Shown one piece after another: positions 1 through 64,000 of a stretch of DNA of 64,000 nt. Under the pieces are notes generated by a model, which saw only the letters and a program-made list of their open reading frames with translations, was not told the origin of the DNA and ran no database searches. The translations under genes were made by a program, and so were the position numbers. Each line of letters starts with the position of its first letter. Positions within the stretch are counted from its first letter, which is position 1. The DNA comes from Simmondsia chinensis. Lineage: Eukaryota; Streptophyta; Magnoliopsida; Caryophyllales; Simmondsiaceae. The DNA lies in NCBI GenBank assembly GCA_018398585.1, contig JAGTTD010000001.1:24249438-24313437 (forward strand). Reading direction: 5' to 3'.

Positions 1-1937
1 GTTTGGAATTCATAACTCTAAACCTAGGGTCGATTTAAAATTCCTAATTTTAAATCTACTCACTTAAATTCATAATTTAAATCAGCAGATCTAAATTCTT
101 AATTTAGATCTACTGGCCTTTTACTCTAATGCATTCATTACAATACATAAACTTAAACAGACATAATAACGAATACTATACATAAATAGAAAAGAGAAAC
201 TAAAAGAAGAAGGAAAGAGGAACATATCCGGAATTGCTCCAATAATATAGAATACCAAGAAAATCGAGACCCCGCGATCTTCTACGCAATGGCCTCAAAC
301 TGCCCAGAGGGTATGCTCCAAAAAATATTAAATTGAGGAAAAAAAATTTCAACGAAATTTTTTTTCTCGAATTAGGTCTCCTAAATAATTTCCAGAAACC
401 TAAAATAATTTATTTTGATTGAATGCCAAACTAATGAAATCGGTGCCTCTATTTATAGTAGACGACCGGAGCAAAAAATAGTAGATTTTAGATGTGGGAT
501 TCGCTGTTGTAATTCAAAACACAACGTTTATAACAAAATCGAGGCAAAACGTGTCGTTTCGATCCCAGGCCAGATCGTGGCCTTTGGTATTGAGCGTGAC
601 ACGTGGCAACTTCTGATTTGTTCTCGAGCGGGGACATAGATAACCCCCTTGGGACGATTGTCATGCACTGGTTCATCAGATCCGAAGCACACGGATCGCG
701 AGCCCTGTGCAATTTCCGTCCTCCTTTTTCTTCCCACATGTAAAAATTCATCTTATGAATTTTAATTTTTAAAATTATTTTATTTTATAATTTTCACCTT
801 TTATCCATCTCATGAATAATGTTTGGCAAAATTAATTTACCCATCTCATGGATAAAACAATTAATTTCAGTAATTCTTTAATATTTTTTTGATGGCAATA
901 CATACAGAGGCTTGCACAGGGACCTCAGGGACAGTTTAAATCGAGCTCCAAATGGATAAAATTAATCATCTCATGAAATAATTTAATTACCATTTAGTGA
1001 GATTTAATTCCACTAAATAAATATCACTGCACTCCAGACTTAATTATTTATTCGATATCTCACTAATAGACTGTATTGGTGACAACAACCCCTCTACCAG
1101 ATGTCCATGACAAAGGATAAATAAAACCACTACCATTATCCTTCTCACAGCTTCTCCATTAGTTACCGTGTCACTCTTTACTAAATAATTCATTTATATT
1201 TGAACATATTCAAAGTATAAATTTCAAATGTCAAACACCTGGAATACTTTGGCCAAAGTTTCTGAACTATTCAAATATTTGCGAATCAACTAAGGGGACA
1301 CCTGTATCTTATAAGAGACCGTAGATTCCCTATTGAATACCTGATCCTTGTCACATTTCATGCCACTACCTAGTGTACGTGGGATTTCATTCATTCGTTT
1401 AGACCACACTTGTAGTACACCAAAGTCACTAACGCTCCATGCACAAGTCTAGAATACCCTGAGGATTTACAGTCGTCGTCCATACAGTACAATATAAATC
1501 ACTCATCTCCGATAGTAGTCTGGAAATAAGTAATCCGCATGGTCCAACTCAGTGTGTCAATCTTATTAAACACACTAACTTAATACTTTTGGATCTCCAG
1601 CCACATGACCAAGACAAGTCATCTAAAGTGTCATGTTATAGTCTTAACGTACAAGTGGTCCAAACATGTCTTTGACGACGAGCCTTTCAAACAACAATCC
1701 ATACCATATGTTCCAAGTCTATCTGTGGCTTAGTCTCATAAACTACTTAGAACAAACATGTAAATTATAGTCTGAGGACTACACCCATCTCATAGATGTT
1801 TCCAAAAAGGAATCACATGCAGTATTAATGCTCGCTTACACTAATTTAACTAGAAAACGATTGGGACTTCAATCTTATTTATTAATTAAAATAATATATT
1901 CAGAATAAATCTGGATTTCAAGAAACTGTTTCTAACA
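1..1937 (-). mobile_element. Copia LTR, minus strand, cut by the window edge
   Basis: This is an LTR of the same copia family as 15133-17044, 26088-28246 and 53150-55068. Read on the minus strand it starts TGTTAGAAACAG at 1937 and runs off the left edge, so its 3' terminus is not seen. It shares long blocks with the other copies, including the TATA-type sequence near 448-456, the segment around 1590-1625 and the AT-rich 3' part at 1-180. It directly abuts copia protease sequence on its right, so it is either the 3' LTR of a copia element that lost most of pol or an LTR joined there by recombination. Confidence 0.85.
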
Positions 1938-3124
1938 GTTCCAAAACTCGCTCAATATCTATCATTGACTAAACTAGACATAGAAATCAAATTCTTGGGT
2001 GAGGAAGGTACATAAAGACAGTATTTAATTTAAAAACTCTACTACTAAAAACTAAGCTAATGTCTCCCATTCCTAAGGCTATAACGTGCCGCCCGTCTCC
2101 TACGATCAGGTATAGCCCTCCATCATATAGCCTCTTGGTCAGCCTAAGTTCCCGCAACATATTGCAAAAATGTTCTGTTGAACCTGAGTCCACACACTAT
2201 AAACCTAATGGACTCTCAACTGCACATGACTCAACCAAATAAAATATCTCCATACCTTGTCTTGATGGTTTCTTTGTCTTAGAAGGAAGAGTAGCTAAGT
2301 ACTCAGTGCAGCTCCTCTTTCAGTGGCCATCCTTCCAACAAAAGAAACACTTTCCTCCTAATGGCTTCTTTTTCATTGACTTAGAGGCTCCATTAACAAC
2401 TTTGCTCTTTTTGGTCTTCCCAAATTTTCTCTCTGATGATTTCCTGTTCCTAGTCAAAGATGCATGGGTTAAGTGGACAATCCCCTTCGCCCTCATCACC
2501 CACTTAGCAACTTTCTGCACTTTCATCAACTTAGCCAATAAATAATCCTTATTATTTATTGTAACGTCAGCCTAAATTGAGGAAAGTACTCTACTAAGAA
2601 GCTAAATATCACGTCCTGCTGTGATTGACTATCAATTTTTGCACCAAGCAACTTTAAATTGTTTAAGTAAGCCATCATTTTCAAAGCATGTTCTTGAGCT
2701 GGACTTCCTTCGGGCATTTTCATAAACATGAGCTTTCTAATTACCTCATATCGATTTCCTTTATCTTTTGCACCAAACATTGTCTTATGATGTTCCTTCA
2801 TTGCAGCTACTATCTTCATCTCAAGCATCTGATACTTGAGAACATTAGACTCATAAGCCAAGATATAACACCTTGTTCGATCATTGTACTTGATTCAGTG
2901 CTTATAACATTCCTTGGCAGCAATGACCACATTATTAGCGGGCATAAGATGATAAGGTTCAGTTAATCTAAATTTTTGTCCCTCGTCAATTAGCACAATA
3001 TCAATATTCATTTTCCAATTTGGATAATTTGGCCTAGCATAATGGTTATCCTTAAGTATGGATTGCATTGCACCAATAGTCGTCATGATTACATTTAAAC
3101 CATGCAAAATAAATCATACGAGTC
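1938..3124 (-). pseudogene. Copia gag-protease remnant
   Basis: Minus-strand Ty1/copia polyprotein, N-terminal part. Reading from 3107 leftwards there is a gag domain with NYPNWKMNID near its start and a later EHALKMMAYLNNLK segment (2556-2861). A complete CCHC zinc knuckle (C-F-F-C-W-K-D-G-H-W-K-R-S-C) lies near 2290-2345. The aspartic protease starts with DSGSTEH near 2190. Stops and frame changes interrupt it. The protease is followed by about 50 bp resembling the segment before integrase, then the LTR at 1937. Integrase, RT and RNase H are therefore missing. The right end stops at the gypsy LTR at 3125, so leader and 5' LTR are missing too. Confidence 0.85.
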
Positions 3125-4051
3125 TGTCATAACCCTCGGGTTGGTGGCGGGGTTGGTCACGATCTTAAGGCTCGTGACCGAGATAATAGAGGTTTAGAGT
3201 AGATGAGAGATAGAATTGAAGATGAAATGAAAGACAGTTTAGAAGAAAAAAAGAAACAAAGAAAATAGATAAGAAGTAGGGGTAATTAGAAGTTGACAAT
3301 TAAAAGAATGTTCATTAATATTCCAATTGATATCTATTACAAGCTGGACTAGGCCATTTATAGAAACTAAGTACAAATGATGTTTGCTGAAAAATGTCTA
3401 AGAAATAAAGAAAAATATCTAAAAATCATTGAATAACAACTTCTAGAGACTTCTGGACAGCTCTAGAAGGTTTTTGACTATTTTGGGTAATTTTGGCAAC
3501 TTCTGGAAGGTTCTAGAGGCTTCTAAAGTTCGCTGGCAGTTAGCTGGAATCTAGGCACTGCTACTGTGCCTGGGCTGTGACCTCAGGGCGCAAGATAGTG
3601 TGGCACTAGTATTAAGAATCTGGGTCTTGCTTGTGACCCTAGCACTGTCACAGACACTGTCATATACTCACTGGCTGTGACGCTAGTACCTGACCCGCAC
3701 TTGACTAGGACACGGAAGTAACACCCATGGCACTGAACTTGACATACCCCTTCATGTCAGGACATGCGCTTGGCCTAATCACCCAGGCGCAGCTAGGTGC
3801 GAGGCCTGTGCAGCCATACATAACCCTAGCTCACCCATGCACATCTCATGCACACTCACACACACACCATGCGCACACCACACGCATCTCAGCGTAACCC
3901 ATGCATAGATATGCACACCTCATGCACAACCATGTGCAATTCATGCGCATTCCAACGCAAGTCATGCACACTCTGGTGCATGACCCCATTTTCACGACCC
4001 TGGATGCATCAGCCACTGGATTGTGGCGTCCATAATGTCAAGCACATGACA
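3125..4051 (-). mobile_element. Gypsy-type LTR, 927 bp
   Basis: The segment begins TGTCATAACC and ends CATGACA on the plus strand, giving TG...CA ends with a 6-bp inverted repeat (TGTCAT/ATGACA). To its right on the minus strand is a polypurine tract (GAAGGGGAAGGGTTTG, ending at 4052) of the sort that precedes a 3' LTR, so this reads as the 3' LTR of a minus-strand element. Its promoter-proximal half (about 3830-3985) is rich in short CATGCACA-like repeats. No second copy is in the window. The 'gypsy' call rests on the coding-like tail upstream of the PPT and is moderate. Confidence 0.6.
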
Positions 4052-4714
4052 AACCCTTCCCCTTCAAATCATCCTTGTCCTCAAGGATGGTCTGACGGTA
4101 CAAACCTCCGCATCGGGTTCCCTGCCAACCATGTCTCTATACTAATATCACTATTCCATTCCTATTACAATTCAACTAGTAGATTGAAAACAACCTATTA
4201 CATTCGTACACTACTTGTAACATATATGATAATTATTACATTCATATACTACTACTAACATATATGTGAACCTATGCTAACCGATTCCTTGGCGTGTGCC
4301 CGACATCTTCCTTCCCGGGTGTGCCCCAGCTATTCTTGAGTTGTTGAAGTGATCCTTATCCCCAAGGATCAATTGCCAAGATCGGTATCAATGAATAGAG
4401 CTTCTTGTACCAATCCCAGTTCTATGAAAACATTCCCATACTCGGTGTGTTTATCTTCTCGTACTAATCCCGGTTATAGGGTAATGATCTCATACATGTG
4501 TCTTCTGGGCCTTCTTGCTGAAGCGTCTCCATGTAATTTTGATCTTGGCATGGTGAACTCGACACGTTCTTGCACATGCGTTGCCCTGAGCTGCCATCTA
4601 TCTTTGTGGACCCATGTGATGTTGCGGTTCTTGTCTCTTTGTGGAATCAAGAGTTTGGCCCATCTTAACCGCTGTTTTTGGTGCTTTGACTATGGAACGC
4701 GCAATTTAACCAAA
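4052..4714 (-). other. PPT and unassigned internal stub of the gypsy-type element
   Basis: Only the last part of an internal region remains between the PPT (4052-4068) and the LINE. Near 4065-4090, on the minus strand, is a LEDKDDLKGKG-like end such as commonly terminates plant gypsy polyproteins just before the PPT. The stretch 4260-4714 has short minus-strand open runs but nothing I can name. The breakpoint with the LINE is about 4700-4720, judged by where LINE RT similarity stops. Confidence 0.4.
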
Positions 4715-5281
4715 GAAGACATATCCGGGTGGTGTTCAGCGCACCCAACATGCGCCCTGAAACAAAGAAAGACTGCACGGCCCTAATCACTGCTCCTCCA
4801 ACCACCTCCCAGGCCCTCTTGAAAAAAAGGGAGGTGTAGCCACCAGGACCTGGGGCCCTGTCATCGCCTATGGAAAAAAGAGCATCCCGAACCTCAGCTG
4901 CAGATATCGTGGAAATAAGCGGGCGAGCCTGATCCTCGGAGATGTGAGTCTCAAAAATGTAAGAAACATCCTCAGTTAGCGGACCACCCGGCTCAGTCAA
5001 CAAATCCTGGAAGAAAGTAACCCCGGTCTAAGAGATCAACTGCAGATCATAAGTCCTCAGACTATCAGAGTCCACAATCAATGAGATCCGGTTCCGGGCC
5101 TGCCGATGGAGAACAGACCGATGAAAGAACCGAGTACTCTGATCCCCGAGCGAAAGCACTGAATACGCAACTTCTTATGGTAGAATGCCTCTTCATCCCG
5201 ACACAAAGTTGAATACTCATGAAAAATTCGGTGCTCCTCAAGACGCAGAGAAGGACTCTCAGGGTCCACATCCAAGGCCCT
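4715..5281 (-). pseudogene. LINE (L1-type) ORF2, linker and start of reverse transcriptase
   Basis: This continues the endonuclease ORF in minus-strand frames broken by small shifts. Recognisable parts are a post-EN linker (RALDVDPESPSLRLEEHR, about 5225-5280) and the RT N-terminal region with SAAEVRDALFSIGDDRAPGP (about 4840-4900), the usual 'D-K-A-P-G-P-D-G' block of plant L1 RTs. The protein stops after MLGALNTT at about 4715. The palm domain with its YxDD box, the C-terminal knuckle and the 3' UTR/poly(A) are all missing. Confidence 0.85.
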
Positions 5282-6229
5282 CTAGCTCGTAGCCCATGCA
5301 TCACGGGCCACCTCGACTCTGGCCGAGATGTAACTGTAGTGGCGGGTGTTGAGGGCCTTCAACTCACTCTTCAGCAACTTCAGCTTCTGAGTGAGCTGAT
5401 ACATCAGAGTACCCTCAACAAAAGTGTCCCTGACTCGTCTGACCGTGGGAAGGAAGTCCTCGTGATCGGCCCAAAGATTGAAGGACTTGAAAGGAAGTCG
5501 CAGGGCACGACGTGCCCCAAGCCCTCGTACCACAATGGCGCTATGGTCTGAGACCACATGGCGGGCAAGGAACTCAGCGGATGCGATGGGGAAGTCACGA
5601 AGCCAACCCTCACTGACTAGGCACCAGTCAAGCCGCTTGAGAATCAAGCGGTCACCCTCGGCCTTATTGGACCATGTAAAGTGAAGACCCGAAGAGGAGA
5701 TAGGTGCCAGCTCAGCCTTAGTAAGGCACTCCTGGAAGTCGTCCATGTGACCTGGCCAACCCTCCTGGCCACCGCATCGATCGGAAAGACTAAGGATGGC
5801 GTTGAAATCCCCAAGGAGGATCCAAGGCTCACCCAAGAGACTCAAGCTAGTGCTCCGAATATAGTCGTATAAAGCTTGACGAGGACCCGACTCGTTAAAG
5901 CCATAAACAAAAGTAGCGAGAAAGCTCATGGCCCCAGAAAGATCAGAGATACGACAAGTAAGGAACTGGTCTCCTCCTCGAATGAGCTCGACTCTATGAA
6001 TACCCGGATCCCAAGCAACGATAATGCGACACCACGTAAGGCAAACACCACTGAAGAGAAAGCTCCACCCATCGGTACACCGACCAATCACCGCCTCAAC
6101 ATCAGTAGGTTTGGTTTTGGTCTCGACCAAACCAATGACAGATAAACGATTGGAAGAAATCCATTCACGAACTGCCCGGGGAGATTTGGGATTGTTAAGC
6201 CCCCTAATATTCCAACAACCAACCACCAT
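5282..6229 (-). pseudogene. LINE (L1-type) ORF2 AP-endonuclease domain
   Basis: An apurinic/apyrimidinic-type endonuclease, which nicks target DNA to prime reverse transcription. I place the start at the ATG at 6229, giving MVVGCWNIRGLNNP, the usual start of plant L1 ORF2. The open frame extends upstream to 6274, but that part is not family-like. Catalytic blocks in order: WNIRGLN, VETK, GDFNAI (about residue 135) and SDHSA near the end. The domain is open for about 315 codons and then meets TAG at 5282-5284 where similarity continues in the same frame, so the stop is a lesion. ORF2 follows ORF1 closely, as in intact L1s. Confidence 0.9.
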
Positions 6230-6699
6230 GATGAAATAGTCAAGTGGGAGCGCGGCCCGCACACTTGGCCGCACGAGTAAACGGCCTCCTCGGGCCCTCT
6301 ACGGCGACCTCAACACATGGGGAAGTGGAAGTGTCCGACACACTCTCAAATCGGTACGACGTGTCAAGGCTCGGCACACTTGCCGACCGATTCCAGGAAC
6401 CTATAAGAGGGCTAGCGACTCCAAGAATGCCATCCTAGGCCATCTCCACCTCAACAGGAACATCAACTATCTCTGAGTCTTCCCGAAGAGGGGTGGGAAC
6501 AAAATCAGCGAAAGTCCGAGGCGAAAGAGAAACTGACCCAGAATCCGAAAGGACCGTACGAGCACTCGGCTCCCTAACATCCGAGCCAACCACCCCCCTC
6601 AACTCAACGGTACCAACCATGCATGGGCTAGGAGTCTCCAAGCAGTCCACACACCGATCAGCATCAAGTCCGACAGACCCAAGAGTCGGCCCACGACAA

Positions 6700-6990
6700 A
6701 TACCCCTAGAGGAAAGCCCCTCCAAAAGGGGCCCATTTCCTTTAGGAATAGCGGAAGTAGATGCACTAGAAGGAAGCCCCTCCAAATCGGGCCCATTCCG
6801 ACTAGTGTGTAAAACGGGTGACACCCTAGGGGAAAGCCCCTCCAAAGCGGGCCCATTTCCCCTAGGTGTGACAACGGGTCGGTCACTAGAGGGGAGCCCC
6901 ACCAGACCGGGTCCATCCCCTCTAATGCTAGTAGTAGGTGAGTCACGAGAGGAAAGCCCCTCCAAAGCGGGCCCATTTACTCTAGTCAAA
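6700..6990 (-). repeat. In-frame 60-bp tandem repeat in LINE ORF1
   Basis: Five near-identical units spaced exactly 60 bp apart. The motif AAGCCCCTCC starts near 6714, 6774, 6834, 6894 and 6954. On the minus strand each unit encodes 20 residues built around NGPALEGLSS. Because the period is divisible by three, the frame survives changes in copy number. Confidence 0.9.
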
Positions 6991-8059
6991 AATCTCGAGG
7001 GGCACGAACCATTCGGCTCGGTAGGACATTGTCAAACCGTAGGCCCAGGAAGAGAAAGTCGCCGCCCATGAACCACCGGCCCCAACCGCACACCCTCGTC
7101 CCCATTATCAACAGTCCCTCCCTTAAGCCCAACATTAGGCCCACCCGCTTCACCCACTTCCCGTGCTTCATTATCTACAATGGGCCCAATATCACAAGGC
7201 CCATCACAAGGCCCATTAACTCTTGCCACCCCAAGCCCAACATTAATGGGCTCATCCGTAAGCCCAACATTAGGAGTAGCGTTAGGATTAGCGTCTCTCC
7301 CACCCCTCTTACGCCGCCTCCACCGCAACCGGCCTTTTCTCCCGGCCACCACCTCCGGCTGCTCTGGGAGGATAGTGACGGTGTTCGGGGTGGGACAAGT
7401 GTGACCAAAGACCCTACATTTACGGAAAACTTTCGGCATACCCTCCAATTTAACCGTCACCGGTATGATTCGGCCATTGTAATCCACCAAGAGTCGCTTC
7501 GGCGGATCGGTCCAAGCGTCAAGTTGTACACATACACGAGCATAGCTAACCATAGTACCCTCCAAGGTTGGTTGGTCCATGAAAAGGGGGCGGCCCACAC
7601 CGCTAGCGATCAAGCTCAAAGAACTCTCCGACCATAAGGAGGCCGGAAGACCATGTAATTGGACCCAAATTGCAATCTGAGGGAGGTCCCGCGAGGGAGC
7701 GAAGTTGGGTTGCCAACGCTCAAGGGAAAGGTCATGCCCATTAAGGGTTCAAGGCCCACCCCTAAGAATCAAATCCGACTCAGCTATCGACTTAAATCGG
7801 AAGTAGTAGACCTCCTTATCCGCAATTACACATTCAAGTCCTTTCGACCCCTAAAGCATGCGAGCTAATGCGACACACCGAGAGTACGCAACACGACCCC
7901 TAATAATACGACCAACAAGACATCGGCCCCATTTTTCAAGGCCCGGTGCTACATCGGCGTCAGTGATAGCAGTGACCACTTCCCCATTCCCAAGCCTCGG
8001 AGGAACAAACCGAAGCGTACCACCTGGGGGTGGCGAGGCCGCCAACGAGACCCACGGCT

Positions 8060-8084
8060 GGGGGGGGGGGGGGGGGGGGGGGGG
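8060..8084. repeat. Homopolymer run, 25 G
   Basis: Uninterrupted run of 25 G on the plus strand inside the LINE ORF1 N-terminal region. On the coding (minus) strand it would read as polyproline. Such runs are prone to slippage and sequencing error, so the exact length is unreliable. Confidence 0.9.
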
Positions 8085-8246
8085 CGTCCGGTTCACCCAT
8101 GGCCAACCAAGACAAACAAAGCAATCAAGAAGACTCAAGCAAGGAAAAATTGTAACCACTTGTAACAAACTTCCAACATGCCCCAAACCTTCAAACAAAC
8201 AAAACAAACATGCTCTCCACCCCACCAACACAACAATGGCATTCAA

Positions 8247-8870
8247 GATCAGAACTCAAGCAAGGAAATTCAAGAAGCATGTTGAATTATCATCATCTAC
8301 CCAATCGGTCCCTGCTTAACCGAGAAAAACAGGGCACGATCGTGCCGATCCGAAAAATTCCAAGAAAACACCTCAAACAGCCAAGCCAAGAACAAGATCA
8401 AGGAGGATAGAGAGCGTGTACCAAGAATTGCTCCAAAATAGAAGAGATCCAATCAAAAAATGAGTGAGAAAGAAGACCCCGAGGAGAGAGAAAATGAACA
8501 CCACAGTCATCAATCGTCCAAGAAACATCAGGGGAACACCATGGGCAAAGGCCCGAGCAGATGGAGAATGAGAAATAGCATCCTACGCCGTCATCAACAT
8601 CAAAAGTCGAACAACCTCGCTCACATGTGTTTCCACCCTCAAAAATCAAAGTGATCAGATTGACGCCAAAATGGTTCCATTAGAAAGAGGAGATCACGAC
8701 GACTCCAAAACTGGCCTCCGCTCCGCCGTACGACACCGCACGCGCCACCACGCGCCGAGAAAAGCCTGCAATGGAGGAGGAAGAAACCCCACGCTCCACC
8801 CGGGTCTGCCCACGGGCCGCCAGCCGGAAATCACCTATGAGAGCATCTCTCTCTGTTCCTGATTAGTGGA
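8247..8870 (-). other. Presumed 5' untranslated region of the LINE
   Basis: Upstream of LINE ORF1 on the minus strand, with no coding similarity I can name. The outer part (about 8660-8850) is GC-rich, with CCGCTCCGCC- and CGCGCCACCACGCGCC-like stretches that differ from the AT-rich surroundings. That fits an L1 5' UTR carrying an internal promoter. The outer limit near 8870 is where composition changes. No target duplication could be found because the LINE's other end is gone. Confidence 0.45.
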
Positions 8871-8989
8871 GTATTTATTTGTTGTGGCATAATCTCATCA
8901 TCCACTAAAATAGATATCCCAAATGTCATTTAAGGACTTCGTCCATCTCATGGTATGTGCTTTGAAAGAAAATAACATCACATGCCTAA

Positions 8990-9690
8990 TAATGAACTCG
9001 TAAACAAAAGATGACAGTGAACAACTTTTATTCAATAATAAAAATGTTCACATAAAATGAGTTCCCTAGGATACGAACTCTAACACATAAGCAATGTTAA
9101 GACGAGTGTAGTTCATTATGAATATTACACTGCCAATTATTTTAGCGTATTCAACATGTGATACACTATCTCCTATGTTTCTTTTCAAATGAACACTAGG
9201 CTCACATGCAGTAAACAGGTATGTCATCATAATGACCAATATTTTCTCCACGTAATAGCATTGACTCAAAGTCAAACCCTCAGGTGTTCCAGTTATTTTA
9301 ACCCCAAGTATCACATCGGCCTAACCTAGCTATTTTATATCAAAACATGTGCTCAAGAAAGACTTAGTATTATTCACAATATTCACACTCATACAGTTAC
9401 ACAATCATTATCAACATGCTTAGGATATACACATGCATCACCACTATTTACAACTAAACTATGCGTGATCAAGGTGCAATAAATTTTTGATGCTATTGTT
9501 TAGGCGTTTATTTAAGTCCAGGGATTTTGCAAGTTTGCATATTTTTTGCTCCAAGCTAGGAAACGCGAATCCCTCGAGTTCTTCTTTATACATATCCTTC
9601 TCAAGATCATCATTCAAAAAGGTGGTTTCATGTCCATTTGGTGTACTACAAGGTTATGTATGGACCCATTTTGATGATAATCAGAGTTGA
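8990..9690 (-). pseudogene. Copia reverse-transcriptase fragment
   Basis: Two minus-strand pieces of copia RT. 9490-9690 gives a FLNDDLEKDMYKEELEGF segment (equivalent to the AFLNG..EE..Y..PEGF block). 9066-9314 gives ILGVKITGTPEGLTLSQ, then YVEKIL and EYAKIIGSVIFIMNYTR. The YVDD box region between them is missing or scrambled (9315-9490). A different copia lineage from the LTR family at 1-1937 is likely. No LTRs are attached, although 8990-9065 may be start-of-LTR sequence. The stretch 8871-8989 shows nothing I can name. Confidence 0.75.
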
Positions 9691-9710
9691 CCTATTCGGG
9701 GTTAGAGTTA

Positions 9711-10529
9711 GATTGCCCTTGAGGTTCCTTTGCAAGCCTTTACTTAAGCATAATTTTGAAAATATTAAAAAAAAATAAACTTATGGTATGAATTATTTAT
9801 TTATGAGATAAATAAATTTTTATGCTAAACAAATATCAATGAGAGTCATATTTTAAAATAAAAAAAAAAAAATAAGGTTTGACTTAAGTCATGTGTACAA
9901 AAAAAAAAAGGGTGCATGATGTCAGCAACGCAAATTGTAGTTTGAACACGAAGCTTGCAGTGGCTTTTCTTTTCGTTATAAATACGATTTATTTTTTCAG
10001 GAGAAGTATTAGGTTTTGGGTTTTCGAACCTAGTTTTCTCCCACGATGATAACCTTTGTTTTAAGAATTTTTTTATATTATTGTTTAGTTTAATTTTTCT
10101 GAAAATTTATTTTTGGAAAAGATTAAAGAAAATTTTTAAAAAAAAGTTTCCTAAATTAAATATTTTGGATCCTATCCTCCCAGTGCTAGAAGAGGTCATT
10201 GCGAAGAAGACCTTGAGGTGTCAAGAGATCTTCAACCAATTTTGGATCTTCAAATCGAAATCGGGATCCGCACTTCAGTTATGTCTCAATTAAGTCTTTG
10301 GTATTTAATTTATTTTTCTTTTATTTCATTTATTCTATGTATTACGTCCATTTGTTTTATTCCATATTTTTCGTTTTTCATAGTATGAACCTTTTAGAAT
10401 AAGATCTAGATCGGATTAAATATTTAATTAGGTCAGGCCTTCAGATTTAAAATTAAAAATTTTAAATTAGTTTTCTGCTGTACCTGCTCTAGTCAATTCG
10501 GGAAAATTTTTTGAAATACATTCTCAACA
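9711..10529 (+). mobile_element. 5'-truncated 5' LTR of copia P
   Basis: It ends ...TCTCAACA at 10529, followed by A and a perfect TGGTATCAGAGC primer-binding site, which fixes the LTR 3' end and plus orientation. Near 9715-9760 it resembles the middle of the L0 LTR (the 'CCCTTGAGGTTCC...GCAAGCCTTT' stretch), so P is a diverged relative of the L0/L1b family. The first part of the LTR is missing, replaced by the inverted copia fragment to the left. AT-rich, with A-runs at about 9770 and 9860-9910. Confidence 0.65.
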
Positions 10530-10531
10530 AT

Positions 10532-10543
10532 TGGTATCAGAGC
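10532..10543 (+). other. Primer-binding site of copia P (initiator Met tRNA)
   Basis: TGGTATCAGAGC is complementary to the 3' end of plant initiator methionine tRNA, two bases after the LTR end at 10529. This is the minus-strand priming site of reverse transcription. Confidence 0.9.
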
Positions 10544-10544
10544 C

Positions 10545-12640
10545 AAGTCTGATTATGTTCATTATTAACATTGAAAACATGAGGTTTGATAAAATTGAAG
10601 TACGCAGAATTGCAAAACTATGAAATTGAAAATTTCACTAAAGAAAAAAGACAATCCTGAAGATTATTGTTAAAAGAGTTCAAGAACAAGATTGAAGGAT
10701 CATTAAAGTTCTAAATTATTTAAAATTTTAGATTAGTCACAATTCAATCAAGAAGCATAATTGTAAATCGGATCTAATAGGATTAGATATTCAACGAGTT
10801 GATGGATTAAGATTATTTATCTAATTAGATTAGATTTTGAACCAAGGCTTGAAATATTCAATTGTCGAATATTTTGTGATAATCCAAAACGAAGAATATC
10901 TAATAGGATTAGATGTTTGGTTTACAACCTAATGAGATTAAGATTGGATTTAATTATTTAAATAATAATATTTAAAAATTTTAAAGGACCAATTTTGTTA
11001 AAAAATAAAAAAATAATTTTTTATTTTATTATTTAAATAATTAAATTAAATAATTGATTAATTATGATGAGATCCTACTTAAGATTATACAATAATATTT
11101 TCTAAAAGAGCTTAGAAAAATCTTTAACCGTTCCAACATTTAGGCCCTTAAGTGTTGTTGTTCAAATTGTTTGATAATAGGGTACTTATTAAATTTTATT
11201 CGCATGTTTGATATTATTCGAACGAGTTAAATACTATGTACAATGTGAATAAAGTTAGAAGGCCATGTAAATGTGCCACTTGGTGAAATATTTTATTTCA
11301 TCAAGTGGGAGAAATTCTTTGCAATGGAAATTCTTATAATGTATCTAATGTGATTAGATTACATTGGATAATTAAAGGAATTTAATTGGATTAGGATTTT
11401 TTTTAATGGTTAAATAAAATTTAAAATGTGATTCTAATATTGATTATGAAATAATCCAATTTAAAAGAAAGGTCCGCCATTGTATATTTTCAAGCGGGAG
11501 CAAGGATCAGAAGTTGATTCCTCATGGTCTCCACTTGCAGTATGATAGTATAGTTAGGCATTACTAGTCAAGGCGGGCGTTTGTTCTCAGAATACAGGGT
11601 TAGACTTCTTAATGATAGATAGTTGTACTAGAAAAACAAGTGCGGCCACATTGACATGGAGTATGTTGTTTATTTGAACTAATGTCTAGGTATTGGTATA
11701 CACTTGACTAGGATAATATATAGTCTGCTAGAGAGCGTTATGATACTGTTTTAGAGGCCAAGGAAGAAACGATGAGTTAAATATGTTTAGGAAACATACT
11801 AACTCAGAACAGTTCTCACATGACTAATTACTTGTTACGCCTCTCTCATAATAACATGTAGATTGGTTAGCTCATCATTGCATAAAAACAGAGAATGGTT
11901 AAGTGGATCCATGCTTTGTTTGTTTGCTAAAATTATTAAAAGGTTCACAAGACTCAAAATAACCAGTGGGAGCGAGCTTCTAAGCGAATGCTCATGGCCT
12001 CCGTTATCAGTCTAACAGTATAATAGGTGGGCACGACTCTTCAAGGAGAGCGTTCATTTGCGGAATACAAGGTTAGTCATCTAAAAGATGAATTGAAGTC
12101 CAAGCAATTGAGTACAGCTACGCCGACGTGGAGTATATCGAGACCTTGTATGGATGTTCAAGTAGTGGAGTATTTCACTAGGGTCTACATTAGACTCCCC
12201 GAGGATTTTTGTTGTGTGACCTTAAAGGCTAAGGGAAAAGTGGCGTGTTAAATATGTTTAATAAAGAGTTTACAAGAAAACATATTTAGTGAGAAATGTT
12301 CTCACTTTTCTGATATCTTAATTCGGCCTCACCAGCAGGGAGTTTTGGGTAGTTCGGTTGGGTCTCCACAGAAAACATGTAAGTGTCGGATTCTGAACTC
12401 CGACCTTTGATTGTTTAGTAAAAGTAAGAAAAGTATCATGTATGTTATATGACTTGTTTTATAGTTTTTGATTTCAGACTGGCTGTTAAATTACGCATTG
12501 TAATCAATATTAGTATGTCCTGACTGTACTATTATGCTCGCGATGATATAATATGTTTTAGTACAAGTAAAGCACTAGGAGAGGCTCTAAGTTCTCTAGG
12601 TCACTGCTAGTAGATCTACAAAGTCGAAAAGAATATTAGG
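10545..12640 (+). other. Copia P untranslated leader, with duplicated block
   Basis: AT-rich, non-coding leader. It holds two related blocks about 468 bp apart (start near 11497 and 11965). Each has GGGAGC(A/G)A..., a TCTCC..TTACCAGTCTA-like segment, a stretch ending in ACAGGGTTAG or ACAAGGTTAG, then an AAATATGTTTA...AACATA...GTTCTCA segment. The same block occurs once in the leaders of L0 (about 18001-18400) and L1b (minus strand, 36035 down to 35640). A short ORF at 12027-12251 falls in this block and shows no protein similarity I recognise. Confidence 0.6.
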
Positions 12641-15132
12641 AATGTTAAAATAGACTAAAGATTTAGTCGTATGCAAGATTCGGACATTAGATATCGAACT
12701 TCTTCCAATATCAGATACATGAATGGCCAATTATAATAGAATGAAGTACTTAAAAGAAGTGTTAGATTAGAGAACTACTAGCATGAGAGCAATTAAATGA
12801 GAAAGATAAAAGACACAAGACTGTGTTAAGAAAGTTTGGTTTAAGAGCACATCATATGATGAGGGCTCATTTAATTGAAGCAGATATCATGATACAAGTA
12901 TTGATCGTTAATCTCAACAAGATATGATCTTGACTTGCCTATCAACGTCTTTTAATTAGTTTAGGGTGGATACATTGAGTACTAGAGATTGCTCAATTTC
13001 TGAACTAATGAATGTACAGTTTTGGAGAAAAGATGTCATGAAAACTAAGGGAAGAGTCCACTTAGTGTAAGCATCCATCTCAAGAATTAGGAACCTCTGG
13101 AGGGTAAAATAAAACATGAGTCAAAATAGATTCTGTCTTTATAATAACACTGTAATTTAAAAGGAATTGCCCAGGTACTTAGATACTATTATTTTCAAGA
13201 CCGAAAGCCAACATGACCATGTATATGATATCATGTCTCCTCTAGTTATGAATGGTAGGTGTCTCATTCGTGTTTTGGTGAATAGGCTTTCAATATAGGC
13301 ACCGGAAGATAGTAGATTAAGTGAAGCAATGCAATTTTGTATTTGAGTAACTATCTTAACGTACTTTAGAAATTTGATTTCTACCCACTATTTATTACAA
13401 AATAGTTTTTGTTATTTTCCATAAAAATGGACTGATAGTTAAGTAAATGAAGTGTTTATTTTAAAGGTACATTGGTAGATAGCTAACTTATTTTAATCAA
13501 AACTATATTAATGGCGATTTATTAGTCTAATATAAGCCAGGCTGGGTAACCATATGAAACAAGAATTTCCGCAAACCACGTAGCTTTTAAGTGGTACTTA
13601 ATCTTAGGGCACATTAATTTAGTATGATTCAAAAACTAGTTTGTTATGTATTGTGCAATCATTAAATATTAAAATGATATCCACTATGTGAATCTGTTTG
13701 AATTAATGGTGACTAAAAGAACATTTAAAAGTCAAGACAGTAGAGCCACTAAGCTGCTAGTACTTGTTCAAAAAGTGTTCATGGAGTGTTAAAAGTTCAA
13801 GCAAGTGGAAGCGATAAGTATTTCATAAAACGTTTATGGATGATTACTCTATGGGCTCATATATGGATATACCTATGAAAACTGAAGTCTTGAAACCTTT
13901 GAAGAATTCAAAGAATTAAAGAGTAAAGTTGGGATCAATTAGGTAATTATATCAAGTCATTTTGATTAGATCAAAGTGGTGGATTTTAGGAGAATTCTTA
14001 GTTTTTCTTGCCACAAAGAGTTACAGGAAGGATCAATAATGTGTTGTTTAATATGCTAAGATTCATATGATGAGTCACGATTACATATCAAAATGTTTGC
14101 TGTGTAAGATGTTTTAGAAAGCATTCTTAAAGTACTGTAGATAGCTTGTATTGGACGGATTGACGGTATGAGATACTGTGTTTCAACGGCATAATACAAC
14201 TCATAGTGTAGATGATGCAGTAGATATATCTTCAACTGGGTTATTGTCACACAAAGTACATGAGAGCTTTGGTGTAGTGGAAGGATTGTCAGGGTCACCT
14301 AACGAACTCATGTCTTCAGGCTTAATGGTTAAGCATGATGATCAATCTGATGCTTTAGATTACAATGAAACTCTTAAGTATAAAGATGTAGACCAATTGG
14401 TCAAGGTAATAAAAGCTTAGTTGAAGTAACTATATTCTAACTAAGTTTGGGATCTTGTAAAGGAATCAAAAGACATGTAGTCCATTAGATTGGATCTAAA
14501 AAGATCTACAAGAATAAAGAATGGAGTGGATGAGAAGGTTGAGATCTACAAGGCTAGATTGATGGCAATGGGTTATACCCTATAAAAAAGAATCGCCTTA
14601 GAGGAAACCTTTGGGCTAGATGTTATGCTTAAGTTCATAAGGATACTTTCTTCCACTATATTTCATAGGATGAGATATGGAAAACGAACAGTCAAGACGA
14701 TATTTTGTGATTGGTCATCTTAAAAAAGTAATGTAAATGAAACAACTAGACAAGTTAGTTGCCAAGAGTCAGGAGCATATAGTATGTAAACTGAAGTAGT
14801 CTATTTGTAGGATTTAGTAAGCATCTTGTTCATTGAATAGTAGATTCAATGATGTCTTTCAAGCCCTAGGAGTTGGATCAAAGGTTAGTGAACTATCAGT
14901 GTATGAGTGACATAACAAGAAAGCAGAGATTTTCTAAGTGTTGTATATAGATGAGATTCTACTCATAAAGAATGGTGTAGAACTGTTATGAGTGGTTAAG
15001 ATTTAATTGTCTGGTAAGTTAAAAGAAAAAGCCCTAAAATGAACCGACCATGTTCTTGGGGTCAAGTTTTTTGGAGATTCAAAAGAAAGAAAATTGGGTT
15101 TATCATGGGTTGTTTGTTTTAAAAGGGGTTTA
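12641..15132 (+). pseudogene. Copia P gag-pol, heavily decayed
   Basis: Landmarks appear in the right order across shifting plus-strand frames: a damaged zinc knuckle near 13130-13190; protease-like sequence at 13210-13290; FRNLIST (before the integrase zinc finger) near 13360; CES...K-T-like GAG-pre-integrase near 13690; a TFMDDYS integrase block near 13825-13850; an integrase GG(E)Y-equivalent near 13960; the RT entry at 14435-14580 (VWDLVK, EKVEIYKARLMAMGY); and an RT palm-like YIDEILLIKNG block near 14945-14975. It breaks off in RT at 15132, where L0 is inserted, and RNase H resumes at 60694. Many stops, so long dead. Confidence 0.75.
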
Positions 15133-17044
15133 TGTTAGGATTAGTGCCCTGAAATCTATATTTATCCTGCAAATGTTATTTTATAAAAGAATAAAATTGA
15201 AGTCCTAGTCGTTTCCTTGATAAATTTGTGAAAGTGATCATATATACTGCATGTGGATCTCATTTTAGTAATATTCATGTGATGGGTGTAGTCCTCGGAC
15301 TACAATTTGCATGTTTGTTCTAAGTGGTTTATGAGATTAACCCACAGATAGACTTGGAACAAATGGAATGGATTCTTGTTTGAAAAACTCATAGTCAAAG
15401 ACAAGTTTGGACCACTTGTATGCTAAGACTATAACACAACACTTTAGATGACTTGTCTTGGTCATGTGGATGGAGATCCAAAAGTGTCAGGTTGGTGTGT
15501 TTAATAAGATTGACACACTGAGTTAGACCATGTGAGTTACGTGTGTTCTAGACTATTATCGGAGATGAGTGATTCATGTTGTAATGTTTGAACAACAAAT
15601 CTAAATCCTAAGAGTATTCTGGAATTGTGCATTGAATATTAGGTACTTTCGTGTACTATAAGTAAGATCTAGACAAATGGCCGAATTTCCACATACACTC
15701 GGTAGCGGCGTGAAGTGTGAAAAGGATCAAGTATTCAATACAGTCTCTTATGAGACACAAATGTCCCCTTAGTTAACTCGCAAGCATTTGAATGATTTGG
15801 AAACTTTGGCCAAAATGTTCCAGGTGTTTGACATTTGGAGCTTATACTATGAATCTGTTCAAGTATAAATGAATTGTTCGAGGGTGAATCGGTAACTTAT
15901 GGAGAAGCTGCGAGAAGGATAATCGTAGTAGTTATAATTATTCTTTATCATAGACATCTAGTTGAGGGGTTGTTATCATCGATACAGTCTATTTAGGAAA
16001 TACCGAATAAATAATTTAAGTCTAAAGTGCAGTGAGATTTATTTAAAAAAATTAGGTGTCATTAAATGAAAATTAAATTTTGTCATGAGATGGTGATTAA
16101 TTTAACCCATTTGGAGCTAGATTTAAATTGTCCCGTATGTCCCTGGAAAAGCCTTTGTATTTATTGCCATCAAAAGAATGTTAAAGAATTCATGAGATGA
16201 GTAAATTTAATTTGCCAAATATTACCCATGAGATGAGTAAAAATTCTGAAATAAAATATTTTTTTTAATTCACAAGGTAAATTTTTTGCATGTGGAAAAC
16301 AAAGCAAAAAAAATAAAATTAAAAGAGAAAAAAAGAAAATCGGAACACAGGTTGCGATCATGTCTAAGCTGACATACCAACCAGCACGTGACACGTGTCA
16401 CGCATTTGCTGGTACATTATAGGGATCCGTGTACACGCGCGCGGCCCAATCACGGCCCACCATGTGGCATGTAGAGTAAGATTCGAAAACAAGAGATTTG
16501 AATTGTGTTAATATGCGCTGTTTTAACTGTTTGTTTGAACATTTAATTTTTTTTCGCTTTGGTGTCCTACTATAAATAGGGTATTGATTTCAAGGTTTGG
16601 CATTAAAAATCCAATTAAAAATTTAGGGTTTTAGAAAGTGTTGACATTCGGGACCCTAATTATAGAGGAAATTTTCCTCCTACATTTTAATATTTTTTGG
16701 AGCCCGGTTCATGGTGTTTGCATAGAAGGCTGTTGGGCTTCACTTTTCTCGGCTTTCGGCGAGTTTTATCATTCTGGTATACTTTATTATTGGAGCAATT
16801 CCAAGTATTCTTTCTTTCCTTCTCTTTTAGGTTTTTTGCTTTTTTTATTTGTTTATAGTTATTTTCTTATTATGCCTATTCATATCATTGTTATGAACAT
16901 ATTAGAGTACAAGCCTATAGATTTAAATAGGCAATTTAAAATTAGGAATTTTGCATCAATATTAGGTTTAAAATTAAGAATTTTTAGCCCTTCTACTATG
17001 TTAACTTTATTAAACTAAGAAAAATTTTGAAATTCATCCCAATA
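15133..17044 (+). mobile_element. 5' LTR of copia L0
   Basis: Starts TGTTAGGATTAGTG and ends ATCCCAATA, immediately before a mutated primer-binding site (TTTGTACTAGGGC for TTGGTATCAGAGC). Length 1912 bp. A TATAAATA promoter box lies at 16571-16578. It pairs with the 3' copy at 58992-60688. The five bases before it (GTTTA, 15128-15132) match those after the 3' LTR (ATTTA, 60689-60693) at four of five, consistent with an old target duplication. The insertion split the RT of copia P. Confidence 0.85.
16571..16578 (+). promoter_or_regulatory. TATA box of the L0 LTR
   Basis: TATAAATA, followed at typical distance by conserved sequence near GGTTTGGCATT. The same box is conserved in the 3' LTR (60221-60228) and, on the minus strand, in the L1b LTR (26810-26817). 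Confidence 0.7.
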
Positions 17045-18534
17045 ATTTGTACTAGGGCTGGCCTCTGATTACATTTATAATATATATGAATGGGTATAAT
17101 AAGATTAAAATAAATAGACTTGTAATTTAATAAAATTGTAATTTATTAAGAAGGAAAGAGTGTTTAAGGTATGATTTAATTTAAATCGTTAATGAATTAA
17201 TCATTAATTTAGATCTGTCAATTCATTAATTTGCTATGATCTTGTTCGTACGATAAGATTGCGCGTTCTCAATCAAGATTTACAAAATCAGATAAATTGA
17301 TATGATAAGATAAGATTTAATTAATTTTATAAAAAAGGATATGTCAGCAGATGCTAATGTCAGCACTTATGTCAACGGCTAATGCCAGCACCTGCACACG
17401 CCTGATTTTAGCAATTTTTTATTTTTATTTTTTTTAAAAATAAAATAAAATTTTTATTGGACATGTAAACGTCAGTACTGGTTTATATAATAAATTGAAA
17501 AATGATTTTTATTACTTAATTTAATTTTAGAATGAGATTCAAAAATAGATTATGAGATAATCGAAGTTGTAATTGAATATTGTTTTTAAATGAAAATTGA
17601 TTTCTGTTAATTAATTTAATTTTTTAATAAGATTTTAAAGTAGAATATCAGATAATCTAAATATTGAAGTCGGCGCAGTTTTAAATAGAAAAAGTAATTT
17701 TATTGTTTAATTTAATTTTTAGAGTGAGATTCTAAACTATATTGTGAGATAATATATATAGTAAGATGGTACAATTTAAAATAAAATTAATTTGCTAATT
17801 AATTTTATTAGTTAATTTTTAGAATGAGATTCTAGGGTAGAGTATGAGATATCTAAGCAGCAAGACCGTGTTGTTTTAAATTTTAAAAAAATTAATGAAT
17901 TAATTTCGTTCATAAATTTGATTTTAGAATGAGATTCTAAAGGAGATTACGAGATAATCTAATTACATATTAATTAAAACCACTAGTTTATAAATAGAGT
18001 AGGAGCGACGTTCAATTATTGAAACCTCATTGTCTCCATTACCAGTCTAGTAGTATAGTAGATCGATAGACCTCCCTACTTAGGATGTCGGTTTGTAGGT
18101 TACAGGGTTAGATTTCTTTTAGGATAAACCAAAGTGCAAAGAAGCGATATGACCACGCTGCCATGGATAGTATGTGTATTTGTATGGAGGTTTAAGTAAT
18201 GGTTTACCCTTAGCTAGCTTGACACATTAGCCTTCCCAAGGAGCTCTGTTGTATTGTGTTAAAGACTAAGGTAAAGTGGTGAGCTAATCATGTTTAGTAA
18301 GAGTAACAAGAAAACATGTTAATTGAGAATAGTTCTCAACCAAACTAACTTCGTGCGACCCCGCAGCGAGGGAGTAAGGAGTGCTTTGTTTGAGTCATCA
18401 TTGCATGCATGATAGTACAGTTTAGCGGATTCCTGACTTACTGTGTATTCTAAAATAAAAGAATAGATATCACTGCATTATACATGACTCTTGTTAGACA
18501 GTTACATAAATGTTTGCATTTACAGTGTTTTAAA
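17045..18534 (+). other. Copia L0 leader with periodic palindromic repeats
   Basis: Non-coding leader between the decayed PBS and the gag start. From about 17500 to 17965 it has five loosely repeated units of 80-110 bp. Each contains AGAATGAGATTCTA-like and AGATTATGAGATAATC-like imperfect palindromes separated by AT-rich sequence. The second part (18001-18480) is the conserved leader block also found in P and L1b, including CTCCATTACCAGTCTAGTAG. No ORF. Confidence 0.6.
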
Positions 18535-18948
18535 ATGGATACAGCTAGTGAACTTCACTTGATTCTAATGCATAATGTACTCAATGGACCAAATTACATT
18601 GCTTGGAAAAACAAGTTAGAGTTAGTTATTACTCACAAGGGTCTTGAGTTTGTTCTCACTGAAGCGTGTCCATCAATGCCCACTTCTAAATGCATAGCTA
18701 CTGAAAAAGAGCTTTATGAACGCTGGCATGGGGCTAATGAGTTAGCCAAGTGCTATATATTGACCTTAGTGTTAGAAGTGCTCAGGCAGTAAATGCTTGA
18801 GAAACAAAAAGCAACTGAGACAATTGAACATTTACAATAAAAGTTCGAGGAGCAATGCAAAGCAACGGGCAAAGAACTCATAAAAACGTTGCTCAACTGG
18901 AGGATGTCCGAGGAATAGCAATTGAGGAACACATCATGAATTTGATGG
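18535..18948 (+). pseudogene. Copia L0 gag, N-terminal part
   Basis: Start chosen at the ATG at 18535 because MDTA...LHLI is conserved at the same place in L1b (minus strand, about 35500). It contains NGPNYIAWKNKLELV (the N-Y-x-x-W block of copia gag), then KELYERWHGANELAKCYIL. There is a TAA at 18790 and more downstream. The reading is interrupted at 18948 by insertion of L1a; gag resumes at 25584. Confidence 0.85.
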
Positions 18949-19547
18949 TGTTTATAATACTAACCCGGTATTTACCAGCCCAGATACCCGCGGCCCATAA
19001 TGGGCACCCTAAAAACGGCTACCCAATGACGGGCGCCAAGAGATTGGACACCGAGTAAACGGGCACCTTGCATCCTAGAATCTGACTCCTAAGCTCTATA
19101 TAAAGGGGAAAGGACCTTTCATTCTTTCATCCTCTTCTCATCCCAATACCACTCTCTCTCTCTCATTCTCACTCTCACTCTCACCCTCCCTCATTGTCTC
19201 TCTACCACTCCCTCTCTTTACCACTCTCTCTCTCTCCCACTCTACTGTAGGCCTCGTCTAAGGAAAAAAAATTAGACCTTGCGTGTAGCTAGAGCTTTAA
19301 TTCAGTTCGTCCTTATGAACTCCACCTCATATAGTACTCCAATATGATGAATAAGCAAACTGACCAACAACAACAACAACAGTCCCAGTGCCTCACTGTT
19401 CCCTCAGAAAGCAGGGTCTGGGAGGGGTGATGTACGCAGCCTTACCCCTTCCGAGTGGAAAGGAGGCTGTTTTCGAGGACCCCCAACCTGAAATAATTGA
19501 GTTCCTGTAAAAAAACCACCAATTAATTACCAAATTCATAGTAAACA
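18949..19547 (+). repeat. 5' LTR of L1a, carrying a SINE insertion
   Basis: Starts TGTTTATAATAC and ends AGTAAACA. TATATAAA promoter box at 19097-19104, then a CT-rich run (about 19145-19245). It is about 160 bp longer than the 3' LTR because a SINE fragment is inserted near 19366-19528. Confidence 0.85.
19366..19528 (-). mobile_element. Au-family SINE fragment in the L1a 5' LTR
   Basis: On the minus strand it reads through AACAGCCTC, GGTAAGGCTGCGTACAT, CCCAGACCC and CACTGGGAC, ending in a (TTG)n tail (plus-strand CAACAACAACAACAACA near 19366). These are landmarks of the plant Au SINE 3' body. The tRNA-like head is missing beyond about 19497. The 3' LTR of L1a lacks it, so it arrived after L1a integrated. 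Short ACCAA copies flank it (19363-19367 and about 19529-19533) and may be the target duplication. Confidence 0.75.
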
Positions 19548-19849
19548 TAATTGGCGCCATCTGTGGGAAGGATCATAAGCTCATGCCTAGCTTGATGTTT
19601 CTTATAAAACTCAAGCATTTCAAGTCTCAAGTAGGTTAATTTTCAACATCTCTTTTGGATTTCTTGGCATTCACTATGATGGGAATAAGCCTACCCAAGC
19701 AAAGTTTATAAAAAGGCATGATAGGACAAGGTAAAGTATGGTTGCATCTATTAGGCCCCTTTTTCGTTCTTTCTTTGGGAAAAAATCTGAAAAATTGTAG
19801 TAAGCACTTAGATCTCTTAAGTAGCTTTGTTTTGATGTACAATTTGACC

Positions 19850-20600
19850 TATAACTCTTGACGGATTGAAAGTTATGCCTGTTTTAATTTGTAAGGTGAG
19901 TTATACGCCTTACTCATGTCTAGCACACCCAAATCATTTTTCAGATACTTTCTTTTATCAAACATTCCAATAATTGATACGGTGCTTAGAACTCTTCAAG
20001 AGATTCATTTTGATGTAGAATTTAATTAGTAACTCTTCACTGTTTGAAAGTTATGGCAATTTTAAATTGTGAGATAAGTTGTACGCCTTACCTGAGTCTA
20101 GGATGTCCAGATCACTTTTCAGGTATTTTCTTTCATCAAAAGTTCAAAAAATTTCTATGGGCGCTTAGAACTCTTCAAAAAATTTGTTTTGATATAAAAC
20201 TTGATATGTTACTCTTCATAGATTGAAGTTATGTCAGTTTTAAACTATATGGTAAGTTATCTGACCAAAGCAAGGGGTTTGCTAGCTCGGTTTATCTTTT
20301 ATATGCTTTCTTTGACCCAAAAGCTCGAGAAATCATTCTAGTTATATATAAATCTTAGAGGGCTTTTATTTTATGGGTGTTTTGATATAAAATTATGTTT
20401 GTTTAAGTCTCAGGGTCAATTTCTACAAGCCGCGAATCACTACTATGTTGGAAAAAAAACTCTCACCACGTCTTTGTTATCTTTTCTTTAAACCATGAGA
20501 AATTGAAAGGGTTTAATAAAACTCTTTTAGGGCTTCATTTTGATATGCAATTCGCACACTAACTTCCAAAGAGTAAAAAGTTATGTTCGTTTAAAGTTAT
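19850..20600 (+). repeat. L1a tandem block 1, about 178-bp period
   Basis: The phrase GAAAGTTATG...TTTTAAA...GTAAGTTAT recurs near 19868, 20046, 20223 and 20577 with about 178-bp spacing (one unit between the last two is degenerate). Between them recur CTTTCTTT(C/T)ATCAAA and CTTAGAACTCTTCAA segments. No coding content. Confidence 0.65.
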
Positions 20601-20742
20601 GGAATATTTTATATATTTAAAAAAAAAACACAAAGTGTTGACCACCCCTTATATTGTGACCGTCATCTTCATTCTTCGACATCATCCTCCATCACCACCA
20701 TTGTCCACACCTCCACTACTACCACTAGCACTGAAACCACCA

Positions 20743-21075
20743 TGGCTCGCCCAAATCTTACTCGCCAAAACACTAGCTCGCCCAAATCTTGCTCACCCAA
20801 AATCTTGCTCGTCCCAACCCTGTTCGCCCCAACCTAGCTTGCCCGACCTCTTGCTCACCCGAATCTAGCTCGTTTGACCTCTTGCTCGCCCATATCTAGC
20901 TCGTCCAACCGCTAGCTCACTCAAATATAGCTCGCCTGAACCTAGCTTGCCCAATACTTGGTTTGTCCAACCTCTAGCTCACCCGTACTTTGCTCACCCA
21001 GACCCTAGCTCGTCCCAACTTGACTCGCCCAGACCTCGACTCACCCGTACCTCGATTGCCTTGACTCATGGCTCG
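20743..21075 (+). repeat. L1a tandem block 2, about 16-bp period
   Basis: About 20 degenerate copies of a 15-17-bp unit of the form AGCTCGCCCAAATCTT, markedly GC-richer than flanking sequence. Short ORFs through it are only a product of the repeat. Confidence 0.8.
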
Positions 21076-21172
21076 CCGTGGGACGTCAATTCACCTTGCT
21101 CCGGTGCCAACGTGTTGCCGTTAACAGCTCATACCCACCACCACTGCTGGTGGTCCTCTCTCTTCTGTATTC

Positions 21173-21560
21173 TACCCTCAAAGTGTCAACTTTTAGTACA
21201 ATGTTTGTTTAATTCAACCCTAAAAGGGTCAAATTTTCTTACAATGTTTGTTTATTTCAACCCTTAAGGGGTCAATTTTTATTACAATCTTTACTTAATT
21301 CAGCCCTAAAAGGGTTAACTTTTATTATAATCGTTGTTTAATTCAATCCTAAAAGGGTTAACTTTTATTACAATCTTTGTTTAGTTTAACCCCAACTGAG
21401 GTCAATTTTCACAACAACTGTAGTTTAATTTAACCCTAAAGGGTTAATTTTCTTTGGAATCTCAGTTTGACTTTGATGGGGTCGATTTGCATTGCTATCC
21501 CAAATTAATTTAACCCTAAGTGGATCAGTTTTAATTACAGTCCTAAACTATTCCAACCCT
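21173..21560 (+). repeat. L1a tandem block 3, 43-bp period with ACCCTAAAAGGGT palindrome
   Basis: Units start near 21216, 21259, 21302, 21345, 21388 and 21432 (spacing 43-44 bp), with degenerate units at both ends. Each has an AACCCTAAAAGGGTT-like inverted repeat followed by AATTTTTATTACAATCTTTG-like sequence. Confidence 0.8.
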
Positions 21561-22369
21561 GATATGTGGACAAATTATATTCATTGACTAGCCAGTCAAT
21601 AGGAAAGACTCTCTATGCTTGCCAACCACTATACCAAGTGACCAGTTCACTATAATACATCTCTCATATAAGGAACCATGCTTCGCTATATACTTACCCA
21701 CCAATTGTCAAGTTAGCCATTAAGCGCAACAATTCTAAATTAGGGGTATAAAAAGAACCAAGTCATCAACCGCACCTTTTATGATTTCAGGACACCAAAC
21801 ATACACAATCCAACATAGAGACGCAATTGCAAATCAAAACATACATACGAGCACCGAGTACAAAAGTAGTTAAGGCGCTTATAATAGGACGAAAAATTAA
21901 ATGATTCAGTTTAAGGACTTTGCCTGGGCATGCAAGAGACCTCATAACTCCCTTGGAAACCGAAAAACACGCCTATTATCTTTTTCGGTCCTTGTCTAAT
22001 CCAATTACTCCATGAATTGCTCATCTACATATTTTATTTCACCCACAAAGCAATCTCGAAGCATACACTTCATCAAATGGGAATACAAGACACCATTGTC
22101 ACCTGTAAAAACCAAGCTACCCACGACGTGCGAACATTCCCGTTATTTTCATACAAAGCAATAGCAAGTGTCATTTAACTAAAAAGACATAATCTTACCA
22201 TACTAGAGCTACTTGCTACGTTCTGCGATATCACCATCTCTCAAAATCACACGTTGGAAGAGGCTAAGCACCTTCGGGAGATATTGAGTCTGCAATGAAT
22301 TCAAAACAAAACTATCCCATGAATGTTGAGGACCGAAAGAGTTTGTCCATGTCCATGACCTCCTTTCTA
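21561..22369. other. L1a interior, no gene seen
   Basis: Single-copy-looking AT-rich sequence between repeat blocks. No ORF with recognisable similarity and no clear short-period repeat. Confidence 0.5.
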
Positions 22370-22920
22370 TGGGGGTACGTAAATTTTTTTAGGATAGGGG
22401 GACTTTGCCTCAGTCATTTCCATAATGGTGGCGTAAATCTTTTTAAGACTGGGGAACTTTGCATCAGTCAATTCCTTATTCTGGTGGCGAGTCACTTTCG
22501 TACTGGGGAACTTTGCCTCAGTCATTCCCTTAGCTTAGTGGGGAATAACTTTTATACTCCTTATCTGAAGTGATGTAAATCACTATAGGACTGGGGGACT
22601 TCGTCCCGATTCACAACTTCGACTTCTTTATCTTGATGGCGCAAATCATTTTTCACAACTATGGGACTTCACCCCTCAGTCACAGGCTAGACTTGACCTC
22701 CGTCAGAAAGGCTAAACTACTCCAAAATCAAGAAACTTTACAATCAGCAGTGGTGGAAAGTATATTCTTTTCATGTGACGCAAAGCAGGCCAAAGCAATT
22801 ACTGGTCAACTACGCATCCTTACGTGGCAATCCCTTTCAAAGCTAGTGAACTTCGTCCTCAATCATGCCGCGTTATACAACATTCTAGCAAACCCAGAAG
22901 ACTTCACTACCTGTTAGAAA
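22370..22920 (+). repeat. L1a tandem block 4, about 55-bp degenerate repeat
   Basis: GGGGAACTTTGCCTCAGTCA-type phrases recur near 22400, 22456 and 22511, then more degenerately (GGGGGACTTCGTCCC near 22594, GGGACTTCACCCC near 22664, GAACTTCGTCC near 22848). Short ORFs at 22295-22573 and 22633-22917 lie in this repeat and are not regarded as genes. Confidence 0.6.
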
Positions 22921-23755
22921 TCAAATTACAATTGTCAGACTTGGTTGCTTTTCGCAACTTGACAAAATATTTCTAATAAGAGAATCCCAAAATGAACCGC
23001 GTCTGTTATCGCGCCTAAGCAACTAAAACTCCGACCAATCTTTCGCTAAGCTATTTAGTACCACAACTGGTCAACAACATTGTAAGAGTAATACAAGATA
23101 TTATTTGTATCCGCTTAGCCGCCCTTACAAGCACATATATACTATGGTGGAGTGTAATCGGTAATAGACCACAGAAGCAACTTCTTGACAATCATGACAA
23201 CTCAATAGTAAGGACTCCTTCAGAGGGTGATAATCTAGATAGGTAACAATAAGAAAAAAATAGTCCAGTACCAATAATAATCTATTTCAAGGTTATCTTG
23301 GACTCCATTCACAGCCTATTCAGTCTAGCAATGGTTGCTATGAACAAGGCAACACACAATAAGGGATCACCGAATCCTTAAAAATCGTTCGCAATCCGAA
23401 GGCTAGAATACCAAGATTGATAAGTACCAAAGAATGTGTATGCCTTAGCAATGGCATTCTTAGAGGTCTTTTGTCATTAACATCCTATAAACTCACCATA
23501 AGCCATCAAAAACTCATCTTTTGTAAGTCACACGCTATGCATAAATGCTTGTCATCCTAGTATTAGCAAGGGTTCATGTGGTGTACTTATAACCGCTTAA
23601 CATAAGCAATGCCAAGCTCATCAGTTCATAAATAAACATCTAGGGCAAACACACACAAGTTGTGGGCATCCTTTGAGAATGATATACCACATAGTTGGTA
23701 TATTGCTTAGCAGGTATCCTATACATAATGCCTGATGACTATTCAAGTAAAATCC
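22921..23755. other. L1a interior, no gene seen
   Basis: No coding similarity and no repeat I could resolve by eye. Composition is similar to the rest of L1a. Confidence 0.5.
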
Positions 23756-24115
23756 TATCACCGTGGTCCGCCCGGGTACAATCACCCACAACGGGTGGAA
23801 TGCTTATCACCATGGCCCATCCTAGTGCAATCATCCGCAACGGGTGCAGTGCTTATCACCACGGTCCGTCTTGGTGTAATCCTTGGTGCAATCACCCGCA
23901 ACAGGTGTAATGCTTATCACTAGGTTCCACGATGGTGCAATCACCCGCAACGGGTGCCATACTTATCACCACGGTCCATCCTGGTGCAATCACCCACAAT
24001 GGGTGCAATGCTTATTACCACGGTTCGTCCTGGTGCAATCACCCGCAATGGGTGTAATCCTTATCACCATGGTCCACCCCAGTGTAATCACCCACAACGG
24101 GTGCAATAATACTTA
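23756..24115 (+). repeat. L1a tandem block 5, 49-bp hairpin-bearing repeat
   Basis: TATCACC starts recur at 23756, 23804, 23853, 23914, 23963, 24012 and 24061 (49-bp spacing, one unit 12 bp longer). Each unit has a perfect or near-perfect stem-loop CACCCG-CAA-CGGGTG. GC-rich relative to surroundings. Confidence 0.85.
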
Positions 24116-25143
24116 GGACCATGGCCTAGCCTGGTGCAACCACCTCAAGATGTGCAATACTTGATGCCATGATTCGCTCGCAGGTTATTTAAACATAGTA
24201 CATTGAGCACCAATATCTACTTTTTATTCAATGTATACGATGTACAGTTTATTACACAGAATCTGCATATTTAAAAGATGTGCTAACCTTCATGACATAC
24301 GCAATAATAACATACCCATCCCTGCTAGACTAGTATGATATATTCATCATCCTCGATTCTAGACTTTTGGGGAATACTTATTGCACTGACTTCATTCAAG
24401 TATATTGCATATGGTTCGCTCTAGTAGTAAAATAAGCACAAAATTTTCAACACTCTAACCTCATCTAGGTTTATTACATATATCACCTATATATTAAATG
24501 AATATATTAAGTGAACCTCTTGGAGCTTTGACCAGATATGCCTTACTCGTCAAAATAACTTGATCCAATCACTTTATGGATATTACAAACTAAATGTATA
24601 CATAAAATTCAAAATGTCGCTAGCGTTTGTAAGAAAAAGGAAACAAAATGCATTAAATACTCTAAAGTTCAATAGTCTCCAGAATCTCAGATTTCCGTAA
24701 ACATTCCTACTCGAGTGAAAACTTCTACATTCAGACAAACAAAGAGATAAAACATTCAATTAAGATCCCTAATGAACTAAACGCCTCGTTAAAGTGAATA
24801 ACGCACTAAACATTTTGTTAAGATCTACGATTGAGCTAAACACCCTGCTATGGTTCATGATGGGTCAATACGCCCAACTCCAAATTATAACGATTTAAAC
24901 ATCCTATTAAATGTTAAATTCATCGATACGCATCTCATTTAGGTTATACACCCTATTTATTACGATTAAAGTTTAGAATACACGTGAATGGAAACTGCAA
25001 AAAGACAAGGCATAACGTTGAAAACCTCCATCACACGGGTAAACATTGTGCACTAGCAAGCCACGGCTAAGGACTGATGCGTAATCCACTTCATGGCCGA
25101 ACTAGGAGTCGTCAAAATTCACCCATGGAGTGGGGGGACTATA
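24116..25143. other. L1a 3' interior and PPT
   Basis: No ORF. The stretch 24740-24960 looks like further degenerate short repeats (AAACACCCTG / AAACGCCTCG phrases about 50 bp apart). The end (25127-25143) is a purine-rich GAGTGGGGGGACTATA that serves as the polypurine tract just before the LTR start at 25144. Confidence 0.5.
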
Positions 25144-25583
25144 TGTTTATAATGCTAGCCCAGTATTTACTCGTCTAGATACCCACGACCCATAACAGGT
25201 GCCCTAAAATCGCCACCAATTGACGGATGCATAGAGAAGGGCGCCTAGAGACTGGATGACCCGTAAATAGGCACCCAGCACCCCTAAAACAGACTTCTAA
25301 GCTCTATATAAAGGGGGACGGACCTTTCATTCTTTCATCGTCTCCTAACCCCAATACCACTCTCTCTCTCTCGTTCTCACTCTCACCCTCCCTCACTCTT
25401 CCTACCACTCCCTCTTTCTACCACTCTCTCTCCCTCTCACTCCACTGCAGCCCTCATCTAAGGCTAAGAGATCTTAGGCTGAGCATGCAGCTAGTACTTG
25501 AGTTCAGCTCATCCTTACGAGCCCCACATCACACAAGACTCCAGTACGATGAATAAGCAAACTTACTACATTCGTCGTAAACA
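25144..25583 (+). repeat. 3' LTR of L1a
   Basis: Starts TGTTTATAATGC and ends CGTAAACA, 440 bp, followed by target duplication GATGG. It carries the same TATATAAA box and CT-rich run as the 5' LTR but no SINE. Confidence 0.85.
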
Positions 25584-26087
25584 GATGGCATGTTTTTCTG
25601 AACTGAAAATCCTCAGAGCTGAGTTTGGTAGTCAAACTAAGACGGATATCATCCGCAGTTCTTTGTCCAGCTCATTCACTCAGTTCAGGCTAAATTTTTA
25701 CATGAACAATAAAAACTATTGGCTATCTGAACTAATGAAAGAGCGGCAAGCAATAGACGACATTATGTAGGGCATGTGAAGTGCCCATGAATTGGGGATG
25801 AGAAACAATCAACAAGTCAGAGGAATGTGTTTCCTTTATGGAGATATGGGGCACTAGAAAGGTGATTGCACTAAGGACTTGGCTGCACTTCCTACAAAGA
25901 TTACTAAGCCATCTGGTGAAGGTATGTTGATATCTAACTTAGTTGAGTCATGCATAGTTGAGAGTCCACCAGGACCCTGGTGTGCGGACATAGGTTCAAC
26001 TGACCATGTCTATAATACGTTACGGGGGCTCAAGCCAACAAGGAGGCTGAATGATAGAGAGTTGTACCTGAAAATTAGAGACGGTAC
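25584..26087 (+). pseudogene. Copia L0 gag C-terminus, zinc knuckle and protease start
   Basis: Resumes L0 gag after L1a: FTQFRLNFYMNNKNYWLSEL is the copia gag C-terminal block. It is followed by a decayed knuckle (C-F-L-Y-G-D-M-G-H-stop-K-G-D-C, second Cys replaced by Tyr) and the protease site DIGSTDHV in place of DSGATDHV. The frame reads cleanly into the L1b insertion point: residues up to IRDGT end at 26087 and the protease resumes at 55069 with GTRVVVLEVGDVSLVF. Confidence 0.9.
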
Positions 26088-28246
26088 TGTTGGGAAAAGA
26101 TATGAATTTTGTTGGAAAAATAAACTCTGATGCCGACTATTGGGTTCACAGTTCTCAACTATGGTCACAACAATAGGCACCTATTAGAGCACTTAGAGTA
26201 GGAGATTCTTCTCTCTACTTAAGCCCTCGTTTGGAGAGTCACGCTTCGTGACTCCTCACGTGTGAGAGTTCCCAGGAATAGGTGTATCTCTATAAACTCT
26301 TTGCCCTAATACTGGTTGTTGGGACGAATTTCAAAAATCCTCCCTAGTTTTATAAAGTTAACGCAGTGGAACAAGTTTAGAATTCATAATTTTAAACCTA
26401 AGCTGGATTTAAAATTCCTAATTTTAAATCTACTGAATTAAATCAAGAAAACTAATTCTTAATTTAGATCTACAGGCCTTTTATTCAAATACATTTATAA
26501 CAATACATAGACTTAAACAGCCATAATAACGAATACTATAAATAAATAGAAAAGCAAAACTAAAAGAAGGAAAGAAGAATATACCCGGAATTGCTCCAAA
26601 TATAAAGAATACCAAGAAAATCGAGACCCCGCGATCTTCTACGCAATGACCTCAAACTGCCCGGAGCGTGGGCTCCGAAAAATATTAAACTGAGGAAAGA
26701 AAAATTTGAACGAAATTTTTTCTCTCCAATTATGTCTCCGAAACGGTTTTCAAAAACCCAAAAGAATTTGTTTTTGATTGAATTCCAAACCTCTGGAATA
26801 GGTACCTCTATTTATAGGAGTATACCGGAGTGAAAAAATCCAATTAATTCGATGTGGGTTTCACAGTTAACAAGAAAAACGCAGCGTTTCATTCATAAAG
26901 CAACTCAAAACAACGCATTCCGTGCACAACACATGCGGCATGGGCCCCTATCACCGCATGACACGTGTCGCGACCTAATTGGCCAAGGCGCATGCACTTG
27001 GATCGTTACCTGTGCGCGAGATTTTTTATTTTTTTTGTTTCCTACATGTAAAAATTCATCTAATGAATTTTAATTTTGAAATTTATTTTATTTTGTAATT
27101 TTTAATTTTATTCATCTTAGGAATAATATTTAGCAAAATTACTTTACCCATCTTATGAATAAATAATTCATCTCATGAATTCTTTAATATTTTTTCCATG
27201 GCAATAAATACCGAGGCTTGCGCAAAGAACTCAGGGACAATTTAAATCTAGCTCCATATGGGTTAAATTAATCATCTCATAAAATAATTTAATTACTACT
27301 TAGTGAGACTTTATTCCACTAAATAAATCCCACCGTATTCAAGACTTAAATTATCTATTCGTTATCTCCCTAGTAGATTGTATTGATGACAATAACCCCT
27401 CCTCTAGATGTCCATGACAAAGGATAAATACAACCACTACCATTTTCCTTCTCACAGCTTCTCCATTAGTTACCGACTTGCCCTTTACTGAATAATTCAT
27501 TTACACTTGAACATATGCACAGTATAAATTTCAAATGTGAAACACTTAGAATACTTTGGCCAAAGTTTTTAAACTATTCAAATATTTGCAAATCAATTAA
27601 GGGGACATCTGTATCTCATAAGAGACTTTGGATTCCCTATTGAATACCTGATCCTCGTCACAATTCACGCCGCTACCCTGTGCACGTGGAATTTTAGTCA
27701 TTCATTTAGGCCAGACTTATAGTACACCAAAGTAATTAACGCCCCATGCACAAGTCCAGAATGCCCTCCGGATTTAGAGTTATCGTTCAAACAGTACAAC
27801 GTGAATCACTCATCTCTGATAGTAGTCCAGCAATAAGTAATCCACATGGTCCAACTCTATATGTCAATCTTATTAAACACACTAACCTTACACTTTTGGA
27901 TCTTCACCCACATGACCAAGACAAGTCATCTAAAGTGTCACGTTACAGTCTAAACATACAAGTGGTCCAAACTTGTCTTCGACTACGAGTCTTTCAAACA
28001 ACAATCCATACCAATTTTTCCAAGTCTATCTGTGGCTTAGTTTTATAAACCACTTAAAACAAACATGTAAGTTGTATTCTGAGGACTACACCCATCTCAT
28101 GGATGTCTCGCAAAAGAAAATCACATGCAGTATAAATACTCACATACACAAATTTTACAAGGAAAACGATTGGAACTTTAATTTTATTTATTAATTAAAA
28201 TAATATATCCAGAATAAATTTGAATTTCAGGACACTATTCCTAACA
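26088..28246 (-). mobile_element. 3' LTR of copia L1b (uninterrupted copy)
   Basis: On the minus strand it starts TGTTAGGAATAGTGTCC (28246) and ends TTTTCCCAACA (26088), 2159 bp. A minus-strand TATAAATA box is at 26810-26817. It contains the empty target site for L2b (GTTTA at 26375-26379), which is interrupted in the 5' LTR copy. Compared with L0's LTR it has about 250 extra bp at its 3' end (26088-26340). Confidence 0.9.
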
Positions 28247-30313
28247 ATCTTCCACTTGTCCTAAATTCAATTTATGACAAAGTCCATGCTCACCCCTTTT
28301 AAGTTTGAACCAAAAGTCTGCTAAGCCTAACCCTTTGTGAGCACAATTACTTTATTGTGAAGTCAGCAATACAATACTGCTCGACATTCTTCTCACTAAT
28401 GGCTCCCACTCCAAGGGTAAAGACATGCTTGGACGTCGAATGTCTATCATTTTTAATCTGACTGGAAGTCTTAAAACAATGTATCCAACAGGAACCAGTT
28501 CGTCACTTTGAAAGATCCGGATAGGATCTCTAGTTCTTCTCAAGAACTAGAGAAAACACTTCACTTACACCTAGTCCATTGGACCTGGTTAGACTAGCAC
28601 TTGCGTACTATACCACAGCATAGCAGACATCAAGTCCCGTGCACAACATGGCATACCTGAGGCTGCCACTGCCAAAGCATATGGAACATTCCTCAATTGC
28701 TCTTCGTCTTGAGGTGTCCTAGAACACGAATCAAAAGAGAGAAAGGGACTCCATGCCTAAAAGTTAAAAAAAACTTTTCTAGAGTTCTCCATGCAATACA
28801 TTGACAACATTTTGTCAATATAAGTAGCTAGAAAAAAAGCCCAACATCCTACTCTTACGACCTCGCAGAAGCTTAATTCTAAGAGTAGAGCTGGCTTATC
28901 CTATGTTTTTCATATTGAGCTATCTTGACAATTAAATCTTTACAGCAAATGACACCCCTGCATCATTCTCAATGAGTAGTATATCGTTCACATATAACAC
29001 TAAGAAAGTCACTACTTTCTTTTAATGTCATTTGTACATGCATGGTTCGAGCAACCGATTGCACTAAACTAGAAGACTTAATTGCTTCATAGTGGCTATA
29101 AGGACCAGATTCAATTCCACAGTCTACCAGTAAGCCTCCCACAATGAACCTGTCAGGTGTCCTGACAAACCTCCCACCACACCTAAGCTCTCGTGTACCT
29201 GGAACATTTTTGTTCCTATAAGTAGGTGCATCTAATGCATCCACTATGTCTTGAGTTACGTCTAGCTGTTCAGAATTAGTGTCATTCTCCTTTAATATTA
29301 TTTTATTTTTGTTTTTGTAGCTTACTTGCAAAATGCTTCTCTGAGTATTTTGTACTGTATTTAAAAAAAAATTTAATTAAAAGAACAGTGGAAAAAGACC
29401 ATCATTGTTCCTTTTATTTGCAACACCATTCTGCTATGGTGTACCCAGAGTAGAAAGTTGAGATCTTATCTCATTTGCAGTTAGGAAATCTAGAAATTCA
29501 CCCAAAAAATATTCACCACCTCAATCTGATCGAAGTGACTTAACTTGTTTACCTAGTAGCTTTTAAAATTCAACTTTCTACTCTTTGAATTTCTCAAAAA
29601 ATGTCTGACTTATGTCTCATCGGGTAAACATATCCATGCCTTGAGTAATCATCACTAAATGTGGTTAAGTACGCATGCCCACCTCTGGCTTGAACATGCA
29701 TTAGTCCACATACATCTTTGTGAACCAGCTCAAGCAAGTCACCAACCTTGTTGCCTTTACTTTTAAATACAAACTTGGTCATATCTCTTTCCATGCATGA
29801 TTTGTAGACTAGTAATGACCTCAAGTCCAAAGCCTTTATCGGTCCATCTTTTACCTGTCTTTGGATCCTGTTCAAACTGGTGTGACCTAAATGTTGGTGT
29901 GAGGTGTAGGAATTATCACTTTCTGGGTGTTTTCTTATAGAAGATTGAACAAGTGAACTTATGTTTGATTCATTTAATCAATTACCAGAGCTTTGAAAAG
30001 GAAATAACCTGAATAAATAATTTATTCATATACATGTGCAAATAAACTATTTATTTCTCATATTAAAATTTTCATTATAAAAATCAATTGAATAAAAATT
30101 ATCCATTAACTGAAATGTAGAAATCAAATTCCAGTAAATCGAAGGTTAAAATACTCAATCCTTTAAAACAAAACTCTATCACTAAAGTCTAAGCTAACAT
30201 CTCATACACTTATGACCACTATTATTGTACTGTCCCTGACCATCAGGTACAATACCCATCGTGAAGCCTTTAGCCTAGCCTGACCTCCCGTAACACATTA
30301 TAGACTTGGTCAG
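28247..30313 (-). pseudogene. Copia L1b pol (protease tail, integrase, RT, RNase H)
   Basis: Minus-strand order: protease tail (30313-30120); GAG-pre-integrase and integrase core with DDYSRHGYVYPMRHKSD and LRSD..GGEYF (about 29900-29420); the linker RFVRTPDRF (about 29170); RT palm block YVNDILLIENDAG (YVND in place of YVDD, about 28985-28950), then KDIGEAS-like text; RNase H; and a terminal LTKGLGLADFW segment. The RT N-terminal half is lost between about 29050 and 28990. Multiple stops and shifts. Just before the LTR is a plant-copia PPT (ACAAGTGGAAGAT). Confidence 0.85.
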
Positions 30314-30692
30314 TTGAATGTTATGAACCGAGAATCCAAGGCATGGGCTGTTGTTTAGCTGTGGTTATGCTGTGCTGCTACATATTGTGTCTATTTTAAT
30401 GCTGATTAGAGTTGATTGGTTTAATAAATAATGTGCTAGTAGCTGCATTGTATTGTCTTTAGTTGTTTAAATGTAATAAGCTGCAGAGGATGGCTTGAAT
30501 CAGGGGGGGTCCGAAGAAGGCTGTAAGTGTTAGTTGCTGCAGCAGGTTGTAGTTCTGTTAGGAATGGTGTTTCGGCGCTAAATAGATTCAAATGTTCGTT
30601 AAGCTTTAGTTCTAGATATTTCTAGATGTTCCCTAAGATGGTTAGTCCTTGTGTGGCTAGATTAAATGTATTAGCTCATATCATGTAAGTAG

Positions 30693-30700
30693 TATAAATA
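30693..30700 (+). promoter_or_regulatory. TATA box of the L2a 5' LTR
   Basis: TATAAATA, followed by GGAGGACCTAGCTTGTAATC. The same sequence is preserved in the 3' LTR near 34941. Confidence 0.7.
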
Positions 30701-30927
30701 GGAGGACCTAGCTTGTAATCAATAACTTTTGATGAATGAACTGATATCTTTTGATATTTCTCTCTATTTCTCATCTCCTTTCCCTTCTTTCTCATCTAAA
30801 CTCTATATTCTTTCTCATCTCATACTCTCTCTATCCCAACCAAGGTTAAGGCTCAAGAGCTGATCTTTGAAACCTTGACAGTTGGTATTAAAGCCAGGTT
30901 TGGCTTCCGAATCAAGCTCATATCCGG

Positions 30928-30942
<15 letters not shown>

Positions 30943-30974
<32 letters not shown>
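30943..30974. repeat. (AT)n microsatellite in the L2a leader
   Basis: A run of A (30928-30942) followed by about 16 AT/TA dinucleotides, between the PBS and the ORF. The leader 30896-32022 shows no other coding or repeat content I can name. Confidence 0.9.
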
Positions 30975-30982
<8 letters not shown>

Positions 30983-32022
30983 AATTAATTGTGTTGCAAT
31001 TAATCAACAAAAAAATAAGGTTTGATACCGATTTAGTTTAGATTTGGTGATCAGAATTCAAATTTGAATTTTGAAATTGTTTTTAGCGGTTACTGCACTA
31101 GTGATCAGCAAGGCCTGTGAAGTTGCTTTCGGTTGGGAATAAAGTGATCGAATTACATTGAAGGAAGTTCAATTAACCAGTATTTGTTGAGTATAATCAA
31201 CATTAAAGATGATTCAGATTGAATTCAAAAGGATCGATCAAGCATTTGCTGCAGAAGTTGAGTAATGAAGGAAGTAGCAATTGCTGAGGTTTGATGCTGA
31301 GCTAAGCTGTTCTTGATCGATCATCCATCTGATCGGTTGAGGAAGAAGTTATAATTGAGCTATTTGATCCACATTATACCGGATCATCATCAAAAAAGCA
31401 GAAATCATCTGAATTGAGGTGATTACAGATTTTACAATTCAGGAGTTGAAGTTTGAGGTAATGGTTTCCTGAACTTCAAGTTACAATTCATTGAGAATTC
31501 GTGTTTGTTGTTGGATTGTGATGAAATTGTGTTGATAAGCATAGAAGTGGTGAGAATCCATTAGAATCTGCGGTGATTTTTGAGAATTTTATGTTATTAA
31601 GTCGAGATTTGCTTAGGCGAAAAATCTGACAGCGGAGGCGAAAATCTGACATCAGAAGGAGAAGCGAAAGTGTTGAAATTCGATTTCGTTCATTAAGATC
31701 GCTTTGAGTATTGTGTTGAGGACTTGATTTTGAGTTAGAGTCGAGCTTAATTCAGAAGTGTAAGTCGAATTACTCAACTAAACGTTGCTGTCAGAAATCT
31801 TTCGAGGTTAGGGTTTGTTCGAAGTTTATCAGTTAGGGTTTATAATCATTGACGATTGTCGAACCGAAAGCAGTTGATTGGTTGTGCGAACAAAGGAGTA
31901 CAACTTCATAAAATAATCGATTGTTAAAGAGCTGCGGAACAAGTTTCACATCTCTGCGATTTTCGAACTTGGATTCTGCGAACTGAGCTGGTCCAAGATT
32001 GAGGTCGTTGTTCATTCTCGAT

Positions 32023-34425
32023 ATGGCTGAGTTGATTGAGTTGTTTGAGAAATTGAGACAAGAATGGAAACAAGAATGTATGAAGCTAATGGAGAAACTG
32101 CCATATTCAGCTCAATCGGTTGCTAACATCAGTTGTGATTGTGCTGGTGTTCTTGATGCAAATGAGTTTCCAGAATTAGCAGATAGCGTTAGACAACCGA
32201 AGTTCCGTGTTGAGCAAAAAGAGAGAGGGGAATCTGTTGCCGTTGGAGGTGAACTCGTCCCCGATAGTGCCGAAATTGATGAACATGAGTTAGAAGAACT
32301 GGAGTTTGAGCTGGATGATCATTATGAAGACTCTTTGCTCGAGTTAGAGTATCTTGCTGATGTTGAGGCACAATATGACATGCATCCGGAATGGGAATAC
32401 GATTTCCATGTCAAAGGAATGTTAAAGAGTGCAAAGAGTAAAGTGAAGAGGAATCATCTTAACGATGCATTGAAATACTTTTGGGAAACAAAGAAGATTA
32501 CAAAGAAGAAATTGAAGCATAAAGTTGTGTTGCAGACTATGAGGTTGGATGATCAACAAGAGCTAACTCAAGATGTTGCTTTGACTGATGTGTATGCTGA
32601 TATACAAAGATTCTTTGCCGCAGAATCTGTGATTCCAACTAAAAAACTTAAGGTTATTGCTGAAATATCAATGAATACGTCTCTAAATTTGTTAAGTGAT
32701 ACGCCATGGCAAGTAGGAAGGCTGAACCGAAGTGATTTCACTGCTAAACAATGTCTTTTTATTGGGAAATCAATTGTCTCTGCTGCAGTGTCATCAAATA
32801 TAGATCAGGGTATGCATAAGTCCACTTTTGGGCGTGCTGGAGCGTTAATTTAGGACCCAAACAACATCATCTTGGTGGCTTGGCAAGGTTCCTTGTGTTG
32901 GGTAAATGATTACGCATGTGTAGTGGCTAAAATGCACTATCGGCATGCCGATCGGCAAGTTCGAAATGATCTATTCCTTTATGAGGGTGGAGTTGTGACT
33001 TATCCGAGCGCGAGTCCTTGTGCTAAGTTGCCGCCGAATCCGAGAGAGGATTCTCAAGACTATATGGAGCTTATAGGAGTCGAATTTATGCTGGAACCGA
33101 TTTCAAATCAGACGAAAATCAGTACATCATTTGCAAATCGGGACAAAATGCAGCTGGAAGCTGCTGTTCTGGTGCAGAATCCGGGTGAGTTTTGGGTGAT
33201 CTATAGTGGGGTTTCGGAGTGGAAAAATCATATGCAGACGCTTCAATATCTTCTCAATGTGTGGATGAAAAAGGTCCATGCAACACCAAGGATAATTTTA
33301 GCTGAAATTGGAGTGCATATCAGCAGCAAAGTTTGGAGCGGAACATTTCAGAGATTGAAGAAGTTTGCAGCTGTTCCTGAGTCCCTTTGTTGTCTCCATT
33401 TGCTTTACTTGTTACTCATGTTTGAGTTGGTAGACAAGGGAGCAAAGCTTGATCACTTGAGGTGCATTTGGTGGCTGGTCGAGCTTGTGTTCCAAGGAAG
33501 ACTTGAGTACGGATTGCAAATGGTGAGCTGCAGCATTAGTAAGATCGGTTGGACTGTTTTGGAAGCTTAGGCAATAATGTTGGAACTTTGGCAATCAACA
33601 ATGGTTTATGAACTCCTAATTTGTGTGAACTATATAATAGTTTGGGAAGTAGTGGCTGAAGATTTCAGATCTTGCAAGCTCACAATCAAGATTCAAGCAA
33701 TGGAAGCAGAGGCTGCTGAAAATCTGAGGGTAATTGCAATTTTTTCATTGACAACAGTAAATGAGAAGCTCAAATTGGATGTGATTGGTGCTATTATGAT
33801 TATGGGAAAATGTCATAACCTGTTCACATCAAGTAGCATCCATATGGACATAAACCGAGCTGCAATCTGTCATTATGAGTTGCATTTGGGTTACACTGCT
33901 GAATTACTGAATTCTGCAGCAAATCAACGTGTGAAATTGGGAAGCAATCAAGAACTTGCTGAGCATGTCATGAGTTGGTTTACTATGTGGTTGTGTGAGC
34001 AATACAAATTTTGGATAAAATCCAAGATGAAAGATTGGCAGCTGCACTCTTATTGGATTGCTTTGGGTTTGGTCACCATGGTCAAGAAATTGGGCTGTGA
34101 CTGTTGCGATGGAACATGTTTACAAGCCGATTTTGATGCGCGGTTCTCTTGGTTTGAATTTGGAAGGCCTCCCGAGATTTTAAAGGACTTCATATGCAAT
34201 TTTGTGTGGTTAATAACATACAAAGTCTGTTGGGCAGCATTCTACAAACAGAATTTCAGAATTACAGATGCAATTGGTGACTTTCAGCAGCAAGTCTAGG
34301 TTTTGAGCTCTGTTAACTGCATCAAGAAGGGTTCGAAATGTGTTGGTGATGTTTGGTTTGATCGTAGCAGACCTCTTGAAGAGCATTATGTACTCAAACG
34401 CAGACATGTCATCAAGATAAATTGA
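32023..34425 (+). pseudogene. L2a unknown protein, single frame with three internal TAG codons
   Basis: I do not recognise this protein. From the ATG at 32023 (MAELIELFEKLRQEW) one frame runs 801 codons to TGA at 34423-34425. It is interrupted only by TAG at 32851, 33568 and 34297. Similar composition continues across each TAG with no frame change, so it looks like one ancestral ORF. Visible features: an acidic stretch (EIDEHELEELEFELDDH, about residue 85-105), a lysine-rich segment (KKITKKKLKHK near 155), several Cys- and Trp-rich hydrophobic stretches in the last third (WLVELVFQG, CCDGTC), and a basic C-terminus (VLKRRHVIK). No D-T/S-G protease, no YxDD, no DDE spacing, no CCHC. It occupies the place of gag-pol. 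The TAGs could be decay (CAG to TAG) or readthrough signals; I favour decay. Confidence 0.6.
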
Positions 34426-34563
34426 AGTACTCATTGGTCATCCCAGCTGTAGATTTCAGCAAAACATCATCACTTCAGCTACCTATCCTATGCAACTATA
34501 GTTCTTCGTTGTTACAACTCTCTCCTATTCTTGAGGACAAGAATGTTCTCAAGGGGAAGGGAA

Positions 34564-35128
34564 TGTTATGAGCCGAGAATCCGAGGCATGGGGGGCTGTT
34601 GTTTAGCTGCGGTTATGCTGTGCTGCTGCATATTGTGGTTGTTATAATGCTGATTAGAGTTGATTGGTTTAATAAAGAATGTGTTAGTAGTTGCATTGTA
34701 TTGTCTTTAGTTGTTTAAATGTAATAAGCTGCAGAGGGTGGCTTGAATCAGGGGGGTCCGAAGAAGGCTGTAAGTGTTAGTTGCTGCAGCAGGTTGTAGT
34801 TCTATTGGGAATGATGTTTTGGCGCTAAATAGGATTTAAATGTTAGTTAAGCTTTAATTCTAGATATTTCTAGATGTTCGCTAAGATGGTTAGTCCTTGT
34901 GTGGCTAGATTCAATGTATTAGCTCATATCATGTAAGTAGTATAAATAGGAGGACCTAGCTTGTAATCAATAACTTTTGATGAATGAATTGATATCTTTT
35001 GATATTTCTCTCTATTTCTCATCTCCTTTCCCTTCTTTCTCATCTAAACTCTATATTCTTTCTCATCTCATACTCTCTCTATCCCAACCAAGGTTAAGGC
35101 TCGAGAGCTAATCTTTGAAACCTTAACA
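34564..35128 (+). repeat. 3' LTR of L2a
   Basis: TGTTATGAGCCGAG...CCTTAACA, 565 bp. It differs from the 5' LTR (30319-30880) by scattered substitutions and small indels, so the insertion is relatively recent compared with its host L1b. Confidence 0.9.
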
Positions 35129-35133
35129 TTGAA

Positions 35134-37463
35134 CCTGAGTCCACCAGCCAGGAAACTGGTGGACTCTCTACTGCGTATGCCTTAACTAAGTGAAATATCA
35201 ACATATCTCCCCTAGAGGGCTTAGCAGTCCTTTTAGGAAGAGTAGCTATATACTTAGTGTAGTTTCTTCTCCAGTGGCCAAGTTTTCTTGCAAAAGAAAC
35301 ACTTTTCTTTTGCTGACTTCCTTATGGACTTGGTTCCTGCAATAGCAACCTTGCGCTTTCCTTTCTTTCTAGTTAGTCCCTTCTGGGTAATAATCAAGTC
35401 TAACTTCTTTTTCAAGGCAAAGTAATTTGGTTTAGTGAGTACATTATGTATTCGAAATCAAGTGAAGTGCACCAGCCGTATCCATATCAAAGATACTGTA
35501 AATGCAAACATTTGTTTAACTGTCTCCAAGAGTCATGTATAATACAGTGAAATATATTCTTTCAATTTAGCATGCACAATAAGTCAGATATCCACCAAAC
35601 TATACCATCATGCATACAATGATGACCCAAACACACCACTCCTTACTCCCCTACAGCGGAGTTGCACGAAGCTAGTTCGGGTGAGAACTATTCTCAATTA
35701 ACCTGTTTTCTTGTAACTCTTACTAAACATGATTAGCTCACCACTTTACCTTAGTCTCTAATATGACACAACAGAGCTCATCGGGAAGGCTAATGCACCA
35801 TGCTAGTCAAGAGTAAACCATTACCTAAACTTCCATAAAAATACATGAAATACTCCACGATAACGTGGTCGCATCACTTCTTTTGCACTTCAGTTTATCC
35901 CAATAGAAGTCTAACCTTGTAATCCGCAAATCGACATCCTCCGTAGGGAGGTCTATCGATCTACAATACTGCTCGACCGGTAATGGAGACCGTGAGATTG
36001 CAACAATTGAAACCTTGCTCCCACTTAATTTTTATAACCAGTGGTTTTTTATTAACTTGCATTTACAACCTGGATTATCTCATAATCCCCTTCAGAACCT
36101 CATTCTAAAATTAAGCAAAATTAATTAATTAATTTATTCAAAAATACTATTGTTTTACAATATAGATTATCTCATTATCATGGATTAGAATCCCATTCTA
36201 AAACAAATAAATAAAATTAATTAATTAATTTTTAATTAAACAATACCAACATCTTAATTTAGATTATCATATAATCTACTTTTAAAAATCTAATTCGAAA
36301 ATTAAGTTTAAAATCAATAGCGATTTTTTGCTTAGACTATCTCATAGTCTATTTTTAGAATCCCATTCTAAAAAATAAATAAACTTTAGACTATATCATA
36401 GTCTATTTTAGAATCCTATTCTAAAAATAAAACAAGCCTATACTATCTCATAATCTATTTTAGAATCTTATTCTAAAATAATATCAAATAACTTTTATTT
36501 AAAATAACACTAATTTACAACTGAAATTATCTCATAATTTAATTTAGAATCTCATTCCAAAAAACAATTAATTAATAATTGTTATTTAGAATCTCATTCT
36601 AAAATATAATTAATTAATAATTATTATGTAAATCAGCAAATAAATAAAAATGATTTTTTTTAATCTAAAAACCTGACGCTGCGCCAACATAATGTTAGCA
36701 AGACATCAGCAGCTGATGTCCACGACGTCAGCGTCAGCCTGATGCTGACAACCGCATCAGAATTTTTTATTATTTTTAAATTAAAATATTTAACTTTAAA
36801 ATAAATTGAATCTAATCTCATTAGATCAATTTTATCCGATTTTGTATAAAATAATTGAATCTAATCTCATTAAATCAACCTTATCTAATTTTATATAAAT
36901 TAATTAAATCTAATCTCAGTAGATCAATTTTATCAAATTCCATAAAATTAATTGATTCTACTCTCATTAAACCAATTTTATCCATTATTAAAAATATTTG
37001 AATCTAATCTTATTAGATCAATTTTGTCTGATTTCACAAATCGTGACTGAGAACGTACAATCTCATTATACGAACAACATAATCGTAAATTTATGGGTTG
37101 TTCCGAATTTACGATTAATTCATTAACGGTTTAAACAATTTAAATCGTCACTAAAAATAACCGAGTTGACTATTAAATATTTTAACCGGTTCAAATAACT
37201 TAAATCGATAGTTTAAATAACCTAATTAACAATTAAATACTTTAATGATTTAAATAATTTAAATCACTAATTTAAACAATCATCTGAATTAACTATTAAT
37301 TTTCTATTGATTTAAACAATTTAAATCATACCGTCAAATTAAACAAACTTTCCTTCTTAATAAAAATCTCTATTTTATTAAATCGCCAATCTATTTATTT
37401 CGATCTTATTATACCTATTCATTTATATTATGAATGTAATCGGAGGCTGGCTCTGATACCAAT
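35134..37463 (-). pseudogene. Copia L1b leader, deleted gag and protease start
   Basis: Minus strand from the PBS (GGTATCAGAGCCAGCC ending near 37443) leftwards: a long leader with GAATCTCATTCTAAAA-type palindromic repeats (37000-36050), the conserved leader block (36035-35640), then gag starting MDTAGALHLIS near 35500. The gag middle is absent: N-terminal text jumps to the pre-knuckle basic region (KERKAQ.. / RKSAKEKCFFC) near 35390. The C-F-F-C half of the knuckle is present but the H/C half is damaged. Protease text (VDSG) follows at about 35150-35134 and is cut by L2a. Roughly 0.6 kb of gag is missing relative to 2200-3107. Confidence 0.75.
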
Positions 37464-37753
37464 TGTTGGGAAAAGATATAAATTTTTGGAAAAATAAACT
37501 CTGATACCGACTATTTGGTTCACCGTTCTCAACTATAGTCATAACAATAGGCACCTATTAGAGCACTTAGAGTAGGAGACTCTTCTCTCTGCTTAAGCCC
37601 CCGGTCAGAGAGTCACGCTTCATGACTCCTCACGTGCGAGAGTTCCCTGGAATTGGTTTATCTCTATAAACTCTTTGCCCAAATATCTGTTGTTGGGACG
37701 AATTTCAAAAATTCTCCCTAGTTTTATAAAGTTAACGCAGCGGAACAGGTTTA
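37464..37753 (-). mobile_element. 5' LTR of L1b, 3' portion (left of L2b)
   Basis: Starts TGTTGGGAAAAG on the plus strand and matches 26088-26374 closely. It abuts the L1b PBS on its left, which identifies it as the 5' LTR. It is interrupted after GTTTA at 37753 by L2b and continues at 53150. Confidence 0.9.
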
Positions 37754-38026
37754 TGTTAAGTATCAAGAGGTATCTTAATCTTAACCTAGGAGAGAGAGTT
37801 AAGATGAGAGAAAGGAGGAAGGAGATGAGAGAATAGAGAGAAAATATCTAAGATATTTTGAGTTTATTATTGAATGAATGATTCTTACAACTCAACTAAC
37901 CTCTTATGGCTAATACAAGACCAAATATCAACCGGACAAGCGCCTACAACTTCAACTAACTTTCCCGCCACAATACAATTTCAAAACTACCTTTCCCGCC
38001 ACATTACAATTTCAATTATTACAATT

Positions 38027-39417
38027 TCAAGAATGGGATGAAGGAAATTGGGACTCAATGAAGCTGCAGTTCTCCCATGTAACCTGTGCAGGACCCAAAT
38101 TGGTCCAATGGATCAAACCTTGTTTAGTATCAACTCCTTGCTGCTGCACCATGCGACTGTCAAGGATAATCTCAGGTTCCAAGATCAGCTGCCCCTCATT
38201 TCCAGCTTGTAAGCTCGCTGCTGCCCCCTTATCAGTACATGCTTCTCCTTTTGACTTGTCTGTTATCTGCTTCTTCAACAAGGAGACATGGAAAACAGGA
38301 TGATCCAAGCAGTCTGGAGGAAGCTCCAACCTGTATGCTACCTTACCAATTCTTTCAAGAACCTTGTAAGGGCCATAAAATCGAGTTGACAACTTAATGT
38401 TCTTGCGTATTACCACTGAATTCTGCCTGTAAGGCTGCAATTTAAGATAAACCCAGTCTCCCACATCGAAACTTCTACCAATCCTCTTCTTATCAGCATA
38501 AAATTTCATCCTAGCTTGGGCCAACTGCAAATTGTCCCTGAGCTGTCGAGCTAGCTGAATTCTTTACTGAAGGAAATCATTAACTCCTTGCGCATGAGAC
38601 ACCACTCCTTGATTGAGCAAGGGAGAAGGAGGATCATACCCATAGAGGGCCTCGAAGGGAGTAGTCCCTAAGGAACTATGAAAGTGAGTATTGTACCAAT
38701 ACTCAGCAAGGGAGATCCATTTATGCCACTGTTTGGGATGTGAGAATGTCATTCCACGCAAATACTGTTCTGTACACTGGTTTACCCTCTCGGTTTGTCC
38801 ATCAGACCGCGGGTGATAGGATGAACTCAGAGCTAATGTAGTGCCAAGCAATAGAAACAAATCACGCCAAAAGTTACTGGTAAACAACCTGTCCCTGTCT
38901 AAAGCTGTTGTTTGAGGAAGCCCATGGAGTTTGTATATGTGGTCTAAGAACAATTGAGCAAGTTTGTCGGCGGTAATGGGGTGATGAAGAGCAATGAAGT
39001 GACCATATCGAGTAAAACGATCAATGATCACCCAAATGATTTCTCTGCCTTCATATTTGGGTAGCCCCTCAATAAAATCCATGCTAATGTGAGTCCAAGA
39101 CCCCTCTGGAACTAGTAGAGATTGCAACAACCCCTTATAAGGCGTGTGCTCAACCTTAATCTGTTTACAAGTATCACATTGTTTCACAAAATCCTGCACA
39201 TGCTTCTTCAGCCCTGCCCACTAAAAGTATTGCTTGACTCTTTGGTAGGTGCCATCCATTCCAGAATGTCCACCCCATGGAGAGTCATGGGAAGCTGCAA
39301 TAATTTGTTTCCTCAATTCACTACTGCCACCCACATAGATCTTGCCATTGATCCTGATTATTCCCTTGCTAACAGACACACTGCCATCAGAACTAGCAGA
39401 CAACGGTTGGATGTAGT
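38027..39417 (-). pseudogene. L2b integrase and C-terminal domain
   Basis: Minus strand: zinc-finger region with SHDSPWGGHSG and C-D-T-C (39403-39150), catalytic core with SMDFIEGLP, a second catalytic Asp in LDRDRLF, and DGQTERVNQ (Glu), ending GVNDFLQ at 38564 with a stop. Then the C-terminal region (38027-38530) has GDWVYLKLQPYRQ, KLSTRFYGPYKV (GPY/F module), PVFHVSLLKK and a chromodomain-like LIHWTNLGPAQVTWENC. Stops separate the parts. The N-terminal edge is broken by L3a at 39418-39423. Confidence 0.9.
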
Positions 39418-39422
39418 GAGGA

Positions 39423-41249
39423 CGTTACGCTCAAGATTGGATCATAAGCATAAACTAAGTAAATCTAGGATAGATTGAGAGTATGAGATGAGAAAGAAGT
39501 GAATCGAGATGAGAAATTAGAAAATTAGGGATGAGAAATAGAGAGAGTTAGATGAGAGAGAGAATTTGATCTCAAAAGAGCTATTTTGTTCATTATTTCA
39601 TTAAATGTTCTGAATTATACAGCTCAACTACTACTTATAGCAAAACAAGAGCAAGCTAATACAATGTACCTGGACCCAAAGCTTAACCGACTCAGCTGCA
39701 AAATATCTAAAAATTGAAAATATCTACTAACTAACTTCTAAGCTTATTTCGGCCCCAAGACAACTAACAACTAAACGACCAATCGTGCTGCACTCAACCG
39801 CAGCTTATTACATCAGAAATTGGGACTTAACTAAGAATAATACAACTTCTTAAACTAAATAATCACAAAACAGCAACATTAACAGCAGCAATGCAGCAAC
39901 AACGGACTAAACAGCAACACAACCAATTTCAGCTCAATCTTTGAATTCTCGAATGTCATGATCAGAGAATTCAATGATTGAGCTTCTCTTCCAAGTTCAA
40001 TGTTTGTTGATTCATCCTATCAGTTATCTTTTCCTCAAGTCCTTGCAATTGTTGAGATTGTTGATTCAAACGACTTGAAATTCTCTCCCCAACCTCCTAA
40101 ACTTGATGTTGCACATGATCATTAATCTTTTCCTCCAAACCTTGCAATTATTGTGACACTAGATCCTCCTTACTTTGATCATTTTCTCTAAGCACCTGCC
40201 TCATCTGTTGAAGCATAAAATCTCTATCCTCTTGTCTTTGCTGCTGGATTTGATTGAATAGAAGTTCCAATTATAGTGCCAATTGATCATTAGTAACAAA
40301 ATGTACCTCACTTGTTGCACTCGCTCCAACTGCAGCAGCATCAGGAAGAGTATATCTTGCGGTTACTTCTGCATAAGAGGGACTTGTTACAACCTTGGCG
40401 GTTCTTGATCTCGTTGTCACACCCCCAGCCATAATTCCACTCTTGAAATTCACAACTTGAATTGATCAATTTGATTTTCGAACTAACAGCAGCACAATCA
40501 CAAATATGATCAACAAATTCTGATATTGTAAGATCAACAATTTTCTAATTTAATACAAATTTCAACTGATCTGATCTTACTGGAATCAGCACTTGATCAG
40601 CAAATTCAGCACTGAATTTGACTCTTCTCTTATTTGTTTTTTGATTTTTTTTTTATTTTCTTTTGATTACGCACTCGATTGGAAGCCAAATTAGGCTCTG
40701 ATACCAATTGTTACGCTCGTGATTGGATCATAAGCGTAAACTAAGTAAATCTAGGATAGATTGAGAGTATGAGATGAGAAAGAAGTGAATCGAGATGAGA
40801 AATTAGAGAATTAGGGATGAGAAATAGAGCGAGTTAGATAAGAGAGAGAATTTAATCTCAAAAGAGATATTTTGTTGATTATTTCATTGAATGATCTGAA
40901 TTATACAGCTCAATTACTACTTCTACCAAAATAAGAGCAAGCTAATACAATGTACCTAGACCCAAAGCTCAACCGACTCAGCTGCAAAATATCTAAACAA
41001 TTGAAAATATCTACTAACTAACTTCTAAGCTTATTTTGGCGCCAAGACAACTAACAACTAAACCCACCAACTGTGCTGCACTCAACCGCAGCTTATTACA
41101 TCGAAAATTGGGACTTAACTAAGACTAATACAACTTCTTAAACTAAACAATCACAAAACAACAACACTAATAGCAGCAACGCAGCAACAACAAACTAAAT
41201 AGTAACACAACCAATTTCAGCTGAATCTTTGAATTCTCGGATCATAACA
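39423..41249 (-). mobile_element. Miniature LTR retrotransposon L3a (gag remnant only)
   Basis: A 1.8-kb element. LTRs 39423-39958 (3') and 40709-41249 (5') are about 540 bp each. Minus-strand ends are TG...CGTAACA (with one decayed base at 39423). Perfect TTGGTATCAGAGCC PBS next to the 5' LTR (minus strand, 40695-40708). Flanks are GAGGA (39418-39422) and GTGGA (41250-41254), a target duplication with one change. The interior is only about 750 bp. It sits between RNase H and integrase of L2b. Confidence 0.85.
39959..40432 (-). pseudogene. L3a truncated gag N-terminus
   Basis: From the ATG at 40432, MAGGVTTRSRTAKV followed by SYAEVTARYTLPDAA, a stop, and a glutamine-rich coiled-coil-like tail (FNQIQQQRQEDRDFMLQQ, LQGLEEKI repeated). 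It is like the N-terminus of the L2b and L3b gags (TTRSNA / VRTRSGAG followed by a Q-rich coil). No capsid core, knuckle or pol follows. This looks like an internal deletion derivative of a gypsy element. Confidence 0.8.
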
Positions 41250-41254
41250 GTGGA

Positions 41255-42975
41255 ACAATGTGTGATTGGGAAAATTCATCAAACTCATAGGACTTAATTA
41301 CTTCAGTCATCCACAGGGGTATTACTTGAGTAACTGCGGCACACATAGCCCTCTCACAGCCTTCTATTTTCCCTTCTTTAGCACGTCTAGAAAGTGCATC
41401 AGCCACGATGTTCCCAGCCCCTTTTCTGTACTCAATGCTATACTCCAACCCTAACATCTTCATCAAACCTTTCCTTTGCACCCTTGTGAAAGTTCTCTAC
41501 TGTAACAGATACTTGAGGCTCTGGTGGTCTGTTCTGATCACAAATTCATGGCGCTCCATGTAATGTCGCCATTTTTGAACAGCAAGAAGTATTGCCATGT
41601 AGTCCTTCTCGTAGATGGAAAGCCTTTGATTCTTGGGACCCAAAGCTTGGCTCAGATAAACCAAGGGTCTGCCACCTTGGGAAAGCACTGGCCTAATACC
41701 CAAGTTGCTTGCATCAATTTCAAGTACGAAGGGTTGCCTGAAATCTGGCATGGCTAAGACTGGTGCCTGAGTCATAGCCTGTTTGAGTGATTCAAAATCC
41801 TCCCTGGCTGATTCATTCCCTTGGAAGTTGTCCTTCTTCAACAAATCTGTCAAAGGCTTAGCAAGTAAGCCATAACCAACAATGGACTTGCAATAATACC
41901 CTGTTACGCCCAAGAATCCTCTCAACTCTTTATGTGATTTAGGCTCTGGCCAACTCAACATAGCTTGAACCTTACTGGTATCAGTGGCAACCCCCTCAGT
42001 AGAGAGAATATGACCTAGATATTCAACCCGTGTCTTAACAAAAGCACATTGGAGAGCTTAGCAAACAGCTTGTGATCTCGCATAGTCTACAAAACTAGCC
42101 TCAAGTGCTTAAGGTGCTGCTGTAATGTGGGGCTGTAAACCAGTATGTCATCGAAGAAAACAAGGACAAACCTCCTCAAATAATCCTTAAACCCCTTGTT
42201 CATCAAAGCTTGGAAAGTTGCCGATGCATTGGACAGCCCAAAAGGCATTACTACAAATTCATAATGCCCTTGATGAGTCCTAAAGGCTGCCATGTGGATA
42301 TCTTTTTCCTGCACTCTTTTTTGATAATACCCCTGTCGAAGATCTAACTTGGAGAAGTAGCATGCTCCGTAGAGTTCATTAAGCAAGTCATCAATGACAG
42401 GGATTGGAAACTTGTCTTTGACTGTAAGGGAGTTCAATTGTCGATAATCAATACACATTTTTGATGTGCCATCTTTCTTCTTCACCAAAATCACCAGAGA
42501 TGCAAAGGGACTATGGCTATGTCTTATGAACTTGGTCCTTAGAAATTCATCAACTTGCCTGCCGATCTCATCTTTCTAAGAATGGGGGTATTTGTAAGGG
42601 CGTAGATTAACTGGATTAGACCCATCCTTGGGTGGAATTGAGTGATCAAGTGCCCTTCATGGAGGTAATTCCTCGGGCTGCTCAAACAAATCCCTGAACT
42701 GATCCAACAAAGCATCCAAAGGAACCCTAGCATTAGCATGATCAGACTCTGTAGCAGAAGCAATTGAGTAGAGTTGTCCTACCCAATGATAATCATTCTT
42801 CTTGAGGACCTTCTGCAACTGTTTGCCCTTCATAAATTGAAGCTAGCCCTGCTCAACTATACCCTGCAGCTTGATCTTGAGACCATTTTTCTCAAAGGTT
42901 ACTACCAGTTGCGAGAAATCAAAGAGTATTGGACTATAGGACTTCATCCAATCCACTCCTAAAACCCTGTCGCAG
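41255..42975 (-). pseudogene. L2b protease end, reverse transcriptase and RNase H
   Basis: Continues from 51230 after L3b. Minus strand: CDRVLGVDWM (42975), a PR-RT linker, then RT with [39 protein letters not shown] and the palm box [10 protein letters not shown] (42087-42494). RNase H and tether at 41497-41961 have FVLEIDASNLG, YEKDYMAI and FVIRTDHQSLKYLL, ending GNIVADALSRR (41242-41481). Internal stops at several points. The catalytic FFDD, RNase H Asp and DHQSL signatures are still legible. Confidence 0.9.
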
Positions 42976-43182
42976 CCTCCTGTTATGAATCGTTAGAATT
43001 TAATTGTAATTTTTGTATTAGTGGCTGAGTATTGTTTCAAGAGTTGAGTTGTATGCTTTTAAAAATTAGTTGAGTCGTTTTAGGCACCAAAATGGCAAGT
43101 TCGGGGCTGCTGCAGAATTGGGAGGGAAAATATGTTTTTTGGAGGTTATGTCATTAGTCTTGATGCTTTGTATCCAAAGGTT

Positions 43183-43190
43183 TATAAATA
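43183..43190 (+). promoter_or_regulatory. TATA box of the L3b 5' LTR
   Basis: TATAAATA followed by GGATCTTAAGCTTGTAATCTC, a transcription-start and polyadenylation neighbourhood like that in L2a's LTR. Conserved in the 3' LTR near 51048. Confidence 0.7.
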
Positions 43191-43424
43191 GGATCTTAAG
43201 CTTGTAATCTCATCATTCAATGAAATATAAACTGATTTCCTTTGGTAATTAACTCTCTTTTCTCATCTCTTTCTCTATTTCTCATCCCCTTTCACTTCTC
43301 TTCTTGCCTAACTCTTTCTTCTACTAGGTTAGACTTTCAATTCTCAATTGGAAGCCAAGAAGTGGTATCAGAGCCGATTCTACAATCAATTGATTGATTG
43401 AGGCTGGCAAAATAAAAGAAAAAT

Positions 43425-45653
43425 ATGATTGAAGGCGTGAGAACCAGATCTGGAGCTGGAGGTGCCAATGCACCAGGATCTGGATTGGATTTTATTGCTG
43501 CGGTTACGAGTTCTGGAGCTAATGTATCAAGTGATCATCACCGAGATTGGAACGACAAGTTAGAACAGCTGAATGCCAAGTTTGATGCTAAGTTTGAGCA
43601 ACAGCAAATCGAGCTTAAAGCTAGGTTTGATCAGCAGCAACAGCAGCAACTCGAGAGTAATAATAGCATTCAGCAAATGTTGAAATTGATTTTGGATAGG
43701 GACTCGAACAAGGAAGAACGGCTGCAACAAATTGAAGAAAAAATTGAAAAACTACAAGATCAGGTTAATAAACAAAAAGAATCAAGTGTTGATGCGATCT
43801 TAAAGCCTGCAAGTCAGATTTTTCATCAAAAAGAGTCCGATCAGCAGCAAGAACATGTTAACAGGCCTGAGATTATGGTGAGGAACTGTGACAAATCTCC
43901 GTTAGTTCAACCGACTGCAGTACCATCAATTAACATTAGATCAGCAGCAAATCAACCTCTGCATCGTGAATTTGATGCAGACAATCAGAATCGAGTCTCT
44001 GGACAGGCACATAGCAGACCTGAAGCTTCGAATTTAGACCACAACAGCAGGCCACAAAACTCAGTTTTGCAACGCAGTGCTGATTTTGATGAGTTCGAAC
44101 ATTTTGACAGACCTCCTGATTGACATTGTCAGCATATAACCGTAAGTAACGACATGATATCTGGTGGTGGGAGTGGTAATCACAGGCAGCCAAAAGTCGA
44201 AATTGATCCTTTTGATGGCAAGTTACCGGAATCATGGCTGAGAAGGTGTGACCGGTATTTCATGTATTACAGCATACCTGATGATGAAAAGCTCCAATTA
44301 GCGGTAGTGCATCTACATGGTGAACATGAGATTTGGTACTATAGTATATTAAAGAGCAAACCGAACCTTTCTTGGGACCAATTCGTAAAGGAAATGTGTG
44401 AACGTTATGGAGAAGGTGAATCAACGGACATTGTGGATAATTTTGACAAATTATCTCAAACTTCAACCGTGAGTGAGTACATGCTTAGATTTGAGAACTT
44501 AAGAGCCAACTTGCTGTCCGTTTTGTCTATAGCTCCCGAGGATACCAAGTGATATTATGTGCCTTGCTTTATAAGTGGATTAAAACCTAGGATCAAGAAC
44601 ATGGTGAAAGCCATTGGTCCTAAGACCTTGTCAAGTGCTTATAACAAGGCAAAATTGATTGAAGCCACTCATGTCCAACCGAGTGACAAATTTAAGCAGT
44701 CAAGCAGCAAGTTCAAGCCATAACCGAAAGCAGGTTCTGGTGCAGGTGCAGGATATAAACGTGTTGTTGACAGAAGCTCGGTGAGACTTCGCTTTCGCTG
44801 TAACCAGCCATATCAGCCTGGACATAGGTGCAAAACACAAGCAATAATGTGTGCTAAAGGGACCCATGTTGAAGCTGAAACAGGCAGTGAACATTCAGCA
44901 GCAGAAAGTGACAGTGTTGGTGATTCTTCACAAGATGAATTGAGTGACGATGAAGTGGAGATATCAATGAAGGCTTTAACCGGTAGTGAAGCTCATGACA
45001 CTATCAAAATTAGAGGTAAGGCTGGAAAACATTCCATCATTATCCTCATTGACAGTGGGAGTACACATAGTTTCATCGATCCAAAGTTGAGTAAGAAGGC
45101 AAGGCATGAAGAGATAAAGACTCATCCTTTGCAAGTGATGGTGGCTGATGGCAATTCTTTAACCATTCATAACAAGTGCATAGCATTCCCATGGTCTATG
45201 CAAGAACATCACTTCACCTTTGATTTCAGAGTTCTTCCTTTGGGAGGTTGTGATATGGTGCTAGGGGTGGATTGGATGAGGACCTTCAACCCGGTTATAT
45301 TCGATTTTAATAAGATGACCATGGCATTTGAGGTTCATGGCACCAAAGTATCCTTGAAAGGCATGTCAAAGGAATCTCAACCCAAGATAATTGATGGTAA
45401 ATGTGTGCACGAGGGGATCAAGAAGAAGGCAATACAATGGATAGGTCATTTGTTCATGGTAGCTACGGTTGAGCTGCGGCAGGGACTTCAACCAGAAGTG
45501 CAGTCCTTAGTGGATGAATTTGGTGACATCTTTGAGCTGCCTAAGAGTCTTCCTCCTCCAAGGAGTGTGGACCACGCCATTCCTTTGCGTGCAAATGCTG
45601 ATCTGGTGAAAATTCGGCCTTATCGATATGCACAGGCTAAAAGTCAGAGATAG
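43425..45653 (+). pseudogene. L3b gag and protease
   Basis: One frame from the ATG at 43425, interrupted by TGA at 44121 and 44550 and TAA near 44721. N-terminal Q-rich coiled coil (residues about 45-125), capsid region with DPFDGKLPESWLRRCDRYF and EYMLRFENLRANLLS (Retrotrans_gag), basic linker, then a damaged knuckle (C-N-Q-P-Y-Q-P-G-H-R-C; the first Cys is replaced, FRCNQ for a CxxC). Protease with IDSGSTHSFID and VLGVDWM. A frameshift at about 45650 separates it from RT. Homologous throughout to L2b gag (51230-52722). Confidence 0.9.
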
Positions 45654-46765
45654 AGAGGCAAGTGGAGGAACTTCTTCACATGAACTTTATTAGACCAAGC
45701 CATAGTCCTTTTGCTTCACTCGTGATCCTTGTGAAGAAGAAAGTTGGCTCAGCTAGAATGTGTATTGACTACCGCCGGTTGAATGCTCTAACGGTGAAGG
45801 ATAAGTTTCCCATTCCGATCATAGATGATTTGCTCGACGAATTACATGGTACGTGCTTCTTTTCAAAGCTTGATTTGAGGCAAGGATACCATCAAATCAG
45901 GGTCCTCGAGCTGGATATTTACAAGACAGCTTTTCAAACTCACCATGGCCATTTCGAGTTTGTTGTTATGCCTTTCGGATTGACAAATGCTCCGGCCACT
46001 TTTCAAGCAGCCATGAACGACGTTTTCAAGCCTTATCTAAGGAAGTCAGTGCTCATTTTCTTCGATGACATACTGATTTAGCTCAACATATGAAGCTCAA
46101 CTCACTCACCTTCAACAAGTGTTTGAATTGATGCGGCAACACAAGTTCTTTGCAAAGTTGTCCAAGTGTTCGTTTGCTCAAGATAAGCTCGAGTATTTGG
46201 GTCATATCATCTCACACGAGGGAGTGTCTACTGATCCTAACAAGATCTGTGCAATGCAAGAATGGGCAATTCCGACCACCTTGAAGAAATTGGGGGGTTT
46301 TTTGGGGTTGACCGGGTGTTATAGAAAATTTATTAAGGGATATGGTTCTATTGCCAAAATCTTAACCGAGCTCTTAAAGAAGGATGCTTTTAGATGGAAC
46401 GAGAGATCTCAAGCCACATTTGAAGCCCTTAAAGCCGCAATGTGTGCTGCACTAGTTTTGGCGATGCCAGACTTTACCGAAAGCTTTATTTTGGAGACCG
46501 ATGCAAGTGGTACAGGTATAGGGGCTGTTCTTTCTCTTGAAGGGAGGCCTATTTCTTACATGAGCCAAGCTCTTAGCCCTAAACATCAAGCTATGTCAAC
46601 ATATGAGAAGGAATATCTAGCCATCCTCTTAGCCATGGAGAAATGGAGGCAATACTTGGAGGGTCATAAGTTCATCATTCGAACGGATCATCAAAGCCTC
46701 AAGTATCTCCTTGAACAAAAGATCGTGACGAGGATTCAAAAGAAAGGTCTCACGAAAATGTTAGG
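45654..46765 (+). pseudogene. L3b reverse transcriptase and RNase H (5' part)
   Basis: RT 45662-46081 with [43 protein letters not shown] and FFDDILI. A frameshift/stop falls at 46079, and the second segment from 46119 continues connection and RNase H with FILETDASGTGIGAVL, YEKEYLAILLAMEKWR and FIIRTDHQSLKYLLEQ, up to KMLGL at 46765. Interrupted here by L4. The RNase H tail (DYDIKYRSG, ADALSR) resumes at 49257. Confidence 0.92.
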
Positions 46766-47433
46766 CCTTATGTCACGGACACGATATTCCCTGGTCCATG
46801 ACAATGCCAGGACAGTGCCCAGGTCGCTGCCTCAGCCTTGTCAGGGTCGCTGCCAGTGCCGTGCCCCAGCCATGTCAAGACATTGTCTCAGTAGTTACCC
46901 AGTCGTGCACCAGCCGTTTCATGACAATGTCCAACCCGTGTCTTGGTCCGTGCCCAGTCGCGCCCCAGCCTTGTCATGACAATGTCAAGGCCTTGTCAAG
47001 CCCGTGTCCAGGCCGCGTCCCCAGCATTGCTTCCCAGTGCCGCGCCGCACCTCAACCCACGCCTTGGACGCGCCTAACTAGCTGTTGGGATGCCCTTGCC
47101 CTCGCCTACTAGCCGTTGGGAAGATTCCTTAGGATATTATTTGATATTATTTGATTTTGTTGATGTAGTTAAGTAATCTCAAGTATTATTTTACTATTCT
47201 CGTGTATTTCTTCAAATAGGCATTTTGTAGTTCATTTGTAATCATCCAATTATCAAATATACGAAATATTCTATTTTTCATCTTTACTCTCTATTCTCTC
47301 ATCTCATCCCAATTCTATTTCTTTCTCATCCCATACTCTATTTCCCTTTCTTATCTCATCTAACCTCTATTGTCACTCAAATGGGCCTAAGTTCCACACT
47401 TTGGCCGTAACTAACATCAAGGTTCATTACAGT

Positions 47434-47445
47434 TGGTATCAGAGC
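47434..47445 (+). other. Primer-binding site of L4
   Basis: TGGTATCAGAGC, complementary to initiator Met tRNA, three bases inside the 5' LTR end at 47431. A perfect core shows L4 uses the same primer as its gypsy and copia neighbours. Confidence 0.9.
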
Positions 47446-47520
47446 AGTTGCGATCAGGGCCACGTCCCAAAGTTGCGTTTGAAGTAAAGGCGGTACAAAT
47501 GATTCAAGAACGTCAATGAG

Positions 47521-48489
47521 ATGGCCATGTTATTGGGCAATGTAACGGGTCTTCTTTATCCCATTACAAAGGATGTTCTCAACCGTGTATTTTATATTTT
47601 TGGAGTCACTGAAGAAATTGTTATCATTTCAACTTGGTCCATTAAAGTGGAAGCACATGTAAAATACACTTCTTGGGAGGACGCTAAAAGGGCACGCCAA
47701 GGGCTACATAGAAGAAATGTCTATGACCATTGTTGTGCACTAGACATTGAATTCTTGACGCCTCTTAAAGAAGGTATTGCTGTGATCCATAAAGAACTCA
47801 TCAACTATAACAATGTGACGAAGGAGGTGACAGCAACCCTCGATTCCTTGAACGGAAAATTGAAGCAATACATGCATAACCAAGGAATGGACCCCGAGAA
47901 AAACGATCTTGACTTGATTCTTTTAGAAGCCATGGCCAAGCAAGAACCGGTTGAGCCAACCGCCCTCGTCAAACCGCAAGATGTGGGGACGGCTGATGTC
48001 CTTCATATGTCGGACAAACCATTCTCCCAAGAATTGCCCGTTCACATCAAAGATGAACCGGAAGAGCCCCCCTTGGTTGAGGAAACGCATGGGTCCTTTG
48101 AAGTTGCCTTGACCCATGAGCCTCCACAACTTAAGGACAAGGAACAAGTTACGAGCACCGAAGCCGCTGTCAAGGATCCCTTCCTTGAGCTTTCCGTGTT
48201 AAATTTAAGGCCACCAAGTGGTGCTGTTGCACAGTCAGTCCAGCAGCAGCAAGAGACGCAGTGGCAACGTGGTGGGTCGCACATAAAGAGGGGAACTGGG
48301 CTGAAAACCAAGAAGAAGAAGGGCCAATCGTGTGAATGCTTTCCAAGAACTGGGATCGGAACTAAAATCTTCAAGGGCCCAAGTCATCCGGCTTGGCTTT
48401 CGATCCTTAAGGACAAGGATCATCCGTTTAAGCCGGGAATAGAGGTGATATGGATAATAATAGGGAGACAAGGGGACAAACCAAGGTAA
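47521..48489 (+). CDS. RRM-domain protein carried by L4 (PTB/hnRNP-L-like)
   Basis: Intact 322-codon ORF, ATG at 47521 to TAA at 48489, 76 bp after the PBS. Residues about 7-82 match the second-type RRM of the PTB/hnRNP-L family: LLYPITKDVLNRVFYIFGVTEEIVI lines up with the family's 'L-Y-P-(V/I)-T-x-D-V-L' start (quoted in two parts here: LLYPITKDVL and NRVFYIFG), followed by a weak RNP1-position strand (VEAHVKYTSWEDAKRA) and NVYDHCCALDIEF, equivalent to 'I-Y-x-x-C-C-x-L-x-I-x-F'. RRM aromatic residues at the RNP1 site are largely lost, as usual in PTB-type RRMs. Then a coiled-coil-like part (85-130), an acidic/proline-rich middle with KDEPEEPPLVEE, a QQQQ patch near 240, and a basic KTKKKKG tail (about 262) that could be a nuclear signal or bind RNA. 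Likely role, inferred: RNA binding or packaging for the element, or a captured host splicing-factor fragment. Confidence 0.75.
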   Translation: MAMLLGNVTGLLYPITKDVLNRVFYIFGVTEEIVIISTWSIKVEAHVKYTSWEDAKRARQGLHRRNVYDHCCALDIEFLTPLKEGIAVIHKELINYNNVTKEVTATLDSLNGKLKQYMHNQGMDPEKNDLDLILLEAMAKQEPVEPTALVKPQDVGTADVLHMSDKPFSQELPVHIKDEPEEPPLVEETHGSFEVALTHEPPQLKDKEQVTSTEAAVKDPFLELSVLNLRPPSGAVAQSVQQQQETQWQRGGSHIKRGTGLKTKKKKGQSCECFPRTGIGTKIFKGPSHPAWLSILKDKDHPFKPGIEVIWIIIGRQGDKPR

Positions 48490-49035
48490 AGGATATGGGC
48501 AATAATAGGGTGACGAAGGGGCAAACAAACGAAAGAGATCCGGGAGCCAAAGGTTGCACCGTCATCGCATCCTTGAGGGTAAGGATGAACTTAAGGGGGC
48601 GGGAATGTCACGGACACGATATTCCCTGGTCCATGACAATGCCAGGACCGTGCCCAGGTCGCTGCCTCAGCCTTGTCAGGGTCGCTGCCAATGCAGTGCC
48701 CCAGCCATGTCAAGACATTATCTCAGTAGCTGCCCAGTCGCGCACCAGCCGTGTCATGATAATGTCCAGCCCGTGTCTTGGTCCGTGCCCAGTCGCGCCC
48801 CAGCCTTGTCATGACAATGTCAAGGCCTTGTCAAGCCCGTGTCCAGGCCGCGTCCCCAGCGCTGCTTCCCAGTGCCGCGCCGCACCTCAGCCCACGCCTT
48901 GGACGCTCCTAACTAGCAGTTGGGATGCCCTTGCCCATGCCTACTAGCCGTTAGGAAGATTCCTTAGGATATTGTTTGATTTTGTTGATGTAGTTAAGTA
49001 ATCTCAAGTATTATTTTGGTATTCTCTTGTATTTC

Positions 49036-49043
49036 TATAAATA
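49036..49043 (+). promoter_or_regulatory. TATA box in the L4 3' LTR (lost in the 5' LTR)
   Basis: TATAAATA upstream of GGCATTTTGTAG. At the equivalent place in the 5' LTR (about 47209-47218) the sequence is TTCTTCAAATAGG, so the box of the copy that would drive the full element is destroyed. Confidence 0.7.
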
Positions 49044-49256
49044 GGCATTTTGTAGTTCATTTGTAATCATCCAATTATCAAATATATGAAATATTATATT
49101 TCTCATCTTTACTCTCTATTCTCTCATCTCATCTCAATTCTATTTCTTTCTCATCCCATACTCTATTGCCCTTTCTTATCTCATCTAACCTCTATTGTCA
49201 CTCAAATGGGCCTAAGTTCCATACATTGGCCCTAACGAACATCAAGGTTCGTTACA

Positions 49257-49522
49257 CCTTGATTACGACATCAAATATAGAAGTGGCAAGGAGAACACTG
49301 CTGCGGATGCTCTGTCAAGGCAATTTGAAGACGATAATTAGGCCCCTGTGTTGCTGTTACCATGGTAATTCCTTCTTGGGTGGAAGAGTTACATAAGTCC
49401 TATGAGAGAGACCCTTTTGCCCAGGAAAAATTGGTCGTTGCTGTGCTTACACGCGAGGCAAAGATCGTTGCTGCTGACACTGACATCACTGTGCAGCAGG
49501 GGCTGATCCGTATTAGAGGCTG
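49257..49522 (+). pseudogene. L3b RNase H end and tether to integrase
   Basis: Resumes L3b after L4 with DYDIKYRSGKENTAADALSRQ, the conserved RNase H terminus, then stop codons near 49339. From 49362, VIPSWVEELHKSYERDPFAQEKL is the tether to integrase. A frameshift near 49518 moves to the integrase frame. Confidence 0.88.
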
Positions 49523-50815
49523 TTGTATGTTGGTTCTGCCACTAATCTGAGAGAACTGGTCATCCAAGCTTCACATGATGCTGCTTGGGGTGGTCACGAG
49601 GGTGTAGAAGGCACCTATCAACGAATCAAAGCATATATTACATGCCCAAGTATGAAAAAAGATGTAAGTGATAACGTGAAGTCTTGTGAAGTATGTCAAC
49701 AAACGAAGTTGGGAGATCCTCATTACAAGGGACTTATTCAACCTCTTCCCATTCCGAAGGGAGCTTGGGTTCACATTAGCATGGATTTCATTGAGGGACT
49801 ACCGAAGTCCGAAGGGAAGGAGGTCATATGGGTAGTGGTGGATCGTTTCACCAAGTATAGTCATTTCATTGCTCTTGCTCAACCCATCACTGCTGAAAAA
49901 TTGGCAACGATCTTCCTTGACAACATTTACAAATTACATGGATTGCCTCAATCCATTGTGTCCGATCGAGGTAAGATTTTCACAAGCACGTTTTGGAGGG
50001 AGTTGTTCAAGTTGATGGGTACTACATGGGCACCCAGTTCCTCTTATCATCCTCAAACAGATGGCCAAACCGAACGAGTCAACCAATGTGTAGTGCAGTA
50101 CCTTCGGAGTATGGTCTTCTTGAGGCCCAAGGAGTGGAACCGTTGGCTTTCCTTAGCCGAATTTTGGTTCAATACCCACCTCCACACATCCATTGGCACT
50201 TCACAGTTCCAAGCATTGTATGGATATCCTCCACCCTCTCCTATGATGTTACAACAACCAAAAGCCACCGATTCTGCAGCAACTAATTTAGTTCAGCAGA
50301 GGAAGCAATTTATGCAAATGCTTAAGGACAATCTTCAGCAAGCTCGAGCTCGGATGAAGTACTACTCTGACAAGAAAAAGGTAGACAAAAGCTATGATGT
50401 TGGTGACATGGTCTACCTTAAATTACAACCGTATAGACAGTCCTCCTTGGCTATCAGGCGTAATGTCAAGCTAAGTGCTCGATACTTTAGCCCGTACAAA
50501 ATTCTGGAGAAAATTGGCAATGTTGCTTATAAGCTTGACTTACCTACCCATTCATACATTAACCCCGTGTTTCACGTGTCCTTACTTAAAAAGCAGGTTA
50601 AAAAGGGAGCTGCAGCTGCTCGGGATCCTCCTGCTGCAGAAGCAAACGGTGTGCTGGTGCTGCAGCCTATTGCTATAAAGGCTTGGAGGTCTCTCCAGCA
50701 TGATCATGGTGCTGTGCAAGAAGTTTTGGTGAATTGGAGCAACTTGGACAAGGGTTTGATGACTTGGGAAGATTGCAATTTCTTGAAGAGCACATTCCCG
50801 AGCTTCACTTCTTGA
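49523..50815 (+). CDS. L3b integrase with chromodomain-like C-terminus (intact part of pol)
   Basis: 430 codons open, the longest uninterrupted retrotransposon ORF here. It is part of a polyprotein, so there is no real start codon; the frame begins at YVGSATNLREL. HHCC zinc finger: H in ASHDAAWGGH and C-E-V-C. Catalytic core D-D-E: SMDFIEGLP, SDRGKIFTS, QTDGQTERVNQ. GPY/F-like module KLSARYFSPYKILEKIG, PVFHVSLLKKQV, then a chromodomain-like VLVNWSNLDKGLMTWEDC near residue 400. The catalytic triad is complete. TAA/TGA follows, then the PPT and 3' LTR. Upstream lesions mean it would not be made as part of a full polyprotein. Confidence 0.92.
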   Translation: MYVGSATNLRELVIQASHDAAWGGHEGVEGTYQRIKAYITCPSMKKDVSDNVKSCEVCQQTKLGDPHYKGLIQPLPIPKGAWVHISMDFIEGLPKSEGKEVIWVVVDRFTKYSHFIALAQPITAEKLATIFLDNIYKLHGLPQSIVSDRGKIFTSTFWRELFKLMGTTWAPSSSYHPQTDGQTERVNQCVVQYLRSMVFLRPKEWNRWLSLAEFWFNTHLHTSIGTSQFQALYGYPPPSPMMLQQPKATDSAATNLVQQRKQFMQMLKDNLQQARARMKYYSDKKKVDKSYDVGDMVYLKLQPYRQSSLAIRRNVKLSARYFSPYKILEKIGNVAYKLDLPTHSYINPVFHVSLLKKQVKKGAAAARDPPAAEANGVLVLQPIAIKAWRSLQHDHGAVQEVLVNWSNLDKGLMTWEDCNFLKSTFPSFTS

Positions 50816-51229
50816 GGACAAGAAGCTTCTCAAGAGGGAGGGAATGTTATGAATCGTTAGAATTTAATTGTAATTTTTGTATTAGTGGTTGAGTATTATT
50901 TCAAGAGTTGAGTTGTATGTTTTAAAAATTAGTTGAGTCGTTTTAGGCGCCAAAATAGCAAGTTCGGGGCTGCTGCAAAATTGGGAGGGAAAATCTAATT
51001 TTTGGAGGTTATGTCGGTTAGTCTTGATGCTTTGTATCCAAAGGTCTATAAATAGGATCTTAAGCTTGTAATCTCATCATTCAATGAAATATAAATTGAT
51101 TTCCTTCTGGAATTAACTCTCTTTTCTCAACTCTTTCTCTATTTCTCATCCCCTTTCACTTCTCTTCTCACCTGACTCTTTCTTCTACTAGGTTAGACTT
51201 TCAATTCTTAATTGGAAGCTAACACCTCC

Positions 51230-52722
51230 CAGCCTCAAGAGTGGAAAATCATCGACAAATTGATGTCCTTGCATCTTCTAATTGAAATTCTTACATTTAG
51301 TGCGTGTTTGGAGTGAATTTCCATCAGCAACCGTAACAGCCAGAGGGCTGGTTTTGATGATCTCTTGTCTCACAGCTCGCATAACCTTTGGATCAATAAA
51401 ACTGTGTGTACTCCCGCTGTCAATGAGTATCAACAATGACTGCTGTCCTGCAACTCCCCTGATTCGAATGGTGCGGTTAGAACTAGTGCCAGTTAGAGCC
51501 TTCATGGAGATTTCAACAGAATTGTCATCATCAGCGTCTATACCTTCTTCCTCTAAGTGTGGTTCCTGAAGAACCTCAACATCTGGCTCATCATCCTCAT
51601 TCTCTTCTCTAGTGACTGCCCTCAAGTACTTTGGATCATACTTGTGACCAAAGAAGTACTTTTGATTGCATTTGTAGCATAACCTTTGAGGCTTCTTATC
51701 ATCAAATCTATCATTCTTACTGCTAGGCTGTGTAGCTCGCGTGGATGAAGAACCAGGAAAGTTCCCCTTCACCTTAAGAGTATCCGCATTCAACGACAGA
51801 GAGCTCTCCACCTTCCTAGCTTTGGGGTATGCTTGAGTTAAGTTTTCAGATTCAAAAGCTTTCACCAAGCTCTTGATGCATGGTTTGAGTCCACTCACAA
51901 AACTGGACACATAAAATGTTTCGGGAGCATCTGGATAAACGGAGAGCATTCTAGCTCTCAATCCTTCAAAACGCGCCATATAGTCCTTAACAGAAGCAGA
52001 TTGGACCAGCTTGTTAAAGTTATCAACGACCTCACTCACATATTCATCACCATATCTGGAGCATAATTCATTTGAGAATGTAGTCCAAGTGAGTTTAGGC
52101 TTAGTGCGTAACAATCCATAGTACCATGTCTCCATCTCACCACACAAGTAAACTACTGCAAGTTCTACCTTCTTGTGCTCATCAATGCTATAGAACTTGA
52201 AGTATCTTTCACATTTTCTCAACCATGATTGAGGCAAAGTACCATCAAATGGTTCCAAATCAACCCGAGGCTGTCTATAAGCATAATTTCTTGCATTAGA
52301 GGCACTGTCACTCGAATCAGTAGCTGGAGGTTGGGATCTGGTGGTCTAATTAGCTGTCGAAATGGTTGCTGGCTAGTGGGAAAGAGAATTCCACCTCCAG
52401 GCTACTGAGATTCACTTCTCCTTTGCCAATCGGAGAGATGTTGAGAGAATTGTGGCGATTGATTCTCAATTTTCTGATCCAACTTCTGAGCTTCATTGTC
52501 TAGCTTTTGATCCAGCTTGTGCTCCATATCCTGCTGGGAATTCCGTAGCATATTCTACATCATCTGCAGCACTTTATCCATCTGCATTCCTTGGACATGG
52601 CCTCCATCAGCTCTAGCAACGGCAGTATAAGTAGGGGCTCCACCAGCTGTACTACTAGCTGCAACATTAGGAACGGTATTAGTTGCCTTGTTAGCTGCAT
52701 TGGAACGAGTAGTAGGAGCCAT
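51230..52722 (-). pseudogene. L2b gag and protease start
   Basis: Minus strand from the ATG at 52722 (MAPTTRSNAANKA). Q-rich N-terminus with stops (52722-52260), capsid region (FDGTLPQSWLRKCERYFKFY, VEVVDNFNKL-like, DYMARFEGLRARML), zinc knuckle with last Cys changed to Tyr (C-Y-K-C-N-Q-K-Y-F-F-G-H-K-Y), acidic linker, then protease IDSGSTHSFID. The frame is open from 52258 to 51278 (326 codons). It stops at TGA/TAG near 51278 and is cut by L3b at RLGG (51230). Confidence 0.92.
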
Positions 52723-52856
52723 ATCCAATCTTCTTTTTCGAGCTAGACTTGAATCAAACTCAATTCAGCTTGAAGGAGAATCCAACATGCTCAATCAATC
52801 GAATTGGAGTGAAAAACAATCCGATTAAATGCCTAACTCGAGGCTCTGATACCAAT

Positions 52857-53144
52857 TGTTAAGTATCAAGAGGGATCTTGATCTTAACCTAGGAGAGAGA
52901 GTTGAGATGAGAGAAAGAAGGGAAGGAGATGAGAGAATAGAGAGAAAATATCTAAGATATTTTTAGTTTATTATTGAATGAATGATTCTTACAACTCAAC
53001 TAACCTCTTACAGCCAATACAAGATCAAATATCAACCGGTCAAGCGCCTACAACTTCAACTAACTTTCCTGCCACAATACAATTTCAAAACTACCTTTCC
53101 CGCCACATTACAATTTCAATTATTACATATTCTGGGACATGACA
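52857..53144 (-). mobile_element. 5' LTR of L2b
   Basis: Plus-strand TGTTAAGTATCAAG...ACATGACA, 288 bp, complete. The left copy (37754-about 38023) lacks the part matching 53125-53144. Confidence 0.9.
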
Positions 53145-53149
53145 GTTTA

Positions 53150-55068
53150 GAATCCATAACTCTAAACCTAGGGTCCATTTAAAATTTCTAATTTTAAATC
53201 TACTGACTTAAATTCATAATTTAAATCAAGAAAACTAAATTCTTAATTTAGATCTACAGGGCCTTCACTCCAGTACATTCATAACAATACATAGGCTTAA
53301 ACAGCCATAATAACGAATACTATAAATAAATAGAAAAGCGAAACTAAACGTAAAAGGAAAGAAGAGCATACCGGGAATTGCTCCAATAATAAAGAACACC
53401 AAGAAAATCAAGACCCCGGGATCTTCTACGCAATGACTTCAAACTGCCCGGAGGGTGGGCTCCGAAAAATATTAAACTGAGGAAAGAAAATTTTCAACAG
53501 AAATTTTTCTCTCCAATTAGGTCTCCGAAACAATATTTAGAAACCCAAAATAATTTGTTTTTGATTGAATGCCAAAGCTCTGGAATAGGTACCTCTATTT
53601 ATAGGAGTATATCGGAGCAAAAAATTCCAATTAATTCGATGTGGGATTCGCAGTTAGCAAGAAAAATGCAGCGTTTCATTCAAAAAGCAATTCAAAACGA
53701 CGCGTTCCATGCACATTGCATGCGACATGGGCCCCTGTCACAGCATGCCACATGTCACGACCTAATTGGCCAAGGCGCGTGCTTGCGGATCCTCCCTAGA
53801 GCCGCCCAGTGGATACGCGGATCGTAACCTATGAGCGATAATTTTTTTTTTTTTTTTTTTGTTGCTTTGTTTCCCACATGTAAAAATTCCATTGATGAAA
53901 TTTAATTTTCAAAATTATTTTATTTTATAATTTTTAATTTTATTCATCTCATGAATAATGTTTGGCACAATTAATTTACCCATCTTATGGATATATAATT
54001 CATCTCATGAATTCTTTAATATTTTTTAGATGGTAATAAATACAGAGGCTTATGCAGGGACCTCAGGGACAATTTAAATCTGGCTCCAAATGGGTTAAAT
54101 TAATCATCTTATAAAATAATTTAATTACCATTTAGTGAGAATTAATTCCACTAAATATATCTCATTGCACTCCAGACTTAAATTACTTATTCGATATCTC
54201 CCTAATAGACTATATTGATGACAAAACCCCTCCACTAGATAACCATGACAAAGGATAAATATAACCACTACCATTATCCTTCTCACAGCTTCTCCATTAG
54301 TTACTGACTCGCCCTTCACTGAATAATTCAGTTATACTTGAACATATTCACCATATAAATTCCAAATGTCAAACACATAGAATACTTTGGCCAAAGTTTT
54401 CGAACTATTCAAATATTTGTGAATCAACTGAGGGGACATCTGTATCTCATAAGAGACTGTAGATTCCCTATTGAATACCTGATCCTTGTCACACTTCACG
54501 TCGCTATCCAGTATACGTGGGATTTCAGTCATTCGTTTAGACCTTACTTATAGTACACCAAAGTAACTAACGCTCCATGCATAAGTCCATAATACCCTCA
54601 GGATTTAGAGTTGTCATTCAAACAGTACAATGTGAATCACTCATCTTCGATAGTAGTAGTAAACCACATGGTCCAACTCAGTGTGTCAATCTTATTAAAC
54701 AGACTAACCAAACACTTTTGGATCTCCATCCACATGACCAACACAAGTCGTCTAAAGTGTCACGTTATAGTCTTAACATACAAGTGGTCCAAACTTGTCT
54801 TCGACTACGAGTCTTTCAAACAATAATCCATACCATTTGTTCCAAGTTTATCTATGGCTTTGTTTCATAAACCACTTTGAACAAACATGTAAGTTGTAAT
54901 CTGAGGACTACACCCATCTCATGGATGTCTCCCAAAAGAAAATCACATGCAGTATAAATGCTCGCATACACAAATTTAACGAGGAAAACGGTTGGAACTT
55001 CAATTTTATTTATTAATTAAAGCAATATATCCAGAATAAATCTGGATTTCAGGGCACTGTTCGTAACA
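53150..55068 (-). mobile_element. 5' LTR of L1b, 5' portion (right of L2b)
   Basis: Continues the L1b 5' LTR from its split at GTTTA. Matches 26380-28246 throughout and ends CGTAACA at 55068 (minus-strand start TGTTACG). It includes a minus-strand TATAAATA box near 53599. Followed by target duplication GGTAC. Confidence 0.92.
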
Positions 55069-55403
55069 GGTACGAGAGTAGTGGTCTTAGAAGTAGGAGA
55101 TGTTAGCTTAGTATTTCGTGGTAGAGTTTTGATTTTAAAGGATTATTTATTTGTACCTACATTGTAAAGGAATTTGATTTCTATATCTCATTTAATGGAT
55201 AATGGTTATTCAGTTAGTTGTGTTTGAGAACGTGTTATTATGTGAAATAAATTGTTTATTTGCAAAGGCACATGTGTCGATGATTTATTCATTTTATTTT
55301 CTAATATAAACTATGATGTTTGTTTAAATGAATCCAACACAAGCTCACGGATAAGTCTAATTTAGTATATAATTATTCATATCAATTAGGTTCATTTTCT
55401 AAC
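55069..55403 (+). pseudogene. Copia L0 protease end
   Basis: Resumes the L0 frame interrupted at 26087: GTRVVVLEVGDVSLVF, LKDYLFVPTL, stop, RNLISISHLMDNGYSV, followed by decayed sequence up to the GAG-pre-integrase region. Similarity to the same region of L1b (30180-29930, minus strand) continues to about 55370-55403, where Athila-like sequence begins. The rest of L0 pol is absent from the window. Confidence 0.85.
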
Positions 55404-56434
55404 AATTTTACATCAAATTTTTATCGCTTTGCCCCTTTTCGCTCCTATTGCTATTTCCCTGAAAAAACGCTCTTTTTTGCCAAATCTTGCTAGGTTTTAT
55501 TGTCAACACCAACAAGTGAATCCAAGATACGTCAAACAAAAGCAAGAAATGGGATAAATACATCAATTCTACACAGCTAAAGCAAGGATGAATACAAAGA
55601 AGTACAATTTGTTATAAATTGTAAATTTGGGCAGCAAATGAACAAATCAGAGCAAGGATGCATTGTACACTTCAAATATGTTTTCAAGCAGATGTAAAGA
55701 CTGAATTTGGGTGACAAAATCTGAAGCAAAATGAGAAAAATACGAAAACAAATTCAACTTGCAAAGGTAGACAGCAAAGTCAACAAATGAGAGCAAAGCT
55801 TATGCAATTTTCTATACTTTTGAGTTTGCAACCTTAAAAATTATAAATAGGAGTGTTTGGGAGGTCTTGGATCATCAATTCATTCCGAAAAAAATCAATC
55901 CAAACTAGAAACAATAGAGAAAATTTGGATAGAAGAGGAAGGGAGAGAAAACAAAGAGTTTGGGGTGTAATTTTTCAATTTGAAGTTCTTTTCTATCCTT
56001 TTCTTCTTTAAGTTCATATATTTTATGTTAGTTTTGCTTTATATTATGTATACCATGAACTAATATTTTCTTTCTAGGGCTATGATGTAGCCTAAGTTGT
56101 AATATACACTATTTTCTAATTCAAGATACTCAAACTTTGTTTATTACTGTGTTTAAGTGTTTATCATTGTTCTTCATGAGTTATGAATGCTTGATCACCA
56201 TTCCAAGCCTATAATGATTCATAATAAGTCCGAGAGGAGATTTATGATGAATGCTAAAGTGATAAACATCACAAATTAAGCGAATGCTAGAGATAGATTA
56301 ATGCGATTTGTGTGGTCTTAAGTGAAAATCATGCATCTTCAAAACTCTTTTCTTATTTAAATTCATGAAAGAGATTGATGATTTATATATAAAATAGCAT
56401 GCTAAATTTTGGTCGAGAGAGAATATTTAGTAAA

Positions 56435-56663
56435 AGGAACATACCCAGTGCCTCAAGGGCTCCCGCCTACGTAGGGTCTGGGGGGCCGAATGTACGCAGC
56501 CTTCCCCCTTCAGGGTGTTAACCTGAAGAGAGGCTGTTTCCCAGTGCCCCCGACCTGAGGGTGAGGACTTCCCAGGAGGTCACCCATCCTGGTACTACTC
56601 TCGCCCAAGCACGCTTAACTTCGGAGTTCTAAAGGGATCCGGTGACGGAGTGTTGGTGCCCTT
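56435..56663 (-). mobile_element. 5S rRNA-headed SINE with Au-type body
   Basis: A 229-bp minus-strand unit with a 9-bp target duplication TTTAGTAAA (56426-56434 and 56664-56672). Its first about 115 bases (56663 to about 56548) match plant 5S rRNA: CACCGGATCCC, AACTCCGAAGTTAAGCGTGC, TTGGGCGAGAGTAGTACCAG, ATGGGTGACCTCCTGGGAAG. The rest matches the Au SINE body and 3' end: AACAGCCTCTC, AAGGCTGCGTACATTC, CCAGACCC, GGGAGCC, CACTGGGTA. The 5S internal pol III promoter segments are still present. It inserted into the Athila-like LTR. It could have been mistaken for a 5S gene fragment, but the TSD and the Au tail argue for a mobile SINE. Confidence 0.88.
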
Positions 56664-57375
56664 TTTAGTAAATTAGGATTTTCAATTATCAACATGCGAT
56701 AACAACTTTAATATCGAGAATACAAAGGCACATTGAAGCAACTAGGTGAAAACAGATGCCTTGGATCTTACTAAATCATAAAAACCATCTAAAATTGGAA
56801 CAATTTCTTAAAATCCGTAACCTTTTTTTTTCATTTTCGTTTTGCTTTTTTTCATATCAAAAACTTCAAATTTCAGTCCTTCAAATAGTGCTGAAACTAC
56901 TATTTTTGGTACTCATTCTTTAATAATCCTCGTGGGATGATACTCTACTCATTTCTATATTACTTCGTATGAATTAGTGGACTTGCTAAGCAAACACACC
57001 ATAAGCATCACGCTTTTGGCACTGTTACTGAGGATTGTTCTTATTTGAGTGATATTGATACCAACTAGTTTTAGCACTAATTTGAAGTTGTTTTGTTAAA
57101 ATTTGTAAATTTTGTTTAAGTTTGAAGAAGAGGTTTCTTTTCCTTCATTTGTTTAATTCACTTGATTTTATTTGTAAAGCTATTTTTACTTGAAAAATTC
57201 GCACAGCACCCCCTCAAAAAATTGTGTTTTTGTTAAGTTTTGCTATTTTGTCATTTTTCTTGTGTTTTCTCTTTATTTTCATCTTTATTTTATTTATAAG
57301 CTCATTTTGATAAAATTTTAAAAAGTTTAAATTATTATTTGTAAGATTTTCAAGACATTAGTATTACTACCGCAT

Positions 57376-57401
57376 CCCCCCCCCCCCCCCCCCCCCCCCC
57401 C
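57376..57401. repeat. Homopolymer run, 26 C
   Basis: Run of about 26 C, then TCCCCCCTCC, in the leader of the Athila-like element. The flanking phrase CATTAGTATTACTA recurs about 185 bp downstream near 57546 before a shorter CCCCCCTCCG run, suggesting a local duplication with length change. Exact length is unreliable. Confidence 0.85.
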
Positions 57402-57689
57402 TCCCCCCTCCTGTAAATATGGTTTTTTTTTTTATTAGGTTGTTGTATTTGTAAGTTTTCTCTATAATTTTATCTCCCTTAGAAATTTTTAATTCACCTA
57501 GATAAGTTTTAAAAAGCGAAGTTCGTATTTTTAATATTTCAAAACATTAGTATTACTATTCCCCCCTCCGCCCTAAAATTTAGTTTTTTTTAAGCTTTGT
57601 GTTATCGTGTTATATTTTTGTGCTTTCTTGTTATTTTTATCCTTTTTTTTAACTTTTAATTCTATTTTTTTATATTACAGCCTCAGATC

Positions 57690-58230
57690 CAAAAATTTAA
57701 CATAGAATGTGGCTAGAGGCGATAGGTAGCCGCAACTATATGAAACCTCAGTATCAAGTTGTACTAAGAACACCATTGGGAATTCATAAAATTAATGTGT
57801 TAACTGCTCAGCTCTCACTAAGTCAAAAACAACTAAATAACATTAGTGTCAAAGTTGTTCATACTTCTAGATGTGAATTTTGTGTAGGTAACCATGCCAG
57901 TACGGAGTGCCAAGTGGGCAATAGTTATTCCTTATTAGGCTTTGAAGAGGATAACTACATGTCAAATTGTCAATAAGCCCAATACAACCCTTACTCAAAT
58001 ACCAACAGTCAAGGATGGATGAACCCTTCTAAGTTTTCTTGGAACAATCACGAAGCACCTTGGTCACCCATTCATCCACCTCTAGAAAAGAAATATGACT
58101 TAGAAGAGATGTTTAGGGAGTTCACGAATGAAACAAAATATTTTACTCAAGAAACAAGGGCTATCTTTATAAACCAATAACCTTAATCCGAAATTAAAAA
58201 ACTCAAGAAGGATCTATATTAGAGCAACTT
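57690..58230 (+). pseudogene. Athila-like gag remnant
   Basis: Plus-strand frame with SRCEFCVGNHASTECQVGN, matching the Athila gag knuckle style (C-E-F-C-x-G-N-H-x(4)-C), then NPYSNTNSQGWMNPSKFSWN (typical 'NPYSNTYNPGWRNHPNFSW' region) and PPLEKKYDLEEM. Stops at 57974 and beyond; 58230-58990 is decayed polyprotein sequence I cannot assign in detail. Confidence 0.8.
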
Positions 58231-58991
58231 TTTGAGAGGTCCAAAGATTCATCGCCTAGCAATACCATCACCAAACCAGCGAAACGAACTAACACCATAG
58301 CATCGAGGGATGGGGACACATTAGAAGAACCACCTCAATGCGACATAACCCCCTTGATCGACTCATCCCCATCAATGACCAAACCTATCTTGACTGACCC
58401 ACCACCACCAGTGATCGAAATATAGTGTCAAACTTGTCTAACGAAGTCAGAGGTTTTTGGAGACAAGGATGACTTGCTAAAAAAATGCAGAAAAGATCAG
58501 AAAAGGGAATTCAAGTTGTGGCACATTAAGCTCAAGATTCCTATCTTAAGAGAAGGTGGAGGTAATCATGTAAAGAAGGGTACAAGGAAGATCCATGGAA
58601 GAAAATGGTCATTTGGGGAGGATGGAGGAAACTCCATTCGCCTTCAGAATACGGGATAAGTCATCGTAAAAAGGTTAAGCTAATGGCTCTACCTTAAGTG
58701 CTTCTTAGGAGGTGACGCAAGTTTCCTTTTCTTACTTCTTTTCTTTTAATTTTTATTATTTTCTAATATTTTTGTATATTTCGTTCAACAGCTTTTTTTA
58801 AACAAGTTTGGGGGTAGCATGACATAAACATTCATCATCAAATAAGCAATCCCCAAACCTGGAATTGATCTCTCACCTACTGCTTCATTCCTTGTACTTC
58901 TTTCAACACTGAAGACAATGTTAACTTTAAGTTCGGGGGTGGGAGAAACATTTTGTAATATTTTTATAAATTTTGAGCAAAATTTTTTTGG

Positions 58992-60688
58992 AGACAAGTT
59001 TGGACCACTCCTGTGCTAAGATTATAATATAATACTTTAGATGACTTATCTTGGTCATGTGGATGGAGATCCAAAACTATTAGGTTGGTGTGTTTAATAA
59101 GACTGACACACTGAGTTGGACCATGTGAGTTACTTATTTCTAAACTACTAGTGGAGATGAGTGATTCATATTATATTGTTTGAACAATGATTCTAAATCC
59201 TGAGGGTATTCTGCACTTGTGTACAGAATGTTAGTTACTTTGGTGCACTATAAGTAAGGTCTAGACAAATGACTGAATTCTTGCGTACACAGGGTAGCTG
59301 TGTGAAGTGCGACAAGGATCAGGTATTCAACACTGAATCAACAGTCTCTTATGAGATACAAATGTTTCCTTTGTTGATTCGCAAGTGTTTGAATGATTCT
59401 GAAACTTTTTCCAAAGTGTTCTAGGAATTTGACATTTGGAACTTATACTGTAAATATGTTCAAGTATAAATAAATTGTTTGAAAAAGAGCGAGTCGGTAA
59501 CTTATGGAAAAGCTATGTGAAGGATAATCATAGTAGTTATAAATATTCTTTGTCATGGACATCTAGTGGAGGGGTTGTTGTCATTAATACAGTCTGTTGG
59601 AAAAATATCGAATAAAAGATTTAAGTATAAAGTGCAGTGATATTTATTTAGTGGAAATAAGTCTCATTAAATGGGAATTAAAATTTATCATGAGATGGCA
59701 ATTAATTTAACCCATTTGGAATTAGATTTAAATTTTTCCTGAGGTCCCTGTGCAAGCCTCTGTGTTTATTACCATCGAAAAATATTAAAGAATTAATGAG
59801 ATGCATTATTCATTCCTAAGATGAGTAAATTTACTTTTCCAAACATTATTCATGAGATGAATGAAAATTAAAAATTATGAAGTAAAATAATTTTTTGAAA
59901 ATTTCATAAGATGAATTTTTACACGTGGGAAACAAAGAAAAAAAAAGGAACACAAGTCGCAATCCGTGTATAAACTAACGGACTAACTAGCACGCAACAT
60001 GTGCCCCGCGTTGGCTGGTACACTGTGAGAATCCACGTGTACGCGCATGGGCCAATCATGGCCCACCACGTAGCATGCAGAATAAGATCCAAAGACACGC
60101 TATTTGAACTGTGTTAATATGCATCATTTTAACTATTTTTTTTGATTGAACGTTGCATTTTGCAATTTTAATGGTGCGTCACACATCCAAAATTTTAGAT
60201 TTTTCGCTCCGGTATCCTACTATAAATAGGGTAATGATTTCAAGGTTTGGCATTGAAAATCCAATTAAAATTTAAGGGTTTTAGAAAGTGTTGACATTTG
60301 GGAACCTAATTAGAGAAAAAATTTCCATTGAAATTTTTCTTTCTATAGTGTAATATTTTTCAGAGCTCGCTCTCTTAGCGGTTCAAGGTCATTGCACAGA
60401 TGGCCGCTGGGTCTCTTTTTCTCGGCTTTATGAGAGTTTTATCTTTCTTGTATTCTTTATTATAGGAGCAATTCCAGGTATTATTTCTTTCCTACTCTTT
60501 TAAGTTTTTCGCCTTTCTATTTATAAATGTATTAGAGTAGAGGCATGTAGATTTAAATTAAGAATTTAAATCTATGGATCTCAAATTAGAAATTTTAGAT
60601 CAATATTTGGTTTAAAATTCATATTTTAAACCCTTTCACTTTGTTAGCTTTATCAAATTAGGGAAATTTTTTGAAATTCGTCCCAATA
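58992..60688 (+). mobile_element. 3' LTR of copia L0, 5'-truncated
   Basis: Matches the L0 5' LTR from its AGACAAGTTTGGACCACT stretch (5' LTR position near 15400) to its end CCCAATA. It lacks about the first 265 bp. TATAAATA box at 60221-60228. Followed by ATTTA, the candidate target duplication. Confidence 0.88.
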
Positions 60689-60693
60689 ATTTA

Positions 60694-60987
60694 GACATTT
60701 GACGTCTGAAATCCAATTCTTCTCTTCTAGTTGGAGTCATTAGATGGTGAAGAGTGAAGCAGTCTTGAATTTCTTACTTCACTATGGAAGTCGGGCACTT
60801 CACAGCTACGAAATTATTGAGTAGACTAGTTGACTCAGAAGGTTCTTAAAAGATGAAAGCATGTGAGCAAAAAGAATGAGACAGTAACATATCAGTATTG
60901 GTTAGAGTTTGTTGTTAAGGAGTTGATGGATCCCTAGGGGGTAGTTATGCAATGTAGGACTAATTGGGTTTGGGACAAGTGGGAGAT
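60694..60987 (+). pseudogene. Copia P RNase H and polypurine tract
   Basis: Resumes copia P after L0. GVIRW, stop, RVKQS, stop, then FTMEVGHFTATKLLSRLV corresponds to the copia RNase H block 'G-A-x-S-W-R-S-V-K-Q-x-x-x-A-x-S-T-M-E-A-E-Y'. About 0.5 kb between the RT break at 15132 and here is missing. The region ends in GGGACAAGTGGGAGAT (PPT) at 60972-60987. Confidence 0.7.
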
Positions 60988-61030
60988 TGTTGGAATTGGT
61001 GTCTTAAAAAACCCAATCAGTTTGGCTTCC
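60988..61030 (+). mobile_element. Start of a copia 3' LTR (P), truncated
   Basis: TGTTGGAATTGGTGTC directly after a copia PPT is the expected LTR start. How far the LTR extends is unclear; the PMD-like relic begins within about 100-200 bp. The 5' LTR of P lacks its start, so the two cannot be compared. Confidence 0.45.
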
Positions 61031-61199
61031 TACCATCGCCTTCAGGTATGCTTTTCCCATTGTAATAGCACTAACTTGTTGTTGGAATAACAGTTATAAC
61101 ACTTTTGTCCCTAGGGAACGATCATATGACAAATGCCTAGGCCAACTGATGTCCCCTTAAGACATGCAAGGGACACAATGCACTTCCTTCAAGAGAAGG

Positions 61200-63330
61200 A
61201 ATCTTAGTCCTGAATGGTTTAGAAAACTAGACCTTCATGATGATGTCTTAGTAGACGTCAACTCCTAAATCAGGCAAGCCATCTTATGCCCCAAAGATTT
61301 GCACTTTTATCACTAGGCTGACGCTAATGTAGAGACGTATAGGCCTAGGTTGTTTGCTAGGAAATTTGGTATGGTCCAAGATGAGCCTTTTCCAAGCCTA
61401 GGGACCAAGAACATCTGATGGGCCAAGAGAACTTCTCTTCATTCTGCCCAGCTTCTAGAGCATCATGCTCCAAACCAAGAAGTCAGATCCCTTTATGGGT
61501 GCCTTGTGGCTCGTAGGTGTATTCCATGTGCTACGCCACGTTTGTCAGCTTGGTACCAAGCCTATTGGTCCTTCTTGGAGGCCAGAGGCGCCAAGCAATA
61601 TTTTATTCCTTTGTCTGAACTTCCAGGTCCCAACTCAAGGAGAAGCTAGCCAATCAACATCAAGCCAACCTTGTATAAGGCACAATCAGGTAAGTAATCA
61701 CTTTTAAAGTATGCTTCAGTCTTTTGGTGGTTTGAATCAAAGATGGATCTTTATTCGTTTCTTTTATAGCAACTATCCAGGCAACCCCCAAGAGTGCTAG
61801 GACTAGGAGCTTTACTCAAATGCCACAAATGGAGTCCCCTCCAGGAACCTATTCATCTGCACTCAAGGTTAGTGGCTCATGAAAGAGGAAGAACGATGCT
61901 ACTTCTATAAGTTTCCCTACCACCGAAGAAGAAGAAGAAAAAGAAGAAGAAGAAGAAGAAGAAGAGGAGGAGGAGGAGGAGGACGAGGAAGAAGAAGAAG
62001 AAGAAGAGATACCCGTCTCGCAATTAGTGAGAAAAGAAGAGCTGCACACTCAGTATTAGAGGTATTGGGCTTTCTTCAATGGTGCTCTTGTTTATCTCCA
62101 TCAAGGAAGCTTCTAACCTAACCTTTTACAGCCACCAGAAGAGCCAGCTCCATATATTATGGTGATACCAGACTCTCCATCTCGAGAGACTGCACCAGAG
62201 CCCTATCAAGACACTGAGTCATTAAGTTGGGGTATTGAAGAAGAAGGTCATATGGTTGCCTCAGTTATGGAGCCAATCACAAGTCACTCCCATGAAGCGG
62301 TTTCCTTTCTAACTATCTTGAGCCAAAGTCTTATGTAAGCTCCCTTTTTACACTTAAGAGGCCCAATTTCGTCTAAAGAGACTGCTTAAGGTAAAGGCCT
62401 ATGTGGTTTCCCAATCCTTAATGTTTCAAAGCATATTTGATTCTAACATGTACGCCTTTTTTTTTCTGAAGTCTCTCTCGAGGAAGGTATATCTTTAGCT
62501 GAAGAGCTAGCACCAGTCCCAATAGTTGAGACACCTATTGAAATTTCAAGGACGAATGCACCATCGAAAACTCCCTTGGTAGTAATGCCAATAAAGGCTC
62601 CTTCGTTGCCTCCAACGAATTCCACTGAGGTAAAAGGCTTTTGTTTCAACCTTGGTTGGCTGTTTTCCAATGTCAAAATCTATCCTAACTCCTTTGTTGA
62701 TATGCTTTTCTAGGTTACTCCTTCCAGAGCCGTTCCTTCCTCAAGGATAGGGGAAATTTCTTTTCCTCTAGAGTGGGTTGGAGCGATTGGTAGATTGGCT
62801 TTCCAACGACTAGACCAAGAATCTCCCAAACTCCAATAACTTAGAGAAATCACACATATCCTTGTTTTAACCCTGGCTAAGGAGGTCATTTTTCAGGAAG
62901 TCATTTCTTTGGTAAGATCCCTGAAAGAAGATCCAAAGGTGGCTCATTCTCTTGCTAAGGAACTCGAGGCCCTTGAAGAGGTATCCTAGAAGTCCCAGCC
63001 CTTCTAAAGAGCAAAGGGCATCGCCAAGATGCTATTACAAACCTTGGGCATTCAAATAACCTAGGTGGCCTGTAGCTATTATTTAAAGAGCTCCAAGTAG
63101 CATGAAGGATCCAGGACCATCAAGCTCAAGGGATTAGAAGTCTGGAAGACAAGATCCATCATCTAAAGGAGAGGCTGATTCATCTTTTGATACAACTAAC
63201 CAACCAACTATTTTCATTAGAAGTCCTTTCACTTGATCATGAACTGAATGACACAACCAACCAACTATTTTCAATAAACGAATCCTTAGTAAGGATTAGG
63301 ACTCAACTCTTTTGATATTTTTAGTCCCTG
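61200..63330 (+). pseudogene. Plant mobile domain (aminotransferase-like)-type gene relic
   Basis: Plus-strand coding traces in several short exon-like blocks. First block 61230-61690: YRPRLFARKFGMVQDEPFP fits the 'Y-x-P-x-R-F-A-R-Q-F-G-x-x-Q-x-x-P' core of plant mobile domain proteins. It is followed by CATPRLSAWYQAYWSF and ends at an exon-like GCACAATCAG/gtaagt near 61690. An 83-bp intron-like segment ends at ttttatag near 61770. The second block leads into a glutamate run (61922-62006). Another intron-like gap ends at ttttacag near 62129, followed by PPEEPAPYIMVIPDSPS. Later blocks have KAPSLPPTNSTEV (62600) and a coiled-coil-like LKEDPKVAHSLAKELEALEE (62925-62985). Stops (61225, 61405, 61650 and others) and damaged frames show it is dead. 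PMD proteins occur both as host MAIN-like genes and in transposons; I cannot tell which. Confidence 0.5.
61922..62006 (+). repeat. (GAA/GAG)n trinucleotide repeat
   Basis: A run of GAA and GAG triplets encoding polyglutamate in the relic's apparent frame (with one GAC). Read in other frames it gives long artificial Arg/Gly or Ser runs. Confidence 0.9.
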
Positions 63331-63339
63331 TAAAGATAT

Positions 63340-64000
63340 TTTGGTTGTACAAGTTACTGGTAATTGATTGCTTGGTGTATTGCTGAGCAAGTGCACTAAG
63401 TCGTATAGAGTAATATAGAATGAGTAAAGCATCATTCCACTAGGATTGTTATTGAATGAGTAACAAAATTAGTAGTTTTAGCACTATTTGAAAGATTGAA
63501 TTTTTTTTTTATTGAAATGAAACAAACAAAATGAAAAGAACTAAATCAGGTTACTGGTTTTTGGAAAGTTTTCTGATGTTTATAATTTAATAAAGCACAC
63601 AAATTTCGTTAATCTATCTCTAGCATTCGCTTAATTTGTGGCATTATCACTTTAGCATTAATCATAAATCTCTTCTTGGACTCATTATGAATCATTATAG
63701 GCTTTGAATGGTGATCAAGCATTCAAAATTGTTGAAGAATAATGGTAAACACTCAAAAAACAGAATAAACAAACTTTGAATACATTAAATTAGAAAAGAT
63801 TGCATGTTACAAATTAGGCTACATTGTAGTCTTTGGAAGACAAAATTAGTTTATGGTATACATAATATAAATAAAAAATAAGACAAAATCAATGGACTTA
63901 AGGCAGAAAAGGTTAGAAAAGAACTTGAAAATATGAAATTAGAAATAAAACTTTCCTTCTTTCCTTCCTTCTCCTATGGTTTTCCTAAGCTTCCTACTAC
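63340..64000 (-). mobile_element. Athila-like LTR, minus strand, cut by the window edge
   Basis: Inverted relative of 56000-57000. Shared blocks on opposite strands include the TAAGCGAATGCTAGAGATAG region (about 63610-63635 versus 56278-56297), AATCCTCGTGGGATGATACT (about 63440-63460 versus 56930-56949) and GTGCACTTGCTAAGCAA-like text (63385-63400 versus 56972-56990). The LTR 3' end lies near 63360; beyond it (63200-63340) no clear PBS is preserved. It runs off the right edge. Confidence 0.75.

What the first reader, a model, noticed from the sequence alone, without database searches (positions are those of the whole stretch)
47521..48489. An LTR retrotransposon (L4) whose only protein is a PTB/hnRNP-L-like RRM protein
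L4 has every structural mark of an LTR retrotransposon (paired LTRs, TSD, PBS, PPT), but its single intact ORF starts with an RNA recognition motif of polypyrimidine-tract-binding type and ends in a basic tail, with no gag, protease or pol. RRMs are known in LINE ORF1 proteins; I know of none as the sole product of a plant LTR element. Either an element captured part of a host splicing regulator, or RRM proteins serve as the RNA-packaging partner of a non-autonomous family. The ORF being open while all larger neighbours are broken hints at constraint or youth.
Basis: partly seen in the sequence, partly recalled or inferred. Interest (0 to 1): 0.9.

Follow-up and report, generated by a model that had tools for sequence, protein, structure and literature searches.

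The report
LTR retroelements encoding PTB-like RNA-binding protein
This plant genome carries a large, diverse group of short jumping elements that have no enzymes of their own and instead keep one gene, a splicing-factor-like RNA-binding protein probably taken from the host, which selection has preserved as if the elements need it.

Summary
L4 (46771-49256) is an LTR element with PBS, PPT and a 4/5-bp target-site duplication. Its only long ORF begins with a PTB-RRM2-type RRM (RRM_8 E=4.7e-17; best fold match PTB RRM2).

It is not a one-off. The same 831-Mb genome gives 181 matches to the ORF and, with a PTB3 query, 149 RRM matches besides the host exon (overlapping, capped lists). Of 53 loci examined, 41 have a repeat pair around the RRM, 22 with perfect 5-bp TSDs. 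The gypsy gag/pol queries hit nothing between these LTRs. Architectures are RRM-A, RRM-B, A+B tandem, and RRM plus a second conserved basic region.

The 39 element RRMs in the tree form one clade beside host PTB3 RRM2, which is split by introns that the elements lack. RRM dN/dS is 0.34 (off-frames 1.17, 0.89). The 3' ends resemble Ty3/gypsy pol ends, and one RRM lineage shares its LTRs with gypsy elements that encode integrase.

My reading: gypsy-derived, trans-mobilised elements whose RRM protein acts in cis as an RNP factor. That function is inferred. L4's own open frame is not evidence of constraint, and L4's own partner was not found.

The parts
46771..47431 (+). L4 5' LTR (661 bp, TG..CA)
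48606..49256 (+). L4 3' LTR (651 bp), K2P 0.054 to the 5' LTR, one 10-bp gap
46766..46770 (.). target-site duplication, left copy CCTTA (4 of 5 identical to the right copy)
49257..49261 (.). target-site duplication, right copy CCTTG
47434..47445 (+). primer-binding site TGGTATCAGAGC (initiator tRNA-Met type, recalled)
48593..48605 (+). polypurine tract AAGGGGGCGGGAA against the 3' LTR
47521..48489 (+). the only long ORF, 322 aa; family frame up to aa 309 (48447), last 13 aa out of frame
47521..47760 (+). RRM of type B (aa 1-80), PTB-RRM2 type
47761..47880 (+). helical segment with heptad periodicity (aa 81-120; model pLDDT 50-69)
48304..48321 (+). basic cluster KTKKKK (aa 262-267)
48334..48378 (+). 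family tail motif ECFPRTGIGTKIFKG (aa 272-286)
48572..48605 (+). 3' end resembling the Ty3/gypsy pol terminus plus PPT; L4 reads CTTGAGGGTAAG, two bases off the family form CTTGAGGACAAG, and is not among the loci matching the relaxed motif
4047..4474 (-). decayed 3' part of a probable relative (tail ECFHRTGIGT.., PPT; no RRM found in it), followed by its LTR at about 3130-4050
42981..51222 (+). Ty3/gypsy element (LTRs 42981-43358 and 50845-51222) into whose pol L4 is inserted; host of L4, not part of it

Best explanation
L4 is one copy of a large group of non-autonomous LTR retrotransposons derived from Ty3/gypsy elements. Shown: the elements have LTRs, TSDs, PBS and PPT, and no gag/pol hit between the LTRs of the loci examined. 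Their one conserved protein starts with an RRM of the PTB3-RRM2 type, followed in the L4 lineage by a coiled-coil-like helix, an acidic linker and a basic tail. The RRM copies are intronless, form one clade beside host PTB3 RRM2, have split into several lineages with different LTRs and architectures, and the RRM evolved under purifying selection. One lineage shares LTRs with gypsy elements that encode integrase. Inferred: one retro-copied PTB3-type RRM was captured by a gypsy derivative. The elements are reverse-transcribed and integrated by gag-pol supplied in trans. The RRM protein binds the RNA that encodes it (cis preference), much as LINE ORF1p does, and helps that RNA through stability, nuclear export, translation or loading into the partner's particles. 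Selection can keep such a protein in a trans-mobilised element only if it favours its own RNA.
For: RRM by profile, structure and PDB sequence. Genome-wide family: 181 matches, 124 of 2447 candidates scored; several matches can be pieces of one copy; 150 of 150 scored, 2154 candidates; one is the host exon. Copies: (41 of 53 loci with a repeat pair, 22 perfect TSDs, 32 with PBS). Systematic sample: (10 of 10 intronless RRM). No gag/pol hit between the LTRs. Selection: (RRM 0.34 against 1.17 and 0.89 off-frame), deep pairs (RRM 0.20-0.48). Capture. Gypsy kinship: pol-end motif; 149 gypsy-type ends genome-wide, control 0; LTRs of gypsy-end loci L061, L063, L065 and L066 align over most of their length with RRM-element LTRs (67-77%), and L061, L065 and L066 encode integrase. 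Recent activity: LTR K2P 0.010-0.019 in L026, L030, L033, L043, L051. A hint of a cis target: PTB-type motifs TCTT/CTCT/TTCT exceed dinucleotide shuffles in RRM LTRs (26 LTRs, mean z 2.4, 17 of 26 above 2) but not in six LTRs of three other window elements (mean z 0.2).
Against: No RNA-binding, expression or mobility data. The U5 pyrimidine tract as such is as strong in ordinary LTRs of the window; the motif excess was noticed late, with three control elements and related test LTRs. Recent A-only pairs show overall dN/dS of 0.69-1.86, with the RRM at 0.42-0.48. Linker dN/dS (0.57) is hardly below one off-frame control (0.63), and tail (0.47) hardly below another (0.55). For L4's own lineage no gypsy with matching LTRs was seen: none of the 8 gypsy-end loci read (of 149 places) matched the L4 LTR. 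Only the 3' parts of those gypsy elements were read, so an RRM near their 5' ends is not excluded. L057 has gypsy integrase on the RRM's strand about 3.3 kb upstream, with no LTR pair to settle whether it belongs.
Confidence: 0.62

Rival explanations
1. An autonomous master element encodes RRM plus gag-pol, and L4-like copies are deletion derivatives; the purifying selection happened in the masters.
For: Gypsy-type 3' ends in RRM elements and LTRs shared with integrase-coding gypsy elements show a gypsy ancestor. The 5' parts of those gypsy elements were not read. L057 has same-strand integrase 3.3 kb upstream of an RRM.
Against: No gag/pol hit between the LTRs at the 41 paired loci. Internal regions of about 1.1-3.5 kb in several lineages with different LTRs, so each would need its own hidden master. 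No RRM in the 3' parts of seven of eight gypsy-end loci; L064 has a partial RRM match about 1.4 kb beyond the LTR start.
Confidence: 0.17
2. Ordinary gene capture: the RRM is a passenger, kept open only by youth and copying of a few source elements, with no function.
For: Plant LTR elements are known to capture host genes (recalled). L4's open frame alone is not significant. Recent A-only pairs look near neutral outside the RRM.
Against: RRM dN/dS of 0.34 over 406 pairs, with off-frame controls at 1.17 and 0.89 and neutral simulations at 0.65-0.80; 0.20-0.23 in three deep pairs, 0.45-0.48 in two; a conserved RRM core in the lineages compared.
Confidence: 0.07
3. The RRM protein acts on the host, for example on splicing, silencing or stress granules, to protect elements or their partner in general, rather than binding its own RNA in cis.
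For: The domain is the PTB/hnRNP L RRM2 type, whose best structural matches include complexes with protein partners, Raver1 and SETD2; the Y and the second C of the IYD.CC motif are kept in at least 95% of 40 element rows.
Against: A purely trans benefit is hard to select for in a multicopy element (inference). No host interaction data.
Confidence: 0.14

Closest known systems
LARD/TRIM-type and TR-GAG non-autonomous LTR retrotransposons of plants
   Same: LTRs, PBS, PPT and TSD, no pol, presumed trans-mobilisation; TR-GAG also keeps one structural-type ORF (LARD and TR-GAG were search terms matched in listings; details recalled)
   Different: The single ORF is a PTB-type RRM protein, not Gag; no Gag domain found by Pfam in 12 ORFs
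LINE ORF1 proteins with RRM (human L1 ORF1p; RRM-type ORF1 of plant LINEs, recalled)
   Same: RRM plus coiled-coil-like helix plus basic region in a retroelement-encoded RNA-binding protein
   Different: LTR element with PBS/PPT, not a LINE; the RRM is of host PTB3-RRM2 type; domain order is RRM first, then coil
Host PTB3 / PTBP1 / hnRNP L, RRM2
   Same: Same RRM subtype: 44.7% identity of the L4 RRM to host PTB3 RRM2; 12 of 13 element-invariant columns identical in the host protein
   Different: One or two RRMs instead of several; intronless; new coil, acidic linker and basic tail
Ty3/gypsy elements of this genome (window 50811-50847 end; L061, L065, L066)
   Same: 3' end CTTGAGGACAAG..AAGGGG..TGT directly before the LTR; LTRs of the L046/L048/L051/L052 RRM group align with theirs
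   Different: gag, protease, RT, RNase H and integrase are missing from the RRM elements
Gene-capturing LTR elements such as maize Bs1 (recalled)
   Same: Host coding sequence inside an LTR element
   Different: Here one captured domain has been kept and diversified over several lineages under selection

Membership tests
LTR retrotransposon | direct LTRs with TG..CA, TSD, PBS, PPT | tested here: met
   (L4: TSD 4 of 5; 41 of 53 loci with a pair, 22 perfect TSDs sought within 10 bp of the borders)
non-autonomous (LARD/TRIM-like) | no gag, protease, RT or integrase between the LTRs | tested here: met
   tblastn with 10 window ORFs, six with recognised gag/pol domains, all gypsy-type; copia-type pol not used as a query. 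Four wider loci: L055 and L058 no hit, L056 outside its LTR fragments, L057 unresolved
non-autonomous (LARD/TRIM-like) | autonomous partner with matching ends | tested here: inconclusive
   LTR match of 67-77% with integrase-coding gypsy elements for the L046/L048/L051/L052 group; none for L4 among 8 loci read of 149 places
TR-GAG | the ORF is a Gag | tested here: not met
   Pfam finds RRM_8 above cut-off and no Gag in 12 of 12 ORFs (window, L010, L020, L025, L026, L030, L034, L039, L042, L043, L048, L051)
Ty3/gypsy derivative | gypsy-type 3' end before the LTR | tested here: met
   strict motif at one proven gypsy end in the window and at one LTR element of unidentified coding (0 in 100 shuffles); relaxed motif in 33 of 57 RRM loci (some overlap); shorter form in L041-L043; L4 itself two bases off
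Ty3/gypsy derivative | gypsy RT or integrase phylogeny | not testable with these tools
   the elements encode neither
PTB/hnRNP L RRM2 | RRM of that subtype by sequence and fold | tested here: met
   tree
PTB/hnRNP L RRM2 | binds pyrimidine-rich RNA | not testable with these tools
   only indirect: tract not specific; motif excess in RRM LTRs
LINE ORF1p-like | RRM plus coiled coil plus basic region, trimeric, cis preference | tested here: inconclusive
   RRM and heptad signal present (shuffles reach the score in 1-10 of 300, five sequences); oligomerisation and cis preference not testable
host gene capture | intronless copy of a host exon series | tested here: met
   host RRM2 split into exons of 121, 65 and 50 nt (borders set by GT/AG and reading frame, no transcript); element RRMs continuous

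The most novel reading that the evidence does not exclude
An LTR-element superfamily has replaced Gag-Pol with a domesticated host splicing-factor domain that works in cis as its own RNP protein. A parasite of gypsy elements would thus have converged on the LINE ORF1p strategy and radiated into several lineages by RRM duplication, fusion and a new basic domain.
Probability: 0.44. Interest if true: 0.92.

Novelty: new variant of a known kind. Interest (0 to 1): 0.8.

Why it matters
Non-autonomous LTR elements are usually taken as passive passengers. Here is a large group whose only protein is an RNA-binding domain of host splicing-factor type, and that domain is under purifying selection. It asks directly how selection keeps a protein in an element that needs another element's enzymes; cis preference is the testable answer. 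It also gives a datable case of a host RNA-binding domain turned into a retroelement protein, and a warning that annotated plant 'PTB-like' genes may be element ORFs.

Tried and rejected
Protein database of 5.8 billion sequences: no relative with the L4 ORF or with alignment A2. A control with a window gypsy gag gave only 7 hits, four with plant names, so the absence says little. Spread to other plants is therefore untested.

U5 pyrimidine tract as the specific RRM target: not specific as a tract; the later motif count does separate the two groups but was unplanned and has three control elements, so it is kept as a hint. L4's open frame as evidence of constraint: rejected. A tblastn match of the L4 tail to integrase at 49493-49846 was judged chance. 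Second conserved domain of L042/L043/L055: 53-60% identity, no Pfam match, a model of mean pLDDT 45.9, so no fold is claimed. I first took the window element at 30316-35128 as gypsy from its 3' end; its three ORFs have no Pfam match and no hit from the other gag/pol queries, so that is withdrawn.

Partner search: the strict pattern (WED motif, pol end, LTR start TGTCAC) was busy and answered with one place (L059), a gypsy whose LTR matches no RRM LTR. A looser pattern gave 149 places, control 0. The L043 protein search was busy at 62, 73, 94, 99, 117 and never ran. Fold search was busy at 64, 71, 81, 87, 95, then answered (102, 104). The odds for the best reading, two rivals and the novel case moved by 0.01-0.02 after the partner and motif results.

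Full report
OBSERVATION. The ORF at 47521-48489 exists and is far longer than chance gives: 2000 shuffles of the internal region reach at most 162 aa. Its first 80 residues are an RRM. RRM_8 matches aa 6-78 at E 4.7e-17; PDB sequence matches are PTB1 RRM2 and hnRNP L/LL RRM2. The AlphaFold2 model has the strand-helix-strand-strand-helix-strand order with block pLDDT 71-86 over residues 1-80; residues 127-322 are below 50. Foldseek's best matches are PTB RRM2 (3zzy, 33% identity, 2.2 A) and hnRNP L RRM2 (7evr, 1.5 A). The element runs from 46771 to 49256, with LTR, PBS, PPT and TSD as listed in parts. L4 sits in the pol of a Ty3/gypsy element.

FAMILY. The genome that holds the window (831 Mb, 35 contigs) has 181 matches to the 322-aa ORF with 124 of 2447 candidates scored; one copy can give several matches, and copies beyond the scored ones are not counted. 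A query with Arabidopsis PTB3 RRM2 (recalled) gave 150 matches from 150 scored of 2154 candidates. One is the host PTB3 exon; the other 149 run unbroken by introns over most of the domain at 40-54% identity, some with stops inside. The two lists overlap.

STRUCTURE OF COPIES. I examined 53 element loci (L001-L054 without the host gene L044). Some overlap: L003/L016/L017/L027 lie in one tandem array, L049 overlaps L007, and L029 is the same insertion as L4. A repeat pair of at least 250 bp brackets the RRM at 41 of 53 (in L003, L017 and L027 the pair comes from the array); 22 have a perfect 5-bp TSD with TG..CA, best within 10 bp of the borders, and 5 more one mismatch; a PBS was found by pattern at 32 of 53. 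K2P is 0.010 (L026) to 0.115 (L054). A systematic sample of the list (10 of 150 rows) gave an intronless RRM in 10 of 10, five with a pair by the rule, one of them degraded. Wider flanks of four loci without a pair showed repeats around the RRM at three: L055 91.5%, L058 75.7%, L056 as a 97-bp fragment pair. L057 showed nested RRM elements and no pair for the queried RRM.

NO GAG OR POL INSIDE. Ten ORFs of the window, six with recognised gag/pol domains, all gypsy-type, were used as queries on the 54 loci then held (host gene included). Hits occur at 8 loci, in flanks; at six (L001, L012, L021, L029, L032, L051) gypsy coding sequence lies on both sides, so the RRM element is nested in it. Copia-type pol was not a query, but internal regions of about 1.1-3.5 kb leave little room. 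L057 stays open: gypsy integrase lies on the RRM's strand about 3.3 kb upstream.

ARCHITECTURES. B-only (L4 and its group), A-only (L032-L035, L031), and tandem A+B (L026, L030; L024 with a broken A). L030 and L026 show two RRM_8 stretches (E 2.5e-34 and 3.9e-34). In L042, L043 and L055 the RRM is followed by a second conserved basic region, 53-60% identical, with no Pfam match. After RRM-A and RRM-B there is a segment with heptad periodicity that shuffles reach in 1 to 10 of 300, five sequences.

ORIGIN OF THE RRM. Host PTB3 RRM2 is interrupted by introns: exons of 121, 65 and 50 nt make up the domain. Element RRMs run through these positions. In a tree of 42 RRM rows (80 columns; 8 partial or redundant rows of 47 element rows were left out; L012, L014, L015 gave no row) the 39 element rows form one clade (100/98) apart from host PTB3 RRM2, Arabidopsis PTB3 RRM2 (recalled) and human PTBP1 RRM2. 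The root is a midpoint, few columns were available and only three outsiders were used, so single capture is the simplest reading, not proven. The A and B domains of tandem elements nest in the A-only and B-only clades, which points to fusion. The L4 RRM is 44.7% identical to the host domain; 12 of 13 columns at least 95% constant in 40 element rows are the same in the host.

GYPSY KINSHIP. CTTGAGGACAAG-N5-20-GGGAATGT occurs at a proven gypsy 3' end (50811) and at the end of an LTR element of unidentified coding (34530), 0 in 100 shuffles. A relaxed form occurs in 33 of 57 RRM loci; L041-L043 carry GAGGACAAGAATCTCTAAAGGGG. L4 itself is two bases off and not among the 33. A strict whole-genome pattern found one gypsy whose LTR matches no RRM LTR. 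A looser one found 149 places, control 0. I read 8 gypsy-end loci (L059-L066). The LTR after the pol end aligns with RRM LTRs over most of its length in four: L063 to L052 (76.7%), L061 to L052 (76.3%) and L051 (69.1%), L066 to L051 (68.9%), L065 to L051 (66.9%); L060 and L062 match in part, L059 and L064 not at all. L059-L061 and L064-L066 have integrase hits; L062 (protease, weak gag) and L063 (gag, protease) lack RT and integrase before the end. None of the 8 matched the L4 LTR. So the L046/L048/L051/L052 RRM group has gypsy relatives with enzymes; L4's own is not known.

SELECTION. Pairwise counts (Nei-Gojobori, 29 B-group copies, 406 pairs, not independent) give dN/dS of 0.34 in the RRM, against 1.17 and 0.89 in the two other frames and 0.65-0.80 in neutral simulations (5th percentile of single pairs 0.37-0.46). 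The linker gives 0.57 (off-frames 0.63, 1.05) and the tail 0.47 (1.81, 0.55), which is weak. Deep pairs: L031/L033 RRM 0.21, L031/L030 RRM-A 0.20, L036/L025 RRM 0.23, L039/L036 RRM 0.48, L042/L043 RRM 0.45 and whole ORF 0.45 (off-frames 0.80, 1.08; dS partly saturated). Against: recent A-only pairs give 0.69-1.86 overall, and the L4-L010 pair gives 0.63 in the RRM, so L4 itself may be a relaxed, dead-end copy.

MECHANISM. Trans-mobilisation is inferred from LTR/PBS/PPT ends without enzymes and from the gypsy relatives. The RRM protein's role is inferred. The case for cis action rests on selection logic: a protein encoded by a trans-mobilised element is kept only if its benefit returns to the RNA that encodes it. 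A pyrimidine-rich U5 is present (best 100-nt window 76-86% C+T, 21 LTRs) but equally so in three ordinary LTRs of the window (79-80%). Counts of TCTT/CTCT/TTCT, however, exceed dinucleotide shuffles in RRM LTRs (26, mean z 2.4, 17 above 2; L4 itself 1.3) and not in six LTRs of three other elements (mean z 0.2, highest 0.8). This was unplanned, the RRM LTRs are related, and the strand of one control element was chosen by its pyrimidines.

WHAT IS IN PRINT. Nine full-text searches listed no paper that by title or shown abstract describes an LTR element encoding an RRM or PTB-like protein. One search matched 38,993 papers and listed 12; one search matched none; the others listed all their matches. 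I saw listings only, and one passage of PMC12786077 (no RRM there). Subscription journals are mostly outside that library.

VERDICT. A real, large and, in these searches, unreported group of non-autonomous LTR elements with a conserved host-type RNA-binding protein. Anatomy, kinship and constraint on the RRM are shown; function and L4's partner are not.

Noticed in passing
L029 (G000 C31:24802836-24806339): Same insertion site as L4 about 507 kb away: gypsy pol flanks about 93% identical and TSD CCTTG on both sides, so L4 and its gypsy host were probably duplicated together.
   Followed up: partly
L003, L016, L017, L027 (G000 C35:35050329-35059400): Tandem array LTR-internal-LTR-internal-LTR of RRM elements; similar arrays by coordinates at C8:11639544-11646656 (five matches about 1.71 kb apart) and C8:13767412-13772034.
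   Followed up: partly
window 4047-4474 (-) and 3130-4050: Decayed 3' half of a probable relative with a different LTR, next to a LINE-like ORF at 5282-6274 (-) (Exo_endo_phos E 6e-12).
   Followed up: partly
window 30316-35128: LTR element with 95% identical LTRs and a gypsy-like 3' end whose three ORFs (31999, 32872, 33577) have no Pfam match and no hit from the gypsy queries: another LTR element with unidentified proteins.
   Followed up: partly
L063 (G000 C1:28818659 region): Gag and protease directly before a gypsy pol end and an LTR like that of L052, without RT or integrase: looks like a gag-only partner form sharing LTRs with an RRM lineage.
   Followed up: partly
L042, L043, L055: Second conserved basic region (SIRKL..GRPPDFL..SWIKR) after the RRM, without a Pfam match; the structure model is poor.
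   Followed up: partly
L057 (G000 C29:22589000-22597500): Nested cluster of three RRMs, one more divergent (29-33% identity to L043/L042), with gypsy integrase upstream.
   Followed up: no
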